Assembly: GCF_027587195.1 (NCBI RefSeq)
Contig: NZ_JAPDDP010000039.1
Span: 1-64,000, forward strand
Length of the DNA: 64,000 nt
Reading direction: 5' to 3'
From: Solirubrobacter phytolaccae
Lineage (GTDB): Bacteria; Actinomycetota; Thermoleophilia; Solirubrobacterales; Solirubrobacteraceae
Shown piece after piece: positions 1 to 64,000 of the stretch. Numbering within the stretch: the stretch's first letter is position 1; the number at the start of each line of letters is the position of its first letter. A program made the position numbers and the translations under genes. The notes under the pieces were generated by a model. That model did no database searches, had not been told where the DNA came from, and worked only from the letters and a program-made list of their open reading frames with translations.

Positions 1-104
1 CCGCCGGTCGGCTGGCCGGCCGGCCCGGGCTCGGCGCGCGCCGACGCGGCGTCGCCACGCGCGGCCCCGTCGGGCTCGCGCGGCGCGTCTTCGCCCTCCG
101 CCAC
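1..104 (-). CDS. N-terminal fragment of an unidentified protein, cut by window edge
   Basis: A frame opens with GTG at 102-104, one base after the tsaD stop, and stays open to the window edge. The roughly 35 visible residues are rich in Ala, Gly, Pro, Glu and Arg and show no recognisable domain. It would be the last visible gene of the tsaE-tsaB-rimI-tsaD transcript. In DNA this GC-rich a short open frame can occur by chance, so the gene call is tentative and no function is proposed. Confidence 0.3.
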   Translation of the reverse strand, partial: MAEGEDAPREPDGAARGDAASARAEPGPAGQPTG

Positions 105-105
105 G

Positions 106-1074
106 TCAGGCGGCGCGCTTCGTCGCGTACGCGTCGAGCGCGAGGTAGTCCGGGTACGGCGTGGGCTCGAGGTAGCGGGCCGCGGACGCGATCATCGCCG
201 CGTTGTCCGTGCAGAGCGCGTGCGGCGGGACGTGGACGGGCACGCCGAGCGACTGGGCGCGCTCGCGCAGGAGGCGGTTCGCGGCGACGCCGCCGCCGAT
301 CGCCAGGCGCGGCTCGTTCTCTCCCTCCAGTGCGCGCTCGACGCGCAGCATCAGCGCCTCGACGATCGCGTGCTCGTAAGAGGCGGCGAGGTCGGCCTTC
401 AGACCCTCCGCTTCGTCGCCCAGGTCGCGCACCTTGTACAGGAGCGCGGTCTTCAGGCCGGCGAAGGAGAAGTCCAGCCCGGCCACGCGCGCGGCGATCG
501 GGAACTTGAACGCGGTCGGGTCGCCTTCCAGCGCGAGCTTCGACAGCGCCGGCCCGCCCGGGTAGCCGAGGCCGAGCAGCCGGGCGCCCTTGTCGAACGC
601 CTCGCCGGCGGCGTCGTCCAGCGTCTGGCCGAGCGTCTCGTAGCCCCGGTGGTCGGTCACCCGCGCCAGGAACGTGTGCCCGCCGCTCGCGACCAGGCAC
701 AGGAACGGCGGCTCGAAGCCGCCGAGGAAGTTCGCGGCGACGTGGCCCTGCAGGTGGTTGACCGGGATCAGCGGCAGCCGACGGGAGGCGGCCAGGCCCT
801 TCGCGGTCGCCACGCCGACCAGCAGCGCGCCCACGAGCCCCGGGCCCTGCGTGACGGCGATCGCGTCGAGCTCATCCCACGACGAGCCCTCCATCGCCTG
901 GTCGACGACCAGGTTCACCAGCTCGAGGTGATGGCGCGAGGCCCACTCGGGCACGACGCCACCGAAGCGCGCGTGCACGCCCTGGGAGGAGACGACGTTC
1001 GAGCGGATCTCGCCTTCGCGCGTGACGACTGCGGCACACGTGTCGTCGCAGGAGGTCTCGAGGGCGAGGATCAT
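106..1074 (-). CDS. tsaD: tRNA N6-adenosine threonylcarbamoyltransferase TsaD
   Basis: TsaD transfers the threonylcarbamoyl group from TC-AMP to A37 of ANN-decoding tRNAs, working with TsaB and TsaE in the cytoplasm. The protein of about 322 residues starts MILALETSCDDT, the typical Kae1/Gcp N terminus. It carries the metal-binding HxxxH in NHLQGHVAAN (near residue 100) and a late GGGVAANRLLRE segment. I place the start at ATG 1072-1074 rather than 17 codons upstream, because it matches the family N terminus and forms an ATGA overlap with the rimI stop. It is the last certain gene of the t6A operon. Length is normal. Confidence 0.96.
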   Translation of the reverse strand: MILALETSCDDTCAAVVTREGEIRSNVVSSQGVHARFGGVVPEWASRHHLELVNLVVDQAMEGSSWDELDAIAVTQGPGLVGALLVGVATAKGLAASRRLPLIPVNHLQGHVAANFLGGFEPPFLCLVASGGHTFLARVTDHRGYETLGQTLDDAAGEAFDKGARLLGLGYPGGPALSKLALEGDPTAFKFPIAARVAGLDFSFAGLKTALLYKVRDLGDEAEGLKADLAASYEHAIVEALMLRVERALEGENEPRLAIGGGVAANRLLRERAQSLGVPVHVPPHALCTDNAAMIASAARYLEPTPYPDYLALDAYATKRAA

Positions 1075-1580
1075 GTGCCGGGAACGTCGTCGAGGCTGCC
1101 ACGGAGCGTCGCGGGCGTCCGCCACATGATGTTCGCGTCCTCACCGTTGTCTGCGTAATACCGCCGGCGGACACCCGCCGACCGGAAGCCGAAGCCTTCA
1201 TACAGCCGGATCGCGCCCGTGTTGGACTTGCGCACCTCGAGCGTCAGCTGCGCGTCACGCTCCACGCGCGAGAGCAGCGACTCGATCATCGCCGTGGCCA
1301 CGCCGCGGCGGCGCTGCGTCAGGTCCACGGCCACGTTCATGATGTGCCAGACCGTGTCGTAGCGCGAGCAGATCAGGTAGCCGCCGAGCTCCGGCTCGCC
1401 CGCCGTCGAGCCGGACATCTCCGCGGCCAGGCAGATCCCCGTCGGCTTGGAGAGCTCCAGCACGAACATGGCCAGCGACCACGGGGACGTGAACGCGCGA
1501 CGCTCGATCGCGACGACCTGCGGCAGGTCGGCGTAGGTGAGGCGGCGGACTTCGATCGCGGCGGCTGGGGGTGCGGTCAC
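1071..1580 (-). CDS. rimI: ribosomal protein S18-alanine N-acetyltransferase RimI
   Basis: A GNAT-fold acetyltransferase of about 169 residues. The acetyl-CoA loop is visible as QRRRGVATAM after the NVAVD strand, and the late N...YEGFGF segment is typical of RimI. RimI acetylates the N-terminal alanine of ribosomal protein S18; in many bacteria the gene sits inside the tsaB/tsaD operon, as here. I chose GTG 1578-1580 because it overlaps the tsaB stop as GTGA; upstream sequence in frame is antisense-type filler. It overlaps tsaD by 4 bases downstream. The exact protein substrate is inferred from family and context. Confidence 0.9.
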   Translation of the reverse strand: MTAPPAAAIEVRRLTYADLPQVVAIERRAFTSPWSLAMFVLELSKPTGICLAAEMSGSTAGEPELGGYLICSRYDTVWHIMNVAVDLTQRRRGVATAMIESLLSRVERDAQLTLEVRKSNTGAIRLYEGFGFRSAGVRRRYYADNGEDANIMWRTPATLRGSLDDVPGT

Positions 1581-2317
1581 TTGGGTGGGGCGGGAGGGAC
1601 GGCGTCCGGCTCGCGGTGATAGTCCGGGAGCAGGGCGTCGCGATCGACGGCATCTCGCGCGCGTCCCAGCCGACACACCATCAGGGCGCTGACACGATGC
1701 GCGCGGGAACTGTCGGACGGCACCGCCACTCCGGCCCGTTCGAGCTCCGCTCTGAAGCGTACCGCCCCGTCGCCCACACCCAGCATCGGGCTGCGTCCCC
1801 ACTCACGCCGCGCGGCCACACGCTCGGCCAGCTCCGCCGGCGGGAACACGCCCGGCTCCATGGTCGTGCGGTGGTGGCGGTAGATCGCGGCGTAGACCTC
1901 GCCCCGGCGCGCGTCGATGACCGCGAGCACCGGACCGGCCACCTCCGGGTGCCCGGGCAGGTCGAGCTCCTTCGGGCTGGCCATCTCGACCCCGCGCGCG
2001 AGCGCCTCCAGCGAGGAGACGCCGACGACCTCGACGTCGTGCCCCTGCGCGAGCGCGCGCGCCGTGGAGATCCCGAGCCGGAGCCCGGTGAACCCGCCCG
2101 GCCCGACGCCGACGCAGATCCGCGTCACGTCACTCCACTCCACCGCGGCCTGCTCGAGCGCCCGCTCGATCAGCGGCTGCAGCACCTCGGCGTGGCGGGG
2201 CTGGTCGTTCGGGCCCGGGTCGTCACGGCGCTCGACCTCGCGCCCGCCCGGCACCATGACCGCGACGGACGTCGACTTCGTGGACGTGTCGATCCCGACG
2301 AGCGCACCCGTGGTCAC
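1577..2317 (-). CDS. tsaB: tRNA threonylcarbamoyladenosine biosynthesis protein TsaB
   Basis: TsaB is the non-catalytic partner of TsaD in t6A synthesis. The 246-residue protein begins TTGALVGIDTSTKSTSVAV, the ASKHA-like phosphate-1 region, and contains VGVGPGGFTGLRLG near residue 75, the family hallmark. The start is GTG 2315-2317, overlapping the tsaE stop as GTGA, and the stop overlaps the rimI start in the same way. The C-terminal tail (last 30 residues) is variable. Order tsaE-tsaB-rimI-tsaD is the classical bacterial arrangement. Confidence 0.93.
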   Translation of the reverse strand: MTTGALVGIDTSTKSTSVAVMVPGGREVERRDDPGPNDQPRHAEVLQPLIERALEQAAVEWSDVTRICVGVGPGGFTGLRLGISTARALAQGHDVEVVGVSSLEALARGVEMASPKELDLPGHPEVAGPVLAVIDARRGEVYAAIYRHHRTTMEPGVFPPAELAERVAARREWGRSPMLGVGDGAVRFRAELERAGVAVPSDSSRAHRVSALMVCRLGRARDAVDRDALLPDYHREPDAVPPAPPK

Positions 2318-2739
2318 GCGTCCACCTCGATCCGGCGCTGGTCCCCGCCCGCGTGCGCGAGACGGACGTGGTGCTTCACACGTTCCGGCGGGAACGCGTC
2401 AGTCGCCTGCTCCGGCCATTCGACGAACACGATCGCATCGTCCGCGAAAAACGGGTCCAGCAAACCTGGGTCTTCGCCCGCCATCCCCGCGAGCCTATAG
2501 AGATCGAGGTGCGAGAGGGGTCCGTGGGTGCCTTCGTGCTGATGACCGACCACGAACGTGGGCGACGTGATCGGGCCTTCGACCCCCAGGCTGCGCAGCG
2601 CGCCGCGCACGAACGTGGTCTTGCCGGCTCCCAGCTCACCCGAGACGAGCACGATGTCCCCGGGCGCGAGCGTGCGGGCCAGCTCGGCGCCGGCCTGCTC
2701 GGTGGCCTCGGGTCCGGCGGTCAGCTCAGTCCGATTCAC
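2314..2739 (-). CDS. tsaE: tRNA threonylcarbamoyladenosine biosynthesis ATPase TsaE
   Basis: TsaE is the small P-loop ATPase of the t6A machinery. The protein of about 141 residues has the Walker A motif GELGAGKTTFVRG near residue 37, then SPTFVVGHQ and HLDLYRL, all typical of the family. The best start is GTG 2737-2739 (VNRTELTAG); it lies 14 bases inside the end of the upstream LPYTG gene. No strong ribosome binding site precedes it, so translation is probably coupled to the upstream gene. tsaC is not in the window. Confidence 0.92.
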   Translation of the reverse strand: MNRTELTAGPEATEQAGAELARTLAPGDIVLVSGELGAGKTTFVRGALRSLGVEGPITSPTFVVGHQHEGTHGPLSHLDLYRLAGMAGEDPGLLDPFFADDAIVFVEWPEQATDAFPPERVKHHVRLAHAGGDQRRIEVDA

Positions 2740-3082
2740 GGAGGCGCGCCCGCAGCGCGAGGCCAGAGCCGAGCAGGAACGCTCCTCCGATGGCGATCGG
2801 CCAGCCGTCGATACCCGTGTACGGCAGGGTCGGACCACCCGTGCCGGGGGTCGCGGTCGCCTGCGGACCGCCCGGTGTGGCGGTGGCCTGCGACGGCGTG
2901 GCGGGCGCGGGGGTGGCGGTCGCGGCGGGCGCCGGAGCGGCGGGCGTCGGCGTGGCCTCCTGCGACTCCTCGTCCCCGAACGGGTCGTTGTACTGGTCGT
3001 CACCGGCGCCCTGCGCGAAGGCGGACGCGGGCGCGAGCGCGAGCGCGGCAGCGGCGATGGTCATGGCGTGACGAAGCGACAT
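2726..3082 (-). CDS. small LPYTG-anchored surface protein
   Basis: The protein has about 118 residues. An N-terminal signal peptide (MSLRHAMTIAAAALALAPAS, cleavage near AFAQ) is followed by an acidic stretch, then a Pro/Ala/Thr-rich low-complexity spacer (roughly residues 42-85). It ends with LPYTG, a hydrophobic helix and a short basic tail RARLRESD. This is the layout of a sortase substrate anchored to the cell wall. No folded domain is present, so its function is unknown. It is the first gene of the tsaE-tsaB-rimI-tsaD transcript. A TACACT hexamer at 3092-3097 lies 9 bases before the ATG. Confidence 0.8.
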   Translation of the reverse strand: MSLRHAMTIAAAALALAPASAFAQGAGDDQYNDPFGDEESQEATPTPAAPAPAATATPAPATPSQATATPGGPQATATPGTGGPTLPYTGIDGWPIAIGGAFLLGSGLALRARLRESD

Positions 3083-3127
3083 GAGCGGGCCAGTGTAGAC
3101 CGGTGCATCGGCTACGGTCCTCCCGCG
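3083..3127. promoter_or_regulatory. divergent short-leader promoter region
   Basis: Only 45 bases separate the LPYTG gene (minus) and the glycosyltransferase-flippase gene (plus). Each start codon has a -10-like hexamer exactly 9 bases upstream: TACACT read on the minus strand (3097 to 3092) and TACGGT on the plus strand (3113-3118). No ribosome binding site fits in between, so both mRNAs should be nearly leaderless. Assignment rests on spacing and hexamer similarity only; no clear -35 is seen. Confidence 0.5.
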
Positions 3128-5491
3128 ATGGCCCACATTCTGTTGCTGACCGATCGGGACTGGACGCACCCGCAGGGTGGCGGCACCGGGGCGAACCTGT
3201 TCGGTCAGGTCGCGTACTGGCTGGAGTGGGGCCACACGGTCACGGTCGTCGCGGGCACGTACCCGGGCGCGGAGCGCGTGTCCACGCCCGCCGAGGGCCT
3301 GGAGCTGCACCACATGGGCTCGCGCCGCTCGGTGTTCGCGCGCGCCGCCTGGGCGGTCCGGCGCGGGCTGGCGAAGGACGCCGACGTCGTGCTGGAAGTG
3401 GTCAATGGGATCGCCTTCCTGACGCCGCTGTGGCTGTCGGGCAAGCCGCGCGTCACGCTCGTGCACCACATCCACCGCGACCACTACGTGACGGAGCTCG
3501 GCCGGGTGGGCGCCGTCGCCGCGCTCGTCTTGGAGACGCTGCCGCTGAAGCTGCTGTACGGCGGCTCCTCCCCGTTCCTGACGATCTCCGAGTCCGCGAA
3601 GACCGACATCGTCGCCCTGGGCGTGCCCGCCGAGGACGTGCACGTCGGCTACCTGGGCGTCGTGCCGTTCGACCAGGAGCTGCCCGCGCGCTCGGAGACG
3701 CCACGGCTGCTGTACCTCGGGCGGCTGAAGCGCTACAAGCGGATCGAACTGCTGCTCGACGTGCTCGAGGGGATCCCGGGCGCGGTCCTCGACGTGGCGG
3801 GTGAGGGCGATCACCGGCCGGACCTGGAGGCCGAGATCGCGCGTCGTGGACTGGCCGACCGGGTGATCCTGCACGGCCACGTCAGCGAGGACCTCAAGGC
3901 CGAGCTGTACGCGCAGGCGTGGGTGAACCTCACCGCCTCCTCCGCCGAGGGCTGGTGCCTGACGGTGATGGAGGCCGCCACGTGCGGCACGCCTTCCGCC
4001 GCCCTGGCCGTCGGTGGCCTGCCGGAGTCGATCGTGGACGGCGAGACCGGCCTGCTCGCAGAAGACGTGGACGGGCTCGTGGCGAACGTGCAGCGGCTCG
4101 TGGAGGAACCCGGGCTGCGCGAGCGGATGGGCGCCGCGGCGCAGGAGCGCGCCGCCCGCTTCACGTGGGAGCGCACCGCGCGCGAGACGCTGGACGTGCT
4201 GGACGCCGCGCGCGAGCGCGAGCCCGTGAAGGTGCGCACGCAGCTGTCGCGGAGCGAGACCTTGAAGGCCGCCGGCATGGCCGCGGCGACGATGGCCAAC
4301 AACGCGCTGGCCGTGATCTTCACCGTGCTGTTCGCGCGGCTGCTCGGCGCCGAGGACTACGGGTCGCTGGCCGCGGTGGTCTCGACGTTCGTGATCCTCG
4401 CCGTGCCCGGGTCCGCGCTGCAGGTGGCCGTGGCGCGTGAGATCGCCCTCGGTCGTCTGGGGTCCGAGGACCGGTTGGCGGCGACGCTGGCGGTCTGGCG
4501 GCGACGGCTGCTGGTCGGCGGCGTGGTGTTGACCGCGGCCGCCGTGGTCTTTCGTCAGCCGATCGCGGACCTGATCTCCGTCCCCGAGGAGTGGGCGGCC
4601 GCCGCGACCGCGCCGACCGCCGTGCTGTGGCTGCTGCTCTCGGTCGAGCGCGGGGCGCTGCAGGGCGTGCACGCCTACAAGCCGGTCGCGTGGTCGATCG
4701 TCCTGGAGGCGTTCGGGCGGCTCGTGTTCGGGCTCGTGCTGGTGGGTGCCGGGATGGGCGTGACGGGCGCGTACCTGGGCACGCCGCTCTCCTTGCTCGC
4801 GACGGCTCTGGGCCTGTGGTGGGTGTCGCGCGGGCGGTTCGGGTCGGCGAAGGACGGGTTCGCGGCGCGGCGCCTGTGGGACCTCGTCGGCGGCGCGTGG
4901 CCCGCGGTCGTCGCGCTGTTCCTGATCGCCGTGCTCCAGAACGTGGACGTGATCATGGTCAAGCGCCAGATCGGCGGGGACGAGGCGGGCGCCTACGCGG
5001 CCGCGGCGGTCGCGGCCAAGGCGGTCGTCTGGCTCGCGATCGGGATCGGGCTGTACCTGCTGCCGGAGGCGACGCGCGCGGCGCGGCACGGGCAGGACCC
5101 GCGGCCGGTGCTGGCGCGGGCGCTGGGCGTCGTGGCGGTCGTGGCCGTGCCGATGCTGATCGTCTACGGGATCGCGCCGGAGACGGTGCTGCGGCTCGCG
5201 TTCGGGCCGGAGACCGTGGTCGCCGCGGACGCGCTGTTCGTGCTCGGGTGCGCGATGACGTTGCTCGCCGTCGGCTATCTCGGCGTCCAGTACATGCTCG
5301 CGCTGGGCCGCGTGTCGTTCCTGCCGGCGCTGGCTGCGGTCGCGCTGGCGGAGATCGCGCTGCTGGGCGGGCTCGGGATCGAGTCGCTGGTGACGTTCGC
5401 GGCGATCGTGCTGGGGCTCCAGGCGGCCGCGGCGTTGTCGGTGCTGGCGATCGGGCTGCTGCCCGGTCGGCGGAGGGTGGCCGTTGACTGA
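3128..5491 (+). CDS. fused GT4 glycosyltransferase and polysaccharide flippase
   Basis: One continuous frame of about 787 residues joins two normally separate proteins. Residues 1-370 form a GT-B family 4 glycosyltransferase: the N terminus MAHILLLTDRDW, a GGTGANLF donor-side loop, YLGRLKRYKRIELL near residue 200, and the EX7E-type segment SSAEGWCLTVMEAATCG near residue 275. From about residue 372 (LSRSETLKAAGM) a hydrophobic domain with some 12-14 membrane helices resembles oligosaccharide-unit flippases (Wzx/MATE fold), including FARLLGAEDYGSLA. It presumably adds a sugar on the cytoplasmic side and helps export the lipid-linked glycan. Downstream it overlaps a methyltransferase gene by 8 bases. 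Confidence 0.85.
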   Translation: MAHILLLTDRDWTHPQGGGTGANLFGQVAYWLEWGHTVTVVAGTYPGAERVSTPAEGLELHHMGSRRSVFARAAWAVRRGLAKDADVVLEVVNGIAFLTPLWLSGKPRVTLVHHIHRDHYVTELGRVGAVAALVLETLPLKLLYGGSSPFLTISESAKTDIVALGVPAEDVHVGYLGVVPFDQELPARSETPRLLYLGRLKRYKRIELLLDVLEGIPGAVLDVAGEGDHRPDLEAEIARRGLADRVILHGHVSEDLKAELYAQAWVNLTASSAEGWCLTVMEAATCGTPSAALAVGGLPESIVDGETGLLAEDVDGLVANVQRLVEEPGLRERMGAAAQERAARFTWERTARETLDVLDAAREREPVKVRTQLSRSETLKAAGMAAATMANNALAVIFTVLFARLLGAEDYGSLAAVVSTFVILAVPGSALQVAVAREIALGRLGSEDRLAATLAVWRRRLLVGGVVLTAAAVVFRQPIADLISVPEEWAAAATAPTAVLWLLLSVERGALQGVHAYKPVAWSIVLEAFGRLVFGLVLVGAGMGVTGAYLGTPLSLLATALGLWWVSRGRFGSAKDGFAARRLWDLVGGAWPAVVALFLIAVLQNVDVIMVKRQIGGDEAGAYAAAAVAAKAVVWLAIGIGLYLLPEATRAARHGQDPRPVLARALGVVAVVAVPMLIVYGIAPETVLRLAFGPETVVAADALFVLGCAMTLLAVGYLGVQYMLALGRVSFLPALAAVALAEIALLGGLGIESLVTFAAIVLGLQAAAALSVLAIGLLPGRRRVAVD

Positions 5492-6200
5492 GCTGCCCGA
5501 GGAGGGCTGGCTCAGCTCGGATCAGGTCGCGCGGCTGGCCGCGGCGGGCGCGCGTTCGCGGCCGGCCGGAGCGGTCGTCGAGATCGGGTCGTTCCGCGGG
5601 CGCTCGGCCGTGGTGCTGGCGCGCGCGGCCGGCTCGGTGATCGCGATCGACCCGCATGCCGGGTCGGACCGTGGCCCGCAGGAGATCGAGGCCGACGCCG
5701 AGCGCGGCCACTCCGACTTCGAGGTCTTCCACGCGAACCTGGAGCGCTTCGGCGTGGCCGACCGCGTGCGCCACGTCCACAAGTTCTCCTCGGACGCGCA
5801 CGGCGACATCACCGGGCCGCTGTCACTGCTGTTCGTCGACGGCGCGCACCGGTTCGGACCGGCGCGTTCGGATCTCGCGGACTGGGGTCGGCGGGTCGCG
5901 CCGGGCGGCGTGATGCTCGTCCACGACTCCTTCTCGTCGATCGGCGTGACGCTGGCGTTGCTGGTCGAGTGCGCGGGCTCCGCGCGCTGGCGCTACGTCG
6001 GGCGGTCGCGGAGCCTGGCCGAGTACGAGCGGCGCGTGACGGCACCCAGCGTGGGTGAGCGGGCGCGCGACGTCGCCCGCCACCTCGCCGACCTGCCTTG
6101 GTTCGCCCGCAACGTGGCGATCAAGGTGCTGGTGGTGGCGGGGCAGCGGCGCTGGGCGGAGCGGCTGGGCCTGGAGCCCGACGCCCGCTGGCCCTACTGA
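5484..6200 (+). CDS. class I SAM-dependent methyltransferase
   Basis: The protein has about 238 residues. SAM motif I is visible as VVEIGSFRGRSAVVLA near residue 28, followed by VIAIDPHAG and the acidic LLFVDGAHR segment near residue 115; this is the Methyltransf_24 type seen in glycan biosynthesis clusters. TTG 5484-5486 is chosen as start because GGAGGG lies 6 bases upstream and it overlaps the end of the glycosyltransferase-flippase, giving translational coupling. It probably methylates a sugar of the same glycan; the acceptor is unknown. Its last 80 bases overlap the end of the convergent AftD-like gene. Confidence 0.8.
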   Translation: MTELPEEGWLSSDQVARLAAAGARSRPAGAVVEIGSFRGRSAVVLARAAGSVIAIDPHAGSDRGPQEIEADAERGHSDFEVFHANLERFGVADRVRHVHKFSSDAHGDITGPLSLLFVDGAHRFGPARSDLADWGRRVAPGGVMLVHDSFSSIGVTLALLVECAGSARWRYVGRSRSLAEYERRVTAPSVGERARDVARHLADLPWFARNVAIKVLVVAGQRRWAERLGLEPDARWPY

Positions 6201-9200
6201 GCAGCTCCCGCACCAGCGCGAGCAGCAGCAGCGTGACGCCGGCGACGGCCACCCAGTGGACGACGATCCGGTCCGCCGGGTACTCCGGGTTGAACCCGCC
6301 GCGGTTCTCTGGGCGGATGAGGACCGTGAGCAGCGGGACGGCGACCACGAGGATTGCGCCGCCGGCCGCCGCCAGGTGCTTCGCGCCGACGCCCCGATAG
6401 AGCACGAGGAAGACGAGCACCGCGAACAGCGGTGTCGCCCGGGCGGCGAACACGAACCCGAGCGCGAGGGCCGCGGGCACGGCGATGAGCGCGGCGCGCC
6501 GGGCCGAGAGCCGCGCCGTGGGCGCCTCGCGCGAGGGCGTCTCCTCAACACTCCACACGTTCCCTCTCCGGAACAGGGCCCCGATCAAGATCAGGATGGC
6601 GAGGAGCGAGACGGCGTACCCGGCCTTGACCGTGCGGTTCGGCGCGAACGTGATCGCGGCCGTCTTGCACGTCGCCGGGACGCGCCAGGACGTGCCGAAC
6701 GCGGCGCCGATCTCGGGCTCCCCCAGGTCCTCGCCGTCGCAGGTGGCGCGGCGGCCGCGGGTGTAGCTCTCCGCGAGCACGAGGCGGGCCGGCTCGGTCA
6801 GGCTCAGCCGGATGCCGTCGCGGCTGCCGTCGTGGCCGGCCGTGCCGGGGTCGACGACGCGGCCGGGCGAGGCGAGCGCGGCGCTCGATCCGGACCGCAG
6901 GCGCAGCAGGTACGGCGCGAGCACCCCCGCCGGCAGCTCGAGCCGCGCCTCGCCCGCGGGCAGGGCGACCGTCTCGCAGCCCGTGACGCGGACGGGCTGG
7001 CCCGCGTCGAGGTCCTCGATCGTGCCCACGGCCCGCAGGCGGATCGGCTTGCCGGCGACCGTGCCCGCCAGCAGGCAGTCGTCCGGCAGCGGGCCGCTCA
7101 GGCGCGGCTCGACCGTGACGCCGGCTCCGAGGATCTCGGCGATCCCGACCGCGCGCCGCTCGCGCGCGGCCGCGGTGTCCCCCACCGCGCGCAGGATCTC
7201 GAGCCGGAAGCGGCTGCCCGTGACCGGACGGGGGAGCTCGACCACGTTGTCCGTCACCGGGAGCACCGGTGACGGGTTGCCGTCGACGATCAGGCGCACG
7301 CTCGTCGGCCGCCGGACGCCGCCGACGGGCATCAGCGTCAGGCGCCGCACCGTCCGTTGCCCCGCGGCCCACTCGATCCAGGCCGGTCGGCCCTCCAGCC
7401 ACGCACCGAGCCACTCGCGCGCGATGCCGTCGAACGCGCTCGACGCCCGGTATTCCGGCCGCCCCTCGAAGCGCCCCGAGCTCCTGAACGTGCCGCGGAT
7501 ACCGACGAGCCGGTCGAACGCCTCGTCGGGCGCCGCCGGGGCCGCGTTCGCCCAGCCGTCCAGCGTCCAGGCACGGGCACTCGGCGGCGAGAACACGCGG
7601 CTCAGGCCGGTCTCGCCGTCGAGCCGATCGCGTACCAGCGCCGCGCCGGACGGCCCGCGCTTGGGCGTGCGGCGGAACGGGTCGTCGCCCGTGGTGCGCT
7701 GGAAGAGGTACGTGAGCGCGGTGTCGCTGCCCTTCAGCGCGTCCTCGGCGATGGTCGGCACGCGCAGCGCCTCGCGCACCTGCAGGCCCGCGATCCGCAG
7801 CTCGCGGATGCCGCCCGCGCCGGCCGTCGGGCCGGTCGGCTTGCGGACGGCCGCGATCCGCACGGTCAGCGTCTTCACGCCGCGCAGGCCGACGTCGAGG
7901 CGATTCCAACCGGCCTTCGCCGCGAAATGCCGCCCCTGGACCTCCACGGCCGTGACGGTCGCGCGACGGTCGTTGTACGGCAGCAGCTCGAGGGTCTTTA
8001 CGTCGCGCGGAGCGTCGAACGTGACGGTCAGCGTGTGCCGGTCGGGCGTGAGCGCGCGGTCGGCCTGCCAGTGCGTCGCGGGGTTCCCGTCGAGCGCCGC
8101 GAACGGCCGGTTCTCCGGGAACTGCGGGAACCCGGGCGACGACGGCGCGGTGACCGCCTCGATCCCGTCGTAGACCGCGACCGTCTGCGCCGCTGCCCCG
8201 CGGTCCGGGAACGGGTTGAGCACCGCCGCGTCGACCGAAGGCTCCTCGGACGCCGCCAGCACCGGCCCAGCGTTCTGCGCGAGCCGCGACGGCACGAGCA
8301 CGCGCCGCCGGTTGGAGTCGGTGATCACGACCTCGGACGCCGCCGCGATCGCGCGGGGCGAAAGATCCGCCGCGTAGGCGAGCCCGCCGCGGGACAGCCC
8401 CGCCGCCGCGGCCGCGCCGCCCGCCGCGCCCTCGCTGCCCGCCACGTCGTCGTCGCCGCCCGCCGCGGTCTCGCTGCCGCTCGCCACGGTCTCGACGTGG
8501 TCGCCTTCGAAGGCGGCCAGCGCGGCCAGGCCCTCGGCCGAGCCGTCCACCACGAGCGGCGGCTGCTCAGGCTCGACGCGGACCAGTCCGGGCGCCATTG
8601 GGCGGTCCCAGGCGCGCACGGCCGGGAGCTCGCGCGGGTCGCCGAGCGTTCCCGTGGCGCGCGGTCGGGGACGCCGCTCGCCCCAGGCGGCGACGGGGCC
8701 GCCGAGTTGATCGAGGACGTCCGCGGCTTCCGCGGCGGGGGCGGCGCCGCTGCGGGAGCGGTCGTCGTCCGCGCCGGCCACGACCACGCGGGCGCCGAGC
8801 AGGTCGAGCAGCGGATCGAGCTGGCCCGGAACGGCGCGGCGCTGCTGGACGAGCGCGTCGACCGTCCACAGCAGGTCAGTGGCGTGCAGGTCCGCGTAGC
8901 CGACCGCGTTGCGCGTCGCCACGGGCTTGTCCGCAAGCGTCGGGAGGATCGGGTCGATCGTGCCGCCCCAGTCGTAGTACGCGTACAGCTGGCCGGGGAG
9001 GACGACCGCGCGGCCGTCGCCGGCGTTGGCGTCGACGTGGTCGGCCGCGTCCTGCCAGGCCGACGGGATCCGGTCCCACAGCAGCTGGTCGTCGAGCGCG
9101 CGACCGCGGGCCAGCGGCCAGCAGGCCACGATCGCCAGCGCCACGAACACGACGGCGCGGGGCTTCGTCGCGGCGAGCCCGGCGAGCACCGCGACACCGA

Positions 9201-10341
9201 GTGCGACCAGCGGTCCGGCCTTGTACGTCGTGCGCAGGAACTGGACTGGTACGAAATGGTTGTACGTGAAGTTCGACGCTTTGCGGAGCGGCGTGCCCTC
9301 CGGGAAACCGACCGTCATCACGATCAGCCCGATCAGCACCAGGCCGAGCGCGAACGGCGCGAAGCGCTGCCCCCGGGTGCGCGAGAAGCTCGCGAGCGCC
9401 AGCGCGGGCACGAGCGTTCCGGCCAGCACGACCGGCAGCCCGAACAGCAGCAGGGCCCCGCCGCCGAAGTACGGCCGCAGCTCGCCGCTGTACCCGACGC
9501 CCAGATACGAGATCCAGTACCCCATCAGCCGCAGCGACTCCGGCAGCGAGGTCGTCGACCAGATCGTCCCGGGCTGCTCGGTGAAGCGCAGGAAGTCCAC
9601 GCCGTAGGCCGACTGCACGAGCAGCGGCATCACCCACCAAGCCGACGCAAACGCGGTCGCGATCCCCGTGCGCCAGCCGAACGACCACAGCGCCCGCGGC
9701 CGCACGGCACCCGTCCACCACAGGTACAGCCCGAGCAGCACCGGCCCGAGCAGCACCCACGCGGTCACAGCCGCGTTCACGCCGCCGCCGGACGCGGTCA
9801 CGATCAGCGCGAACGCCGCCGGCCAGCGCCATCCGCGCGCGAGCAACCCACGCCGGACCGCGACCAGCAGCCACGGCAGCGCCGCGTAGCCGAGCAGCGT
9901 GATCGACGTGCGCGCCGTGAACACCACGACGTACGGGTTCAGCAGGAACAGCAGTCCGGCGACCACGTGCGGCAGTCCGCGCGTCGGGCCGACCAGCTCG
10001 TCCATCAGGCGCACGGCGCCCCACGCCGCCAGCGCGAGGATCAGCGCCAGCCACAGCCGCTGCACGAGCCACGGCGCGCCGCCCAGCGCGTGCCCGAGCG
10101 CGAAGAACGGCCCCATCGGGAACAGGTAGCCGCCGTACTGCCCGCCCTGGACGTGCCCGAGATCCCCCGTCGACGACCACGCGGACGCCACGTCGGCCAG
10201 GAACCCGGCCGGATCGACGTGCAGATCGATCTTCGTGTCCGACGACGCCTTCCCCGGCCGCTGGAGCAGCGAGATGAGCAGCGCGAGCGCCGCCAGAGCA
10301 GCGGGAAGGAACCGACCTCGGGACACGAGGCGGGTGAGCAT
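6121..10341 (-). CDS. AftD-like alpha-(1->3)-arabinofuranosyltransferase
   Basis: A very large membrane protein of about 1406 residues, matching the length of mycobacterial AftD. The N-terminal GT-C region (DUF3367) contains DTKIDLHVDPAGFL and GGYLFPMGPFFALG, both close to AftD, and roughly ten membrane helices up to residue 430. The extracytoplasmic middle holds two F5/8-type-C-like carbohydrate-binding stretches (around FAALDGNPATHWQ and RASSAFDGIAREWLG). The C terminus returns to the membrane with about four helices. AftD adds branching arabinose to arabinogalactan/LAM; here the acceptor polymer is unknown. I start at ATG 10339-10341, 15 codons inside a longer frame, where the first helix begins. 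Confidence 0.82.
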   Translation of the reverse strand: MLTRLVSRGRFLPAALAALALLISLLQRPGKASSDTKIDLHVDPAGFLADVASAWSSTGDLGHVQGGQYGGYLFPMGPFFALGHALGGAPWLVQRLWLALILALAAWGAVRLMDELVGPTRGLPHVVAGLLFLLNPYVVVFTARTSITLLGYAALPWLLVAVRRGLLARGWRWPAAFALIVTASGGGVNAAVTAWVLLGPVLLGLYLWWTGAVRPRALWSFGWRTGIATAFASAWWVMPLLVQSAYGVDFLRFTEQPGTIWSTTSLPESLRLMGYWISYLGVGYSGELRPYFGGGALLLFGLPVVLAGTLVPALALASFSRTRGQRFAPFALGLVLIGLIVMTVGFPEGTPLRKASNFTYNHFVPVQFLRTTYKAGPLVALGVAVLAGLAATKPRAVVFVALAIVACWPLARGRALDDQLLWDRIPSAWQDAADHVDANAGDGRAVVLPGQLYAYYDWGGTIDPILPTLADKPVATRNAVGYADLHATDLLWTVDALVQQRRAVPGQLDPLLDLLGARVVVAGADDDRSRSGAAPAAEAADVLDQLGGPVAAWGERRPRPRATGTLGDPRELPAVRAWDRPMAPGLVRVEPEQPPLVVDGSAEGLAALAAFEGDHVETVASGSETAAGGDDDVAGSEGAAGGAAAAAGLSRGGLAYAADLSPRAIAAASEVVITDSNRRRVLVPSRLAQNAGPVLAASEEPSVDAAVLNPFPDRGAAAQTVAVYDGIEAVTAPSSPGFPQFPENRPFAALDGNPATHWQADRALTPDRHTLTVTFDAPRDVKTLELLPYNDRRATVTAVEVQGRHFAAKAGWNRLDVGLRGVKTLTVRIAAVRKPTGPTAGAGGIRELRIAGLQVREALRVPTIAEDALKGSDTALTYLFQRTTGDDPFRRTPKRGPSGAALVRDRLDGETGLSRVFSPPSARAWTLDGWANAAPAAPDEAFDRLVGIRGTFRSSGRFEGRPEYRASSAFDGIAREWLGAWLEGRPAWIEWAAGQRTVRRLTLMPVGGVRRPTSVRLIVDGNPSPVLPVTDNVVELPRPVTGSRFRLEILRAVGDTAAARERRAVGIAEILGAGVTVEPRLSGPLPDDCLLAGTVAGKPIRLRAVGTIEDLDAGQPVRVTGCETVALPAGEARLELPAGVLAPYLLRLRSGSSAALASPGRVVDPGTAGHDGSRDGIRLSLTEPARLVLAESYTRGRRATCDGEDLGEPEIGAAFGTSWRVPATCKTAAITFAPNRTVKAGYAVSLLAILILIGALFRRGNVWSVEETPSREAPTARLSARRAALIAVPAALALGFVFAARATPLFAVLVFLVLYRGVGAKHLAAAGGAILVVAVPLLTVLIRPENRGGFNPEYPADRIVVHWVAVAGVTLLLLALVRELLSRASGRRAPGPAAPPSAAAPPPPAP

Positions 10342-10366
10342 AGGCGGGCCGCCGCCGCGCGAGCCG

Positions 10367-10463
10367 CACTCGCCGCCCCGCCCCACTCGCCCGCTCCCCG
10401 CCCGCCCCCACTCGCCGCCCCGCGCCCACTCGCCCCCGCGCGGCCTCGCCCCACTCGCGGCCC
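10367..10463. repeat. 42-43 base imperfect tandem repeat with CACTCGC core
   Basis: CACTCGC occurs at 10367, 10384, 10409, 10427 and 10452, with alternating spacings of 17, 25, 18 and 25 bases. The pattern is a tandem unit of 42-43 bases with two cores each, about 2.3 copies. It fills the divergent region between the AftD-like gene and the O-antigen-ligase-type gene. It could bind a regulator or be a slipped-strand expansion in C-rich DNA. Confidence 0.6.
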
Positions 10464-10495
10464 GCCGGATCGGCCCGTCCCTCCGCGCGGCCGGA

Positions 10496-10501
10496 TACGC
10501 T
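10496..10501 (+). promoter_or_regulatory. putative -10 hexamer of the O-antigen-ligase-type gene
   Basis: TACGCT lies 10 bases before the ATG at 10512. The same hexamer precedes two other genes in the window at similar distances (22334 and 23710). No -35 is evident. The call is by pattern only. Confidence 0.4.
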
Positions 10502-10511
10502 GCGCGCCCGG

Positions 10512-11837
10512 ATGCGCCGACTCGCCGCCGCAGCGCTGCTCGCGCTTCCCGCGTTGCTGGCCTTCGGGCGGGGCGGCTACTTCGGGGTCACCCGGGTCCG
10601 GGTGGCGCTGCTCGCGTGTGTGCTGCTCGCCGTCGCGGCGTTCGTCGCGGAGCGTCCCCTCCCCCGCTCGCGCCACGGTCGGCTCGCGCTGGGCGGGCTC
10701 GCCGCGCTCACGGCGTGGACCGGCCTGAGCCTGCTGTGGGCACCCGTGCAGGGTCCCGCGTTCGCGGACTTCGAACGGCTGATCCTCTACACGGCGGCGT
10801 TCGGCGCGGGCATCGCGCTGTTCCGTGATTCCCGCTGGGTCGAGCCTGCGCTGCTGGGCACGATCGTCGCGACCGCGCTGTACGGGCTCTCGGAGCGCGT
10901 CCTGCCGTCCATCTTCGCGCTCGATGCGCTGCCGTCCGCCGACGACCGCCTCGCGCATCCGCTCACGTACTGGAACGGGCAGGGCGCGCTCGCCGCAATG
11001 GGGCTCGTGCTGGCGGCGGGCCTCGCCGCGCGTGGCCAGCGACTCGCGGTCGCCGCGGCGCCGATCCTCGGCCTCGACCTGTATCTCACGCTCTCCCGCG
11101 GGGCGATCGGCGCCGGGCTGGCTGGCCTGGCCGTGCTGGTCGCGCTGCAACCCACACGGGCGGGTCTTCGGGCGGCGCTCGTCGTCGTGGCCGGCGCGGC
11201 GCTGGCGAGCGCGGCCGCCCTCGCGCTCCCGGGCGTGCAGGACGTCGACGGCTCGACCGGACAGGGCATCGTGATGATCGCGGTGATCGCGGCGCTGTCG
11301 GCGGCCGCGTACTTCGCCATGCGCGCCGACGCCACGCCCGTCCCGCGCCTGCGCCCGCTCGCGACCGCGGCGCTCGTGGCCCTGCTCGCGGGCACGGTGA
11401 TCGCGGTGGCCACCAGCGGCAGCCAGGGCGCGGCCGGCTCGACCGAGGCCGGCCGACTGGTCAGCGTGCAGAGCAACCGGTATGCGTACTGGGAGGTCGC
11501 GGTCGACGTGTTCGCCGATCACCCGCTGCAGGGCGTCGGCTCGGGCGCGTTCGCGGTCGAGTGGCTCCAGCGGCGCGACATCGCGGAAGGCGTCAAGGAC
11601 GCCCACTCGCTCTACCTCGAGACCGCGGCGGAGCTGGGGATCGTCGGCCTGCTCGCGCTCGCGGCGTTCCTGGTCGGGATCGTCGGCGCCGCGCGCCGGC
11701 GCGGCGCCGAGCCCGCGATCATCGCCGCGCTCGTCGTGTTCGCGCTGCACGCGGGCCTGGACTGGGACTGGGAGTTGCCCGCGCTCGGCCTCACCGCGAT
11801 CCTGCTGGCGGCGAAGCTCCTCGCCGAGGCAGACTAG
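10512..11837 (+). CDS. O-antigen ligase/polymerase family membrane protein
   Basis: A 441-residue protein with about 11-12 membrane helices. The diagnostic part is the late periplasmic loop with NRYAYWEVAVDVFADHPLQG, GVGSGAF and DAHSLYLETAAELGIVG (residues 325-385), typical of the Wzy_C/WaaL family that polymerises or ligates lipid-linked glycans outside the membrane. It fits the surrounding block of glycosyltransferases, flippases and an acyltransferase. Whether it is polymerase (Wzy) or ligase (WaaL) cannot be told from sequence. The first codon follows a TACGCT hexamer by 10 bases, with no Shine-Dalgarno sequence. Confidence 0.82.
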   Translation: MRRLAAAALLALPALLAFGRGGYFGVTRVRVALLACVLLAVAAFVAERPLPRSRHGRLALGGLAALTAWTGLSLLWAPVQGPAFADFERLILYTAAFGAGIALFRDSRWVEPALLGTIVATALYGLSERVLPSIFALDALPSADDRLAHPLTYWNGQGALAAMGLVLAAGLAARGQRLAVAAAPILGLDLYLTLSRGAIGAGLAGLAVLVALQPTRAGLRAALVVVAGAALASAAALALPGVQDVDGSTGQGIVMIAVIAALSAAAYFAMRADATPVPRLRPLATAALVALLAGTVIAVATSGSQGAAGSTEAGRLVSVQSNRYAYWEVAVDVFADHPLQGVGSGAFAVEWLQRRDIAEGVKDAHSLYLETAAELGIVGLLALAAFLVGIVGAARRRGAEPAIIAALVVFALHAGLDWDWELPALGLTAILLAAKLLAEAD

Positions 11838-12001
11838 TGTCACGATTCAGAAGTTCGCGGGCACCTAGCGGACGTCTCGCCGCGCCTGGCGGCCGCCGGC
11901 GATCCCGCACGTACACCCGGTATGCGCTGGAATCACCGCCGGACCCAGCCACGACGATCGGGCCCGCTATGCGCACGCCAACTTCCGACTCGCGACACTA
12001 G
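11834..12001. repeat. 168-base element with imperfect terminal inverted repeats (MITE-like)
   Basis: The left arm 11834-11859 starts CTAGTGTCACGATTCAGAAG; the right arm 11976-12001 is its inverse with 22 of 26 matches. Weaker complementarity continues inward for about 15 more bases. The ends are CTAGTGTC and GACACTAG. It contains the stop codon of the O-antigen-ligase-type gene and ends 4 bases before the acyltransferase GTG, filling the whole intergenic space. No coding potential is convincing. It may be a miniature mobile element or a regulatory dyad. Confidence 0.6.
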
Positions 12002-12005
12002 GCCT

Positions 12006-13208
12006 GTGCCGCCCCAGGCCGTCACCCCGCCGCCGGGCAACCCGCGCTTCCCGCTGCTCGACCCGCTGCGGGCGATCGCTGCGATCTTCGTCGTCGTGAC
12101 GCACACGACGCAGCTGGGCGGCTTCAACGCGGGCGAGTTCCTCGGCGCCTGGACCGCGCGACTGGACAGCGGCGTCGCGATCTTCTTCGTGCTGTCGGCG
12201 TTCCTGCTCTACCGGCCGTTCGTGCGCGCGCGGCTCGACGGGCGCGCGCCCGTCAAGGTCGGGCGCTACGCGTGGCGGCGCGCCCTGCGGATCCTGCCCG
12301 CGTACTGGCTGGCGGTGGTCATCCTCGGCCTGCTCGATCCCGACCGCAACCCGGGGCTCTTCGGCGAGCACTGGTGGGTGTACTGGGGGCTGCTGCAGAG
12401 CTGGAGCGAGCACACGATCATCAACGGGATCGGCGTGGCGTGGAGCCTGTCGGTCGAGGCCGCGTTCTACGTGCTGCTGCCGGTCTACGCGGCGCTCATG
12501 GCGCGGCTGCTGCGGGGCCGTGACCGTGACACGCAGGCCCGCCTCGAGCTGCTGATCCTGGCGGGGAGCGCCGTGCTTGCGCTCATCGTGCGGGCGATCG
12601 TCGCGTCCTTTGACCCCCACGGTCCGTTCGGCAACCAGCTGCCGGGCACGTGGCTGTGGTTCACCGGCGGGCTCGTGCTGGCCGTGACGAGCGCCTGGGG
12701 CGTGCAGTCGCGGGCCGTGCGCTTCGCCGCCGAGCGGCCACTCGCCTGCTGGGGGCTCGCGTTCGCGTGCCTGACGGCGTCCGCGTGGGCGATCGGCATG
12801 CCGCGCGACCCGTTCTCGCCCGACATCAGCAACGCGAGCCTGCAGCTCAAGCACCTGCTGTACGCGGGGATGGCGTTCTTCCTGGTCGCGCCGATGGTGT
12901 TCCATGACGGCCGCCGCTCGCTCCCGACGATGCTGCTCTCCACGCGCCTGCTGGCGTGGCTCGGGCTCGTCTCGTACGGGATCTTCCTCTGGCACCAGAC
13001 GTTCGTGTTCGAGTTCCTGGACACGCGCGTGTGGCCGCCCGTGGCCGGAATGGCGCTCTACACGGTGCTCGTGATCGCGGCGGCGACGGCCTGCGCCGCC
13101 GCCTCGTACTACTTGGTCGAGCGGCCGCTGCTGCGCTTCAAGGAGCCGACGGGCGGCGCCAGGACGCGCACCCGCGCGCAGGCCGTCGCGGCCAAGTCCG
13201 AGTCGTAG
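12006..13208 (+). CDS. acyltransferase family 3 membrane protein (OafA/YrhL type)
   Basis: The protein has about 400 residues. It begins with the family signature LLDPLRAIAAIFVVVTHTTQ, whose His is the expected catalytic residue, and has about ten membrane helices. FFVLSAFLLYRPF and WSLSVEAAFYVLLP are further landmarks of acyltransferase_3 proteins, which O-acetylate or acylate surface sugars. The final segment ASYYLVERPLLRF is the usual end of the fold. GTG 12006-12008 is chosen because upstream in-frame sequence is part of the inverted-repeat element and not family-like. The 3' end overlaps a convergent gene by 100 bases. Confidence 0.85.
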   Translation: MPPQAVTPPPGNPRFPLLDPLRAIAAIFVVVTHTTQLGGFNAGEFLGAWTARLDSGVAIFFVLSAFLLYRPFVRARLDGRAPVKVGRYAWRRALRILPAYWLAVVILGLLDPDRNPGLFGEHWWVYWGLLQSWSEHTIINGIGVAWSLSVEAAFYVLLPVYAALMARLLRGRDRDTQARLELLILAGSAVLALIVRAIVASFDPHGPFGNQLPGTWLWFTGGLVLAVTSAWGVQSRAVRFAAERPLACWGLAFACLTASAWAIGMPRDPFSPDISNASLQLKHLLYAGMAFFLVAPMVFHDGRRSLPTMLLSTRLLAWLGLVSYGIFLWHQTFVFEFLDTRVWPPVAGMALYTVLVIAAATACAAASYYLVERPLLRFKEPTGGARTRTRAQAVAAKSES

Positions 13209-13528
13209 CGCTTCGCGACGCTGCACAGGAGCTGGAACGCGCGGGCGTTCTCGGGCTCCTGCTCGGTGACGGTGACGATCCGGGCGCCCGCCTGCTCGAA
13301 GCGGCCCGCGCGCGCCTCGGCGATCGCGAGGTCCAGCGCGGGCGTGGTGTCCGGGTTCCACTTGGTCGCCGTGGCGAGATCAGCCTGCGCGTCGGCGAGC
13401 CGCTGCGGGTTCGGGTCGGCGAGGGCGGCGCCGGTGATCCGGTCGGCCGCGCGGGCGCCGCGCTCCTGCACGACGAGGAAGCCGGCGCCGGCGAGGGCGA
13501 GCACGGCGACGAGGATCCGGGCGAGCAT
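13109..13528 (-). CDS. small membrane-anchored TPR-like protein
   Basis: The protein has about 139 residues. One N-terminal helix (MLARILVAVLALAGAGFLVV) is followed by a mostly helical soluble region with Ala/Asp-rich repeats such as LADAQADLATATKWNPDTTPALDLAIAEA (given here as a region, residues 43-72) that look like degenerate tetratricopeptide units. A single anchor plus TPR-like repeats suggests a scaffold for an envelope complex, but no partner is evident. It overlaps the acyltransferase gene by 100 bases at the 3' ends and is divergent from the cupin gene with a 21-base gap. Confidence 0.55.
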   Translation of the reverse strand: MLARILVAVLALAGAGFLVVQERGARAADRITGAALADPNPQRLADAQADLATATKWNPDTTPALDLAIAEARAGRFEQAGARIVTVTEQEPENARAFQLLCSVAKRYDSDLAATACARVRVLAPPVGSLKRSSGRSTK

Positions 13529-13549
13529 TCCGTGCAAGTATCGCGGGTC

Positions 13550-14032
13550 ATGAGGGGCGATCCGAATGTGTTCGAGCCGGAGTGGCAGGAGGGCACGCCG
13601 CCGGGGCTGAAAGGGCTGATGGTCGGCGCCGCCGCGGGCGCGACCGAGCTGGGCGCGACCGTCTACGAGCTCGAGCCCGGTGTGGCCGTCTCGCCCTACC
13701 ACGTGCATCACGGCAACGAGGAGCTGCTCGTCGTGCTGCGCGGGCGGGTCTCGCTGCGGACGCCCGACGGCGACCGTGAGCTGGAGCCGGGCGCCGTCGT
13801 CGCGTTCCCGCGCGGGCCCGACGGGGCGCACCGGGTGGCGGCGGGCGCCGAGTCGGCACGCGTCCTGGTCATCTCGACCATGCACTTCCCGGAAGTCGCC
13901 GAGCACGTGTCCACCGGCACGACGCTCACCATGACCTCGCCCGGTGAGGGCAAGGCGTTCGGCGCCGACGGCGAGCGGCCGTTCCTCGACCTCTACCGCG
14001 AGGCGATGGAGCGCGACGCGAGCACGTCGTAG
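13550..14032 (+). CDS. cupin-domain protein
   Basis: The protein has about 160 residues and a single beta-barrel cupin fold. Motif 1 is visible as SPYHVHHGNEELLVVLRGRV (two His and a Glu, the usual metal ligands, near residues 47-55), and motif 2 as AFPRGPDGAHRV near residue 85, with His retained. The family covers enzymes and sugar- or ligand-binding proteins; the substrate here is not predictable. It sits alone between two minus-strand genes and its last 40 bases overlap the end of the GT-C gene. Confidence 0.75.
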   Translation: MRGDPNVFEPEWQEGTPPGLKGLMVGAAAGATELGATVYELEPGVAVSPYHVHHGNEELLVVLRGRVSLRTPDGDRELEPGAVVAFPRGPDGAHRVAAGAESARVLVISTMHFPEVAEHVSTGTTLTMTSPGEGKAFGADGERPFLDLYREAMERDASTS

Positions 14033-15561
14033 TACCCGTAGCGCGCTCTGAGCGTGTAGTTCGCGTCGATGTACTCGTCCAGCGCGCGTGAGCCGCTCGG
14101 GCGGCCTCTCGCGTTGGGCTCACGGCTCGCCGAGGCGGGATCGGTCCAGCGGATGATCACGCGCGGCCGTGTCTGCCGGAGCTTGGCGACGATCGCCGCT
14201 TGTTCGTCTGGCTTGGCCTGCAGGAGCACGTCGCGGCGCAGCACGTTCGGGCGGTCCGTCAGGCGGTGCAGCAGCGGGTTGGAGAAGCTGACGAGGTCGC
14301 TCCTTCGCGGCGCCACGTAGATCGGCTCGCCGGGTGGGACGAGCTCGTGGACGAGCGCGATCGTCTTCGTGAGCGCCTCGGCCTCCTCGGGTGGGATGCG
14401 CACGGAGTCGAAGGCGACGAGGTCCGGGGGTCTGAGCAGGGCCGACGCGCGGTTCCCGACACCCACCGCGATCAGGATGGCGAGCAGCGCGGCTCCGAGC
14501 AGTCGCGGACGGATCACCGCCGCGAGCCCCGCGGCAACGACGAGCAACCCCTGCGCGTGCTCCAGGTCCGCCCGCGAGAGGAAGTAGATCGCCGCGCCCG
14601 CGCCCAGCACGACGAGCCCGACCGCCCGCCGCTGCACCGCCGCGACCACCAGGACGATCAGCGCCCCGTACGGCGCGAGCCACTGCAGGAAGTCCTTCGC
14701 GTCGCCACCGGGGAACCCGTCCGGGAACGGCAACCGCCAGTACTCCCCGTCCCGCGTGGCCTGCACGACGAGCGCATCCCACACCGTGCCGGGCCCGGCC
14801 GCGACGATGAACGGCGCGTACAACGCGAGCCCGACGAGGGCCGCGCTGACGAGCGTGACGACTGCGGCCCGCGGCCCGCTCGTCGTCGCGACGTCGCCGC
14901 CCGCCGCCACGCCACGTCCGGCCGCGGCGTTGTCGCCCACCGCCGCTCCACGCCCCGCCGCCCTCTCGCGGTCGCGGCGCTCCGCCACGAACACGGCGGC
15001 GGCCGCCAGCGCGGCGATCGCGCCGACGTCCGGGCGCCAGAACGCGGCCAGCGCGGCCAACGCGCCGGCCCAGGCGGGTCTGCCGCGCGTGGCCAGGAAG
15101 ACCGCGCCGAGTGCGAAGGCCAGCGCCGGTGCGGTCGGGTTCGCGCTCGTCGGCTGCGCGGCGGTCACCGCGGCCGCCAGCCAGGCGGGAAGCGCCCAGC
15201 GCGGCCGCGCATTCCGCACGAGCGCCCAGATCAGCACCGCGGCGGTCGCGTCCGCGGCCACTCGGAAGATGCGCCAGGAGAGCAGCGAGTCGCCGAGCGC
15301 GAGCTGCGCCAGCGGCTGGCCGGGTCCGTAGGCCCAGCCGAAGTCGCGCCACGGCCACTGTCCGTCCGCGATGCGCGACGCGGCCTGCAGCAGCACGCCC
15401 TCGTCGAGCGGACCGAGGTAGCGGCGGGCCGTGAAGCCGCTGATCAACGCTGCCGCCACCCACAGCAGGACGACGCGCCAGGGCGCCGCGCCGTCGCTCC
15501 ACGACCGCCCGCCCGGCCACGCAGCGCGCCACGTCCCGCCGGTCTCTCGCGCCGCGCTCAC
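13993..15561 (-). CDS. GT-C type integral membrane glycosyltransferase
   Basis: The protein has about 522 residues with around ten membrane helices. An early extracytoplasmic loop carries LGPLDEGVLLQAASRIADG and DFGWAYGPGQPLAQLALG, the acidic loop and YGPG pattern of lipid-phosphate-sugar-dependent GT-C enzymes. The soluble C-terminal domain (about residue 380 on) has no clear assignment. GTG 15559-15561 overlaps the flippase stop as GTGA, so it is co-translated with that gene. It probably transfers a polyprenyl-phosphate sugar to the exported glycan. Confidence 0.72.
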   Translation of the reverse strand: MSAARETGGTWRAAWPGGRSWSDGAAPWRVVLLWVAAALISGFTARRYLGPLDEGVLLQAASRIADGQWPWRDFGWAYGPGQPLAQLALGDSLLSWRIFRVAADATAAVLIWALVRNARPRWALPAWLAAAVTAAQPTSANPTAPALAFALGAVFLATRGRPAWAGALAALAAFWRPDVGAIAALAAAAVFVAERRDRERAAGRGAAVGDNAAAGRGVAAGGDVATTSGPRAAVVTLVSAALVGLALYAPFIVAAGPGTVWDALVVQATRDGEYWRLPFPDGFPGGDAKDFLQWLAPYGALIVLVVAAVQRRAVGLVVLGAGAAIYFLSRADLEHAQGLLVVAAGLAAVIRPRLLGAALLAILIAVGVGNRASALLRPPDLVAFDSVRIPPEEAEALTKTIALVHELVPPGEPIYVAPRRSDLVSFSNPLLHRLTDRPNVLRRDVLLQAKPDEQAAIVAKLRQTRPRVIIRWTDPASASREPNARGRPSGSRALDEYIDANYTLRARYGYYDVLASRSIASR

Positions 15562-17018
15562 GTGGCCGGCCTCAGGTAGCCGCGGAGCTCGCCGAGGAGG
15601 TCGCCCTCGAGGCGTTTCGTCGCGATGGCCAGCGCGCCCAGCCAGAGCGCCAGCTCCACGGCCGCCTGCCACAGTGGCCGTTCTCCGCCCCAGAGCGCCA
15701 GGCGCAGCGCCACGACGGGCACGGTCGCGATTACCACCGGCACCGCCGCGCGCAAGGCCATGCCCAGCATCCTCGCGCCCGGCAGGAGCCGCCGCACGTA
15801 CACGGCGCGCACGACCAGGACGCACAGCGTGCAGCCGATCCGGCCGATCACGAAGCCCCACTCGTCCCAGAGCAGCGCGCCCGGAACCGCGAGCGCCGCG
15901 AACGACGCGCCGAACGCCAGCGACTCGACCGCCTGTGGCCAGGACTCGCCCCGCGCGCGGTAGAACGCGAACCACGAGTAGCCGACCTGCTGCAGCGCCA
16001 CGGCCACCGCGAGCCCGCCGAGCAGCACGATCGCGCCGCGCCACTCATCCCCCAGCACGAACACGATCAGGTCCGCGCCGAACAGCGCCAGCCCCGCGCC
16101 GAACGGGAACGCCCACATCAGCGTCAGCCGGTTCGCCTTCGCGAACAGCTCCTCGAGCACGTCCCCACGCTCGCGGACGCGCACGATCGCCGGATAGATC
16201 GTGGTCGCCAGGATCTGGTCGGCGCGGTCGGCGTACCGGGTCAGGGTCGCCGCGAGCGAGATGAAGCCCACGGCGACGATCCCGTCGCGCAACCCGAACA
16301 CCGCCAGCTGCCCATGCGCGACCAGCAGCGCGACGAGCGACGTGACGAACACGGGCCACGAGAACCGCAGGTAGCGCCGCGCGGCCTCCCGGTCCGGCCG
16401 CAGCCGCAACGCGTACGGCGAAGCGCGCCAGGCGGCGACCACCGCGACCAGGTTCCCCACGAACGGCCCGATCACCAGCGACCACACCCCCACGCCCGCG
16501 AGCAGCAGCGGCACCGCGACCGCCACCGTCCCCAGCGGCACGATCACCTGCAGCATGCGCAGCCGCACGTACTCCATGCGCTTGAAGAACACCCACTGCG
16601 GCGCCTGCAGCGCGAACGCCACCGGCAGATAGGTCACCGCGAGCGTGAGCCCGAGCAGCCGCGAGTCGTCATACACGGCGGCCAGCACCGGCGCGAGCGC
16701 CGCCACCGCCAGCGCGCCGAGCACCCCCAGCGCCAACTCGACCGTCAGCGCCCGCTGGAACTCGGCCTCCTCGTCGTCGGCGGCCGTCTGCACGAACGCC
16801 TCGTCGATCCCGACCCGCCGCAGCGCGACGATCGTCATCGCCGTCGTCGTGACGATCCCGTACAGGCCGATCGCATCCGGCCCGAGCAGCGCCGTCGCCA
16901 GCAGCCCTTGCAGCAGGACGAGCAGCTCGGCGCCGGACAGGAACGCGGCATTGACCACGCCGCCACGCGCCGTGCGCGCACGCAGGCCGGGCGAGTCCGA
17001 TCCGCGGCGCGGCGCCAT
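15558..17018 (-). CDS. polysaccharide flippase (Wzx/MATE-like)
   Basis: A 486-residue membrane protein with 12-14 helices. TARGGVVNAAFLSGAELLVL at the start, GPDAIGLYGIV and later RLRPDREAARRYLRFSWPVF match the polysaccharide biosynthesis/oligosaccharide flippase family. It presumably moves a lipid-linked glycan across the membrane. A second flippase domain exists in the fusion gene at 3128-5491, so the region may serve two glycans. A TAGCAT hexamer (17034 to 17029) lies 10 bases before the ATG. It is transcribed with the GT-C gene and divergent from the GT4 gene at 17073. Confidence 0.83.
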   Translation of the reverse strand: MAPRRGSDSPGLRARTARGGVVNAAFLSGAELLVLLQGLLATALLGPDAIGLYGIVTTTAMTIVALRRVGIDEAFVQTAADDEEAEFQRALTVELALGVLGALAVAALAPVLAAVYDDSRLLGLTLAVTYLPVAFALQAPQWVFFKRMEYVRLRMLQVIVPLGTVAVAVPLLLAGVGVWSLVIGPFVGNLVAVVAAWRASPYALRLRPDREAARRYLRFSWPVFVTSLVALLVAHGQLAVFGLRDGIVAVGFISLAATLTRYADRADQILATTIYPAIVRVRERGDVLEELFAKANRLTLMWAFPFGAGLALFGADLIVFVLGDEWRGAIVLLGGLAVAVALQQVGYSWFAFYRARGESWPQAVESLAFGASFAALAVPGALLWDEWGFVIGRIGCTLCVLVVRAVYVRRLLPGARMLGMALRAAVPVVIATVPVVALRLALWGGERPLWQAAVELALWLGALAIATKRLEGDLLGELRGYLRPAT

Positions 17019-17055
17019 GAGGGCAGCGATGCTAGTCGCGCGCTCCGACGAACCT

Positions 17056-17072
17056 AAAGGGCCTGGCCCTTT
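17056..17072. promoter_or_regulatory. perfect palindrome abutting a start codon
   Basis: AAAGGGCC-T-GGCCCTTT is a perfect 8-1-8 dyad whose last base directly precedes the ATG at 17073. It occupies the place of a ribosome binding site in the 54-base divergent region. As DNA it could be an operator; as RNA it would place the start codon at the foot of a hairpin. Confidence 0.5.
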
Positions 17073-18026
17073 ATGTTGGGCGGCGTGATCCTCTTTGCCA
17101 GCTATGCCGGGGTGCTCGGTGGGGCCGAGCGCGTGCTGCTCGACTGCGTGACGCGGCTCGAGCGGCCGTTGCGGGTCGCGTGTCCGGAAGGACCGCTCGC
17201 GGACGAGCTGCGCCGGGCCGGGATCGAGCACGCGCCGCTCGAGGATCGGGGGCTCAGCAAGAGCGTGAGCGGCACGGGTGGGCTGGCGTTCGAGCTGATG
17301 AAGCTCAAGCCGGAGACGCTCGTCGCTTGGGGCGCGAAGGCGGTCATGGCGGCCGCGATAGTGCCGGCGAAGCGGCGTGTGGCGGTGCATCACGACCTGT
17401 TCGACGCGCCCGCGTTGCGCGGTGCCGTGCGGGCCACGACGCGCCGGGCGGACGTGGTGGTCGCCGCGAGTCAGGCGATCGCCGACGACCTGCGGCTCGA
17501 CGCCACGATCCTGCATCCCGGCGTGGACCTCACCGCATTCACGCCCACCCCGCTCCCCGACGGTCCGCCGAAAGCGCTCGTCGCCGGGGCGCTCGTGGGC
17601 TGGAAGCGGCCGGACCTCGCGGTGGAGATCGCGCGGAGGATGCCCGAGCTGCAGATCACGTTCGCGGGCGAGCCGCTGCCCGGCGACCCGATGCCGGACC
17701 TGGACGCGCCAGAGAACGTCACGTTCGCCGGGCGCGTCGACATGCAGCAGGCGCTGCAGGAGCACCACGTGCTGCTGCACTGCGCCGATCGCGAGCCGTA
17801 CGGGATGGTCCTGGTCGAAGCGCTCGCTGCCGGAAGACCGGTCGTCGCGCCCGCCGCGGCCGGCCCCCTCGAGATCCTGGACGACGGGCTTTACACGCCC
17901 GGAGACGCTGACGCCGCCATCGCCCAGCTCGAGGCCAAGCTCGCGGACCCGGGCAACCCGCGCGCCCGCGCCGAGCAGTTCGACGTCAACGCGAGCGTCG
18001 CTCGTCTGGACGCCGTGCTCGGTTGA
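17073..18026 (+). CDS. GT4 family glycosyltransferase
   Basis: A 317-residue GT-B protein. The N terminus has LFASYAGVLGGAERVLLDCV (donor-side GGAE loop), the hinge region VAGALVGWKRPDLAVEIA near residue 170 and the EX7E-type segment CADREPYGMVLVEALAAGRP near residue 235. It transfers an activated sugar to a lipid or glycan acceptor at the cytoplasmic membrane face. ATG 17073 directly follows a palindrome; GTG 17085 is an alternative start that still keeps the first strand. It overlaps the next glycosyltransferase by TTGA, so the two are coupled. Confidence 0.82.
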   Translation: MLGGVILFASYAGVLGGAERVLLDCVTRLERPLRVACPEGPLADELRRAGIEHAPLEDRGLSKSVSGTGGLAFELMKLKPETLVAWGAKAVMAAAIVPAKRRVAVHHDLFDAPALRGAVRATTRRADVVVAASQAIADDLRLDATILHPGVDLTAFTPTPLPDGPPKALVAGALVGWKRPDLAVEIARRMPELQITFAGEPLPGDPMPDLDAPENVTFAGRVDMQQALQEHHVLLHCADREPYGMVLVEALAAGRPVVAPAAAGPLEILDDGLYTPGDADAAIAQLEAKLADPGNPRARAEQFDVNASVARLDAVLG

Positions 18027-18835
18027 GCTGGGCCGCCGTCATCGTCCTGTACCGCAGCCGGGCCGAGCTCGCCCGCCTGTTGCCGACCCTCCAGGCGCCG
18101 CAGCTGGTCGTCGTGGACGTCGGGCCCGATGACGGCGGCGCGCAGCTCGCGAGAGACCACGGCGCGACGGTGATCGAGCGCCGCGACAACCCCGGGTACG
18201 GCGCGGCGAACAACATCGGCATCACCCGCGTGACGCAGCCGGTTACCGTGCTGCTGAACCCGGACACGATCGACCACGCGGGCGTCCTGCCGGCCCTCGC
18301 GGACCGCGCCACACGCCCCGGCCTGCACGCCCCAAGGCTCCTGAACGAAGACGGCAGCGTGCAAAGAAGCGCGCACCCGGTCCCGGGCACGCTCGGCGCG
18401 TTCCTCCCCGCCGCCCTCCCGTGGCTCCCACGCCCGCTGAGAGACCGCGCGGAGCCGTACACAGCCGACACGCCGCGCACCGTCGGCTGGGCGATCGCCG
18501 CGTGCCTGGCCGCGCCGACGCACCTGATCCACTTCGACGAACGCATCCACCTGTTCGCCGAGGACATGGAGCTGTGCCTGAGAGCCCGCAACGAAGGCCT
18601 CAGGACCTACCTCCACACCGATCTGGCGCTCACCCACACGGGCGGTCACAGCATCGACACAGAGCCGTTCGCCCAGCTGGCCCACAATCGACGCACGGTG
18701 GTCGAGCGCACGCGAGGCACAACCGCGGCACGACTGGACGACGCCGCCCAGATCCTCACGTTCGCCCTCAGAACGTACAAAGGCCGCCGCGAGCGCAATC
18801 AGCTCGCGGCGGCCTTGAAACTACGGAACTGCTAG
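18023..18835 (+). CDS. GT2 family glycosyltransferase (rhamnosyltransferase-like)
   Basis: A 270-residue GT-A enzyme. VIVLYRSRAEL opens the nucleotide-binding fold; RRDNPGYGAANNIGI and VLLNPDT (the metal-binding DXD equivalent is NPD) follow near residues 54-85, and the catalytic-base region is FAEDMELCLRARNEG near residue 182. This set is typical of rhamnosyl- and related transferases. TTG 18023-18025 overlaps the previous stop as TTGA. Its last codons contain the hairpin that also serves as terminator of the convergent sigma gene. Confidence 0.82.
   Translation: MSWAAVIVLYRSRAELARLLPTLQAPQLVVVDVGPDDGGAQLARDHGATVIERRDNPGYGAANNIGITRVTQPVTVLLNPDTIDHAGVLPALADRATRPGLHAPRLLNEDGSVQRSAHPVPGTLGAFLPAALPWLPRPLRDRAEPYTADTPRTVGWAIAACLAAPTHLIHFDERIHLFAEDMELCLRARNEGLRTYLHTDLALTHTGGHSIDTEPFAQLAHNRRTVVERTRGTTAARLDDAAQILTFALRTYKGRRERNQLAAALKLRNC
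18780..18816 (-). terminator. terminator hairpin of the sigma gene, inside the convergent GT2 gene
   Basis: AAGGCCGCCGCGAGC (18780-18794), a 7-base loop and the perfect complement (18802-18816) form a 15-bp stem. On the minus strand it begins 22 bases after the sigma stop and is followed by TTTGTACGTT, a short T run. It lies wholly inside the last codons of the GT2 gene (KGRRERNQLAAALK), so protein and terminator share the sequence. Confidence 0.65.
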
Positions 18836-18838
18836 GTG

Positions 18839-19714
18839 CTAAGCGGCTTCGCGCAGAGCCACGAGCTCCGGGCGCTGCGAGAGGCGCTTGAGGGCGCGCT
18901 CCTCGATCTGGCGGGCGCGCTCCGTCGACACGCCGAGCTTGCGGCCGGCCTGCGACAGGGTCTGCGGCTCACGGTCGCCGGCACCGAAGCGCATCTCGAT
19001 CACGTCACGCTCGGGCTCGGGGAGCTCGGCGATGGCGTTGAGGAGCGTCTCGGACTTCAGCGCCTCGTGGACCTCTTCGTCCACGGCGGGCGTCTCGATC
19101 GCCAGCAGGTCGCCGAAGGCGGTGTCGCCGTCGTCGCCCACGGGCTTGTCGAGGCTGACCACCGCGCGGTCGGCCTTGCGGATCTCGATGACGTCCTCGA
19201 GCGGCAGGTCCGCGGCGGACGCGATCTCCTCGTCCGACGGCTCATGGCCGAGGCGAGTCGTGAGCTCACGCTCGATGCGGCCGACCTTGCGCGAACGCTG
19301 GGCGACGTGAACGGGGAGACGGATCGTACGGCTCGTGTTCTCGAGGCCACGCTGAATCGCCTGGCGAATCCAGAGCGTCGCGTAGGTCGAGAAGCGGAAG
19401 CCCTTGCGCCAGTCGAACTTCTCGACGGCGCGGATCAGACCCAGCATCCCTTCCTGGATCAGGTCACCGAGGGCGAGGCCCTGGCCCTGATAGCGGCGCG
19501 CGTTCGCGACCACCAGGCGGAGGTTGGAGTTGATCATGCGTTCCTTGGCTGCCAGGTCTCCGCGCTCAATCCGCTTGGCGAGTTCGATCTCCTCACTCGG
19601 CTTGAGCAGCGGGTACCGGCCAGCCTCACGCAGGAGCAGCTGCAGCGAATCGAGGGTCGGGTCGACCTCGTGCTCAGCGTCGCGTCGGCGTGGGGTGTCG
19701 GTGATGGTGCTCAG
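18839..19714 (-). CDS. sigma-70 family RNA polymerase sigma factor (RpoD/SigA group), CTG start
   Basis: The protein has about 291 residues and covers regions 1.2 to 4.2. Region 1.2 reads YPLLKPSEEIELAKRIERGD, region 2 has NLRLVVANARRYQGQGL, DLIQEGMLGLIRAVEKFDW and FSTYATLWIRQAI, and region 4.2 has LGVSTERARQIEERALKRL. Group 1.1 is absent. The frame is closed by TGA at 19733-19735, and no ATG, GTG or TTG occurs until ATG 19537, which would cut away region 1.2. The only NTG codon at the right place is CTG 19712-19714, with GGAAGGA ending 7 bases upstream. A perfect TATAAT promoter precedes it. It could be a primary or primary-like sigma factor. Confidence 0.88.
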   Translation of the reverse strand: MSTITDTPRRRDAEHEVDPTLDSLQLLLREAGRYPLLKPSEEIELAKRIERGDLAAKERMINSNLRLVVANARRYQGQGLALGDLIQEGMLGLIRAVEKFDWRKGFRFSTYATLWIRQAIQRGLENTSRTIRLPVHVAQRSRKVGRIERELTTRLGHEPSDEEIASAADLPLEDVIEIRKADRAVVSLDKPVGDDGDTAFGDLLAIETPAVDEEVHEALKSETLLNAIAELPEPERDVIEMRFGAGDREPQTLSQAGRKLGVSTERARQIEERALKRLSQRPELVALREAA

Positions 19715-19743
19715 TTTGGGGTCCTTCCGAAGTCATCTCAAAG

Positions 19744-19762
19744 CCCTAGTGGGGCACTAGGG
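19744..19762. promoter_or_regulatory. palindromic operator at the sigma gene start site
   Basis: CCCTAGTG-GGG-CACTAGGG is a perfect 8-3-8 dyad that directly follows the -10 box of the sigma promoter in the direction of transcription, so it covers the expected +1. A repressor binding here would block transcription, or the transcript would begin with a hairpin. Confidence 0.55.
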
Positions 19763-19791
19763 ATTATATGCCAAGTTACTTGTTTCTGCAA
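19763..19791 (-). promoter_or_regulatory. strong sigma-70 promoter of the sigma gene
   Basis: Read on the minus strand, TTGCAG (19791-19786), a 17-base spacer and the exact consensus TATAAT (19768-19763) lie about 50 bases before the CTG start. It is the best-matching promoter in the window. Confidence 0.75.
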
Positions 19792-20017
19792 CCACCTTGC
19801 CGAGGCCCGTAAGACATCACCGATCCCGGCGGCTCTTCTTCTCTTTTGGTGGGACAACCCCGTGTGTCCACGGCCGTCCCCCCGGAGAGGTCCTGACCAT
19901 GCCGCTAAGCTTGTGACCGTTGCGGCGAAATCAGGGCGCAGGCGTGGGCCCGCGCACAACAGACAACCCGAAGAATGCCACAGGGTTACGCTGATTGTCC
20001 CCAGGCAGGGGAGAGAT
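19792..20017. other. gene-free stretch between two minus-strand genes
   Basis: Together with the sigma leader this makes just over 300 bases without a gene. I see no open frame with actinobacterial codon pattern and no recognisable RNA family. The only structure is a weak CCCC-AGGCA-GGGG dyad near 19999-20011, shortly after the GT4 stop, which may help termination. Base composition is lower in GC than the surroundings around 19835-19860. Confidence 0.4.
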
Positions 20018-21193
20018 TTAACGGGTCCTCATCGATTCCGCGCCTCGCCGTGACGATCTGAGGGGCAAAAGGCCCCCGACCGGACGGTCCACTTCTGGCG
20101 CTGTACGGCCCTTTGCGGCCGTCTCCTCGACGATTGCCTGAAGTCGTTCCTTGAATCGTTCGGCACCGAATCTGTGTGCGGATCTCACACACGTGGATGA
20201 GTCCACACGCGCCACATCGAAGCCCGCGACGGCCGCCGCGAGCGAGCGCGGGTCGTCCGCGTCGTCGTAGAACGCGCCCGTCACGCCCTCTTCGACGGTC
20301 TCCAGAACGCCCCCGGCGCGCAGGCCGATCACCGGTCGCCCGCTCGCCAACGACTCGACCGCGGCGATCCCGAACTCCTCCTCGGCGGTGACGACGAGCG
20401 CCTGCGCGGTCCGCAGCAGGTCGGCGACCTCATCGTCCGAGATCCGGCCCGTCAAACGCACCGTCGGACCCGCCATGCGCTTGAGCCGCCGGTACTCCGG
20501 CCCGTCGCCGACGACCACGAGCGGGAGCCCGAGCGCGTTGAACGCGCGCACGGCGACGTCGATGCGCTTGTGCGCCATCAGCTCCGCCAGCACCAGGTAG
20601 TGCCCGCCGACCGACCCGGGATAGAAGCGCGAGAGCTCCACCGGCGGGTGCAGGATCGACGAGTCGCGCCCGAAGTAGCGCTTGATCCGCTTCTGCGTGA
20701 TCGCGGAGTTCGCGACGTAGGCGTCGACGCGCTGGGCGGCGATCCAGTCCCACTGACGCCAGCGCGAGAGCAGCAGCCGCAGCGCCGGGCGCGTCAGCGG
20801 ACTACGGGCGGCGAGCGTCGCCTCGCGCTCGGACCACGCGTAGCGGAACGGGTTGTGGCAGTAGGAGACGTGGACGGCGCCCGGGTCCACGAGCACGCCG
20901 TGCGCCCACGCGCTCGAGCTCGACACCACGATGTCGTAGCCGCGTAGGTCCAGCGACTCAATCGCGTGCGGGTAGAACGGCAGCAGCGGGCGGAACGTAC
21001 GGGACGTGGGCCGCAGCTTCTGCAGGAACGACGCCTGCGGGTCACGGTCGGCGAACCGGCCCTCGGTTCCCTTCTCGTCGTAGACCGCGGTGAAGACGTC
21101 GGCTTCGGGCCAGGCGTCGCAGATGGCGGCGAAGACGCGCTCGGCGCCGCGCACGTCGAGGAGGAAGTCGTGAATCAGGGCGACGCGAGGCAT
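20018..21193 (-). CDS. GT4 family glycosyltransferase
   Basis: A 391-residue GT-B enzyme. It begins MPRVALIHDFLLDVRGAERV, the donor-side loop of GT4 enzymes of the mannosyltransferase type; VSSSSAWAHGV and SYCHNPFRYAW follow, and the EX7E-type site EEEFGIAAVESLASGRPVIG lies near residue 275. Such enzymes extend cell-surface glycans. The last 35 residues are low-complexity and charged. A TAGGAT hexamer (21208 to 21203) lies 9 bases before the ATG. The divergent neighbour is a secreted glycosidase with a 24-base gap. Confidence 0.84.
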   Translation of the reverse strand: MPRVALIHDFLLDVRGAERVFAAICDAWPEADVFTAVYDEKGTEGRFADRDPQASFLQKLRPTSRTFRPLLPFYPHAIESLDLRGYDIVVSSSSAWAHGVLVDPGAVHVSYCHNPFRYAWSEREATLAARSPLTRPALRLLLSRWRQWDWIAAQRVDAYVANSAITQKRIKRYFGRDSSILHPPVELSRFYPGSVGGHYLVLAELMAHKRIDVAVRAFNALGLPLVVVGDGPEYRRLKRMAGPTVRLTGRISDDEVADLLRTAQALVVTAEEEFGIAAVESLASGRPVIGLRAGGVLETVEEGVTGAFYDDADDPRSLAAAVAGFDVARVDSSTCVRSAHRFGAERFKERLQAIVEETAAKGRTAPEVDRPVGGLLPLRSSRRGAESMRTR

Positions 21194-21217
21194 GAACGCG
21201 CCATCCTACGTACCCGC

Positions 21218-22330
21218 ATGCGCGTACTCGCCACATTCGTCCTCCTTTTGGGCCTTCTGGTCCCCGCCACCGCCCACGCCGCGAAGCGCCAGGTGCCGCG
21301 CGGCTGGCTCGGCGTCGTCGCCGACGGCCCGCTCAACGACCCCGCCTACGCCCAGGGCCCGGCGGAGTGGGACAAGATGGCGACCAGCGGCGTCGAGGCG
21401 GTGCGCACCGCGTTCTACTGGCGCTCGATCGAGCCCACCGCCGGCCAGTACGACTTCTCCGTCAAGGATCAGCTCGTGCTCGCCGCCGCCAAGCGCGGCC
21501 TCGGCGTGCTGCCGGTGATCCAGGGCACCCCGGACTGGGCCGCCCGCACCGCGGGCGATCCTGCCTCTCCCCCGCGCGATCTTGCCGACTTCGCTCGCCT
21601 GATGACCGCGCTCGTCACACGCTACGGCCCCAACGGGTCTCTGTGGCTCGAGCACCCGGAAGTCGCGAAGCAGCCGATCCGCGCATGGCAGATCTGGAAC
21701 GAGCCGAACCTCACGCGGTACTGGAACGTCGCCCCTTGGGCCCCGTCCTACGTCGCGCTGCTCAAGACCGCCGACAAGGCGCTCAAGGCGGCCGACCCGG
21801 GCTCGCAGACCGTGCTCGCCGGGCTCCCGAACGAGAGCTGGAAGGCGTTGGAGGCGATCTACAAGGCGGGTGCGCGCGGGTCGTTCGACGTCGTCACGCT
21901 GCACCCGTACACCGGCAAGGTGGAGAACACGGTCCGGGTCGTGAAGATCGTCCGGCGGGTGATGGAGCGCCGCAAGGACGCGAAGATGCCGATCTGGGTC
22001 ACCGAGCTGTCGTGGCCGGCGTCGGCGGGCAAGGCCAAGCAGGAGGGCGGCGACTTCGCGACCACGGACGCGGGGCAGGCCTCGCGGCTCGACGCGGCGC
22101 TCAAGCTCTTCGCCAAGGAGCGCAAGGCGCTGCGGGTGGAGCGCCTGTATTGGTACACGTGGCTGTCGGTCGAGGGGATCACCGCGAGCGGCTTCGACTA
22201 CAGCGGGCTGCGCAGGGTCCGGAACGGGGTCCTTCAGGACTCGCCCGCGTTGACGGTTTTCACACGCGCGGCACGACGCTTGCAGGGGTGCCCGAAGGTG
22301 GTGGCCGACGCGCGCCGCTGCCGGACTTAG
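21218..22330 (+). CDS. secreted clan-A glycoside hydrolase
   Basis: The protein has about 370 residues. Signal peptide MRVLATFVLLLGLLVPATAHA is followed by a TIM-barrel. WQIWNEPNLTRYW near residue 160 carries the Asn-Glu pair of the acid/base catalyst and WVTELSWPAS near residue 261 the nucleophile Glu, the arrangement of GH clan A (GH5/GH39-like). Substrate is unknown; its place beside envelope glycosyltransferases suggests remodelling of surface glycan or feeding on plant-type polysaccharide. A C-terminal Cys pair in LQGCPKVVADARRC may form a disulfide. Confidence 0.78.
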   Translation: MRVLATFVLLLGLLVPATAHAAKRQVPRGWLGVVADGPLNDPAYAQGPAEWDKMATSGVEAVRTAFYWRSIEPTAGQYDFSVKDQLVLAAAKRGLGVLPVIQGTPDWAARTAGDPASPPRDLADFARLMTALVTRYGPNGSLWLEHPEVAKQPIRAWQIWNEPNLTRYWNVAPWAPSYVALLKTADKALKAADPGSQTVLAGLPNESWKALEAIYKAGARGSFDVVTLHPYTGKVENTVRVVKIVRRVMERRKDAKMPIWVTELSWPASAGKAKQEGGDFATTDAGQASRLDAALKLFAKERKALRVERLYWYTWLSVEGITASGFDYSGLRRVRNGVLQDSPALTVFTRAARRLQGCPKVVADARRCRT

Positions 22331-22348
22331 GCGTACGCTTAGCGCGGC

Positions 22349-23551
22349 GTGCGGGACACCAGCGGGGGCTACGGCGCTGTCCTAGCAGAGCGGCCGATCC
22401 GAGATCTGCTGCTCGCTTCGCTCTGCGGTCGTTTTGCCTTCAACGCCCTCGGGCTCGGCTTCGTGCTGTTCGCGGCGGCCGAGACGGACTCGATCGCGGT
22501 CACCGGGGCGATGATCGCGGCCTTCGCGATCACGACCGCCCTGGCCCCCGCGCGGGGACGCCTGGTCGACCGGCACGGTCCGGGCCTGTTGGCGGTGCTG
22601 GCGCTCGGGAGTGCCGGCGCCGTGGGGCTGTTGGTGGTCGCGGGGGCTGCCGATGCTCCCGCGTGGACGTTCGTGCTGTCGGCCGGTCTCGCGGGGCTCT
22701 TCGCGCCGCCGCTCGGGCCCTTCGCACGGTCGGTCTGGAGCGGGCTGCCGGGCGAGGGCGACCTGCAGCAGCGGGTCCACGCGCTGGACGCGGCGGGCGA
22801 GGAGTCGGCGCTGATCGTCTCGCCGCTGATCGTGTCCGTGCTCGTGCTCGTGGGCTCGCCCGGGCTGGCGCTGAGCGTGTGCGCGGTGGCGCTGCTGGGT
22901 GGTGCGGCGGCGGCCGGGCGGACGTCGCTGGCGCGTGCTCCGGGCTCGCGCGCGTCTCCCGCGGCGCCGTTGCCGCGGTCGCTGTGGCTGGTGTTCATCG
23001 CCTTCCTGCCGACCGCGGCGGCGCTGGGCGCGTTGGACATCGCGATCCCGGCGGCGGCGACCGAGCAGGGGCACCCGGCGGCGGCGGGCGCGATCGAGGC
23101 GGCGATGGCGGTGGGCACGGTGGCGGGCAGCCTGCTCGTCGGGCGCTTGGTGTTCGGGTCGCCGGAGCGTCGCGTCTTGTTGACACAAATCGTGCTCGCG
23201 GGCGGACTCGCGGTGGCGACGTTGTTCGCGACGCAGCTCGTGCTCCTCGGCGTCGTGCTCGTGGTGCCGGGGCTCGCGCTCGGAGGCCTGTTCGCTTCGT
23301 TGTATCTCCTGGTGGGCAGGCTCGCCCCGGCGGGTTCTGGCACGCGGACGTTCGGCTGGCTGGTCACGACGAACAACGGCGGGCTGGCGCTCGGGGCGGC
23401 GGGTGCGGGAGCGCTCAGCGAGTCGTCGGGGCCGAGCGCGGGCCTCTGGCTCGCCGCGGCGTGCGCTCTGGCCGGAATCGTGCCGGCGCTCGGCGCGTTG
23501 ATTTTGTCCGCGCGCGTACCACAGACCGACATACCGCACAGGATTCGATGA
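22349..23551 (+). CDS. MFS transporter
   Basis: A 400-residue protein with about 12 membrane helices. The first inter-helix loop has ARGRLVDRHGPG, a variant of the MFS G-x-x-x-D-R motif. It follows the secreted glycosidase by 18 bases. GTG 22349 has TACGCT 9 bases upstream, so it may have its own short-leader transcript. Substrate is not predictable; a sugar or drug exporter role is possible. Confidence 0.75.
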   Translation: MRDTSGGYGAVLAERPIRDLLLASLCGRFAFNALGLGFVLFAAAETDSIAVTGAMIAAFAITTALAPARGRLVDRHGPGLLAVLALGSAGAVGLLVVAGAADAPAWTFVLSAGLAGLFAPPLGPFARSVWSGLPGEGDLQQRVHALDAAGEESALIVSPLIVSVLVLVGSPGLALSVCAVALLGGAAAAGRTSLARAPGSRASPAAPLPRSLWLVFIAFLPTAAALGALDIAIPAAATEQGHPAAAGAIEAAMAVGTVAGSLLVGRLVFGSPERRVLLTQIVLAGGLAVATLFATQLVLLGVVLVVPGLALGGLFASLYLLVGRLAPAGSGTRTFGWLVTTNNGGLALGAAGAGALSESSGPSAGLWLAAACALAGIVPALGALILSARVPQTDIPHRIR

Positions 23552-23726
23552 GTACCTTCCGACAAACGGCGCGTTGGCGCTATTCGGGGGATCGAGCAGA
23601 GGGAGGGGTCATGGGCCACATCAAGTGCTGAGGCGATGAATGTCGCCGCGCTTACATGCGCGCTCCCCCAACCTCCCTATTCGCACGGTCGCACCGCCTG
23701 CACGGCGTATACGCTTGCGCGCACTC

Positions 23727-24935
23727 GTGTCGTTGCCATCGGCATCCCATCCGCGAGTCGCACTGGCCCTGCACGGCGCCGCGGCGGCTGCCCTCGTGCC
23801 CGCGTTCGTCTGGCTCGCCCCGCCCTCGCGGTGGGACCAGCCGGGCCTGCTGCTGCTCTTGATCGTGCTCGCGGTGATCGCCGACATCAGCGAGGTCAAG
23901 CTGCCGAACGGCCTGTCGTTCGACGCCGCGCTGGAGCTCGTCTTGATCGCGCTCGTGTTGCTGGGCCCGCTGCCGGCGTTCCTCGTAGCGGTGGTCCCGA
24001 TTGCGATCGGCGGGCTCATCCGCCGGGAGCGGATCATCCGCCAGGGCAACCTGGCCAACGTCGCCGCCTACGGCTGGGAAGCGCTCGCGGGCGCCGCCCT
24101 GCTGTCGGCCGCCGGCGTCTCCGCCACGGCGCTCGGCCTCGAGGCGATGCCCTGGGTCCTGCTGTGCGGCATGGTCATGTACGCCGTCCAGGTCTCCGTC
24201 GGCCCGGCGCTCTACGTCCCGCTGTACCTCGGCCACCCGTGGTCCACGGTCCCGCGCATGGTGGCCGACCCGGTGCCCACCACCGTCGTCATGGTCACGC
24301 TCGCGGCCGTGACCGCCGTGCTCTATCCCCTGCTCGGGATCCTGGCCTTGGCGCTGTTCGCCGTGATCGCGGTGCTGCCGCAGACGGCGCTGTTCCTCGC
24401 CGCGCGCACCCGCCCGGTCGCGGCGCTGGATCCGCTGGTCGCCACGCGCCGCTACTCGCACGCGCTGGCGCTCCACCTCGGCCTTGACCGCGCGGAGCGT
24501 CGTCACCTCGTGCGCGTGACCGAGCTGGCGTTCGCCCGCCGCGCCGAGGCCGGAGACCCGATCGCCTACGCCCGCCAGACCCTCCGCGACCCGTCCCGCG
24601 CGTCGTGGGAAGCCGGGCACGTCGGCGAGTGGTGGAACGGCGGCGGCGGCCCGGCCGGGCTCCGCGGCGCCGTGACGCCGATCTCCTCGCGCATCGTCGC
24701 GGTGGCCGACACCTGGTCGGCCTTGACCGCCAAGGGCGGCCCGGAGCTCTCGCACGCGGACGCGTTGGTGGAGCTGGAGAACGCGGCGGGCACGCGGTTC
24801 GACCCGCGCGTGGTGCAGGCCGCGTACGCGGTCGTGGCTGAAGAGTGCGTGTCGCCGGCCGAGCCCGCGCCGGTGCCGAAGCTACACGCCCTGCGGGTGC
24901 CGGCGCCGCTGCGTCGCGCGCTCGCTGCTTCGTAG
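23727..24935 (+). CDS. membrane protein with degenerate HD-GYP-like domain
   Basis: The protein has about 402 residues. The first half has six to seven membrane helices (a MASE-like sensor region). The second half aligns with HD-GYP phosphodiesterases: the equivalent of HHERWDGSGYP reads HVGEWWNGGGGPAG, then SRIVAVADTWSALTAKGG and GTRFDPRVVQAA. The metal-binding HD pair is not seen, so it is probably not an active cyclic-di-GMP hydrolase. I prefer GTG 23727 (TACGCT ends 11 bases upstream) over ATG 23640, whose first 29 codons look unlike protein. A substrate-binding or signalling role is possible. Confidence 0.65.
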   Translation: MSLPSASHPRVALALHGAAAAALVPAFVWLAPPSRWDQPGLLLLLIVLAVIADISEVKLPNGLSFDAALELVLIALVLLGPLPAFLVAVVPIAIGGLIRRERIIRQGNLANVAAYGWEALAGAALLSAAGVSATALGLEAMPWVLLCGMVMYAVQVSVGPALYVPLYLGHPWSTVPRMVADPVPTTVVMVTLAAVTAVLYPLLGILALALFAVIAVLPQTALFLAARTRPVAALDPLVATRRYSHALALHLGLDRAERRHLVRVTELAFARRAEAGDPIAYARQTLRDPSRASWEAGHVGEWWNGGGGPAGLRGAVTPISSRIVAVADTWSALTAKGGPELSHADALVELENAAGTRFDPRVVQAAYAVVAEECVSPAEPAPVPKLHALRVPAPLRRALAAS

Positions 24936-24953
24936 GGCTATTCGCGCGGGCCG

Positions 24954-24994
24954 ATCCGTCAGTTGCCGCCCCTGAGGGGCGGAAAGTGACGGAT
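24954..24994. terminator. nested bidirectional terminator
   Basis: The outer stem ATCCGTCA (24954-24961) pairs with TGACGGAT (24987-24994). The inner stem CCGCCCC-TGA-GGGGCGG spans 24966-24982. A second 8-bp stem (25000-25007 with 25027-25034) follows. The structure lies between the convergent HD-GYP-like and HtaA genes and can serve both directions. Confidence 0.6.
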
Positions 24995-25047
24995 GACCGG
25001 GGTGGCGAGCTGGTCCGCCGCGAGCGCGCCACCCGAGCGGAGCTCCA

Positions 25048-28000
25048 CTACCGCCCGCGCACCCGCACGCTCACGGTTCGCCGCACCCGCTCAGATCCAG
25101 CCGCCACCGTGACGGTCACCTTCACCGTCACCGCCCGACGGCCCAGCACGCGCAGCGCGCTCGCAGGCAGCCGCAGCGCCACAGAGCCCGTGCGACCCGC
25201 TGCGACGCGCGTGGAACCCGTCACCACCGCGCGGTACGTGCGCCCACCAACGCGCACGGACACCCGCGCCGGCCGCGTCACCGTGCACGCCGCGCTTCCG
25301 CACGTCACGGTCGCCACGCGCACCACACCGGTCCGGGACACGGTCTGCCGCGCCGCGCCCGCCTTCAGCGTCGGCCTGCGCACCGGCGCGACGGTCGGGA
25401 CGGGCGTCGGCGAGGGCGCGGGCACGACGACGGGCGGCGTCGGGGTGGGCGTGGCCTCAGGCGTCGGCGTCGGCGTCACCTCGGGCTCCTCCTCGGACGG
25501 CGGCTCGTCGCCCGCCTTCACCCACGAGGAGACGTTGACCACGGCCGGGTCGAGCACCGAGCCGGCCGCGTAGAAGCCCGCGAAGGCCGGGGCGCCCGGC
25601 TCGGTCAGCGTCGCGCCCATCGGGCCGAACACGGTCGACGGGCCCGAGAGGTCCGGCGCGAGCGCGCTGCCGTCCAGCACGGCGAAGCGGACGTTCGGGA
25701 AGTCCTCCATCGCGCCCGAGTTGAGCGACTTGCTCTTGACGTCGGCATACAGCGTCACCGCCGCTCCGTCCACGACCACCCGCGGGTTCGTCAACGTCAT
25801 GTCCAGCAGCGGCCCCATGCCCGAGTCGTGGCCGGTGAAGCGCACGGTGCCGCGCGCGCGGAACTCGCCCGTCCTGCGGGTGCGGTCGTACTCGCCGCCC
25901 GCGAGCGGGAAGCGGAACGTGCCGTCGGCGTTCTCGCTCGCGCCGTCGCTGTAGGCGATCGCGCCGTGGGCGATCGGCCCGCGGATGTACGAGCGGAACG
26001 ACGCCTTCAGGCCCCAGTCCAGCGCGCCAGCGGCGACGCGGAAGACGTCCGGCGGCGGGTCGGTGACGGTGAGCGTGAGCTCACGCGAGTAGGTCGTGTC
26101 GATGCTGTTGCGCAGCCGCGCGCGGAACCGCGCGCCCGACATCGCCGTGTTGGCGTCCTCGACCGTGAGGAAGCTGCCGGTCGCGCCCGGGATGTCCTCC
26201 CAGAAGCCGTCGTCGCGGCGCTGCCACTGGATGTCCGGGTACGGGTTGCCGGACGGGCCGACCTTGAACTGCGCGTCGAAGCCCTCCACCACGGTCACGT
26301 CAGCGGGCTCGACCAGCACCTTCGGCGCGGCGCGCACCTCGAGCGAGGCCGGCGCCGACGCGATCGACCCGCCCGCGTTGGTGAACACCGCGCGGTACTC
26401 GCGGCCGTTGTCGTCGAAGGTCACCGTCTGCGCCAGCGCGGCCGCCGTGGCGCCCGCGATGTCGCGCCAGGTGGCCGCGCTGCTGGTACGCGACTGCCAC
26501 TGCACGGTCGGCGCGGGGGCACCGATCGCGCCCGCCTGGAAGGTCACGCTCTTGGACGTCTCGCCCTTGAGCAGGGTCCGCGAAGCGCTCTCCGGCGGGG
26601 CGGTCACCGTCGGCGACGTCGCGACCAGCTTGTAGGCGAACAACTTCACGGGCGCGACGTTGTTGCGGAGGAACAGCGTCCCGCCGTACGCGCCGACCGC
26701 GTTCGCGAACAGCTCGGCCACACCCGTCGGCGCCTGCGTGAGCGCGCCCGCGAGCGCGCCGTCACGCAGGACGACGGTGCGCTTCGTGTTCAGCGCCGCA
26801 TAGATCAGCCCGTCCACGGGATCGACCGCCACGTCCAGCACCGTGCCGTTGAACGTGTGCTGCGTCGTCCCGACGAAGCCGGTCGCGGTCGTGTCCAGCG
26901 TCATCAGCGAGCCGGACGTCACGCCACCCTCGACGAGCGTCACGTTCGAGCCCGGCCCGGGCGTCGGCGACGCGTAGCCGAACGTGAACGAGCCCGCGGG
27001 CTTCGGCGGCACCGAGCCGGCGATCTCCACGACCGTCAGCTCGCTCCCGGTGTCGACCAGCTGCACCGCGGGGCTCGCGGAGATCGTCGCCGGGCTCGGC
27101 GTGCCGGTCACCGTGGCGTGCTGGGTCGCGACGATCCGCCCCTGCAGGCTCACCGCGAGGCCGCTCACGGCACGCCCGCCGGTCGCCAGCGCCGGGTAGT
27201 CCTTCACGCTCCAGCCCGCGCCGTCACGGGCGATCACCACCGCCGCCGGGGAGACCGGCACGGCGGTGTCGGTGAAGTTGCCGCTGGCGAGCCCCTGGAC
27301 GGCGTAGAGCTTGTCCGTCCGCGTGTCGTAGGCCAGGTGGTTCCGCGCCCACGAGCTCGTCCCGGGGATGGCCGCGAGGTCGTAGGTCTTCGTCTGCGTG
27401 TTCCACGTCGCCGTGCGGAGCGGCTGCCCGGCCGTGCCGGCCAGGAAGATCGTGCCGGTCTCCGAGTCGTACGCGTACGCCGTGACGCCGCTCAACGTCG
27501 TCGCGCCGAGCGGTTCGACCGTCGTCAGGTCGACCGCCGTCAGCGACGTCGTGTTGATCGCGTGCAGCAGGCCCCGCCCCGGCTCGGGGAAGTAGGTGTC
27601 CGCGTAGATGTCACGTCCGTCGGCGACCTGCGAGTACTTGGGCGTTCCGGCCGGGGTGAACGCGTCCACCGCCACTGGCTTCCCGCCCGGTCCGGTGTAC
27701 CGCAGCGTCAACGGATCGAGCGCCTGCCCCGGCTGGTAGAAGCCCGCGAAGGCCGGCGCGCCCGCGCCGGTCAGCACGGTCGGCACCGCCGACCACACGG
27801 TCGTCCCGGTCGGCGTGACCGCGGAGAGGTCCAGCTCGGCGAGCAGCACGTCGTCGAACACGACGAGGTCACCGCCGCTCAGCGGCTTGCTGGTCACGTC
27901 GGCCACCAGGGTTGACCCACCGGCCGCAAACTTCACCCGCGGGTCCTTGATCGTCAGGTCGAGCGAGCCGTCATGAGCGACGAACCGCACCCAGCCGCCG

Positions 28001-28263
28001 AGGGTGACGTCGGTCGTGTTCTCACCGGCGGTAAAGCTGCCCGACCGCAGCGGGAAGCGATACGTGCCGTCGGCGTTCTTGGTCGCGCCGTCGCCGACCG
28101 TGACCGTCCCGTGCCCGATCGAGCCCTCGACGTAGCTGCGGAAGGACGCCTTCACGCCCCAGTCGAGCGAGCCCGACGTGATCTGTTGGGCGAGCGCGGG
28201 CGATGCACTCGAAAGCAGGAGCGCCGCGACGAGCAGCACCATCCTCCGGACACGGTTCAACAT
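25048..28263 (-). CDS. large secreted protein with two HtaA domains
   Basis: The protein has about 1071 residues with a signal peptide ending near ASPALAQ. Two HtaA domains flank the molecule: SGSLDWGVKASFRSYVEG (from about residue 30) and AGALDWGLKASFRSYIRG (from about residue 745). Each ends with APAFAGFY. HtaA domains bind heme in corynebacteria. Between them are a propeller-like region and Ig-like repeats; then a Pro/Thr-rich linker (residues 930-975) and a Val/Arg-rich C-terminal beta domain. There is no LPxTG and no evident final membrane helix. GAAGG precedes the ATG. A perfect 32-base palindrome lies 26 bases upstream. Confidence 0.82.
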   Translation of the reverse strand: MLNRVRRMVLLVAALLLSSASPALAQQITSGSLDWGVKASFRSYVEGSIGHGTVTVGDGATKNADGTYRFPLRSGSFTAGENTTDVTLGGWVRFVAHDGSLDLTIKDPRVKFAAGGSTLVADVTSKPLSGGDLVVFDDVLLAELDLSAVTPTGTTVWSAVPTVLTGAGAPAFAGFYQPGQALDPLTLRYTGPGGKPVAVDAFTPAGTPKYSQVADGRDIYADTYFPEPGRGLLHAINTTSLTAVDLTTVEPLGATTLSGVTAYAYDSETGTIFLAGTAGQPLRTATWNTQTKTYDLAAIPGTSSWARNHLAYDTRTDKLYAVQGLASGNFTDTAVPVSPAAVVIARDGAGWSVKDYPALATGGRAVSGLAVSLQGRIVATQHATVTGTPSPATISASPAVQLVDTGSELTVVEIAGSVPPKPAGSFTFGYASPTPGPGSNVTLVEGGVTSGSLMTLDTTATGFVGTTQHTFNGTVLDVAVDPVDGLIYAALNTKRTVVLRDGALAGALTQAPTGVAELFANAVGAYGGTLFLRNNVAPVKLFAYKLVATSPTVTAPPESASRTLLKGETSKSVTFQAGAIGAPAPTVQWQSRTSSAATWRDIAGATAAALAQTVTFDDNGREYRAVFTNAGGSIASAPASLEVRAAPKVLVEPADVTVVEGFDAQFKVGPSGNPYPDIQWQRRDDGFWEDIPGATGSFLTVEDANTAMSGARFRARLRNSIDTTYSRELTLTVTDPPPDVFRVAAGALDWGLKASFRSYIRGPIAHGAIAYSDGASENADGTFRFPLAGGEYDRTRRTGEFRARGTVRFTGHDSGMGPLLDMTLTNPRVVVDGAAVTLYADVKSKSLNSGAMEDFPNVRFAVLDGSALAPDLSGPSTVFGPMGATLTEPGAPAFAGFYAAGSVLDPAVVNVSSWVKAGDEPPSEEEPEVTPTPTPEATPTPTPPVVVPAPSPTPVPTVAPVRRPTLKAGAARQTVSRTGVVRVATVTCGSAACTVTRPARVSVRVGGRTYRAVVTGSTRVAAGRTGSVALRLPASALRVLGRRAVTVKVTVTVAAGSERVRRTVSVRVRGR

Positions 28264-28289
28264 GGGCCTTCCTTGTCAAGGTCACTTCA

Positions 28290-28321
28290 CAGCACGTATT
28301 AGGGTACCCTAATACGTGCTG
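28290..28321. promoter_or_regulatory. perfect 32-base palindrome upstream of the HtaA gene
   Basis: CAGCACGTATTAGGGT (28290-28305) is followed directly by its exact complement (28306-28321). The left end lies 26 bases before the HtaA start codon and the palindrome includes the stop codon of the upstream GT4 gene. The core TTAGGGTACCCTAA recalls the TTAGG/CCTAA halves of DtxR/IdeR-type iron boxes, though the spacing differs. It may be an iron- or heme-responsive operator. Confidence 0.6.
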
Positions 28322-29271
28322 CGGACCACCGCGTCCACTCCACGTGCGGTGCGCTCCCAGCTGAACTGCCGGGCTCGACCCAGCCCCATGTTCCGTAGTC
28401 GCGCCCGCTCGGTCTCGTCCCCCACGAGGCCGAGCAGCGCGTGGCGAAGCGCCTCCGGATCGGGCTCGACCAGAAGCGCCGCGCCGCCGCTCGTCTCCGG
28501 GAGCGCGGTGACGTTCGTCGTCACCACCGGCGTCCCCGCGGCCATCGCCTCGAGCACGGGCAGGCCGAAGCCCTCGTAGACCGACGGCAGCACGAACGCG
28601 AGCGCGCCCGCGTACAGCGCCGGGAGCGCCTCGTCGGGCACGGGCCCGAGCAACGTGAGCGCGTCCAGCCCTTCCTCGGCGGCGAACTGCGGCCGGTGTC
28701 CGCCGGCGACGCGCAACTCCACCCCCTGGCGCGCCAACGCCTGCGCCGCCGGAACCAGCGCCCGCAGGTTCTTGCGCGCCGTGTGGGACGCCACGCACAG
28801 CACGTACGGCCGCTCGGCCTTCTCCCCCGGCGCGAAGCGCGGATCGACGCCGCCGTAGACCACGTGCGCCTCCACCCCGAGCAGCTCCCGCAGCTCGTCG
28901 CGGGAGAACTCGCTGACGGTGATCACCGCACGGGCACGGCGCGCGATCAGCGGCAGGATCCGGCGCTGGAACGCGGCGTAGGCGCCCGAGTACCAGCCGG
29001 GATGGCGCAGCGGCGCGGCGTCGTGGATCACGACGACGACGTTGCGCGCCGCGACCGGAGCGAGGTTCGCCGGGCACAGCAGCGCGGGCGCCCGCGCGCT
29101 CAGGACCGGCAGCACCGCCTGCTCCCATGCGTGGCCGGCGCGGTGCACCAGCGCCGGCGGCGGGCGGTGGATCGTGTACGGCAGCCGGGCGCACAGCTCA
29201 CGCGCCCAACGCTCCACCCCGCCGAGCTCAGGCCGCGCCGCGGCGCGCGCGTCGATCGCGGGCGGTCTCAC
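28309..29271 (-). CDS. GT4 family glycosyltransferase
   Basis: The protein has about 320 residues. ARPELGGVERWARELCARLP is the start of the GT-B fold; VVVVIHDAAPLRHPGWY, ITVSEFSRDELRE, VLCVASHTARKNL and the EX7E-type SVYEGFGLPVLEAMAAGTP (near residue 230) are typical of mannosyl/glucosyl GT4 enzymes. GTG 29269-29271 overlaps the lipoprotein stop as GTGA. Only 45 bases separate it from the HtaA gene downstream, so read-through is possible across the palindrome. Confidence 0.83.
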   Translation of the reverse strand: MRPPAIDARAAARPELGGVERWARELCARLPYTIHRPPPALVHRAGHAWEQAVLPVLSARAPALLCPANLAPVAARNVVVVIHDAAPLRHPGWYSGAYAAFQRRILPLIARRARAVITVSEFSRDELRELLGVEAHVVYGGVDPRFAPGEKAERPYVLCVASHTARKNLRALVPAAQALARQGVELRVAGGHRPQFAAEEGLDALTLLGPVPDEALPALYAGALAFVLPSVYEGFGLPVLEAMAAGTPVVTTNVTALPETSGGAALLVEPDPEALRHALLGLVGDETERARLRNMGLGRARQFSWERTARGVDAVVRSTY

Positions 29272-29573
29272 TCCTTCACGGAGAAGACGGCGAGCTCGCC
29301 CTTGATGTTCGTGACCGTGACCTTCAGCGGCCCGACGGTGCCGGACTCGCCCATCTTGAACGACTTGCGGTCGGACTCGGCCTCCAGCGTCACGCGGTCG
29401 TCCGCGGTCTCCACGACCTCGAGCGTCTCGCCGAACTCCCGCTCGAAGTCGAGCGTCGCGGGCCCGGACGTCTCGACCTCGCAGGTGCCGTCGTTGCACA
29501 CGAACTTGTACTGGCTCGCCGCGCAGCCGACCAAGGTCACGCAAAGAACCGCCATCACCATCAAACGCCGCAT
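29268..29573 (-). CDS. small lipoprotein
   Basis: A 101-residue protein with an N-terminal lipobox: MRRLMVMAVLCVTLVGCAAS, the Cys after LVG being the lipidation site. The mature part has two further Cys (FVCNDGTCEVE) that could form a small disulfide loop, followed by a beta-rich acidic domain. No known family is recognised. It is translationally coupled to the GT4 gene (GTGA). TACAGT (29586 to 29581) lies 7 bases before the ATG, so the mRNA is probably leaderless. Confidence 0.7.
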   Translation of the reverse strand: MRRLMVMAVLCVTLVGCAASQYKFVCNDGTCEVETSGPATLDFEREFGETLEVVETADDRVTLEAESDRKSFKMGESGTVGPLKVTVTNIKGELAVFSVKE

Positions 29574-29615
29574 CGCTCGCACTGTATTCCGGCGTGCGCT
29601 TTGATAGGCAGCCGC

Positions 29616-30227
29616 ATGAAGAGGCCAGTGCTTCGTCGCCGCCCGGGAGAGGCCGTCCGCCCCTCCGACATCGAGCTCCCCGACCCACCGTCCGGCGCCC
29701 GCGTGCTGCTGCGGGTCCTCACCCGCGAGGACCGGCCGGAGTTCCTCAAGCTCGCCCGTGAGAGCCACCGGCTGCACCGGCCGTGGACGTACCCGCCCGA
29801 GCGCGCCGACCAGTTCGACGAGCTCTACGGCCGCTCGCGCCGCGACGACTTCCTCTGCCTGCTCGCCTGCCGCACCGACTCGGGCGCGATGGCCGGCGTG
29901 TTCACGATCTCCCAGATCGTCCGCGGCGCCTTCCAGTCGGCCTACCTCGGCTACTACGCCCACGAGGCCCACGCCGGCCAGGGCCTCATGCGCGAGGCGC
30001 TCGAGCAGATCCTCGACCACTGCTTCGGCCCCCTCGGCCTGCACCGGGTGGAGGCAAACATCCAGCCGGGCAACGGCCCGTCGATCGCGCTGGCCCGCGG
30101 CGCCGGGTTCCGCCTGGAGGGCTTCTCGCCGCGCTACCTGCTGATCGGCGGCCAGTGGCGCGACCACGAGCGCTACGCGATCACCGCGGACGAGCACGCG
30201 GCGGCGAAGGCTTCTCAGGCGGCTTAG
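29616..30227 (+). CDS. GNAT N-acetyltransferase (RimJ/RimL type)
   Basis: A 203-residue protein. VLLRVLTREDRPEFLKLARE, LGYYAHEAHAGQGLMREAL (acetyl-CoA loop, near residue 115) and the late HRVEANIQPGNGPSIALARG with GFRLEGFSPRYL are typical of RimJ/RimL acetyltransferases, which modify N termini of ribosomal proteins or small amines. The true substrate is unknown. Its stop overlaps the stop of the uracil-DNA glycosylase gene by 3-4 bases. Confidence 0.83.
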   Translation: MKRPVLRRRPGEAVRPSDIELPDPPSGARVLLRVLTREDRPEFLKLARESHRLHRPWTYPPERADQFDELYGRSRRDDFLCLLACRTDSGAMAGVFTISQIVRGAFQSAYLGYYAHEAHAGQGLMREALEQILDHCFGPLGLHRVEANIQPGNGPSIALARGAGFRLEGFSPRYLLIGGQWRDHERYAITADEHAAAKASQAA

Positions 30228-30931
30228 AAGAGGCCGAGCTGCTCGTCGTACACGAGCTCGGGCTCAGGCTCGGGCTCGAGGACCTCGAGCTCGGGCTCCG
30301 GCTCAGCCACGACCGGCTCGGGCTCGGGCTCGGGCTGGTCGAGCGCCGGCAACGCCAGCAGCTCGGGGATGCGCTGGAAGTCCGCGCGCAGGATGTCCAG
30401 CATCGAGCGCGTGTAGAGCGCGGCCGCCGGGTGGTAGATCGGGTACAGCCGCACCCGCCGCGGCCCGATCTGGCGCTCCTCGTCGCGCCCGTGCAGCCGC
30501 GTGATCCCGGTCGGATCGCCGCGCAGCAGCTTGGTGGCGAAGTTCCCGAGCGTGCAGACGACCTTCGGCTCGATCAGCTCCAGCTGGCGATACAGGTAGT
30601 CCTGGCAGTTGTCGAGCTCCTGCGGCAACGGGTCGCGGTTGCCGGGCGGCCGGCACTTGAGCGTGTTGACCACGAAGACGTCGGCGCGCGTGAGGCCGAT
30701 CTCGCCGAGGAGCTGGTCCAGCAGCTTCCCCGCCTGGCCGACGAACGGGACGCCCTGCTTGTCCTCGTTCGCGCCCGGCGCCTCGCCGACGAACATGAGG
30801 TCGGCATCCGCGTTGCCGGAGCCGAAGACCACGGTCGTACGACCCGCGGCCAGCTGCGGGCATCTCACGCAGGACTGAGCCTCGTGAAAGACGGCCTTGA
30901 GCTCCTCGCGCCGCTCCAAAGCGCTGGACAT
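30224..30931 (-). CDS. family 4-type uracil-DNA glycosylase with C-terminal clamp-binding-like tail
   Basis: The protein has about 235 residues. CVRCPQLAAGRTTVVFG, FVGEAPGANEDKQGVPFVG (motif 1 region, near residue 48) and the late IYHPAAAL (motif 2) identify a family 4/5 Fe-S uracil-DNA glycosylase that removes uracil from DNA. Cys positions at the start (CVRC) and later CRPPGN and CQDY fit the cluster ligands. After residue 198 comes a Pro-Glu-rich linker ending in DEQLGLF at the extreme C terminus, close to the QLxLF motif that binds the DNA polymerase sliding clamp. TACCGT lies 6 bases before the ATG. Confidence 0.88.
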   Translation of the reverse strand: MSSALERREELKAVFHEAQSCVRCPQLAAGRTTVVFGSGNADADLMFVGEAPGANEDKQGVPFVGQAGKLLDQLLGEIGLTRADVFVVNTLKCRPPGNRDPLPQELDNCQDYLYRQLELIEPKVVCTLGNFATKLLRGDPTGITRLHGRDEERQIGPRRVRLYPIYHPAAALYTRSMLDILRADFQRIPELLALPALDQPEPEPEPVVAEPEPELEVLEPEPEPELVYDEQLGLF

Positions 30932-30970
30932 GTCGCCACGGTACCGCCGCACACGGCAGAATCGAACGCA

Positions 30971-31696
30971 ATGCCCGCATCGTCCGTGACAAGCATCACC
31001 TGCGCCGTCGTCGGCGCCGGCCGAATGGGCACCGTGTTGGCGGCCGGGCTGCAAGCGCCCGCGCTCCGCCGTGGCGAGCCCGTTCCCGCCGACGTCGACG
31101 TCCTCCTCCTGGCCGTGCCGGACGGCGCCATCGCCGCCGTCGCCGCCACCATGCCCGAAGGCCCGCTGCTCGGCCACGTCTCCGGCGCGACCGGCCTCGA
31201 CGTGTTCGGCGACCGTGAAGGCTTCAGCCTGCATCCGATGATGTCCACGCCACCCGGAAGCGCCCCGAGCATCCTGCGCGGGGCCGGCGGTGCCGTCGAC
31301 GGCACCACGGAACACGCGCTCGCCACCGCCTTCGCGCTCGCCGACCGCCTCGGGCTGGACGTGTCGCGCGTCCCCGCCGAGGACCGCGTCGCCTACCACG
31401 CGGCAGGAGCGATCGCCGCGAACTTCCTCGTCGCGCTCGAGGCCTGCGCCGAGCGGCTCGCGGCCACGGCCGGGATCACGCGCGCCCAGCTCGCGCCGCT
31501 CGTGCTGGCGACCGCGCGCCAGTGGGCGGAGATCGGCCCGGAGGCCGCGCTGACGGGCGCGATCGCCCGCGGCGACGAGGGCACGGTGGAGCGCCACCGG
31601 GCGACGATCGAGCAGCGCACGCCCGAGCTTTTGCCCGTCTGGGACGAGTTGGCGGAGGTGACCCGCGCCGTCGCGGGTAGACGGAGCTGGACATGA
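30971..31696 (+). CDS. Rossmann/DUF2520 oxidoreductase-like protein
   Basis: The protein has about 241 residues. The NAD(P)-binding loop is VVGAGRMGTVLAAGL near residue 13, and LHPMMSTPPGSAP and the helical C-terminal domain are typical of DUF2520 (COG5495) proteins, which resemble ketopantoate or pyrroline-carboxylate reductases. It overlaps panC by ATGA and is followed by panB, so it may supply ketopantoate reductase activity in pantothenate synthesis. That role is inferred from context; no panE or ilvC is in the window. Confidence 0.75.
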   Translation: MPASSVTSITCAVVGAGRMGTVLAAGLQAPALRRGEPVPADVDVLLLAVPDGAIAAVAATMPEGPLLGHVSGATGLDVFGDREGFSLHPMMSTPPGSAPSILRGAGGAVDGTTEHALATAFALADRLGLDVSRVPAEDRVAYHAAGAIAANFLVALEACAERLAATAGITRAQLAPLVLATARQWAEIGPEAALTGAIARGDEGTVERHRATIEQRTPELLPVWDELAEVTRAVAGRRSWT

Positions 31697-32547
31697 GAAC
31701 GATCCGGACCATTCCCGAGATGCGCGCCTGGCTGGGGAACCTGCGCGCCGAGAACCGGTCGGTCGGCCTCGTGCCGACGATGGGCGCCTTCCACGCCGGC
31801 CACCACTCGCTGATGCGTGCGGCCAAGGACGAGCACGACGCCGTCGTGGTCAGCCTGTTCGTGAACCCGACGCAGTTCAACGACGCCCGCGACCTCGCGA
31901 ACTACCCGCGCAGCGAGGCCAACGACGCCGTCGAGGCGTCCGAGCTGGGCGTCGACGTGCTGTTCGCGCCGCCGACCGCCGAGATCTACCCCGAGGGGTT
32001 CGCGACGACCGTGAGCGTCACCGGGTTGTCCGAGATCCTCGAGGGCGCCGAGCGCGGCCCCGGGCACTTCGCCGGCGTCTGCACCGTCGTCTGCAAGCTG
32101 CTGAACATCGTCGCGCCCGACGCCGCGTACTTCGGGCAGAAGGACGCGCAGCAGGTCGCGGTCGTCAAGCGGATGGTGCGCGACCTGGACCTCCCGTCCA
32201 AGATCGAGGTCCTGCCGACGATTCGGGAGCCGGACGGCCTCGCGATGAGCTCGCGCAACGTGCGCCTGAGCCCGTCCGAGCGTGAGGACGCGCTGCAGCT
32301 CTCCCGCGCGCTGTTCGCCGCCCGCGACGCCGTCGCCGCCGGTGAGCGCGACGCCGAGCGCGTCCGCGCCGTCGCGCTCTCGCATCTCGACGACCCCGAG
32401 TACCTCGCGATCGTCGACCCGCTCTCCTTCACGCCGTTGACCACGATCGCCGCTCCCGCGCTCGTCGCGGTCGCGGCACACGTCGGACCCGTCAGACTGA
32501 TTGACAACCTCGTGCTGGAACCCGTTCCGGCTCCGGTGGCGACCTGA
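31693..32547 (+). CDS. panC: pantothenate synthetase PanC
   Basis: Joins pantoate and beta-alanine with ATP to make pantothenate. The 284-residue protein shows the first adenylate-binding motif VPTMGAFHAGHHSLM near residue 30, FVNPTQF, and the KMSK-like LAMSSRNVRLSPSER near residue 188. It is the middle gene of DUF2520-panC-panB and overlaps the upstream stop as ATGA. Length is normal. Confidence 0.97.
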   Translation: MRTIRTIPEMRAWLGNLRAENRSVGLVPTMGAFHAGHHSLMRAAKDEHDAVVVSLFVNPTQFNDARDLANYPRSEANDAVEASELGVDVLFAPPTAEIYPEGFATTVSVTGLSEILEGAERGPGHFAGVCTVVCKLLNIVAPDAAYFGQKDAQQVAVVKRMVRDLDLPSKIEVLPTIREPDGLAMSSRNVRLSPSEREDALQLSRALFAARDAVAAGERDAERVRAVALSHLDDPEYLAIVDPLSFTPLTTIAAPALVAVAAHVGPVRLIDNLVLEPVPAPVAT

Positions 32548-32582
32548 GCACCAGGCGTCAACCAACCCCCAGGAGGAACCAC

Positions 32583-33476
32583 ATGTCCACCCCGCCCAAG
32601 GACCCCAACCGCAAGCGGATCACGCTCACCAAGCTGCACGAGATGCGTGCGCTGGGCGAGCCGATCGTGATGATCACCGCCTACGACCATCCGAGTGCGC
32701 TCGTGGTCGAGGAGGCGGGCGTCGACGTCGTCCTCGTCGGCGACAGCGCGGCCAACACCGTGCTCGGCTACGCCGACACCGTGCCGGTCACGGTCGAAGA
32801 GCTGCTGATGCTCACGCGCGCGGTGCGCCGCGGGCTGCGCGCGCCGCTGCTGGTCGGCGACCTGCCGTTCGGCTCCTACGAGGCGAGTGACGCGCAGGCG
32901 ATCGAGACCGCCCACCGCTTCGTCAAGGAAGCGGGCTGCGACGCGATCAAGCTCGAGGGCGGCGGCACCTCGGCCGAGCGCGCACGCGCCATCGTGCGAG
33001 CGGGCGTACCCGTCATGGGCCACGTCGGGCTCACGCCCCAGACGGCCACGATGCTCGGCGGCTACCGCGCCCAGGGCCGCACCGCGGCACGGGCCCGCGC
33101 GGTGCTCGACGACGCGCTCGCGCTGCAGGAAGCGGGCTGCTTCAGCATCGTCTTCGAGGCGATCCCCGCCGCGGTCACCGACGCGATCATGCCCTACATG
33201 GAGATCCCGATCATCGGGATCGGCGCCGGGGCGAGCACGGACGGCCAGGTGCTGGTACTCCACGACCTGCTGACGATCAACGACGGCTTCCAGCCCAAGT
33301 TCGCCAAGCGCTTCGCGGCGGTCAAGGACGAGATGCGCCGCGGCGTGGACGCCTACGCCGAAGAGGTGCGCTCACGCACGTTCCCGGCCCCGGAGCACAC
33401 CTACAACATCGCCCCGGAGGAGCTCGAGCGCTTCCGCTCCGAGCTGCCCTCGATGCCCCGCTCACACGTGGGTTGA
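32583..33476 (+). CDS. panB: 3-methyl-2-oxobutanoate hydroxymethyltransferase PanB
   Basis: Makes ketopantoate from 2-ketoisovalerate and methylene-tetrahydrofolate. The 297-residue protein has MITAYDHPSA, VGDSAANTVLGY (Mg-binding Asp), LEGG and VMGHVGLTPQTAT, all family landmarks. A full AGGAGG ribosome binding site at 32571-32576 precedes the ATG at 32583, a contrast with the many leaderless starts nearby. It is the third gene of the pantothenate cluster. Confidence 0.97.
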   Translation: MSTPPKDPNRKRITLTKLHEMRALGEPIVMITAYDHPSALVVEEAGVDVVLVGDSAANTVLGYADTVPVTVEELLMLTRAVRRGLRAPLLVGDLPFGSYEASDAQAIETAHRFVKEAGCDAIKLEGGGTSAERARAIVRAGVPVMGHVGLTPQTATMLGGYRAQGRTAARARAVLDDALALQEAGCFSIVFEAIPAAVTDAIMPYMEIPIIGIGAGASTDGQVLVLHDLLTINDGFQPKFAKRFAAVKDEMRRGVDAYAEEVRSRTFPAPEHTYNIAPEELERFRSELPSMPRSHVG

Positions 33477-33505
33477 TAACGAGTCGTTAACATCGCCCGG
33501 CGATG
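33477..33505. promoter_or_regulatory. two adjacent dyads at the DUF47 gene start
   Basis: TAACGA-G-TCGTTA (33477-33489) and CATCGCC-C-GGCGATG (33491-33505) are perfect palindromes one base apart; the second contains the ATG start codon (33503-33505). GTTAAC appears in the first dyad and again just after the start. This may be a phosphate-responsive operator or a translational hairpin for the DUF47-Pit operon. Confidence 0.5.
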
Positions 33506-34129
33506 AGCCGGTTAACGCAGCTGTTCGCGTCCAAGGAGCGGGAGTTCTTCGATCTGTTCGAGGAGGCGGCGCGCAACTCCGTACGCGCCGCCGAGCTCCT
33601 CGTCACGATCCTCGAAGAGTGGCCCGACAACGCCACCGCCGCGCGCGACATGGTGATCTGCGAGCAAGAGGGCGACCGGATCACGCACGACATCATCCAG
33701 CGGCTGAACCACACGTTCGTGACGCCGTTCGACCGCGAGGACATCATCGCCCTCGCGTCCGCCCTGGATGACATCGTCGACTTCATCGAGGAGGTCGCGG
33801 ACTTCCTCGGGCTGTACCGGATCGAGGCGCCGATGGAGCAGGCCGAGCGGATGGCCGCCGTCCTGCGCGACGCCACGCGCCAGATCTCCGAGGCGATGCC
33901 GCGGCTGCGGACGCTAAAGGACATCCACCACTACACGGTGGAGGTCAACCGCCTCGAGAACGAGGGCGACCGGATCTTCCGCGAAGGCGTGGCCTCCCTC
34001 TTCGAGCACGGGATCGACCCGCTGATGGTCATCCGCTGGAAGGACATCTTCGAGCGCCTCGAGGAGGCGATCGACGCCACGGAGCGGGCGGTCAACACGC
34101 TCGAAGGCATCATCATCAAGAACCGCTAG
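33503..34129 (+). CDS. DUF47 family PhoU-like phosphate transport regulator
   Basis: A 208-residue all-helical protein. ICEQEGDRITHDIIQRLNHT and VEVNRLENEGDRIFREGVA are the paired E-x-x-x-D acidic motifs of PhoU/DUF47 proteins; TPFDREDIIALASALDDIVD is typical as well. DUF47 proteins accompany Pit permeases and are thought to modulate phosphate import. It lies 4 bases before the Pit gene. Its start codon is inside a palindrome. Confidence 0.93.
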   Translation: MSRLTQLFASKEREFFDLFEEAARNSVRAAELLVTILEEWPDNATAARDMVICEQEGDRITHDIIQRLNHTFVTPFDREDIIALASALDDIVDFIEEVADFLGLYRIEAPMEQAERMAAVLRDATRQISEAMPRLRTLKDIHHYTVEVNRLENEGDRIFREGVASLFEHGIDPLMVIRWKDIFERLEEAIDATERAVNTLEGIIIKNR

Positions 34130-34133
34130 CGCA

Positions 34134-35231
34134 GTGCATTCCGACATCGTTCTCTGGATCGTCGTGGGCACGGCTCTCGCCTTCGACTTCACCAACGGCT
34201 TCCACGACACCGCGAACTCGATCGCCACCTCGGTCTCGACGCGGGCGATGGCGCCGAAGCTGGCCGTGATGATGGCCGCCGCCCTCAACTTCGTCGGCGC
34301 GTTCCTGTCGCTGGCGGTGGCCGCGACGATCGCCAAGGGCATCGTCGACGCCGCCTCGATCACGCTCCTGACCGTCTTCGCCGGGCTGATCGGCGCGATC
34401 GCCTGGAACCTCGTGACCTGGTGGCAAGGGTTGCCGTCCTCGTCCTCGCACGCCCTCATCGGCGGCATGGTCGGCGCGACGCTCGTCGCCCAAGGCTCGT
34501 CCGCCGTGCTCTGGGACGGCCTCATCGAGAAGGTCGCCGTGCCGGCGCTCGTCGCCCCGGTGCTCGCGATGCTCGCCGCCGGCCTCGCGATCCTGGTCGC
34601 CTACCGGATCATCGGCCGTCAGAAGCCCGGCGTCGTCTCGCGCGGATTTCGGCTCGGGCAGCTCGCCTCGAGCGCGCTCTTCTCCCTGTCGCACGGCACC
34701 AACGACGCGCAGAAGACCATGGGCATCATCTTCCTCGCGCTGGTCGCGAACGGGAACACGGGCGCGGACGCCGACATCCCGCTGTGGGTCGTCGTCTCGG
34801 CCGCGACCGCGATCGCGCTCGGCACCTACTTCGGCGGCTGGCGGATCGTCCGCACGATGGGCTCGCGGATCATCAAGATGGACCCGGCGCAGGGCTTCGC
34901 CGCCCAGGGCGCGGGCGCGGCGGTCATCCTGTCGGCCTCGCACGTAGGGTTCCCGCTGTCGACGACGCACGTGATGAGCGGGGCGATCATGGGCGCCGGC
35001 GCCGCCAAGCGGCTCTCCGCGGTGCGCTGGGGCGTGGCCGGCAACATCGTCGTGGCCTGGATCCTCACGCTGCCGTGCTCGGCCGCCGTCGGCGCGTTCA
35101 CCTACGGCGTGGTGAGCATCTTCGGTGACGGCTCGGTCGGCCCGATCGTGGTCGCGAGCGGGTTGCTGCTCGCCCTGCTGGCGTTCTTCGTGAGGAAGGC
35201 GCGGCGCGCGCCGGAGGTGGTGCCGGCATGA
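34134..35231 (+). CDS. low-affinity inorganic phosphate transporter (PiT family)
   Basis: The 365-residue protein has about ten membrane helices and the duplicated PiT signature: DFTNGFHDTANSIATSVST near residue 15 and LSTTHVMSGAIMGAGAA near residue 280. SSSSHALIGGMVGAT and FSLSHGTNDAQKTMGII are further landmarks. It imports phosphate with protons or metal-phosphate. GTG 34134 follows the DUF47 stop by 4 bases. Confidence 0.94.
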   Translation: MHSDIVLWIVVGTALAFDFTNGFHDTANSIATSVSTRAMAPKLAVMMAAALNFVGAFLSLAVAATIAKGIVDAASITLLTVFAGLIGAIAWNLVTWWQGLPSSSSHALIGGMVGATLVAQGSSAVLWDGLIEKVAVPALVAPVLAMLAAGLAILVAYRIIGRQKPGVVSRGFRLGQLASSALFSLSHGTNDAQKTMGIIFLALVANGNTGADADIPLWVVVSAATAIALGTYFGGWRIVRTMGSRIIKMDPAQGFAAQGAGAAVILSASHVGFPLSTTHVMSGAIMGAGAAKRLSAVRWGVAGNIVVAWILTLPCSAAVGAFTYGVVSIFGDGSVGPIVVASGLLLALLAFFVRKARRAPEVVPA

Positions 35232-35461
35232 TCCTCGGCGTCGTCGAGCTGGGGCAGATCTTCGAGGTGATCTGGGTCTCGCTCGTGTGCGGCGTGGGGA
35301 TCACCGCGGCGTTCTCGTTCGTGGTGCTGGGCCTGGCGCGCTACGTGGACTCGCACGGCGGCGTGCGGCTGGCCTGGGGCGCGATGGCGCTCACGGCGTT
35401 CGCGATCTTCGTCGCCGGCGTGGTGCTCGCGGTGCAGATCATGCTGACCAAGGGCGGATGA
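35228..35461 (+). CDS. small two-helix membrane protein of the Pit operon
   Basis: A 77-residue protein with two predicted membrane helices (VIWVSLVCGVGITAAFSFVV and MALTAFAIFVAGVVLAVQIM). It overlaps the Pit gene by ATGA, so it is co-translated and probably a small accessory of phosphate uptake. No named family is recognised. Its last 23 bases overlap the end of the convergent acetyltransferase gene. Confidence 0.72.
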   Translation: MILGVVELGQIFEVIWVSLVCGVGITAAFSFVVLGLARYVDSHGGVRLAWGAMALTAFAIFVAGVVLAVQIMLTKGG

Positions 35462-36092
35462 CGCGGGCGGGCACGCCCGCGGCGATGCTGAAGGGCGGGA
35501 TGTCGGTCGTGACGACGCTGTTGGCGCCGATCACGCACCGTTCCCCGATCGTGACGCCGGACGTGATGACGACGTTCGCGCCGCACCAGACGTTGTCACC
35601 GATGGTTGTCGGGCCCTTGGACGTGAAGCCCTGCCAGGTGATCGGCTTCGTGACGTCGTCGTAGCGGTGGTTGGCGTCGGTGATCAGGCAGCCGTTGGCG
35701 AACATGCAGTGCGCGCCGATCGTGACGCGGTCGATGGCCGCGACCTGCACGCCGAGGTTGAGGAAGCTGCCCTCGCCGATGTCGATGTGCCCGGTGCCGG
35801 TCAGCCACACGTTCGGCTCTAGGACGACGTGCTCACCGAGGGTGAGGCGGCCTTCGGCGAACAGCTCGAGGATCTCGCCGTGGAGCGGCCATTTGGCGAA
35901 CGACCGCCGTTTGGCGAACTCGTAGTGGATGCGCGCACGGTTCCACGGCAGGCTGTTGCGTTGGTACCAGCGCCACTTCTGCAGCCACAGCTTCAGGTCG
36001 TCCAAGCTCCGCAGGATGCCATGCAGGGGGACGTAAGGCCGCGCGCGGTGCTTCCAATGTGAGAGCGGAAGGGCAAGCCTCGGTGGAGTCAC
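35439..36092 (-). CDS. left-handed beta-helix acyltransferase (hexapeptide repeat)
   Basis: The protein has up to 217 residues. Hexapeptide repeats run from about residue 80: LGEHVVLEPNVWL, IDIGEGSFLNLGV, VTIGAHCMFANGC, and TIGDNVWCGANVVITSGVTI, with the catalytic-type DANHRYDD region near residue 142. It resembles sugar or lipopolysaccharide O-acetyltransferases. The N-terminal 60 residues are basic and aromatic, unlike the core. GTG 36090-36092 is the longest start; a shorter one is possible. It probably acetylates a glycan precursor. Confidence 0.8.
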   Translation of the reverse strand: MTPPRLALPLSHWKHRARPYVPLHGILRSLDDLKLWLQKWRWYQRNSLPWNRARIHYEFAKRRSFAKWPLHGEILELFAEGRLTLGEHVVLEPNVWLTGTGHIDIGEGSFLNLGVQVAAIDRVTIGAHCMFANGCLITDANHRYDDVTKPITWQGFTSKGPTTIGDNVWCGANVVITSGVTIGERCVIGANSVVTTDIPPFSIAAGVPARVIRPWSA

Positions 36093-36115
36093 ACCCTACG
36101 CAGGAGGCATGTACC

Positions 36116-37069
36116 TTGCGGATCGCTCCGCTGTACGCCGTCGTATTCGCGCTTCTCTTTGCTGCTCCTTCCAGTGCCGCCGTACCGCACGTGGTGCAAC
36201 CCGGCGAGACGCTCTGGTCGATCGCGGCGGCCAACAACTTGACCACGCGCACCGTGGCGGCCTTCAACGGCCTGTCGGAGAGCTCGCAGGTCGTGCTCGG
36301 CTCGACGATCCAGGTGCCGTCCACCACCGAGGGCTACGCGGCCCTGCAGTCGGCCGGGCTGGTGACCTCGGCGCCGGCTTCCGCTCCAGCGGCTGCTCCC
36401 GCCGCGTCCACGGCCGCGCCCGTGCCCGCGTCGTCCGCGCCCAAGCCGATGGGCGGCTACACCGTCCGCGCCGGGGACACGCTGTCCGGGCTCGCCGCTT
36501 CGTCCGGCGTGTCGCTGAGCAACATGGCGGCCATGAACGGGCTGGACCCGCATGGTGTCCTGCTCACCGGCACCGTGCTCAAGCTGCCCACGGGTGCGCC
36601 GGCTCCCGCGCGTGCCGCCCAGCCGGAGCCCGCCAATCACGTCGTCCCGGCCGCGGCGCCCGCGCCGACCGCGACGCGCGTGGGGGCCACCGACGTGCAG
36701 TCGGTCGCCTCCCAGCACGGCGTCTCCCCGTCTCTGGCGACCGCGATCGCCTATCAGGAGAGCGGGTTCAACAACGCGATGGTCTCGTCGGCCAACGCGC
36801 GCGGCGTGATGCAGGTCATGCCCGGCACGTGGGACTACGTGCAGCAGAACCTCGCCCAGCGCCAGCTCAACCCGAACTCGGCGCACGACAACGTGACCGC
36901 GGGCGTGCTGTACCTGAAGCAGCTGCTCAACCAGACCGGCGGTGACGAGAGCTCCGCCATCGCCGCCTACTACCAGGGGTTGGGCGCGCTGAGGTCGCGC
37001 GGCGTCTTCGACGACACCAAGCAGTACGTCGCCAACGTCCAGGCGTTGCGTGGCCGCTTCGGTGGCTAG
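36116..37069 (+). CDS. secreted LysM and lytic transglycosylase-like protein
   Basis: The protein has about 317 residues. Signal peptide LRIAPLYAVVFALLFAAPSS leads to a first LysM (HVVQPGETLWSIAAANN, residues 25-70), an Ala/Pro linker, a second LysM (YTVRAGDTLSGLAASSG, about residues 115-158) and a goose-lysozyme/SLT-like domain with AIAYQESGFNNAMVSSANA and GVMQVMPGTWDYV. It binds and probably cleaves peptidoglycan. TTG 36116 is the start because AGGAGG (36102-36107) lies 8 bases upstream; the nearer ATG 36109 is out of frame. Confidence 0.88.
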   Translation: MRIAPLYAVVFALLFAAPSSAAVPHVVQPGETLWSIAAANNLTTRTVAAFNGLSESSQVVLGSTIQVPSTTEGYAALQSAGLVTSAPASAPAAAPAASTAAPVPASSAPKPMGGYTVRAGDTLSGLAASSGVSLSNMAAMNGLDPHGVLLTGTVLKLPTGAPAPARAAQPEPANHVVPAAAPAPTATRVGATDVQSVASQHGVSPSLATAIAYQESGFNNAMVSSANARGVMQVMPGTWDYVQQNLAQRQLNPNSAHDNVTAGVLYLKQLLNQTGGDESSAIAAYYQGLGALRSRGVFDDTKQYVANVQALRGRFGG

Positions 37070-37090
37070 ATAGTTGCTTGAGAGATCGGT

Positions 37091-37115
37091 CCGCGGCGAA
37101 ACCATTTCGTCGCGG
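37091..37115 (+). terminator. hairpin after the LysM gene
   Basis: CCGCGGCGAAA (37091-37101) pairs with TTTCGTCGCGG (37105-37115) over 11 bases, one of them a G-U pair, with a CCA loop. It begins 21 bases after the LysM stop and is followed by ATCGTTCTT. It is a likely terminator just upstream of the MarR promoter. Confidence 0.5.
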
Positions 37116-37122
37116 ATCGTTC

Positions 37123-37133
37123 TTGCTACGGTT
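37123..37133 (+). promoter_or_regulatory. putative -10 element of the MarR gene
   Basis: TTGCTACGGTT contains an extended -10 (TGC-TACGGT) that ends 6 bases before the GTG at 37139, so the mRNA should be leaderless. The same 11 bases recur at 37638-37648 before the DHA2 transporter, and GGATC lies upstream of both copies. Confidence 0.6.
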
Positions 37134-37138
37134 GAGTC

Positions 37139-37612
37139 GTGGCTGTAGCTAGCGAACGCGTCGATCTCATCTTCCTCCTGTCGCAGGCCGCCCATGCCCT
37201 GCAGACCGAGATGACCGCGGCGCTCGAGGACATCGGCGTCACCCCGCGGATGCACTGCATCCTCTCGCGCGCGGTGCACGGCGAGTTCACCCAGAAGGAG
37301 CTCGCCGACCAGTGCGCGCTCGACAAGACCACGATGGTCGTGACCATGGACGCGCTCGAGAAGGCCGAGCTGGCCGAGCGGCGCCCCTCCCCCACCGACC
37401 GGCGTGCGCGGATCATCACCGTGACCGATCGCGGGGCCGAGCTGGTCGAGCGGGGCGACGCGATCATCGCCGGCCTCTACGCGGACGTGCTCGATTCGCT
37501 GCCCGAGGATGAGCGTGGCGCGTTCGTCGGCTCGCTCCAGAGCCTGATGAACGGGCGCCTGTCGAAGCCTGCCGTGTGCTCGAGCACGGTTCGACGACCT
37601 AGGTCATCCTGA
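37139..37612 (+). CDS. MarR family transcriptional regulator
   Basis: A 157-residue winged-helix protein. MHCILSRAVHGEFTQKELADQC leads into the recognition helix region LDKTTMVVTMDALEKAELAE near residue 65, and RRPSPTDRRARIITVTDRG forms the wing. MarR regulators usually repress a neighbouring efflux pump and respond to small aromatic compounds. Here the DHA2 transporter follows in the same direction. The last 20 residues are off-family and overlap a GC-rich inverted repeat (37561-37595). Confidence 0.9.
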   Translation: MAVASERVDLIFLLSQAAHALQTEMTAALEDIGVTPRMHCILSRAVHGEFTQKELADQCALDKTTMVVTMDALEKAELAERRPSPTDRRARIITVTDRGAELVERGDAIIAGLYADVLDSLPEDERGAFVGSLQSLMNGRLSKPAVCSSTVRRPRSS

Positions 37613-37614
37613 AC

Positions 37615-37648
37615 TAGATCGTCTACTACGGGATCATTTGCTACGGTT
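37615..37648 (+). promoter_or_regulatory. promoter and possible MarR operator of the DHA2 gene
   Basis: TAGA-TCG-TCTA (37615-37625) is a perfect dyad followed by TTGCTACGGTT at 37638-37648, whose TACGGT ends 7 bases before the ATG at 37655. The dyad sits where a repressor would block a -35 region. Confidence 0.5.
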
Positions 37649-37654
37649 CGGTCT

Positions 37655-39076
37655 ATGACCGACCGATTTGCTCTGCGTCCCGAGAACCGCTGGTTCGCCC
37701 TCGTCGTCCTGTGCGTGGGGTTCCTGATGATCGTCCTCGACTCGACGATCGTGAACGTGGCGCTCCCCGCGATCCAGACGGACCTCGACCTCTCCTCCGG
37801 TGGTCTTGCTTGGGTCATCAACGCGTACCTGATCGCGTTCGGCGGCCTGCTGCTGCTCGCCGGCCGCGTCGGTGATCTGGTGGGACGCCGGCAGGTGTTC
37901 CTCGCCGGACTCGCGCTGTTTACGTTCGCCTCGTTGCTGTGCGGCGTTGCGACCACGTCCGGCCAGCTGATCGCGGCCCGGTTCGTCCAGGGCGTCGGCG
38001 GCGCGCTGGGCTCCGCGGTGATCCTCGGGATGATCGTGACGATGTTCCCGAAGCCGGCCGAGCAGGCCAAGGCGATCGCGGTCTTCTCGTTCGTCGGGTC
38101 CGCCGGCGCCTCGATCGGCCTGCTGATGGGCGGCGTGCTGACCCAGCTGCTGAGCTGGCACTGGATCTTCATCGTCAACGTGCCGATCGGCATCGCGGCG
38201 TTCCTGCTTGCCCGTCCCCTGCTGGCGCGCGAGCCGGGCCTCGGGTTGAGCGCCGGCGCCGACGTCCCGGGCGCGGTCCTGGTGACGGGCGCGCTGATGC
38301 TCGCCGTCTACACGATCGTCGACGCGGAGTCGTGGCTGCTCGGCGGTGTCGCCGTGGTGCTGCTGGCGCTGTTCGTCGCCCGCCAGGCGACGGCGTCGAA
38401 GCCGCTGCTGCGCCTCGGCCTGCTGCGCAACCGGGACGTGGTCGGCGCGAACGTCGTCCAGATGATCGCGGTCGCCGGCATGCTCGGCATGTCCTTCCTC
38501 GCCGTGCTCTACCTGCAGCGCGTGCTCGGCTACGACGCGTTCACGACCGGCGTGTCGTTCCTGCCGATCTCGATCGCGATCGGCGTCCTGTCCCTCGGCT
38601 TCTCGGCCCGTTTGATCACGCGCTTCGGCGCGCGCCTGGTGCTGCTCCCGGCGCTCGCGTTCATGGCCGCCGGGCTCGCCCTGCTCGGCCAGGCCGGCGT
38701 GGACGGCCAGTACTGGATCGACGTCCTCCCCGCCCTGCTCCTCATGGGCATCGGCGCCGGCCTCGTCATCCCGGCCCTGATGACGCTCGCGATGTCCGGC
38801 GTCACCCCCGAGGACGCGGGCTTTGCCTCGGGCCTCGTCAACACCACCCAGCAGGTCGGCGGCGCCTTCGGCATCGCGATCCTCGCGACCGTCGCGGCCA
38901 ACGAGTCCGGCGGCGCGACCGACCCGGCCTCGCTGGTCGCGGGCTACAACGCGGCGTTCATGATCGCGGCGGCTTTGGCGGCGGCGGCTTTGGTGCTTGC
39001 GGCAGTGGTGCTGCAGCGACGCGGCGCGGGCACGGAGACGGCGGTCGAGGCGGAGCCGGCGGTCTTGGTCGGCTGA
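37655..39076 (+). CDS. DHA2 family MFS drug efflux transporter (14-TM)
   Basis: A 473-residue protein with 14 membrane helices. MIVLDSTIVNVALPAIQTDL is motif D1 of DHA2 exporters, WVINAYLIAFGGLLLLAGRV and GDLVGRRQVF motif A, and RFVQGVGGALGSAVIL motif B. Such EmrB/QacA-like pumps expel lipophilic drugs using protons. It lies directly behind the MarR regulator and is probably repressed by it. Confidence 0.92.
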   Translation: MTDRFALRPENRWFALVVLCVGFLMIVLDSTIVNVALPAIQTDLDLSSGGLAWVINAYLIAFGGLLLLAGRVGDLVGRRQVFLAGLALFTFASLLCGVATTSGQLIAARFVQGVGGALGSAVILGMIVTMFPKPAEQAKAIAVFSFVGSAGASIGLLMGGVLTQLLSWHWIFIVNVPIGIAAFLLARPLLAREPGLGLSAGADVPGAVLVTGALMLAVYTIVDAESWLLGGVAVVLLALFVARQATASKPLLRLGLLRNRDVVGANVVQMIAVAGMLGMSFLAVLYLQRVLGYDAFTTGVSFLPISIAIGVLSLGFSARLITRFGARLVLLPALAFMAAGLALLGQAGVDGQYWIDVLPALLLMGIGAGLVIPALMTLAMSGVTPEDAGFASGLVNTTQQVGGAFGIAILATVAANESGGATDPASLVAGYNAAFMIAAALAAAALVLAAVVLQRRGAGTETAVEAEPAVLVG

Positions 39077-39088
39077 GCGGCGCGGCGC

Positions 39089-39602
39089 GGCGCGCGTGGG
39101 CGGCGTGGAGCTCCGCGCGCGACGCGCCTTGCTGCGCCGCCACGTCCGGGGAGCACACCGTCGGGCGCCGCGTCAAGAAACTCGTGCCCGCCACGGCGGC
39201 GGAGTGCGCCGCCGTCGTCACGAGTTTCTTGACCCGACGCGGCCGGCGCGCTCTGGGCTGGTCAGGCCGGCTGGGGCCGGCGAGCCCCCGCGCGGGCCAA
39301 GTGCGCACGTGCACGCGAGCGCTGGATTTCTGGGCGCAGCGACCAGAAACCCAGCACTCGCGTGTCCAACGCCACGCGAAGGTTCACGAACTCGGCCCGG
39401 GGACGAGCAAGTGAACGCTCGCGTGGCACCACGACGCAAACGAGCGCACCGCGCCCGCGCCCGGGCGCCCCCGGGGCACCCGGCTCACCCGCACAAGAGC
39501 GCGCCGGCCGCGGCGGGTCAAGCGGCCAACCGCGAAGCGTTGGACGCTTGACGCGACGCCCGACGGTGTGCTCCCCGACGCGAACGCGAGCCCACGCGCG
39601 CC
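39089..39602. repeat. outermost 13-base inverted repeat around the four-way palindrome
   Basis: GGCGCGCGTGGGC (39089-39101) recurs as its exact inverse at 39590-39602. It frames the main element but is not continuous with its arms (45 bases on the left, 12 on the right). The sequence is GC-rich, so chance is not excluded. Confidence 0.4.
39147..39577. repeat. 431-base nested palindrome that can fold as a four-way junction
   Basis: Arm 1, the outer stem, pairs 39147-39177 with 39547-39577 (30 of 31). Arm 2 is the hairpin 39172-39186/39219-39233 (15 of 15) with an inner 9-bp stem 39193-39201/39207-39215. Arm 3 pairs 39228-39254 with 39496-39522 (26 of 27) and is tipped by hairpins 39312-39333/39343-39364 (20 of 22) and 39371-39387/39411-39427 (15 of 17). 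Arm 4 is 39517-39530/39539-39552 (13 of 14). All arms meet at GTCAAG (39172, 39517) and CTTGAC (39228, 39547), so the junction can migrate. It lies between the convergent DHA2 and uvrA genes and holds no credible gene. Nature unknown: structured RNA, mobile DNA or recombination site. Confidence 0.8.
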
Positions 39603-39630
39603 ACCCGAGCGGAACGCCACGGCGACAAGG

Positions 39631-39651
39631 CCGGCCCGCGCCGCGGGCCGG
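39631..39651 (-). terminator. uvrA terminator hairpin
   Basis: CCGGCCCGC-GCC-GCGGGCCGG is a perfect 9-bp stem starting 5 bases after the uvrA stop on the minus strand. The following sequence CCTTGTCG has no long T run. Confidence 0.5.
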
Positions 39652-39656
39652 AGGCG

Positions 39657-42545
<2,889 letters not shown>

Positions 42546-42558
42546 AAGACCGCCTCTC

Positions 42559-42600
42559 AGTCTAGGCCCCGCCCGGACGGACTTCTCGAACAGACGTTCG
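42559..42600 (-). promoter_or_regulatory. uvrA promoter with LexA (SOS) box
   Basis: CGAACAGACGTTCG at 42587-42600 matches the Gram-positive/actinobacterial LexA box (CGAAC-N4-GTTCG). Downstream on the minus strand a TAGACT -10 (42564 to 42559) lies 13 bases before the ATG. The box covers the -35 region, the expected place for LexA repression. Confidence 0.75.
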
Positions 42601-44133
42601 CTACGAGCGGGGAACGCGTGCCGGAGCGGTCAGCAAACCGGCGTCGAGCAGCTTCCCCTCCAGGTAGGCGAGGAACGGCTCCACGCTGAGCTCCTCGCCG
42701 GTCGCCCGCCGCAGCAGCTCGCGCGAGTCGAACTTGCGCCCGTGGCGGTGGATGTTGTCGCGCAACCACTCGCGCAAGGGCGCGAAGTCGCCCGCGGTGA
42801 TCGCGTCGTCCACGTCCGGCACGTCGGCGCGCAGCCCTTGCCACAGCTGCGCGGCCATCAGGTTGCCGATCGTGTACGTCGGGAAGTAGCCGATCATCCC
42901 GGCGCCCCAGTGGATGTCCTGGAGCACGCCCTCGCCGATCGACGGCGTGTCGAGGCCGAGGAGGCGGTGCGTCGCCTCGTTCCAGGCGTCCGGGAGGTCG
43001 GCGACGGAGAGCCGCCCCTCGACCAGCGCCAGCTCGAGCTCGAACCGCAGCGCGATGTGCAGGTTGTAGGTCGTCTCGTCGGCCTCGATCCGGATCAGCG
43101 AGAGCCGCACCTGGTTGATCGCGCGGTACAGGTCCGACGGCTCCTGCGCGTCGAAGTGCCCGCCGAGGTGCTTGCGCAGCACGGGCAGCACCCACTCGCA
43201 GAACGGCTTGCTGCGGCCGATCAGGTTCTCCCACAGCCGGCTCTGGGACTCGTGCGTTCCGAGCCCCGCCGCGTCGGCCAGCGTCGTCCGGTAGTGCGAT
43301 GGGCTCATCTGCGCCTCGTAGAGGCCGTGCCCGAACTCGTGCAGGCACGAGTAGAAGGACATCGCGAGGTCGTCCGGCTCCCAGCGGGTCGTCAACCGCA
43401 CGTCCGTGTGCGCGAGCGAGCGCGCGAACGGGTGCACCGACGGGTCCAGGCGCCAGTGCTCGGGGTCGTAGCCGACGGCGCCCAGGAGCGCCTCGGCGAA
43501 CGCCTGCTGGCCCTCGATCGGGTAGTGCCCCGGGAACACGCGGCCGTCCTCCCCCGCCGCGGCGGCCGCGCTCACGAGCGGCACGAGCTCCTCCTGCAGC
43601 ACCGAGAACAGGCTCGTGACCTCGGCAGTCGTCAGCCCGGGCTCGTAGTCGTCGAGCAGCACGTCGTAGGGATGTGCGAACTCGCCCGTGCCGTCGAAGC
43701 ACGCGATGTACCGGTGCTGGAGCTCCAGGATCCGCTCCAACGACGGCGCGAAGTGCCCGTAGTCGTTCTTCTCGCGCGCCTCGAGCCACGCCTGCTGCGC
43801 GTGCGCGGCGGCCAGCGACATCGCCGCGGCCAGCTCGGTCGGGACGCGCACGGCCTTCTCGTGGTCGCGCCGCAGGACCGCGACGAGCCGGACGTCGTCG
43901 GAGTCCGGGTCCTCGGACGCCGCCCACGGCTCCAGCGCGTCCAGCACGCGCCCGAGGCCCGGGTCGGTCAGCTGGTCGTGCAGGATCCGCTCGAGGGCCT
44001 CGAACTGGTCGGCACGCGCGCCGGCCCCGCCCGGCGGCATCATCGTGTTCTGGTCCCACAGCAGCAGGCCACCGATCCCGTTCAGGTCGGCGATGTCCCG
44101 CGCGCGGCGGCGAAGTTCCTGGAGCTCGTTCAT
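42601..44133 (-). CDS. M32 family metallocarboxypeptidase
   Basis: A 510-residue cytosolic enzyme of the Taq carboxypeptidase family. The zinc motif is [14 protein letters not shown] near residue 267, and [20 protein letters not shown] supplies the third ligand region near residue 297; [20 protein letters not shown] is the usual N-terminal landmark. It trims C-terminal residues from peptides. It overlaps the DivIVA-like gene by ATGA. Its stop directly adjoins the uvrA SOS box. Confidence 0.93.
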
Positions 44134-44765
44134 CGACCTGCCCTGGCGTAGACGTCGTCGAGCAGCGCCTCGGGGTCGGCGAGCTCGAAGTGCTCCGCGA
44201 GATACGCGGCGGTCTCCTCGCGTGGGCTGCCGCCCAGGGCCATGTTGAGCGCGATGAGACGGGCGCCGGCCTCGTCGTTCGGGAGCGAGGACACGGGCGC
44301 GGGGGCCGATTCGGCGGGGGGCGAAGAAGGCGCGTCGGCGGCGGGCGACGAGGGCGCGGCGCCGTTGGCGGCGGGCGGCGACGCGCCGGCCACGTCCGCC
44401 TGGAGCTGCTCGAGGCCCTGGCTCAGGCGTTCGCCGGAGGCGCGCAGGGACGACAGCAGGCGGCCGAGCTCCGACTCGAGCTCGTCGAGCTTGGAGAGCA
44501 TGCCGCTCGTGGCGTCCTGGACCTGCGCGACGTGGTCGGAGGCCTCGCGCTGGGCGGACTCGCGGACCTGGGAGACGCTGCGCTCCGCGGCCTCGAGGAT
44601 CTCGCGGACCTGCTCGGAGGTGGAGCTGGCGAGCGTCGGCGCAGGCGGGTGCGAGTTGGCCGCGAAGGCGTCGGCCACCTGGCGCAGGTGCTCGTCCACT
44701 GCGGCTGGGTCATAGCCCCGGCGTCCGGTCGGAAAGTCCCGGCGCTGGATCAGGTCGCGATCCAC
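44130..44765 (-). CDS. DivIVA-like coiled-coil protein
   Basis: A 211-residue protein. LIQRRDFPTGRRGYDPAAVD near the N terminus resembles the DivIVA start motif (aromatic, RGYD, V-D), and a coiled-coil follows over roughly residues 45-125. Then an Ala/Pro/Ser-rich linker leads to a short helical C-terminal domain (ARLIALNMALGG to the end). DivIVA proteins mark curved membrane and guide cell-wall growth; the exact role here is inferred. It overlaps the M32 gene by ATGA. Confidence 0.72.
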   Translation of the reverse strand: MDRDLIQRRDFPTGRRGYDPAAVDEHLRQVADAFAANSHPPAPTLASSTSEQVREILEAAERSVSQVRESAQREASDHVAQVQDATSGMLSKLDELESELGRLLSSLRASGERLSQGLEQLQADVAGASPPAANGAAPSSPAADAPSSPPAESAPAPVSSLPNDEAGARLIALNMALGGSPREETAAYLAEHFELADPEALLDDVYARAGR

Positions 44766-44796
44766 GACCGGTCAGGATAGGAGGCGTGGACGTTTT

Positions 44797-45567
44797 TCAC
44801 GGCAGTTGCGGGCGTCCAGTCGCATCACGGACGATCAGGCCGTCCCGTTCGAGGCCGACCAGAGCCCGTTCCAACCGCTCGCCTTCGAGCGGAATCTCCG
44901 TCTCCTGAAGCAGCGACGCGATCACGCGCCCGCGTGCCCATCGATCCGTGTCTTCGAAGCGCACTGACTTGACGCGACGGACGGGAGTGACGACCAGACG
45001 GAGGCAGCCGCGCTCGACCGGGCACTGCGCGCAGTCCGGGTTGCGAGGGCGGCAGACCGTGGCGCCCAGCTCCATCATCGCCTGGTTGAACGGTGCCGCA
45101 CGCCCGCGCGGGAGCAGCTCGTCGGCGCGGGCAGAGACGTCGACGTCGAGTCCCTCGCGGCGGGTCAGCACGCGGCGCACATTGGTGTCCACGGCGGCCA
45201 TGTCCCGATCCCACGCGAACGACGAGACCGCCGCGGCCGTGTACTTCCCCACGCCGGGAAGCTCGGTGAGGTCGTCCGGCCAGCCGTGCTCGCTGACGAA
45301 GACGGCCGCGCGCTGGAGCGCCAGCGCCCGCCGGTTGTAACCCAGCCCCGACCACAGCTCGAGCACGTCCCGCACCGGGGCGACCGCCAGATCAGGGGCA
45401 GTCGGGAACTCGGACAGCCACCGCTCGTAGTACGGCACCACCCGCAGCGCCTGGGTCTGCTGGAGCATCACCTCGCTCACGAGCAGCGCGTACGGATCAC
45501 GCGTCTCGCGCCAGGGCAAGGGCCTGCGCACCCGCTCGTACCACTCCAGCAACGCGTCGACGTCCAC
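44797..45567 (-). CDS. mutY: A/G-specific adenine glycosylase MutY, short form
   Basis: Removes adenine mispaired with 8-oxoguanine. The 256-residue protein has the catalytic Glu in SEVMLQQTQ (near residue 32), helix-hairpin-helix ELPGVGKYTAAAVSSFAW, catalytic Asp in AVDTNVRRVL, and the Fe-S loop CRPRNPDCAQCPVERGC (C-x6-C-x2-C-x5-C). It lacks the NUDIX-like C-terminal domain of typical MutY (about 350 residues); instead the end looks like a small winged helix. TATGGT lies 6 bases before the GTG start, so the mRNA is probably leaderless. Confidence 0.9.
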   Translation of the reverse strand: MDVDALLEWYERVRRPLPWRETRDPYALLVSEVMLQQTQALRVVPYYERWLSEFPTAPDLAVAPVRDVLELWSGLGYNRRALALQRAAVFVSEHGWPDDLTELPGVGKYTAAAVSSFAWDRDMAAVDTNVRRVLTRREGLDVDVSARADELLPRGRAAPFNQAMMELGATVCRPRNPDCAQCPVERGCLRLVVTPVRRVKSVRFEDTDRWARGRVIASLLQETEIPLEGERLERALVGLERDGLIVRDATGRPQLP

Positions 45568-45659
45568 ACGCAGACCATAAAACGCAAAGTTCGGTTGCGC
45601 TCACTCATGTTCGTTTTGTAGCTTTCGTGGCCAGCAATCCACCAGGAGGAGAGAGGAAC

Positions 45660-48600
45660 TTGCTGCAACGCGCCTTCGCGGCCGCGGCGATCACCGCTGC
45701 CTGCGTCGCGATCCCGGCTGCCGCACAGGCGGCCACCCCGCTCAGTCCCAGCGGGCTCACGGTCGATCGCCTCACCGCCCCACTCGGCCTCGGCAGCGCC
45801 CGTCCCGCGCTCGGCTGGACCCTCACCGGCGACGGTCGCAACCGCTCGCAGTCGGCCTACCAGGTGGTCGTCTCCCAGGGCGACAACACGCTCTGGGACA
45901 GCGGCGAGGTCAACAGCCCCGCCTCCGCCAACGTGCCCTACTCCGGCCCCGCGCTCGAGTCGGCCACGAAGTACAGCTGGAAGGTCCGCGTCTGGGACGA
46001 GACCGGCAAGGTCAGCGACTGGAGCGCCCCGACCACGCTCGAGACCGCCCTGCTTACGAGTACCGACTGGACCGCGAAGTGGATCGCCGCGCCCGCCGAT
46101 GATCTGAACCTCAGCGGCGCGAAGTGGATCTGGCACGAGGACGGCACGCAGAACATGCCGGCGATGACGCGCTACCTGCGCGCCACGGTCACGCTCCCGA
46201 GCGCTCCCGGCACCGCACGCTTCCTCTTCACCGTCGACGACGAAGCGGTCGTCTACGTCAACGGCACCCAGGTCGTCGACACCAAGACCCTGCGTGACAA
46301 CGACGAGAACGCCTGGCAGAAGGCGCAGATCGTCGACGTCACCAGCCTGCTCAAGGCCGGCGCGAACACGATCGCCGTCCAGGTCAAGAACCGCCTCAAT
46401 GGCTCCGGCGCGGCAACGCCCGGCGCCTTCATCGGTCGCCTGAAGGCCGACAACCTCACCTTCACCACGGGCAACACGTGGAAGTCGAGCGCCTCGGGCC
46501 CCGCCGGCTGGGAGCAGCCGGCCTTCGACGACACGACGTGGCAGGCCGCACGCGAGCTCGCCACCTACGGCTCCGGCCCGTGGGCGAGCAACGTCTCGCT
46601 CCCCAGCCAGCCGAGCCCGTACCTGCGCAAGGACTTCACGGCCGACAAGACGATCGCGCAGGCCCGCCTGTACGTCTCCGCGCTCGGCCTGTACGAGGTC
46701 CACATCAACGGCCAGAAGGTCGGCGACCACGTGCTCGCCCCGGGCTGGACGGAGTACACCAAGCGCGTCCCGGCCCAGACCTACGACGTCACGGACCTGG
46801 TCCGAACCGGTGACAACGCGATCGGCGCGATCCTCGGCGAGGGCTACTACGCCGGCCGACTGCAGGGCGGGCGCAAGTGGGGCACCAACCCCGCGCTCCT
46901 CGCGCAGCTGAAGATCACCTACACCGACGGCACGTCAACGCGGATCAACTCCGACGACAGCTGGCAGGTCGGCACGGGCGGCCTACGCGCTTCGAGCATC
47001 TACGACGGCGAGACCTACGACGCCCGCCTCGACCGCGCCGGCTGGGACCAGCCCGGCTTCAGCGGCGGCTGGCGCAACGCCGTCCTGCGCACCGAGACGA
47101 TGACGATCGAGCCCGACAAGTCCCCGGCGATCCGGGTCCTGAAGACGCTCGAGCCCAAGACGGTCACGACGCCCAAGGCCGGCACGACGGTCTACGACCT
47201 CGGCCAGAACTTCGCGGGCTGGGCGCGGATCAAGGCCACGGGCGCCGCGGGCACGCAGATCAAGCTGCGCTTCGGCGAGATCCTCAACCCCGACGGCACC
47301 GTCTACACGACCAACCTGCGCTCAGCCCAGCAGACGGACACGTACACGCTCAAGGGCGGCGGGCAGGAGACCTATGAGGCGCGCTTCACCTACCACGGCT
47401 TCCGCTACGTGGAGGTCACGGGCGCCGCGCTGGACAGCCTCGAGGGTCGCGTGGTGAGCAGCGACCTCCCCGAGTTCGGCACCTTCACCAGCTCGAACGC
47501 GCTCGTGAACCAGATCCAGAGCGCGATCCACTGGGGCCAGTGGTCGAACTTCCTGGCCGTCCCGACCGACGCCTCCCAGCGCGACGAGCGCCTCGGCTGG
47601 ACCGGTGACATCCAGGCCTTCGCCACCACGGGCACCTTCAACGGCGACGCGTACGGCTACCTACGCCAGTGGCTGCAGACGCTGCGCGACAGCCAGTCGG
47701 CCAACGGCGCCTTCCCGGACGTCGCGCCGGTCACGTGCTGCGGCGACGGCGTCGCGGGCTGGGGTGACGCGGGCACGGTCGTGCCGTTCGCGCTCTACAA
47801 GCGCTACGGCGACCCTCGGATCCTGCGCGAGAACTACGACGCCATGAAGCGCTGGATCGCGTACCTGCAGGCCAACTCCTCCAGCCTGATCCGGCCCAAC
47901 AGCGGCTACGGCGACTGGCTGGCGACGGACACGACGAACCAGGACTTCATCGGCACGGCGTTCTTCGCCTTCTCCACCGACCTGGTCCGCCAGGCGGCGC
48001 AGGTGCTCGGCGAGGACGCCGACGCCGCCACCTACGCGAGCCTGTACTCCCAGATCAAGTCCGCGTTCGCGAACCGCTGGGTCCGCGCCGACGGCACGGT
48101 CGGCTCCGGCAGCCAGACGAGCTACGTGCTCGCGCTCAAGTTCGGCCTCGTGCCGGACAACCTGAAGGCCGCCGCGTTCAACCGGTTGGCGGACGACGTC
48201 GCGCGCCGCGGGAACCACCTCAGCACCGGCTTCCTCGGCACCCCGTTCCTGCTCAACGTGCTCCAGGACGGCGGCCGCGCCGACCTCGCGCACCAGCTCC
48301 TCGTGCAGGACTCCTACCCGAGCTGGGGCTACATGCTCAACCGCGGCGGGACGACGATCTGGGAGCGCTGGGACGGCATCCGCCCCGACGGCTCGCTCCA
48401 GGACGCCGGGATGAACTCGTTCAACCACTACGGCCTGGGCTCGATCGGCGACTGGCTCTACGACGTCGTCGGCGGCCTCGCGCCGCAGGAGGCGGGCTAC
48501 AAGAAGATCCTCGTCGCGCCGTCCACCGGCGAGTTGGGTGCGGCCTCGAGCGCCGTGAAGACGGCGTACGGCCCGGCCAAGACCGCCTGGTCCAAGGACG

Positions 48601-49220
48601 CCGAGGGCCGGTTGACGATCGACGTCGACGTGCCGGTCAACGCGCGCGCTGAGGTGCGGGTGCCGATCAAGGACGGCCAGGCCGTGTTCGAGAGCGGCAA
48701 GCCCGCGGGCGAGCAGCCGGGCGTGACCTATCGCGGGACCGCGAACGGCGTCGCGTCGTACGACGTCGGCTCGGGCAGCTACCGCTTCCTGGCCGCCGTC
48801 TCCAACACCACGAGCGTGAACAGCGGCGTGGCCGGCAACGTGCCCGCGACGCTCGCGCTGAGCGTCGGCACGGCCTCGCTCGGCACGCTCACGCCGGGGG
48901 TCGCGCGTGACTACAGCGCCGAGGGCACCGCGACCGTCACCTCGACCGCCGGTGACGCGGCGCTGAGCGTGTTCGACCCGAGCGCGACGGCGACCGGGCG
49001 ACTGGTGAACGGGGCGTTCGCGCTCGCCCAGCCGCTGCAGGTGGACGGCAAGCCGGTCGGCGGCTCGAGCGCCCCGACGCCGCTGCACGCCTGGCTCGGC
49101 CCGGTGAGCAACAGCGAGGTCAAGCTCGCGTTCAAGCAATCGGTCGGGGCCAACGAGGGCTTGCGGACCGGCAGCTACGCGAAGACGCTGACCTTCACGT
49201 TGAGCACTACGGCGCCGTAG
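45660..49220 (+). CDS. secreted alpha-L-rhamnosidase (GH78)
   Basis: The protein has about 1186 residues. Signal peptide LLQRAFAAAAITAACVAIPA ends near AQAATP. N-terminal fibronectin- and rhamnosidase-N-type beta domains (YQVVVSQGD, LYVSALGLYEVHINGQKVGD) precede the concanavalin-like VYDLGQNFAGWARIKATG region and the (alpha/alpha)6 barrel with DASQRDERLGWTGDIQAFA near residue 640, whose acidic residues are catalytic in GH78. WERWDGI and GLGSIGDWLYDVVGG follow. An extra 100-residue beta domain ends the protein. TTG 45660 is chosen for the AGGAGGA at 45644-45650. It releases terminal rhamnose from glycans. Confidence 0.9.
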   Translation: MLQRAFAAAAITAACVAIPAAAQAATPLSPSGLTVDRLTAPLGLGSARPALGWTLTGDGRNRSQSAYQVVVSQGDNTLWDSGEVNSPASANVPYSGPALESATKYSWKVRVWDETGKVSDWSAPTTLETALLTSTDWTAKWIAAPADDLNLSGAKWIWHEDGTQNMPAMTRYLRATVTLPSAPGTARFLFTVDDEAVVYVNGTQVVDTKTLRDNDENAWQKAQIVDVTSLLKAGANTIAVQVKNRLNGSGAATPGAFIGRLKADNLTFTTGNTWKSSASGPAGWEQPAFDDTTWQAARELATYGSGPWASNVSLPSQPSPYLRKDFTADKTIAQARLYVSALGLYEVHINGQKVGDHVLAPGWTEYTKRVPAQTYDVTDLVRTGDNAIGAILGEGYYAGRLQGGRKWGTNPALLAQLKITYTDGTSTRINSDDSWQVGTGGLRASSIYDGETYDARLDRAGWDQPGFSGGWRNAVLRTETMTIEPDKSPAIRVLKTLEPKTVTTPKAGTTVYDLGQNFAGWARIKATGAAGTQIKLRFGEILNPDGTVYTTNLRSAQQTDTYTLKGGGQETYEARFTYHGFRYVEVTGAALDSLEGRVVSSDLPEFGTFTSSNALVNQIQSAIHWGQWSNFLAVPTDASQRDERLGWTGDIQAFATTGTFNGDAYGYLRQWLQTLRDSQSANGAFPDVAPVTCCGDGVAGWGDAGTVVPFALYKRYGDPRILRENYDAMKRWIAYLQANSSSLIRPNSGYGDWLATDTTNQDFIGTAFFAFSTDLVRQAAQVLGEDADAATYASLYSQIKSAFANRWVRADGTVGSGSQTSYVLALKFGLVPDNLKAAAFNRLADDVARRGNHLSTGFLGTPFLLNVLQDGGRADLAHQLLVQDSYPSWGYMLNRGGTTIWERWDGIRPDGSLQDAGMNSFNHYGLGSIGDWLYDVVGGLAPQEAGYKKILVAPSTGELGAASSAVKTAYGPAKTAWSKDAEGRLTIDVDVPVNARAEVRVPIKDGQAVFESGKPAGEQPGVTYRGTANGVASYDVGSGSYRFLAAVSNTTSVNSGVAGNVPATLALSVGTASLGTLTPGVARDYSAEGTATVTSTAGDAALSVFDPSATATGRLVNGAFALAQPLQVDGKPVGGSSAPTPLHAWLGPVSNSEVKLAFKQSVGANEGLRTGSYAKTLTFTLSTTAP

Positions 49221-49635
49221 CGACCGGACGGATCTCCGCCTTGGCCACGAAGTGCGTGGCCAAGGCGTCCCGTTCCGTGAAGCTCAGCACGTGGATCCAG
49301 ACGGTGAGCTGATCCCCGAACGTCCCGTGCAGCTCGATCGGCGCCGGCCCGGAGGCGTCGCGGTAGCCGTCCCACGACTCCTCCGCCGCGCGCCAGTCGA
49401 CCTCCCAGCCGCAGAGCACGCGCGGGTACAGGCCGAGCGTCTCCTCCTGCGGCGTGAGGTCGAGCCGGAAGAGCCCGGGAGCGAGCAGGATCGCCGCCCG
49501 CGCGCCGAACTCGACCAGCCGCGAGGCCGTGATCAGCAGCCCGCCGTCCGGAAGCTCGCACGCGAGCTGGCCGAGCGCGGCGCCTTCCGCTGCCGCCCGG
49601 TCGGGGCTCAGCAGCTCAGCCGGAGCGCGATCCAC
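49207..49635 (-). CDS. conserved-looking hypothetical protein downstream of prmA
   Basis: An open frame of about 142 residues starts with GTG 49633-49635 inside the end of prmA (28-base overlap). The sequence has a normal amino-acid mix (PDGGLLITASRLVEFGARAA, LYPRVLCGWEVDWRAAEESW) and no membrane helix or signal. No family is recognised. Translational coupling with prmA and TetR is likely. Its last 14 bases overlap the rhamnosidase stop region. Confidence 0.55.
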   Translation of the reverse strand: MDRAPAELLSPDRAAAEGAALGQLACELPDGGLLITASRLVEFGARAAILLAPGLFRLDLTPQEETLGLYPRVLCGWEVDWRAAEESWDGYRDASGPAPIELHGTFGDQLTVWIHVLSFTERDALATHFVAKAEIRPVATAP

Positions 49636-50354
49636 TCGTCCTCCGTTCCCAGCGCCTTCGCGACCTTGAAGCCCGCGTAGGCCTTCACGACGTCCTCGAC
49701 CTCGTCCGCGACGATGCCGGAGACGATCACGTGGCGGACCCGCTCGTCCACCGCCGCGGCCACCCGCGCGTGCACGGGCGGCGGCGCGTTCACGAGCAGG
49801 ACCTCGGCGAGCGGCGGGTCGTCGATCGCCAGGTCGGACACGGCGAGGTCGATGTTCACCGCGTTGCGGGCCGCGTTCTCGCGCGCGACCTCGATCGCCA
49901 CCGGGACGCGGTCCACGCCGACGACCGGCGCCCAGCCGAGCTTCGCGGCCACGATCGCGAGCGTGCCGACGCCGCAGCCGAGGTCGGCCACTCCCCCGCT
50001 CGGCTCCAGCTCGAGCAGCAGCGCGACGCACATCTGCGTCGTCGGATGCGAGCCGGACCCGAACGCGCTGCCGCGGCGCTCGACCACGACCTCGATGGGG
50101 GCGCTCGACTTCTGTTCGAACGGGGAGCGGATCGAGACGACGCCGCTGATCACGACGCCGCTGCCGACCTGGCGCTGCCGCCAATCGGCGGGCACCTCGT
50201 CGACGGCGCCGCCGGTCGCCTCCAGCACGGCAGGCGGGAACGGCGCGCCCGAGAACGCGACCAGCTCGTCCCCATCCGTGTGCACGCCGGCCGGCAGCAG
50301 CGGGAGGACGACGTCGAGGAGGTCCTCGTCGCCGGAGAAGGTGAGCCGGTACAT
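49608..50354 (-). CDS. prmA: ribosomal protein L11 methyltransferase-like protein (PrmA family)
   Basis: The protein has about 248 residues. GSAFGSGSHPTTQMCVALLL and VADLGCGVGTLAIVAAKLGW (SAM motif I, near residue 120) with PVVGVDRVPVAIEVARENA are the PrmA core. PrmA methylates ribosomal protein L11. The usual NP(P/L)xF motif is replaced by NAPPPVH, so the substrate is less certain than in a canonical PrmA. It overlaps the TetR gene by ATGA. Confidence 0.82.
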   Translation of the reverse strand: MYRLTFSGDEDLLDVVLPLLPAGVHTDGDELVAFSGAPFPPAVLEATGGAVDEVPADWRQRQVGSGVVISGVVSIRSPFEQKSSAPIEVVVERRGSAFGSGSHPTTQMCVALLLELEPSGGVADLGCGVGTLAIVAAKLGWAPVVGVDRVPVAIEVARENAARNAVNIDLAVSDLAIDDPPLAEVLLVNAPPPVHARVAAAVDERVRHVIVSGIVADEVEDVVKAYAGFKVAKALGTEDEWIALRLSC

Positions 50355-50959
50355 CAGGTGCCGAAGCCTGCCAGACCGCTCTCGAGCCGGGCGTACACCC
50401 GGCGCGTCTCCAGCCGCAGCTCGGCCACGACCGTCAGCGCGTGCTCGCCCCCGAGCAGGCGCATCATCGCGGCGCGGAAGACCATCCGGTGCGCCCAGGC
50501 GAGGGAGCGCACGGCGGTCGCGGCGACCAGGTCGTAGTCCTCGCTCACCGCCAGCGTCAGCTCGTGCGCCTCCTGCTCCCAGTAGCTGAGCAGCCGGCTC
50601 TGGAGGGCCGGGCTGCTCTGGACGAGCCGCGGCAGGGTCATCATCTGCTCGAACCGGCCGGACTCGATGCGGTCCAGGAGCTCCATCGTGTGCGCCTCGA
50701 AGACCTGGCTGATCGAGGTGCCGGGCGCACGGGTGCGGATCGCCTCGACCTGCGCCGCGAGCCGGTCGTCCGAGCGGAAGAAGACCAGGTCCTCCTTGGT
50801 CGCGAAGTGGTTGAAGACCGTCTTCTCGGCGACGTCGGCGGCCCGCGCGACGTCCGCCACCGTGACGGCGTCGAACCCGTGCTCGCGGAACAGCTCCATC
50901 GCTTTGGCGGCGATCGCTTCCTGGGTCTGGCGCTTCTTGCGCTCTCGGAGTCCTTCCAT
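50354..50959 (-). CDS. TetR family transcriptional regulator
   Basis: A 201-residue protein. The N-terminal HTH is EAIAAKAMELFREHGFDAVT to VAEKTVFNHFATKEDLVF, with the recognition helix near residue 45. The ligand-binding C-terminal half is helical. It is divergent from an ABC exporter, with operator-like direct repeats in the 49-base gap, so it probably represses that exporter and itself. Confidence 0.92.
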   Translation of the reverse strand: MEGLRERKKRQTQEAIAAKAMELFREHGFDAVTVADVARAADVAEKTVFNHFATKEDLVFFRSDDRLAAQVEAIRTRAPGTSISQVFEAHTMELLDRIESGRFEQMMTLPRLVQSSPALQSRLLSYWEQEAHELTLAVSEDYDLVAATAVRSLAWAHRMVFRAAMMRLLGGEHALTVVAELRLETRRVYARLESGLAGFGT

Positions 50960-50972
50960 CAGCGGCTCTCAT

Positions 50973-51006
50973 TGTATGTGCTTACAGTCGCTGTATGTTT
51001 ACAGTC
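50973..51006. promoter_or_regulatory. direct-repeat operator between TetR and ABC exporter genes
   Basis: TGTATGTGCTTACAGTC (50973-50989) and TGTATGTTTACAGTC (50992-51006) are direct repeats, each containing a TGTA...TACA dyad. The second ends 2 bases before the ATPase ATG at 51009. This is a likely TetR binding site. Confidence 0.65.
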
Positions 51007-51008
51007 AC

Positions 51009-51968
51009 ATGATCGAAGTCAACGACCTGCGGAAAGCGTTCGGGGACGTCGAGGCCGTGCGCGGCGTCTCGTTCTCGGTCGCCGCCGGCGAGGTGTTCGG
51101 GTTCCTGGGACCGAACGGCGCCGGCAAGACCACCACGATCAACATGCTCTGCACGCTCGCCAAGCCGACGAGCGGCAGCGCGACGGTCGCCGGGCACGAC
51201 GTGGCGTCGGAGCGCGACGACGTGCGCCGCCACATCGGCCTCGTGTTCCAGGATCCGACGCTCGACGGGCACCTGACCGCCGGGCAGAACCTGAAGCTGC
51301 ACGCGGAGCTGTACGGCGTGCCGTCCGAGCTCGTCGCGCCGCGGATGGAGCAGGTCCTGACGATGGTCGGCCTGATGGACCGGCGCGGCCATGAGGTCAA
51401 GACGTTCAGCGGCGGCATGCGACGGCGACTGGAGATCGCCCGCGGGCTGATGCACTCGCCGCGCGTGCTCTTCCTCGACGAGCCGACGATCGGCCTGGAC
51501 CCACAGACCCGCTCCTCGATCTGGCGCTACATCCACGAGCTGCGCGAGCGTGAGGAGATCACGATCTTCATGACCACGCACTACATGGACGAGGCCGAGT
51601 TCTGCGACCGGATCGCGATCATGGACCAGGGCCAGATCGTCGCGCTGGACACGCCGGCGGCGCTGAAGGCGCAGGTCGGCGCGGACCGGATCAAGATCGA
51701 GACCGAGGACGACGACGCCGCGCTCGAAGCCCTCCACCCCTACGACGCGAAGCGCTCGGAGGGCGGGATCGCGTTCTACGTCCCGGAGGGCGCCCAGTTC
51801 GTCCCGCGGCTGTTCGCGGAGCTCGAGGTGCCGATCACGTCGGTCAGCGTCTCGCGGCCGAGCCTCGACGACGTCTTCATGAGCTTCACCGGCAAGACGA
51901 TCCGCGACGCCGAGTCCGCCCCGGACGGCAACCGGATGATCATGCGCGCGATGACGGGCCGCCGATGA
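51009..51968 (+). CDS. ABC exporter ATPase (DrrA-like)
   Basis: A 319-residue ATP-binding subunit. Walker A is GPNGAGKTTT near residue 37, signature SGGMRRRLEIARGL near residue 137, Walker B VLFLDEPTIGLDP, and H-loop MTTHYMDEAE. The extra C-terminal domain (after residue 220) is typical of the daunorubicin-resistance DrrA type. With the overlapping ABC-2 permease it exports a drug or lipid, and the divergent TetR presumably controls it. Confidence 0.93.
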   Translation: MIEVNDLRKAFGDVEAVRGVSFSVAAGEVFGFLGPNGAGKTTTINMLCTLAKPTSGSATVAGHDVASERDDVRRHIGLVFQDPTLDGHLTAGQNLKLHAELYGVPSELVAPRMEQVLTMVGLMDRRGHEVKTFSGGMRRRLEIARGLMHSPRVLFLDEPTIGLDPQTRSSIWRYIHELREREEITIFMTTHYMDEAEFCDRIAIMDQGQIVALDTPAALKAQVGADRIKIETEDDDAALEALHPYDAKRSEGGIAFYVPEGAQFVPRLFAELEVPITSVSVSRPSLDDVFMSFTGKTIRDAESAPDGNRMIMRAMTGRR

Positions 51969-52759
51969 GCACGCTCGACGTCGTCCGTGTGATCGTGCCG
52001 GAGCGCTCGTACCGCAACGAGCTGCGCGCGATCAAGATCGTCTGGCTCCGCGAGCTGATCCGCACCCGCAAGGACCGCCTCGGCATGGTGACGTCGCTCG
52101 TCCAGCCGTTGCTGTTCCTCTTCGTGCTGGGCTCGGGGCTCGGCTCGACGACCTTCATCTACCCGGGCATCCTCTGCATGTCGGTGATGTTCACCGCGAT
52201 CTTCAGCGCGGCCACGATCGTCTGGGACCGCGAGTTCGGGTTCCTGCGCGAGATGATGGTCGCGCCGGTGCGGCGGAGCTCGATCGTTATCGGCAAGTGC
52301 CTCGGCGGGGCGACCGTCGCGTCGCTGCAGGGCGTGATCCTGATCGTGCTCGCGCCGTTGGCGGACGTGTCCTACAGCGTGCCGCTCGTGCTGGGCATCT
52401 TCGGCCTGATGCTGCTGCTGTCCTTCGCGATGACCGCGTTCGGTGTGATGCTCGCGGTCCGCATCAAGCAGATGCAGTCGTTCATGCGCCTCACGCAGAT
52501 GCTGATCATGCCGATGTTCTTCATCTCCGGCGCGCTGTTCCCGGTGACGGAGCTTCCGGGCTGGCTCGCCTTCCTGAACCGGCTCGACCCGATCACCTAC
52601 GCCGTCGACCCGATGCGCCGACTCGTGCTGGGCGGCGACACGCCCGGCGTGACCTGGTTCGGCTGGCCCGTGCCGGCCGGCCTCGAAGTCCTGATGATCG
52701 CCGTGCTCGGGCTGATCATGCTCGCGATCGCCGTCTGGGAGTTCTCGGACACCGAGTAG
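51965..52759 (+). CDS. ABC-2 type exporter permease (DrrB-like)
   Basis: The 264-residue protein has six membrane helices. VWLRELIRTRKDRLGMVTSL at the N terminus and IMPMFFISGALFPVTELPGW near residue 180 are ABC-2 permease landmarks. It overlaps the ATPase gene by ATGA and forms the transport channel with it. Confidence 0.9.
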   Translation: MSTLDVVRVIVPERSYRNELRAIKIVWLRELIRTRKDRLGMVTSLVQPLLFLFVLGSGLGSTTFIYPGILCMSVMFTAIFSAATIVWDREFGFLREMMVAPVRRSSIVIGKCLGGATVASLQGVILIVLAPLADVSYSVPLVLGIFGLMLLLSFAMTAFGVMLAVRIKQMQSFMRLTQMLIMPMFFISGALFPVTELPGWLAFLNRLDPITYAVDPMRRLVLGGDTPGVTWFGWPVPAGLEVLMIAVLGLIMLAIAVWEFSDTE

Positions 52760-52763
52760 CCGG

Positions 52764-52792
52764 TTGACGGTATATACCACTCACGGTATGTT
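52764..52792 (+). promoter_or_regulatory. leaderless promoter with palindrome, ArsR gene
   Basis: TTGACG (52764-52769), a 17-base spacer and TATGTT (52787-52792) lie 6 bases before the ATG at 52799, so transcription should start at the ATG itself. The spacer contains the palindrome GGTATATACC (52769-52778), a likely ArsR operator. Confidence 0.7.
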
Positions 52793-52798
52793 CGTCGC

Positions 52799-53110
52799 AT
52801 GTTGTCGACCTTCGAGGTGCTGTCGCTGCCCGCGCGGCGCGACATCATCGAGCAGCTCCGTGGCGGCCCGAGCTCGGTGGGCGAGCTCTCCGGGGCGCTC
52901 GGGCTGAGCCAGCCGATCACGTCCAAGCACCTGCGGGTGCTGCGGGACGCCGGGTTCGTGACCGTCCGCCCCGACGCGCAGCGGCGCTGGTACGAGCTCC
53001 GCGCCGAGCCGCTGAAGGAGCTCGCGGACTGGCTCGACCCGTACCGCTGGATGTGGGAGGACCGGCTGGATCGGCTCGGCCGGCACCTGGACGAGGAGGC
53101 TTCGTCATGA
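52799..53110 (+). CDS. ArsR family transcriptional regulator
   Basis: A 103-residue winged helix. SLPARRDIIEQLRGGPSSVG, ALGLSQPITSKHLRVLRDAG (recognition helix) and FVTVRPDAQRRWYELRAEPL are typical of the metal-independent ArsR subgroup that pairs with SRPBCC/AHSA1 proteins. No metal-binding Cys is present. It overlaps the next gene by ATGA and probably represses itself via the palindrome in its promoter. Confidence 0.92.
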   Translation: MLSTFEVLSLPARRDIIEQLRGGPSSVGELSGALGLSQPITSKHLRVLRDAGFVTVRPDAQRRWYELRAEPLKELADWLDPYRWMWEDRLDRLGRHLDEEASS

Positions 53111-53811
53111 CCGAACCCGTGTACTTGACCGACGGCGCGCGGCCGGCGGTGCGCGTCGAGCGCCGCTACGCGCATCCGATCGAGGCCGTCTGGAAGGCGG
53201 TGACGTCGCCGGAAGGCCTCGCCGCATGGTTCCCGGTCCCGGCGACGTTCGAGCTGCGTGCGGGAGGCGTCGTCGACTACGGGGACGACACGGGCGAGGT
53301 GCTCGAGGTGGAGCCGCCGCATCGGCTCGTGTTCACGTGGGGCGGGAACCAGCTGGAGTTCGCGTTGCGCGCGGACGGCGACGGCACCGTGTTCGTCCTC
53401 ACCCACGCGTTCGACGATCGCGGCGGAGCGGCGAGCTTCGCCAGCGGCTGGGAAGGCTGCCTGCTCGTGCTGCTGGCCGTGCTCGACGACCGGCCGCTGC
53501 CGGAGCCCGACCGGCGCGAGGCGCGGCACGAGGAGCTGGTGGACCGGTTCGGGATCTCTGAGCCGGTCGTCATTCGCGGCGACGCGGGCTGGAGCGTGCG
53601 GATCGAGCGCCAGCTGGTCGTCCCGGCCGCGACCGCGTGGGAGCGACTGCGCGAGCTGTCCCTCGACGTGCCGAACGTGTTGCTCAGCCTGAGTGACGGG
53701 ACGGGCCACGGGGCCCGGCTCGTCGTCGCCGTCAATGGAGCTGACGAGGCGCAGCTACCGCCGGCGACGGCATGGGTGCGCGACGCCGTGCGACGAGCAG
53801 CAGCGGGGTGA
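53107..53811 (+). CDS. SRPBCC (AHSA1-like) domain protein
   Basis: A 234-residue protein. The first SRPBCC domain spans residues 10-145 with VERRYAHPIEAVWKAVTSPE, GLAAWFP and GSWEGCLLVLLAVLDD-like ending (seen as GWEGCLLVLLAVLD). After residue 155 a shorter second unit repeats the same start (WSVRIERQLVVPAATAWERL), so the protein may be a truncated two-domain fusion. Ligand is unknown. It is co-expressed with ArsR. Its last 80 bases overlap a convergent MFS gene. Confidence 0.85.
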   Translation: MTEPVYLTDGARPAVRVERRYAHPIEAVWKAVTSPEGLAAWFPVPATFELRAGGVVDYGDDTGEVLEVEPPHRLVFTWGGNQLEFALRADGDGTVFVLTHAFDDRGGAASFASGWEGCLLVLLAVLDDRPLPEPDRREARHEELVDRFGISEPVVIRGDAGWSVRIERQLVVPAATAWERLRELSLDVPNVLLSLSDGTGHGARLVVAVNGADEAQLPPATAWVRDAVRRAAAG

Positions 53812-54850
53812 GCAGCATCAGCACGCCGGCGGCGCCGATCGCGAAGCGCAGGCTCGTCAGGTGGGCGAGCACGCCCCAGCTCGCGGTGAGCGCCGCGGTC
53901 GTCAGGTTGCTCGTGATCGTCCAGGCCGCGAGCGTGCGAGAGACGCGGTCGTCGGGCGTGAGCTGCAGCCGGCGCGTCGCGTAGAGCGGGTTGAAGACGC
54001 CGATCGCGACGAGCAGTGCGAACTGGGTGACGAGCACGAGCGCGAGGCCGGGCGCGCCGGACATGACGAACGCGAGCGGGAGCGAGCAGCAGGCGCGCAG
54101 CGTGCCGGAGACGATCAGCGCGCGCTGGCTCGCCCAGCGCCGCGCGAGCCGGGCGCCGACGATCCCGCCCACGCACGGCACGCCGAACGCGACCGCGTAC
54201 AGGAACGGCGAGAAGCCGAGCTCGCCGAGCATCAGCACGGCCATCAGCGGCGCGGTGGCCATGATCAGCGCGTTCACCAGGACGGTGTTCAGGAACAGCG
54301 GGCGCAGCTCGGCGTGGCCGAGGATGAACCGCCAGCCCTCGGCGATGTCACCGAGCCGCGGGGTCGCGCGGGGCGCCGGACGCGGCTCTCCCCCACGGAT
54401 CGCGCCCAGGCTCAGCGCCGACAGCAGGAAGCTCGCCGCGTTCGCCACGACGGTGATCGCGGGGCCGAGGACGCCGATCGCGGCACCGCCCAGCGGCGGG
54501 CCGAGCACGGTGGCCGTCCACGTGGTCGACTCGAAGCGGGCGTTCGCGCGCAGCAGCTCGTCAGGCGGGACGAGCCGCTTCAGGTAGGCCCCGCTCGCCG
54601 CGCGGAACGCGATCCCGCTCGCGGCGACGATCACCGACACCACGAGCAGTTGCACGAACGTCAGCCAGCCCGTCCAGATCGCGACCGGCACGCTGCAGAG
54701 CGCCGCGAAGCGCACGAGGTCCATGCCGATCATCACCGGCCGCTTGCGCCGGAACTCGACCCACGGGCCGAGCGGGATCGCCACCAGCGCGCCCGCCGCC
54801 AGCCCCGCGGCCGCCAGTGCGGAGACCGCGGCCGGGCCGGCGTCCAGCAC
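53732..54850 (-). CDS. MFS transporter (DHA3-like) with uncertain N terminus
   Basis: At least 372 residues with about 11 helices; GGIVGARLARRWASQRALIV and RLVPPDELLRANARFEST are typical of MFS_3 exporters. GTG 54848-54850 is the first conventional start, but the frame stays open upstream and encodes a good first membrane helix (FEWVWTAYAVSIFGTFLAFD). The only near-cognate start there is CTG 54950-54952, inside the end of uvrB, which would give about 406 residues. The true start may be this CTG. The gene overlaps the SRPBCC gene by 80 bases. Confidence 0.8.
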   Translation of the reverse strand: MLDAGPAAVSALAAAGLAAGALVAIPLGPWVEFRRKRPVMIGMDLVRFAALCSVPVAIWTGWLTFVQLLVVSVIVAASGIAFRAASGAYLKRLVPPDELLRANARFESTTWTATVLGPPLGGAAIGVLGPAITVVANAASFLLSALSLGAIRGGEPRPAPRATPRLGDIAEGWRFILGHAELRPLFLNTVLVNALIMATAPLMAVLMLGELGFSPFLYAVAFGVPCVGGIVGARLARRWASQRALIVSGTLRACCSLPLAFVMSGAPGLALVLVTQFALLVAIGVFNPLYATRRLQLTPDDRVSRTLAAWTITSNLTTAALTASWGVLAHLTSLRFAIGAAGVLMLLTPLLLVARRRAPMPSPAVAAPRQLH

Positions 54851-54935
54851 GAGGATCGCGATCAGCGGGAACGCGTCGAACGCGAGGAACGTGCCGAAGA
54901 TCGAGACCGCGTACGCGGTCCAGACCCACTCGAAA

Positions 54936-56951
54936 TCAGTCGGCCGGCGCAGTGGCAGCGTCGTAGTCGCGGCGGAGGTCGCGGATCTCGTCGCGGAGCT
55001 TCGCGGCGTACTCGAAGCGCAGCTCCTCGGCGGCGGCGAGCATCTCCTCCTCGAGCTCGCGCATCATCTTCTCGATCTCGTTGACCGACATGTCGGTCTG
55101 CTTCTCGCCCCGGCGGCGGCGCTTCTTGGGGACCTTGGACTCGCTGGAGGTGAGGAACTCGGTGATGTCCGAGATGCCCTTGACGATCGTCTCCGGCGTG
55201 ATGCCGTGCTTCTCGTTGTAGGCGACCTGGATGGCGCGGCGGCGGTCGGTCTCCGAGATCGCCTTCTGCATGGCCGCGGTTTCCTTGTCCGCGTACATGA
55301 TGACCTTGCCCTCGATGTTGCGGGCGGCGCGGCCGATCGTCTGGATGAGCGACGTCTCGCCGCGGAGGAAGCCCTCCTTGTCGGCGTCGAGGATCGCCAC
55401 CAGGGTCACCTCGGGCAGATCGAGACCCTCGCGGAGCAGGTTGACGCCGACGAGCACGTCGTACTCGCCGAGTCGCAGCTGGCGGATGATCTGGATCCGC
55501 TCCAGCGTGTCCACCTCCGAGTGCAGGTAGCGCACGCGGAAGCCCATCTCGAGCAGGTAGTCCGTGAGGTCCTCGGACATCTTCTTGGTCAGCGTCGTCA
55601 CGAGCACGCGCTCGTTCTTGTCGACGCGCATCCGGACCTCGCCCATCAGGTCGTCGATCTGGTTCTTGGTCTCGCGGACGTCGATCTCCGGGTCCACGAT
55701 GCCGGTCGGGCGGACGATCTGCTCGACGATCGTCTGCGAGTGCTCACGCTCGTACGGACCCGGCGTGGCGCTCACGTACACGATCTGCGGCGTGATCGAG
55801 AGCCACTCGTCGAACGTCTGCGGCCGGTTGTCCATCGCGCTCGGCAAGCGGAAGCCGTAGTCCACGAGCGTCGTCTTGCGCGAGCGGTCGCCCTCGAACA
55901 TCGCGCCGACCTGCGGCACGGTCTGGTGCGACTCGTCGATGAAGCAGACGAAGTCCTTGGGGAAGTAGTCGATGAGGCAGTAGGGGCGTGAGCCCGGCAT
56001 CCGGCCATCGAGGATGCGCGAGTAGTTCTCGATGCCCGAGCAGAACCCGACCTCCTTGAGCATCTCCATGTCGTACTGCGTGCGCTGGCGCAGGCGGTGC
56101 GACTCCAGGAGCTTGCCCTCGGCCTCGAGCGTCTTGCAGCGCTCGTTGAGCTCGTGACCGATCTCGGCCACGGCGCGCTCCATCGTGCCTTCCTTGACGT
56201 TGTAGTGCGTGGCCGGCCAGATCGCGACGTGCTCGAGGTCGTCCTTGATGATCTCGCCCGTCAGCGGGTCGAAGTGCTGCAGCCGCTCGACCTCGTCGCC
56301 GAACAGCAGCGCGCGGAACGCCGTCTCCTCGTAGGCCGGGAAGACCTCCAGCGTGTCCCCGCGCACGCGGAACGTGCCACGGCCGAGCGCCGTGTCGTTG
56401 CGGTTGTACTGCAGGTGCACGAGCTTGCGCAGGAGCTCGTCGCGGTCCACGTAGTCGCCCTTGACGATGACCTGGCAGTTCTCGTTGTAGGTCTCCGGCG
56501 AGCCGAGGCCGAAGATGCACGAGACGGACGCGACGATGATCACGTCGCGGCGCGCGAACAGGGAGGCCGTCGCGGCGTGCCGCAGGCGGTCGATCTCCTG
56601 GTTGATCGCCGAGTCCTTCTCGATGTACAGGTCTCGCGACGGGACGTACGCCTCAGGCTGGTAGTAGTCGTAGTAGGAGACGAAGTACTCGACGGAGTTC
56701 GTCGGGAAGTACGTGCGGAACTCGTTGCAGAGCTGCGCCGCGAGCGTCTTGTTGTGCGCCATGATCAGCGCCGGGCGCTGGACGGCCTCGATCGTCGCGG
56801 CCATCGTCATCGTCTTGCCCGTGCCGGTGGCGCCGAGCAGCGTCATGCCGTTGTCGCCGCGCTCGATGCCCTTCGCCAGGGCTTCGATCGCCTTCGGCTG
56901 ATCGGCAGTCGGCGAGTAGACGGCGTCAAGCTTGAAAGGCGGCATCGCCAA
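54936..56951 (-). CDS. uvrB: excinuclease ABC subunit B (UvrB)
   Basis: The damage-verifying helicase of nucleotide excision repair. The 671-residue protein has Walker [20 protein letters not shown] near residue 38, the beta-hairpin [20 protein letters not shown] near residue 95, helicase motifs [15 protein letters not shown] and [15 protein letters not shown], and a C-terminal UVR domain ([20 protein letters not shown]) that contacts UvrC. No SOS box was seen in the 34 bases upstream. Confidence 0.98.
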
Positions 56952-56985
56952 GAGACGATAGAGGCCCTTGCGGACGCGGACTGGC

Positions 56986-58311
56986 CTAAATGCGGGCCGG
57001 GATGAGCCGCTCCCGGCCCACTTTCTCGCGGGCGAGCCGCGTCGCGCGCTCGCCGTCCTCCCACTCGAGCGGGTCGAGGTCGAGGAACCGCCCGTCGCGC
57101 GCGATCAGCCGCAGCGATGCGTCCGGGTACTGCTCGCCCGCCACGACGTCGGCCCAGGCGATCGGCTCCTCGTCGCGCACGCCGACCGCGCGCTCGCCGA
57201 TCCACAGCTCGCCGTCCTCGCGGCGCTTGAGTCGGCCGGGGCGCGGGCGCAGGAAGCGCTCGCCGTCGAGGGGCTCCGTCGTCGGCGGCGGGACGTAGTT
57301 GGCCAGGCCCTCCGGCGCGTGCGAGCCGTCCGGGCCGAGCAGGATCGCCTGATCGAGCCACGCGCGCATGACCGCGGTGACGGCCGCGGAGTCAGTGGGC
57401 GCGTCCGGGTCCGTGCGGCCGTCGAGCTCGTCGATCACGTGGCGACCGAGCGAGACGGTGGCCGGCACGGCCGCGAGCTCCTCGTCGGTCGGCCCGTGCT
57501 CGGCCAGCGCGTGGAGCGTCGACCACAGCGCGTCGAGCAGCTCCGGCGCGTCCTCGTCCTCCCCTTCGAGCCCGAGCAGCAGGTGCGCGTGGTCGGAGCC
57601 GACCGGCAGGACATCGGCGTGCGCGCCGGGCAGGCGCGCCGCGGCGATGTCCAGCGCGACCGTCGCCGCCGTGCGCGGCACGATCCCCGTGAGGACCACA
57701 CCGCCCGTGCCGTCGGCCATGAAGGCGGGCAGCGCGGCCGGGAGCGGATTCGGGACGGGTGGCGGGACGCGCGGGCCGTCCGGCAGCGCGAAGCCGAGGT
57801 CGGACGGCGGCTCGCCGAGCATCCACAACCCCGCGTTGCCACGCGTGAAGTGCGCGGCCCACCACGCGCGGACCTCCTCCTCGCCGATCCACCGCAGCCC
57901 GTACTCCTCGTCGTCGCCGAGGCCGTAACCGTCGAGCCCGTAGCGGGCGATCAGCATGCGGGCGCGCAGCGTCGGCTCGCGGTCGAGGCCCTCGGCGTAC
58001 AGCGCGCGCCGCTCGTCCTCGAGGTCACGCAGGTCCGGCGCGGCGAGCGCCGTTCCGACGCGGCGCAGGTAGTCGAGCACGTCCGCGCGCTCGCCCTCGG
58101 CGAAGAAGATGCAGTGGGTCGCGTCCACCCACGCGTGATGCTCCTGCTCGGCGGCGCCGGTGACGAGGTGCTGGATCAGGTGGGTGACGCCGGCGAGCGG
58201 CAGCGGCTCGTCCGCGGTGCCGACCCGGAAGTGCAGCGCGGCCGCGAACGGGCCGGCGCTCTCCGCCCACCAGGTCGGGATGCCGTTCGTGAGCGTGTGT
58301 TGGGCGGTCAT
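56986..58311 (-). CDS. M16 peptidase-like protein lacking the catalytic Glu
   Basis: The protein has about 441 residues. It follows the M16 (insulinase/processing-peptidase) layout: [20 protein letters not shown], then [12 protein letters not shown] near residue 45, [11 protein letters not shown], and [20 protein letters not shown] near residue 110. The zinc/catalytic motif HxxEH reads HLIQH, so the general base Glu is Gln and the protein is probably inactive. It overlaps the debranching-enzyme gene by ATGA, although no link in function is evident. A single module length (half of a pitrilysin) is normal for bacterial M16B. Confidence 0.75.
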
Positions 58312-59522
58312 CGGCCGTCCCAGCCCTGCTCGAGGGCGGCGCGGGCGCCGACGGTCCAGGCCTGCACGGCGTTGGAGCTCGCGATCGGCGCGACGCCGTC
58401 CTCGGTGACCGCGTACAGCTCGTGCGGGCTGCCCAGCCGGTCGAGCGCCGACAGGACGCCGGTCCGCACGCGCTCGGCCTCGGCCGTGTAGCCCGCGGCG
58501 CGCAGGCCGCCCCAGCCGAGCCAGGAGTCGAACGGCCACACCGACCCGCGGTGATAGGCGTGGGCGGAGAAGTTCGGATCGGTGCTCGCGAGCGTGCGCA
58601 GGCCGAAGCCGGTGAGGATGTCCGGCGCGCACAGCCGCTCGGCGAGCGGCGCCGGGTCGTGGACGGCGTCCGCCCACAGGAGCCAGCCGAGTTGGGAGCC
58701 GGCGCCGGGCACGACGACGTCGCGCGGCGGGACGGCCGTCGGCGCGGCAGACGCGGCAGACGCGGCAGACGCGGCGGACGCGGCGAGGCCGCCCTCGCAG
58801 ACCGGCGACGTGGCGCCCGCCCGCGGCACGTCGGCGGGCCCGGCCTCGATCGCCATCGTCTCGACCGGCAGCGCGGACAGCCGGCCGCGCAGCGCGTCCA
58901 GGCGGCGCGACCACTCGACGTCGCCCGTCAGCCCGTGCACGGCGCGCAGTGCGGCGACCGCCACGGCCTGCGTGTCGATGTCCGCCAGCGGCGGCGCCGG
59001 GTTCGTGCCGTCCGCGCGCAGGAAGCCGCCGCCGTTCTCGTCCCCCGCCGCGTCGATCGTGTCACGCCAGCCCTGCTGGGCCAGGCCGAACTCGCCCGGC
59101 GAATGCCGGAGCAGACCGCCGCCCGCGTCAAGGGTCCGGGCCAGCCAGTCCGCGGCCGCCCGCGCCGGCTCGCCCCACTCCCCCACCGCGGCGCTCAGCA
59201 CGAGGAACCAGCAGGACGCGTCCGCGCTGCCGTAGTAGGCGAACGGACCGTCGAGCGGCCACCCGGCCTCCACGAACGAGGGCGGCGGCGAAGCCCGGAA
59301 CTCGTGGCCGATCTTGCCCGGCTCCTCGAGCGTGAGCGGATCGTGGCGGAAGCCCTGACACGCGGCGAGCGCGTCCAAGGTCGCCCGGGCGATCGACGGC
59401 CGCGAGGGCAGCAGCTGCAGCGCCGTGATCAGCGAGTCGCGGCCGAACAGGCAGTGGAAGCGCCCGGTCCCGGACGACGCGTACAGCCAGCCCGCGGGGG
59501 CCAGCAGCTCGTCCAGGTTCAT
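58308..59522 (-). CDS. debranching-enzyme-like glycosidase, catalytic (alpha/alpha)6 barrel only
   Basis: The protein has about 404 residues. FHCLFGRDSLITALQLLP near residue 22 and HRGSVWPFDSWLGWGGLRAA near residue 335 are typical of the C-terminal catalytic domain of glycogen-debranching/amylo-1,6-glucosidase-like enzymes. The N-terminal GDE_N domain is absent, so it is a stand-alone barrel. A stretch of AAS repeats (residues 240-258) comes from a 9-base DNA repeat. It overlaps the LacI gene by ATGA, which suggests control by that repressor. Likely substrate is an alpha-glucan or trehalose-like sugar. Confidence 0.75.
   Translation of the reverse strand: MNLDELLAPAGWLYASSGTGRFHCLFGRDSLITALQLLPSRPSIARATLDALAACQGFRHDPLTLEEPGKIGHEFRASPPPSFVEAGWPLDGPFAYYGSADASCWFLVLSAAVGEWGEPARAAADWLARTLDAGGGLLRHSPGEFGLAQQGWRDTIDAAGDENGGGFLRADGTNPAPPLADIDTQAVAVAALRAVHGLTGDVEWSRRLDALRGRLSALPVETMAIEAGPADVPRAGATSPVCEGGLAASAASAASAASAAPTAVPPRDVVVPGAGSQLGWLLWADAVHDPAPLAERLCAPDILTGFGLRTLASTDPNFSAHAYHRGSVWPFDSWLGWGGLRAAGYTAEAERVRTGVLSALDRLGSPHELYAVTEDGVAPIASSNAVQAWTVGARAALEQGWDGR
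58744..58785. repeat. 9-base tandem repeat in the debranching-enzyme-like gene
   Basis: About 4.5 copies of GACGCGGCA, the last ones diverged to GACGCGGCG, encode AAS units on the minus strand. Because the unit is a multiple of three, slippage changes length without a frameshift. Confidence 0.65.
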
Positions 59523-60538
59523 GTAGTGCGGCGCTCGACCACCGTGAGCTCCTGCACCTCCTGCACGGGGTCGTGGACGCCGTGCTCGATCGCCGCGACC
59601 AGCAGGTCGGCCGCGAGCTCGCCGCTCTCGCGCAGAGGCTGGTGGATCGTGGTCAGCCCCACGATCTCCGCCAGGTCCACGTCGTCGAAGCCGATCACCG
59701 CCACGTCGTCGGGGACCCGCGCGCCGAGCGCCTCGCACGCCCGCAGGACGCCGATCGCCTGCAGGTCGGACGCGGCGAAGATCGCCGTCGGCGGAGCGGG
59801 TTGCTGGAGCAGCGAACGGGTCAGCACGTCGGCCTCGTCACGGTCCGGAACGCCGTAGCGCTCCATCGACGGATCGAGCCGGATTCCGGCGCGATCAAGC
59901 GCACTGCTGAATCCGCGCCGGCGATCCTCCGAGGACGTGAATCCGTACTCGTTGGTGGGATGATCACCCACGAATCCGATGTGGCTATGTCCCTTCGCGA
60001 GCAGGTGCTCGGCGGCCAACTCGCCGCCGCGAACGTTGTCGACGACGACCCCGGGCAGTCGCGGATGAGAGACGTCCAGCAGCACGGCCGGCAGGTCGTC
60101 GCGCTGGAGGGCGTCGATCTCGTCGTCGAAGATCGGCAGCGAGACGATCAGCAGCCCGGCGACCCGGTTGCGGTCGGCGAGGTCGCGCATGGCGTCCGCG
60201 CGCTGCTCGGGCGCCTCGACGTCGTACAGCAGCAGGTCGTACGCGCGCTGGCCGCCGCCCGAGAGCCGCGCGACCACGCCGCGCAGGCGCTCGATCACCG
60301 AGTGCGTGGTGAAGAACGGCACCACGACGCCCACGGCCGTCGCCCGCCCCAGGGACAGCGTCCGGGCCGTCGCGTTGAGCCGGTAGCCCAGCTCATCCAC
60401 GGCCGCGCGCACGCGCGCGCGAGTGGGCTCGACCACGAGCGGGCTGTCGTTGAGCACGCGGGAGACCGTGGCCGCGCTGACGCCGGCCTGCCTTGCCACA
60501 TCGCGAATCGTGGGGCCGCGGCCCCGAGTCGTCCCCAT
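59519..60538 (-). CDS. LacI family transcriptional regulator
   Basis: A 339-residue protein. The HTH is TIRDVARQAGVSAATVSRVL followed by NDSPLVVEPTRARVRAAVDE; the sugar-binding domain follows with GLLIVSLPIFDDEIDALQRD and DVAVIGFDDVDLAEIVGLTT. It heads the minus-strand debranching-enzyme transcript. An operator with a perfect LacI-type core lies at 60618-60635. It probably senses an alpha-glucoside and controls both sides. Confidence 0.95.
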   Translation of the reverse strand: MGTTRGRGPTIRDVARQAGVSAATVSRVLNDSPLVVEPTRARVRAAVDELGYRLNATARTLSLGRATAVGVVVPFFTTHSVIERLRGVVARLSGGGQRAYDLLLYDVEAPEQRADAMRDLADRNRVAGLLIVSLPIFDDEIDALQRDDLPAVLLDVSHPRLPGVVVDNVRGGELAAEHLLAKGHSHIGFVGDHPTNEYGFTSSEDRRRGFSSALDRAGIRLDPSMERYGVPDRDEADVLTRSLLQQPAPPTAIFAASDLQAIGVLRACEALGARVPDDVAVIGFDDVDLAEIVGLTTIHQPLRESGELAADLLVAAIEHGVHDPVQEVQELTVVERRTT

Positions 60539-60586
60539 CGGCCCAGGAGCCTAAAGGCGCTCGGGCAGGAACGCGAGGTCATGTGC

Positions 60587-60635
60587 TTGACAACGATCCC
60601 GCGCGCTGATGGAGTCTGATGAAACCGGTTACATC
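60587..60635 (+). promoter_or_regulatory. TTGACA promoter overlapped by a LacI-family operator
   Basis: TTGACA at 60587-60592, a 17-base spacer and a weak -10 TGGAGT (60610-60615) are followed by GATGAAACCGGTTACATC (60618-60635), a near-perfect palindrome around AACCGGTT. The operator covers the expected start of the response-regulator transcript and is also divergent to lacI. Confidence 0.7.
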
Positions 60636-60664
60636 GGAGGAGGCGTGACGGTGGTGAGGAGGCG

Positions 60665-61264
60665 ATGACGGCGGGAGCCAGCGTGCGATTGCTCGCGGTG
60701 GACCCGCACGAGCTCATCACCTGGGGCCTGCGCAGCGCGCTGACCCAGCAGCCGTGGGTGGAGCGCTGCCTGCAGGCGAACGACCTCGCCCAGGCCAGCC
60801 GGCTCGCCGCGCACTACACGCCGCACGTGATCCTCGTCGACGGCTCGCTCGCGGAGGGCGAAGGCGAGTTCCACGACCTGCGCCAGGCCTCCCCCACGAG
60901 CCGGCTCGTCGTCATGACCGAGCGCCCGTCCGTTCCGGCCCGGCTGCTGCAGACCGTGCGCGCCTGCGGCTTCGTCTCCAAGTCCTGGGGCATCGAGGAC
61001 ATCGTCGCCGCCGTGCGGCTCGCCGGCCTGGGCCTTGGCCTGGCACCACCGGAGCTGAGCGGTGACATCCCGCAGCTCACGGTCCGCGAGGAGCAGGTGC
61101 TGACGATGATCGCCCGCGGCGAGACCAACGACCAGATCGCCCTGGACCTCAAGCTTTCCCCGAACACCATCAAGCAGCACGCAAGCAGCGCGTATCGCAA
61201 GCTCGACGCCCACAACCGCACCGAAGCGGTACGGCGCGCCCAGTTTCACGGGCTGATTACATGA
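60665..61264 (+). CDS. NarL/LuxR-type response regulator
   Basis: A 199-residue protein. The receiver half shows LLAVDPHELITWGL, the phosphoacceptor-type Asp in HVILVDGSLAEGE and Lys in CGFVSKSWGIEDI. The HTH half is LTVREEQVLTMIARGETNDQ then IALDLKLSPNTIKQHASSAY. The second acidic residue of the receiver pocket is Pro here (VDPHE), so phosphorylation is uncertain. AGGAGG precedes ATG 60665. No sensor kinase is nearby. It lies between LacI and the sugar importer and is probably repressed by LacI. Confidence 0.85.
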   Translation: MTAGASVRLLAVDPHELITWGLRSALTQQPWVERCLQANDLAQASRLAAHYTPHVILVDGSLAEGEGEFHDLRQASPTSRLVVMTERPSVPARLLQTVRACGFVSKSWGIEDIVAAVRLAGLGLGLAPPELSGDIPQLTVREEQVLTMIARGETNDQIALDLKLSPNTIKQHASSAYRKLDAHNRTEAVRRAQFHGLIT

Positions 61265-61301
61265 CGTTCATAACCCGTTCGGGTGTATGGGGAGCACCGG
61301 T

Positions 61302-61349
61302 TCGTACGAAGCAAGTTGCGAATGTCACATCTGAGGGGTAACACCCCTC
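61302..61349. promoter_or_regulatory. palindromes upstream of the sugar-importer operon
   Basis: TTCGTACGAA (61302-61311) is a perfect 10-base palindrome preceded by ACCGGTT, the core of the LacI-type operator at 60618. GAGGGGT-AAC-ACCCCTC (61333-61349) is a perfect 7-bp stem. They may be operator and leader hairpin or terminator of the response-regulator gene. Confidence 0.45.
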
Positions 61350-61398
61350 GCGTAGCAGTAGGGGGCAGCGAGAGAGGCTGCTGAAACCTCGTCGTATC

Positions 61399-61422
61399 GA
61401 CGGCGGAGGCTCCTCCGCCGTC
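61399..61422 (+). promoter_or_regulatory. 5' leader hairpin before the sugar-binding protein gene
   Basis: GACGGCGGAGG-CT-CCTCCGCCGTC is a perfect 11-bp stem followed by TTGGGGGAGAGGAGAGAC and the ATG at 61441. The hairpin ends just before the ribosome binding site, so it may stabilise the mRNA or act as an attenuator. Confidence 0.5.
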
Positions 61423-61440
61423 TTGGGGGAGAGGAGAGAC

Positions 61441-62706
61441 ATGAGGCGTGCGGGAACGGCAGTGATGGCTGTGGTGGCCGTCACCTGCGCCGTCGTCGTC
61501 GCGGGGTGCGGAGGCTCCGATGGCGGACCGGTGAAGCTGACGTTCCTCTCGGGCTTGGACCCGGGTGGGACGAACGTCGCTGCGGCGAAGGAATGCAGCG
61601 CGCAGTCGGGCGGCAAGTACACGATCGAGATCACACCGCTCTCGACCAACGCCGACGCGTCGCGTGAGCTGCTCGTCCGGCGCCTGGCCGCCGGCGACAA
61701 GTCGATCGACCTGATGAACATGGACACGATCTGGACCCCGGAGTTCGCGGAGGCCGGATGGCTGTACGAGTTCACCGGCGCTCAGAAGGAGGACGCGCTC
61801 AAGGACGTCCTGCAGGGCCCGGCCGAGTCCGTCCAGTGGAAGGACAAGGTCTACGCGGTCCCGCTGAACACGAACGTGCAGCTGCTCTGGTACCGCAAGG
61901 ACCTGGTGCCGACCCCGCCCGAGACGTGGGACGAGCTGATCGCGATGGCCAAGAAGCTTCCGCCCGGCGAGGGGAACATCCTCGAGCAGGGCAACAAGTA
62001 CGAGGGCTACGTCGTCTGGTTCAACAACGTCGTCGCGTCCGCCGGTGGCGAGATCGTCAACGAGGAAGGCCGCCCCGTGCTCGGTGAGCCGGCCGTGAAG
62101 GCCGCGCAGATCATCCGCGACGTCGCGAACTCCGGCCGTGTGGACGCCTCGCTGTCCACGATGCAGGAGGACCAGGAGCGGCTCGCGTTCGAGGCCGGCA
62201 AGGGCGCCTTCATGCTCAACTGGCCGTTCGTCTACGCCTCCGCGCGTGACGCGGCCGAGGCCGGCAACCCGGTCGCCAAGAAGGTCTTCGACAACATGGC
62301 CTGGGCGCGCTTCCCGACCGTCAACAAGGGCGAGCCGAGCAAGGTCTCGATCGGCGGCGCGAACATCGGCGTGGCCAAGACGGGCAAGGACCCGAAGCTT
62401 GCGGCCGACGCCGCGCTGTGCATGACGAGCGACAAGTGGCAGGCGCAGGAGGCCATCAAGGAAGGCCTGCCGCCCGTCGTCAACGCGACCTACGACGACC
62501 CCGAGGTCAAGAAGGCGTACCCGTTCGGCGACATGCTGCGTGAGCAGCTCGCCGACTCGGTCACGCGGCCCGCGACCCCGTCGTACTCGGACGTGACGCT
62601 CGCGATCCAGCAGGCGATGCATCCGCCCGCCTCGGTCGACCCCCAGAAGTCGATCGACAAGCTCAAGGACTACCTCAACACGGTCGCGGACGGGGGGATG
62701 TACTGA
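61441..62706 (+). CDS. LpqY/ThuE-like sugar-binding lipoprotein of an ABC importer
   Basis: The protein has about 421 residues. N-terminal lipobox AVTCAVVVAGCGGSD places the Cys after VAG. The fold is a type 1 extracellular sugar-binding protein; DASRELLVRRLAAGDKSIDL and DTIWTPEFAEAGWL closely resemble LpqY, the trehalose-binding lipoprotein of mycobacteria. Trehalose or a related alpha-glucoside is the likely ligand. GGAGAGGAGAG precedes the ATG; TTG 61423 is a weaker option. It heads the importer operon and is preceded by a leader hairpin. Confidence 0.9.
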   Translation: MRRAGTAVMAVVAVTCAVVVAGCGGSDGGPVKLTFLSGLDPGGTNVAAAKECSAQSGGKYTIEITPLSTNADASRELLVRRLAAGDKSIDLMNMDTIWTPEFAEAGWLYEFTGAQKEDALKDVLQGPAESVQWKDKVYAVPLNTNVQLLWYRKDLVPTPPETWDELIAMAKKLPPGEGNILEQGNKYEGYVVWFNNVVASAGGEIVNEEGRPVLGEPAVKAAQIIRDVANSGRVDASLSTMQEDQERLAFEAGKGAFMLNWPFVYASARDAAEAGNPVAKKVFDNMAWARFPTVNKGEPSKVSIGGANIGVAKTGKDPKLAADAALCMTSDKWQAQEAIKEGLPPVVNATYDDPEVKKAYPFGDMLREQLADSVTRPATPSYSDVTLAIQQAMHPPASVDPQKSIDKLKDYLNTVADGGMY

Positions 62707-63626
62707 TGGCCCAGATCGCCGCCCCCGCGACCAGCCCGCCCCCTGCCGCGAGCGAGGGGCTGACCGACCGCGCGAAGGCCGAGCGCAAGCTCGGCTGGAT
62801 CCTGTGCGCGCCCGCGGTGCTGACGATGCTGCTCGTCGCGGGCTTCCCGATCATCTACGCGTTCTACCTCTCGCTGCGGCGTGAGGACCTGCGCTTCCCC
62901 GACGCCGGCGAGTTCGTCGGCCTGTCCAACTACTCGACGGTGCTGACGTCGACGACGTGGTGGAACGCGTTCGGCAACACGGTGTTCATCACCGTCGTCT
63001 CGGTCGTGCTCGAGCTCATCCTCGGCATGCTGATCGCGCAGGCGATGTACCGGGCGATCTTCGCCCGCACCGCGATCCGCGCCTCGGTGCTCGTGCCGTA
63101 CGGCGCGGTGACCGTGGTCGCCGCGTTCGCGTGGCGCCTGGCGTTCGACCCGGCGACGGGCTTCGCGGTCGACCTGTTCAACCTCGAGCCGCCACCGCTG
63201 ACGTCGCACTGGGGCTCGATGGCCGTGATCATCATGGCCGAGGTCTGGAAGACGACGCCGTTCATCGCCCTGCTGCTCCTGGGCGGATTGGCGCTCGTCC
63301 CCGAGGACCTCTACAAGGCCGCGAAGATGGACGGCGCGAGCGCCTGGCAGCGGTTCGTGAAGATCACGCTGCCGCTGATCAAGCCGGCCCTGATGGTCGC
63401 CGTGCTGTTCCGCACCCTCGACGCGTTCCGCATCTACGACGCCGCGTTCATCATCACGCGCGGCGCGAACAACACCGACACGCTGTCCGTGCTCGGCTAC
63501 AACCAGCTCGTCAGCCGGCTCAACCTGGGCCTCGGATCGGCGATCTCGATCCTGATCTTCTTCTGCGTGATGATCATCGCGTTCATCTTCTTCCGCTTCC
63601 TGGGCGCGAGCCCGGAGAGGAGGTAA
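62706..63626 (+). CDS. ABC sugar importer permease (SugA/ThuF-like)
   Basis: The 306-residue protein has six membrane helices. The EAA-type loop KAAKMDGASAWQRFVKITLP near residue 210 contacts the ATPase; FYLSLRREDLRFPDAGEFVG and LGYNQLVSRLNLG are typical of the MalF/SugA family. It overlaps the binding-protein stop by one base (TGATG). With the following gene it forms the membrane channel. Confidence 0.92.
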   Translation: MAQIAAPATSPPPAASEGLTDRAKAERKLGWILCAPAVLTMLLVAGFPIIYAFYLSLRREDLRFPDAGEFVGLSNYSTVLTSTTWWNAFGNTVFITVVSVVLELILGMLIAQAMYRAIFARTAIRASVLVPYGAVTVVAAFAWRLAFDPATGFAVDLFNLEPPPLTSHWGSMAVIIMAEVWKTTPFIALLLLGGLALVPEDLYKAAKMDGASAWQRFVKITLPLIKPALMVAVLFRTLDAFRIYDAAFIITRGANNTDTLSVLGYNQLVSRLNLGLGSAISILIFFCVMIIAFIFFRFLGASPERR

Positions 63627-63632
63627 CCGGCC

Positions 63633-64000
63633 ATGGAATACACGCGCAATCAGAAGATCCTCTGGGCGCTCGGCACCGTGGTGGTGCTGTTCTACGCGCT
63701 GATCCCGGTGATCTGGATCATGTCGCTGTCCTTCAAGGCGCCGGCGACGATCGGCGACACGCGGTTCCTCCCGTCCGACTGGACGTGGGAGAACTACAGC
63801 GCGGTGTTCGAGGGCGGCCTCGGCTTCAACCGGGCGCTGTTCAACTCGATCGGCATCGCGATGATCACGACCGTCCTGGCGCTCGCGCTCGCGGCGATGG
63901 CGGCCTACGCGATCACGCGCCTGCAGTTCCCGGGCAAGACGATCATCCTCGCCGGCGCGCTGGCGATCTCGATGTTCCCGCAGATCTCGATCGTGGGCGG
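63633..64000 (+). CDS. ABC sugar importer permease (SugB/ThuG-like), cut by window end
   Basis: The first 122 residues are visible. MEYTRNQKILWALGTVVVLF leads into helix 1, then WIMSLSFKAPATIGDTRFLP and TWENYSAVFEGGLGF, and AMAAYAITRLQFPGK near the break, all typical of the MalG/SugB family. AGGAGG precedes the ATG. The ATPase (SugC/MsmK-like) is not in the window and may follow or be shared. Confidence 0.9.
   Translation, partial: MEYTRNQKILWALGTVVVLFYALIPVIWIMSLSFKAPATIGDTRFLPSDWTWENYSAVFEGGLGFNRALFNSIGIAMITTVLALALAAMAAYAITRLQFPGKTIILAGALAISMFPQISIVG

What the first reader, a model, noticed from the sequence alone, without database searches (positions are those of the whole stretch)
28290..28321. 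Perfect 32-base palindrome before a heme-domain (HtaA) gene
All 16 base pairs match with no spacer, and the site lies 26 bases before the start of a large secreted protein with two HtaA domains. The core TTAGGGTACCCTAA has TTAGG and CCTAA halves as in DtxR/IdeR iron boxes, but with different spacing. It may be a new iron- or heme-dependent operator. The upstream glycosyltransferase stop codon is embedded in it.
Basis: partly seen in the sequence, partly recalled or inferred. Interest (0 to 1): 0.7.

Follow-up and report, generated by a model that had tools for sequence, protein, structure and literature searches.

The report
Iron-control DNA switch before heme genes
The palindrome contains one copy of a short iron-control switch that occurs at least 16 times in this soil bacterium (genus Solirubrobacter), almost always in front of iron- or heme-uptake genes, and it has the half-size form of the classical iron box, so this bacterial order may run its whole iron response on half-boxes.

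Summary
The 32-bp perfect palindrome is real. Its core TTAGGGTACCCTAA is one of 16 TTAGG-N4-CCTAA sites in this 7.7-Mb Solirubrobacter genome (reversed control: 0). Of TTAGG/CCTAA pairs 0-20 bp apart, 16 of 21 have spacing 4, none spacing 9. Fifteen of the 16 precede iron or heme genes, including all six HtaA genes; 33 of 44 HtaA genes of relatives have a box (<=1 mismatch; 0.1 expected). Here half-sites appear to be the whole regulon. The likely reader is a DtxR-family protein (contig C149) with a DtxR-like recognition helix but Glu in place of both sulfur metal ligands; its orthologues go with the sites across 64 genomes. The outer arms are not part of the shared box; a second site has equally long arms of different sequence, suggesting an added terminator hairpin. 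Binding and iron response are untested.

The parts
28299..28312 (.). TTAGGGTACCCTAA, single-dimer DtxR/IdeR-type half-site (TTAGG-N4-CCTAA): the putative iron operator
   Evidence: 16 genomic copies, 15 before iron/heme genes
28290..28298 (.). left outer arm CAGCACGTA of the 32-bp palindrome
   Evidence: not shared by other boxes
28313..28321 (.). right outer arm TACGTGCTG; with the left arm and core it can form a 14-bp RNA hairpin with loop GUAC (66-nt region -32.1 kcal/mol, z -4.7), possible terminator of the upstream gene
28301..28306 (-). TACCCT, a TANNNT -10-like element inside the box (inference; no sigma-70 consensus pair was detected)
   Evidence: sequence; one search found no consensus promoter
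28267..28274 (-). AAGGAAGG, likely ribosome-binding site
   Evidence: sequence
25048..28263 (-). secreted 1071-aa protein with two HtaA heme-binding domains and an Ig-like domain
27703..28176 (-). first HtaA domain (PF04213, 2.4e-49)
25537..26028 (-). second HtaA domain (PF04213, 6.7e-48)
28309..29688 (-). upstream glycosyltransferase (start codon uncertain; gene caller 29217); its stop codon lies in the palindrome

Best explanation
The core is a stand-alone half-site operator of a DtxR/IdeR-family metal-dependent repressor. When intracellular iron is sufficient, one metal-loaded repressor dimer binds TTAGGGTACCCTAA, which covers a TANNNT -10-like element a few tens of bases before the HtaA start codon, and blocks transcription; in iron starvation the dimer leaves and the secreted heme-binding protein is made together with the rest of the regulon. 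The repressor is most likely the C149 DtxR homologue (about 75%). Shown here by computation: recurrence, fixed 4-bp spacing, position before iron genes, absence of the second dimer's repeats, conservation across the order, co-occurrence with the C149 orthologue. Inferred: binding, repression, iron as effector, occlusion of the -10. The outer arms, private to this site, most likely let the same palindrome act as a U-tract-less hairpin terminator of the glycosyltransferase gene (about 50%).
For: 16 exact TTAGG-N4-CCTAA in the genome against 0 for the reversed pattern; 16 of 21 TTAGG/CCTAA pairs within 0-20 bp have spacing 4, none 9 (binomial p about 1e-17). Fifteen of 16 sites lie before iron/heme genes by Pfam, including all six HtaA genes holding the eight domains. 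In relatives 20 of 44 HtaA genes/operons have an exact and 33 of 44 a <=1-mismatch box, expected 0.01 and 0.11 from shuffles. The C149 protein is the paralogue closest to DtxR/IdeR by sequence, with Ser37/Pro39/Thr40 of the recognition helix conserved in nearly all of about 30 orthologues. Genomes with an orthologue (>=60% identity): n=33, mean 6.4 boxes; without: n=31, mean 0.58 (p=2.6e-10); the C98/C66 type does not track the boxes (with it but without the C149 type, mean 0.40). IdeR of Saccharopolyspora binds TTAGG-N4-CCTAA as one dimer at about 78 nM (PMC8464063).
Against: No binding or expression data. The regulator's primary metal site has Glu at both sulfur-ligand positions (Met10, Cys102), as in Mn-type sensors (with PMC10317159). 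Recognition-helix Gln43 is Glu. Patulibacter minatonensis keeps an orthologue (61%) and uptake genes but has no exact box, only 1-2-mismatch variants. No box was found near the regulator gene itself. The co-occurrence is partly phylogenetic, as the regulator is order-wide, and most of the 64 genomes were picked for being box-rich or box-poor.
Confidence: 0.85

Rival explanations
1. The box is read by another regulator, for instance one of the two Mn-type DtxR paralogues (C98, or C66 beside a Mn/Zn-type ABC transporter), a Fur protein, or an unknown repressor; the regulon is the same but the reader differs.
For: C98 and C66 are also DtxR-family proteins and their closest solved relative is the 5zr4 metal-dependent regulator; no binding test exists.
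Against: C98-type proteins are common in genomes without boxes and their recognition helix lacks the Ser-x-Pro-Thr of DtxR/IdeR. The box is exactly the DtxR single-dimer unit and does not resemble a Fur box. Presence of Fur was not searched.
Confidence: 0.15
2. A heme-responsive operator (HrrA/ChrA type) dedicated to heme-protein genes.
For: All six HtaA genes and a HugZ-like gene carry the box.
Against: The same box precedes siderophore-interacting proteins, EfeO/FTR1, FecCD and ferritin genes, which are not heme-specific; half-sites are of DtxR type.
Confidence: 0.04
3. The palindrome is only a transcription terminator hairpin of the glycosyltransferase gene; the iron-gene context is incidental.
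For: It can form a strong hairpin (z -4.7), the upstream stop codon lies in it, and U-tract-less hairpins at or just after stop codons occur elsewhere in the window (18780-18816, 49237-49267); such I-shaped terminators are described for mycobacteria (PMC12288462).
Against: The core recurs 15 times elsewhere, mostly between divergent genes without outer arms, so a terminator cannot explain it. It may be an additional function.
Confidence: 0.03

Closest known systems
DtxR/IdeR 19-bp iron box (TTAGGTTAGSCTAACCTAA) of Corynebacterium, Mycobacterium, Streptomyces
   Same: Same TTAGG/CCTAA repeats, same class of target genes (iron uptake, storage, heme), DtxR-family protein as the likely reader
   Different: Only two of the four repeats; the repeats for the second dimer at offset 5 bp are missing at all 75 boxes examined; the genome has no spacing-9 pair
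IdeR half-site TTAGG-N4-CCTAA of Saccharopolyspora erythraea (nuo promoter; PMC8464063)
   Same: Identical 14-bp consensus; room for one dimer
   Different: There a variant beside full boxes; here it is the standard form at 16 sites and across the order, with G/C favoured at the inner positions (RTTAGGGNNCCCTAAY)
Corynebacterial HtaA/ChtA-HmuTUV heme uptake under DtxR control
   Same: HtaA-domain heme-binding proteins, Peripla_BP_2/FecCD transporter genes, iron-box control
   Different: Long secreted proteins with two HtaA domains and Ig-like spacers; half-site boxes; HtaA genes scattered over six loci
MntR (manganese-sensing DtxR family)
   Same: Glu at the position of Cys102 and an acidic residue at Met10 in the C149 protein
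   Different: DtxR-like recognition helix and iron-gene targets; closest solved relatives by sequence are DtxR/IdeR

Membership tests
Full 19-bp DtxR/IdeR box | Four CCTAA-type repeats (two interleaved dimers, offset 5 bp) | tested here: not met
   No second unit at offset 5 in 16 own and 59 relatives' boxes; no spacing-9 pairs
IdeR single-dimer half-site (14-bp) | TTAGG-N4-CCTAA | tested here: met
   28299-28312 and 15 further sites; consensus from PMC8464063
IdeR single-dimer half-site (14-bp) | Placed before iron-homeostasis genes | tested here: met
   15 of 16 sites; 33 of 44 HtaA genes of relatives at <=1 mismatch
IdeR single-dimer half-site (14-bp) | Bound by a metal-activated DtxR-family dimer | not testable with these tools
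   Needs gel shift, footprint or ChIP
IdeR/DtxR protein (C149 homologue) | Fe_dep_repress and Fe_dep_repr_C domains | tested here: met
   (PF01325 2.4e-10, PF02742 6.3e-30)
IdeR/DtxR protein (C149 homologue) | Recognition-helix Ser37, Pro39, Thr40, Gln43 | tested here: inconclusive
   Ser, Pro, Thr kept; Gln43 is Glu. Q43A IdeR still binds normally (PMC8464063)
IdeR/DtxR protein (C149 homologue) | Sulfur metal ligands Met10 and Cys102 | tested here: not met
   Both are Glu in the own protein; Glu102 kept in the orthologues aligned
Intrinsic terminator | Stable hairpin right after a stop codon | tested here: met
   (z -4.7); stop codon 28309-28311 within the palindrome
Intrinsic terminator | U-tract after the hairpin (canonical form) | tested here: not met
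   Minus strand continues TGAAGTGACCTT; only an I-shaped terminator is possible
Fur box | TGATAATNATTATCA-like sequence | tested here: not met
   Sequence comparison by eye; Fur proteins were not searched

The most novel reading that the evidence does not exclude
In the whole order Solirubrobacterales the iron regulon runs on stand-alone single-dimer half-sites, read by a DtxR-family protein that joins an IdeR-type recognition helix to an Mn-type (Glu/Glu) metal site, with tandem half-sites at 14, 17 or 20 bp instead of the interleaved 5-bp arrangement; at some genes the operator is also built into the terminator hairpin of the preceding gene.
Probability: 0.3. Interest if true: 0.72.

Novelty: new variant of a known kind. 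Interest (0 to 1): 0.58.

Why it matters
The 2023 review of IdeR mechanism (PMC10317159) states that it remains to be investigated whether half-sites exist in other species and what IdeR does there. This order appears to use half-sites for its entire iron response, including cultured, sequenced genera (Solirubrobacter, Conexibacter), so the question becomes directly testable. It also gives a predicted iron/heme regulon for a deep actinobacterial lineage common in soil, and a natural case of an IdeR-type reading head with a manganese-type metal site.

Tried and rejected
Heme-specific operator: rejected because non-heme iron genes carry the box. The 32-bp palindrome as the unit of recognition: rejected, such outer arms are absent at 14 of 16 sites. 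A two-dimer 19-bp box: rejected by the spacing and offset tests. Sequence-specific role for the outer arms: unlikely, the other 32-bp palindrome (C125) has different arm letters. General rule 'boxes after a codirectional gene have symmetric flanks': not supported on average, only window, C125 and partly C44 and one relative (L182). G230, a genome with neither C149 orthologue nor more than one box, looked like a natural knockout, but it has also lost SIP, FecCD and HtaA genes, so it only shows joint loss. No Rfam family matched the region; no consensus sigma-70 promoter. The 1-mismatch sites before FG-GAP, aconitase and PucR genes (C66, C92, C103:39410) may be chance and are not counted. Literature search for the 14-bp consensus found only PMC8464063, and none on iron regulation in Solirubrobacter.

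Full report
Observation. The palindrome is exactly as described: CAGCACGTATTAGGGTACCCTAATACGTGCTG, 28290-28321, 26 bases before the ATG (28263, minus strand) of a 1071-aa secreted protein with two HtaA domains. The TAG of the upstream glycosyltransferase, also on the minus strand, lies inside it.

What recurs. The genome (7.74 Mb, 169 contigs; window = C102; its closest named relatives by the DtxR protein are Solirubrobacter species) has seven exact TTAGGGNNCCCTAA and 16 exact TTAGGNNNNCCTAA sites, with none for the reversed control. When all TTAGG/CCTAA pairs with 0-20 bases between them are listed, 16 of 21 have exactly 4, the others are scattered (6, 8, 11, 11, 19), and none has 9, the spacing of the outer repeats of the classical box (p about 1e-17). 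The sites share RTTAGG-N4-CCTAAY, with G and C favoured next to the repeats.

Targets. Genes next to each site were called with a codon model and named with Pfam. The 16 sites precede: HtaA proteins (C33, C85, C102, C109, C169, and through an operon C103; together all six HtaA genes with the eight domains found genome-wide), siderophore-interacting proteins (C87, C125), Peripla_BP_2 and FecCD transporter genes (C44, C103, C110 twice), EfeO-like imelysin plus FTR1 (C103), a HugZ-like PNPOx-DUF2470 gene (C103), a ferritin-like gene (C150), a Transglut_core2-FhuF operon (C97), and one Transglut_core2 gene of unknown link to iron (C167). A one-mismatch site precedes a third siderophore-interacting protein (C35). 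Some sites serve two divergent genes.

Relatives. In a class-wide draw of 299 genomes the strict motif occurs in 59, concentrated in the same family and order. In the 64 genomes examined more closely, 44 HtaA genes of relatives were checked: 20 have an exact and 33 a box with at most one mismatch before the gene or its operon, against 0.01 and 0.11 expected from shuffled upstream sequence. Many relatives carry two boxes side by side, at offsets such as 14, 17, 20 or 34, never 5.

Comparison with known boxes. [quoted passage not shown] The present core is one such unit. Marcos-Torres et al. showed that Saccharopolyspora IdeR binds the half-site as a single dimer with similar affinity and proposed TTAGGNNNNCCTAA as the consensus; the 2023 review (PMC10317159) left open whether half-sites occur in other species and what they do. 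In this order they appear to be the standard operator.

The likely reader. The genome has three DtxR-family proteins. Two (C98, C66) are closest to the 5zr4 regulator and have helices of the type TPASVSAM; C66 sits beside a Mn/Zn-type ABC transporter (by inspection). The third, C149, is closest to DtxR/IdeR and has SAPTVHEM, keeping Ser37, Pro39 and Thr40; this is nearly invariant in its orthologues. Orthologues (>=60%) and boxes go together: 33 genomes with, mean 6.4 boxes; 31 without, mean 0.58. The C98 type is present in many genomes without boxes. The metal site of C149 has Glu where IdeR has Met10 and Cys102, as in Mn sensors (PMC10317159), so the identity of the sensed metal is open although the targets are iron genes.

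The outer arms. Beyond the core, the window site continues for nine more perfect pairs. One other site, C125 before a siderophore-interacting protein, also has nine (GCACCGGGG...CCCCGGTGC), giving another 32-bp palindrome with different letters; two such among 16 sites are not chance (p about 6e-8, or 7e-6 without the two inner pairs). Both lie between codirectional genes at or just after a stop codon, and both fold into strong hairpins (z -4.7 and -5.2); a third (C44) has an imperfect one. No U-tract follows. Perfect U-tract-less hairpins also occur at other stop codons in this window, and such terminators are described in mycobacteria, though disputed (PMC12288462). The arms therefore probably serve RNA structure, most simply termination of the preceding gene, not the repressor.

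Mechanism. Metal-loaded repressor dimer on the core, over the TANNNT -10-like TACCCT, blocks transcription; release in iron starvation. Recurrence, placement, spacing and conservation are shown; binding, repression, effector and promoter position are inferred.

Verdict. An iron operator of the DtxR/IdeR kind in a stand-alone half-site form. New variant of a known kind; interest moderate to high because it bears, from sequence, on a stated open question and makes it testable in cultured species.

Noticed in passing
L038:3236-3267 (G000:C125:166235-166266): A second 32-bp perfect palindrome, GCACCGGGGTTAGGGTACCCTAACCCCGGTGC, with the same core and different arms, overlapping the predicted GTG start of a siderophore-interacting protein gene.
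   Followed up: partly
L151:4804-4837; L155:3484-3517; L168:3782-3809; L067:1487-1514; L071:1501-1531: Relatives carry pairs of half-site boxes side by side at offsets of 14, 17 or 20 bp, never the classical 5 bp.
   Followed up: partly
L051:3498-4205: DtxR-family regulator with an IdeR-like recognition helix but Glu at both Met10 and Cys102 positions of the primary metal site.
   Followed up: partly
window 18780-18816 and 49237-49267: Long perfect GC-rich hairpins at or just after stop codons without a T-run, as expected for I-shaped terminators.
   Followed up: partly
L141-L144, L190, L273, L276, L287 (Patulibacter): In Patulibacter the regulator is kept, with a second diverged copy, but boxes before iron genes have drifted (for example AAAGGGGATCCTAA).
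   Followed up: partly
L036:3127-3140: A box 206 bp before a ferritin-like gene; ferritin genes are often iron-activated rather than repressed, so the box may act differently there.
   Followed up: no
L045:3962-5285 and L037:3396-3881: Transglut_core2 genes follow the box twice, once in an operon with an FhuF-type protein; a link of this family to iron is not obvious.
   Followed up: no
L205, L210, L219: Assemblies titled Bifidobacterium breve hold contigs with a clear Solirubrobacterales DtxR gene, so these metagenome assemblies look mislabelled.
   Followed up: no

What the first reader, a model, noticed from the sequence alone, without database searches (positions are those of the whole stretch)
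39147..39577. 431-base nested palindrome with a four-armed, migratable junction
Four long stems meet at one point and each is almost perfectly complementary: outer arm 30/31, lateral arms 15/15 and 13/14, inner arm 26/27 tipped by two more hairpins (20/22 and 15/17). The hexamers at the junction are identical in pairs (GTCAAG at 39172 and 39517; CTTGAC at 39228 and 39547), so every arm can exchange partners with its neighbours, as in a Holliday junction. Mismatches are few and scattered, which suggests the folded shape is maintained. It fits no family I recognise: not a terminator, riboswitch, CRISPR or standard transposon. Candidates are a structured RNA, a hairpin-based recombination site or a non-autonomous mobile element.
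Basis: seen in the sequence. Interest (0 to 1): 0.92.

Follow-up and report, generated by a model that had tools for sequence, protein, structure and literature searches.

The report
Dispersed Solirubrobacter nested-hairpin repeat
The 431-base palindrome is one copy of a dispersed family of nested-hairpin DNA repeats in Solirubrobacter soil bacteria that sit mostly between the tail ends of two facing genes; what evolution preserves is two separate hairpins, not the four-armed junction first proposed.

Summary
The palindrome is real (stems 30/31, 15/15, 13/14, 26/27; fold z about -15) and is one copy of a dispersed repeat. I collected 64 terminal modules (TM) at 45 loci of this 7.7-Mb genome; a covariance model finds the family in 5 of 7 Solirubrobacter genomes and in only one other, marginally, of 201 genomes of the order. 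An element is two inverted TMs round an interior of exchangeable hairpins. Each TM is itself an 80-105-nt hairpin. Across 83 TMs the two arms of one TM covary strongly (1162/1494 Watson-Crick cells, shuffled 1043±8); left and right TMs of an element match no better than random partners. So a folded shape is maintained, but as two local hairpins; the four-armed junction is a by-product. Elements favour gaps between convergent genes (38/68 against 44/354), often fused to a stop codon. At three orthologous loci other species show near-empty gaps, lone hairpins or an unrelated nested palindrome. Best reading: a genus-specific, non-autonomous mosaic palindromic repeat of the REP/BIME/REPIN kind; mobilising enzyme unknown.

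The parts
39105..39623 (.). whole element including its two outer tails
   Evidence: tails recur outside the terminal modules of other copies; gap between MFS and uvrA genes is 580 nt here
39105..39150 (+). left outer tail, GTGGAGCTCCGCGCGCGACGCG type
   Evidence: same tail type in e.g. L031, L032, L033, L034, L038, L140
39151..39255 (+). left terminal module (long class): outer arm, GTCAAG...CTTGAC side hairpin, inner arm
   Evidence: CM hit 102.5 bits; local stem covaries across TMs
39172..39233 (+). side hairpin of the left terminal module
   Evidence: 15/15 stem
39312..39364 (+). interior hairpin 1 (CACGCGAGCGCTGG...CCAGCACTCGCGTG)
   Evidence: sequence; MFE fold
39371..39427 (+). interior hairpin 2 (GCCACGCGAAGG...CGCTCGCGTGGC); a related hairpin stands alone at L069
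   Evidence: inverted repeat I4; L069
39495..39573 (-). right terminal module (short class)
   Evidence: CM hit 83.4 bits
39517..39552 (-). side hairpin of the right terminal module
   Evidence: 13/14 stem
39574..39623 (-). right outer tail, GTGGCGTTCCGCTCGGGTGGCGCGC type
   Evidence: same tail type in e.g. L036, L038, L048, L050, L134
37655..39076 (+). left neighbour, MFS-type transporter gene (name by recall), running towards the element
   Evidence: own gene caller; orthologous in 5 other genomes
39657..42545 (-). right neighbour, uvrA (name by recall), running towards the element
   Evidence: matched in 7 of 7 genus genomes

Best explanation
A non-autonomous, mosaic, palindromic dispersed repeat confined, as far as searched, to Solirubrobacter. 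SHOWN: many copies; a modular plan of two inverted terminal modules (TM), each a long imperfect hairpin with a GTCAAG...CTTGAC side hairpin at its tip, round exchangeable interior hairpins; compensatory change inside TMs and no left-right coupling; concentration at gene 3' ends, above all between convergent genes, often fused to the stop codon; near-empty orthologous gaps in other species; different interiors in orthologous copies. INFERRED: the TM hairpin in single-stranded DNA is what a trans-acting enzyme recognises, most simply an HUH/Y1-type transposase working as on REP/REPIN hairpins, so selection to stay recognisable keeps each TM paired; new hairpins enter or leave nested in older ones, by insertion, by slippage between short direct repeats, or by conversion between copies; gaps between convergent stop codons are where an insert does least harm. 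The four-armed fold is the automatic result of placing two copies of one hairpin head to head. Any effect on the flanking genes (3'-end structure, insulation of convergent transcription) would be secondary and copy-specific.
For: Copies: (131 HSPs in own genome); 64 TMs at 45 loci in G000, 115 TMs at 78 loci in the 4 genomes fetched. Genus restriction: 5 of 7 genus genomes, 6 of 201 in the order, the sixth marginal at E 2.2e-4; pattern scan 24 of 27 stretches in Solirubrobacter. Local covariation: 99.4% of cells paired against 90.3% shuffled, 89 double-change cells against 27.9, 0 of 500 shuffles; 1162/1494 against 1043 +/- 8, best shuffle 1071 of 2000. No left-right coupling. Pair states at positions 3 and 10 occur in several combinations and with both side-hairpin classes, so the changes are more than one lineage event. 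Order: all 35 two-TM loci read '+-' and one three-TM locus '++-'. Context: convergent 38/68 against 44/354, p 7.7e-14; divergent 4/68 against 79/354, p 0.0013; 85 of 115 TM ends face a gene 3' end; 20 of those 85 have the stop fused to a (A)CGGC/ACGTC edge against 13 of 381 other gene 3' ends. Near-empty sites: G002 TAG|CTA and G004 at the L064 locus, G003 overlapping coding ends and G005 short gap at the L053 locus, G005 28-nt gap at the uvrA locus. Interior exchange: L053 and L060 locus orthologues carry different interior hairpins. At L060 the element lies between two terminator-like hairpins, one facing each gene.
Against: No transposition was observed and no target-site duplication seen; no copy with a transposase gene between its TMs was seen among the loci read. 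Y1 (PF01797) genes do not track the family: G005 has 2 and no TM, G001 3 with 4 TMs in the loci fetched, G000 2 with 64, and hairpins beside them are other sequences. At least 16 orthologous gaps are occupied in two or more species, so many copies are old or the gap is a repeated target. Of the five measures one, the number of extra pair types, does not exceed shuffles (80 of 500 as high). 32 of 115 TMs were dropped for indels in an arm, leaving 20 of 35 '+-' elements in the left-right test. The gene calls are from my own caller, unvalidated.
Confidence: 0.72

Rival explanations
1. The element works mainly as RNA: a bidirectional terminator or 3'-end stabiliser between convergent genes, kept for the host.
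For: Strong bias to gaps between convergent genes; paired stems with compensatory changes; some interiors look by eye like A-tract/GC-hairpin/T-tract terminators (L053, L046, L064); three species use different hairpins in the same gap. On one strand the commonest mismatches read as G.U pairs (133 A.C against 4 G.T cells in the outer-to-inner orientation).
Against: The window copy has no terminator-like site. At L060 each gene has its own terminator-like hairpin before the element; at L164, its orthologue, one passes the scan and the other fails it but is visible by eye. Orthologous genes do without any element. A transcript entering from a gene meets the first TM in the A.C orientation, not the G.U one; but this asymmetry rests mostly on two positions and may be shared ancestry.
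Confidence: 0.15
2. The four-armed, branch-migratable junction itself is the functional form (cruciform recombination or replication structure).
For: The full fold is far more stable than separate TMs plus interior (RNA -316.6 against -263.1; DNA -203.5 against -165.4 kcal/mol); long outer and inner complementarity.
Against: No left-right coupling beyond family similarity; 42 of 78 loci have a single recognised TM; left and right TMs often differ in class and arm sequence (listing).
Confidence: 0.05
3. A MITE moved by a classical DDE transposase whose autonomous copy is lost or unassembled.
For: Terminal inverted repeats, size about 400-550 bp, distinct left and right tails in the tailed copies, no ORF of its own.
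Against: No target duplication seen at the near-empty sites compared; ends vary (AACGGC units or 45-nt tails); one-TM copies are common. I did not search for an insertion sequence with these ends.
Confidence: 0.08

Closest known systems
REP/BIME repeats (GTAG- and CGTC-tagged palindromes; PMC3733652, abstract, passages and section 7 seen)
   Same: Dispersed extragenic palindromes, mosaic, genus-specific; mainly between convergent or co-directional genes, conv-REPs under 20 bp from both 3' ends in that paper; some lie inside larger palindromes (A. variabilis, H. neapolitanus)
   Different: REPs are 20-40 bp; here each terminal hairpin is 80-105 nt with a nested side hairpin, no GTAG or CGTC tag was recognised at the foot (read by eye), and G.T pairs in the stem are nearly absent in one orientation
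REPIN (PMC3116915, passages seen)
   Same: Two hairpin-forming units in inverted order round a spacer, treated as one replicating unit, singlets as remnants
   Different: About four times longer, interior built of exchangeable hairpins, no linked RAYT gene found
Nested palindromic repeats of Volvox carteri organelles (PMC2670323, passages seen)
   Same: Palindromes inserted in palindromes, composite elements up to 633 nt, non-coding
   Different: Organelle, AT-richer, 50-nt units; here a bacterial chromosome, fixed two-TM shell, gene-tail location
IS200/IS605 and TnpA-REP hairpin ends (PMC6006769, passages seen)
   Same: Imperfect hairpin ends recognised as single strand (there), no target duplication (recalled)
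   Different: No enzyme tied to this family; known guide tetranucleotides not recognised

Membership tests
REP/BIME | dispersed extragenic imperfect palindromes in many copies | tested here: met
REP/BIME | unit of about 20-40 bp with GTAG or CGTC tag at the foot | tested here: not met
   TM units mostly 79-106 nt; feet read AACGGC/GGG + GAGCAC, no GTAG or CGTC tag at the foot in the listing (by eye)
REPIN/RAYT | two inverted units forming the element | tested here: met
   35 of 35 two-TM loci are '+-'; 42 of 78 loci have one recognised TM
REPIN/RAYT | linked Y1 transposase flanked by the same repeat | tested here: not met
   13 Y1 matches in 6 of 7 genomes; 10 of these loci compared, no TM beside them
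MITE | terminal inverted repeats, no coding capacity | tested here: met
MITE | target-site duplication | tested here: inconclusive
   three loci with near-empty orthologues compared by eye, none seen, but flanks have diverged
MITE | parent IS with the same ends | not tested
   no search with the tails alone was run
structured RNA (Rfam) | match to a described family | tested here: not met
   4 matches up to E 1, all microRNA models far below gathering scores
intrinsic terminator | GC hairpin followed by T-run | tested here: not met
   window copy: 0 sites

The most novel reading that the evidence does not exclude
A shell-and-cassette palindrome system: a conserved pair of hairpin ends occupies the gap between convergent stop codons, its edge helping to form the stop codon, while interior hairpins are exchanged in place over evolution, so that whole genera rebuild their convergent-gene boundaries from a shared pool of hairpins moved by an undescribed single-strand mechanism.
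Probability: 0.25. Interest if true: 0.78.

Novelty: new variant of a known kind. Interest (0 to 1): 0.55.

Why it matters
It gives a clean case in which covariation separates two candidate folds of one palindrome: local hairpins are selected and the striking global junction is not. It also gives orthologous gaps with near-empty, lone-hairpin and nested states side by side, which makes the question of how palindromes come to be nested in palindromes directly testable. The family and its stop-codon-fused edges are not in the papers I found (open-licence library only).

Tried and rejected
Rfam: nothing above gathering score. Y1 transposase as the family's enzyme: genes present in 6 of 7 genomes, numbers do not follow TM numbers, adjacent hairpins are other sequences; kept only as an inference by analogy. 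At the L064 locus G005 has a hairpin like the one beside its own Y1 gene, so Y1-linked hairpins can occupy the same gap. Target duplication round the TM side hairpin: TMs without the side hairpin exist, but the bases that would be the duplicated ones differ (position 18 against 93; 4 of 83 T.T and no listed C.C among the seven commonest types), so insertion and deletion cannot be told apart. Terminator role: not met in the window copy. Strand asymmetry of mismatches as proof of RNA or DNA function: rests mostly on two positions, not decisive. Single pattern hits in Streptomyces, Gemmiger and Butyricicoccus taken as chance, not examined further. Unrelated-family question: the G004 palindrome at the uvrA gap is itself dispersed (20 matches in G004, 9 G000, 7 G002, 10 G001, 0 in G005 and G003), not analysed further. 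In one search the pair L056/L162 had no alignable element although the gap is orthologous, and L127/L159 only 39 nt: against simple vertical inheritance. Coverage: of G004 14 loci with TMs and of G001 3 were fetched, not all that one search lists; G006 elements were not fetched by region. Contig-end copies in G000 could in part be one element split over two contigs.

Full report
OBSERVATION. The stems and hexamers are as described, and the fold is far outside shuffles as RNA (z -15.05) and DNA (z -15.21). The palindrome fills most of a 580-nt gap between a transporter gene and uvrA, which run towards each other. Tails found on other copies extend the element to about 39105-39623.

COPIES. A DNA search of the own genome gave 131 matches. 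I fetched the loci, found that the ends share one module, aligned 47 modules (A1) and built a covariance model (R1). R1 gives 102 matches in the own genome, both strands counted because the module is palindromic. With the better strand kept there are 64 TMs at 45 loci, 60 of them of 60 nt or more. In the genus 5 of 7 genomes match. Across 201 genomes of the order 6 match: five from the genus and one marginal (E 2.2e-4), under stricter filters that lose weak matches. A pattern scan of named genomes gave 27 stretches, 24 in Solirubrobacter (22 S. taibaiensis, 1 S. deserti, 1 sp. CPCC 204708), 3 single hits elsewhere.

ANATOMY. A TM reads outer arm (GAGCACACCGTCGGGCGCCGC), GTCAAG...CTTGAC side hairpin, inner arm (CCGACGCGGCCGGCGCGCTC). 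The arms of one TM pair with each other. Side hairpins come in a short and a long class (total about 79-83 or 100-106 nt); shortened forms of 36-61 nt also occur, some with no side hairpin. All 35 loci with two TMs have them in the order outer-arms-out, one locus has three, 42 have one recognised TM. Interiors are mosaics of different hairpins. One, CCGTCANTTGAC...GTCAANTGACGG, occurs 15 times in G000, once each in G001 and G006, and in none of the other four genus genomes; the G001 copy stands alone in an orthologous gap.

WHAT IS MAINTAINED. On A1, 99.4% of cells of the local structure pair against 90.3% in shuffles; 9 pairs and 89 cells have changes on both sides (shuffles 4.9 and 27.9; 0 of 500 reach either); sliding the partners destroys it. 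One measure, extra pair types, is not beyond shuffles (13 against 11.5, 80 of 500). On 83 TMs without arm indels (32 of 115 dropped) local Watson-Crick cells are 1162/1494 against 1043 +/- 8. In the 20 elements with both arms usable, left-right identity is 366/420 outer (shuffled 358.8 +/- 6.0) and 321/400 inner (326.4 +/- 6.1); an arm pairs better with its own TM than with the other TM of the element (560 against 505 of 720). So each TM is maintained as its own hairpin. The global junction forms because both ends are copies of one hairpin; it is more stable thermodynamically but shows no coupling. Shell haplotypes recombine with each other and with side-hairpin class, so the changes are not one lineage split. 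Non-Watson-Crick cells are 133 A.C and 4 G.T in the outer-to-inner orientation, 109 of the 133 at two positions.

WHERE THEY SIT. Of 68 loci with both neighbours called, 38 are convergent, 26 co-directional, 4 divergent; other adjacent gene pairs of the same loci give 44, 231 and 79 (Fisher p 7.7e-14 and 0.0013). 85 of 115 TM ends face a gene 3' end, 26 a 5' end, 4 none; 20 of the 85 have the stop codon fused to a (A)CGGC or ACGTC edge, against 13 of 381 other gene 3' ends. Ends are of two kinds: AACGGC units, up to about ten in tandem, or a 45-nt tail. In this window the other eight convergent gaps are -80, -40, 3, 112, -4, -23, -14 and -80 nt, so a 500-nt insert is a large change.

ORTHOLOGOUS GAPS. 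MFS-uvrA: G000 one element, G002 a longer one with three TMs, G001 and G006 a lone hairpin, G004 an unrelated nested palindrome, G005 a 28-nt gap with a short hairpin, G003 another left neighbour. L064 locus: G000 element, G002 the two stop codons touching, G004 a few bases, G001 a lone hairpin, G005 a hairpin like that beside its own Y1 gene. L053 locus: G003 coding ends overlap, G005 a short gap, G000 and G002 elements, G001 and G004 degenerate shells with AACGGC edges; the interiors of the four differ. Sixteen orthologous groups occupied in two or more species were compared; similarity is mostly in the shell and patchy inside, two pairs hardly align. At L060 the element lies between terminator-like hairpins facing each gene.

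MECHANISM. Shown: dispersal, modularity, local covariation, gene-tail bias, species-specific occupancy. Inferred: propagation of the hairpin as single-stranded DNA by an enzyme in trans; nesting by later hairpin gain, loss or conversion. Y1 transposases exist (13 matches in 6 of 7 genomes) but nothing links them to this family. A host function as RNA remains possible but is not needed to explain the data and is not supported for the window copy.

KNOWN KINDS. REPs lie mainly in convergent and co-directional gaps, close to 3' ends, and can lie inside palindromes (PMC3733652). REPINs are inverted pairs of REPs (PMC3116915). Palindromes inserted in palindromes reach 633 nt in Volvox mitochondria (PMC2670323). 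This family works like these but fails the REP size/tag definition and the RAYT link. Searches for prior description listed no paper on such repeats in Solirubrobacter; the library holds open-licence papers only.

Noticed in passing
window 24936-25047: A 112-nt convergent gap holds a GATCCGTCAGTTG...GTGACGGAT-like hairpin next to a tail like the type-B tail of the main element, without TMs: a small relative.
   Followed up: partly
L117 2560-2910 (G004, uvrA gap): An unrelated nested palindrome occupies the orthologous gap and has its own dispersed relatives in G004, G000, G002 and G001.
   Followed up: partly
L126 and L132, outside the TM: Tandem AACGGC arrays of about 8-10 units between stop codon and TM.
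   Followed up: no
L175, L178 (G000): Two Y1 (PF01797) transposase genes with short hairpins such as TAAAGAGGGACAGTCCCTCTTTA nearby.
   Followed up: partly
L031, L035, L036, L038, L039, L040, L049, L050, L052: Many copies lie within about 1 kb of contig ends, so the repeat probably breaks the draft assembly.
   Followed up: no
L069 3057-3124: A solitary copy of an interior-type hairpin without TMs.
   Followed up: no
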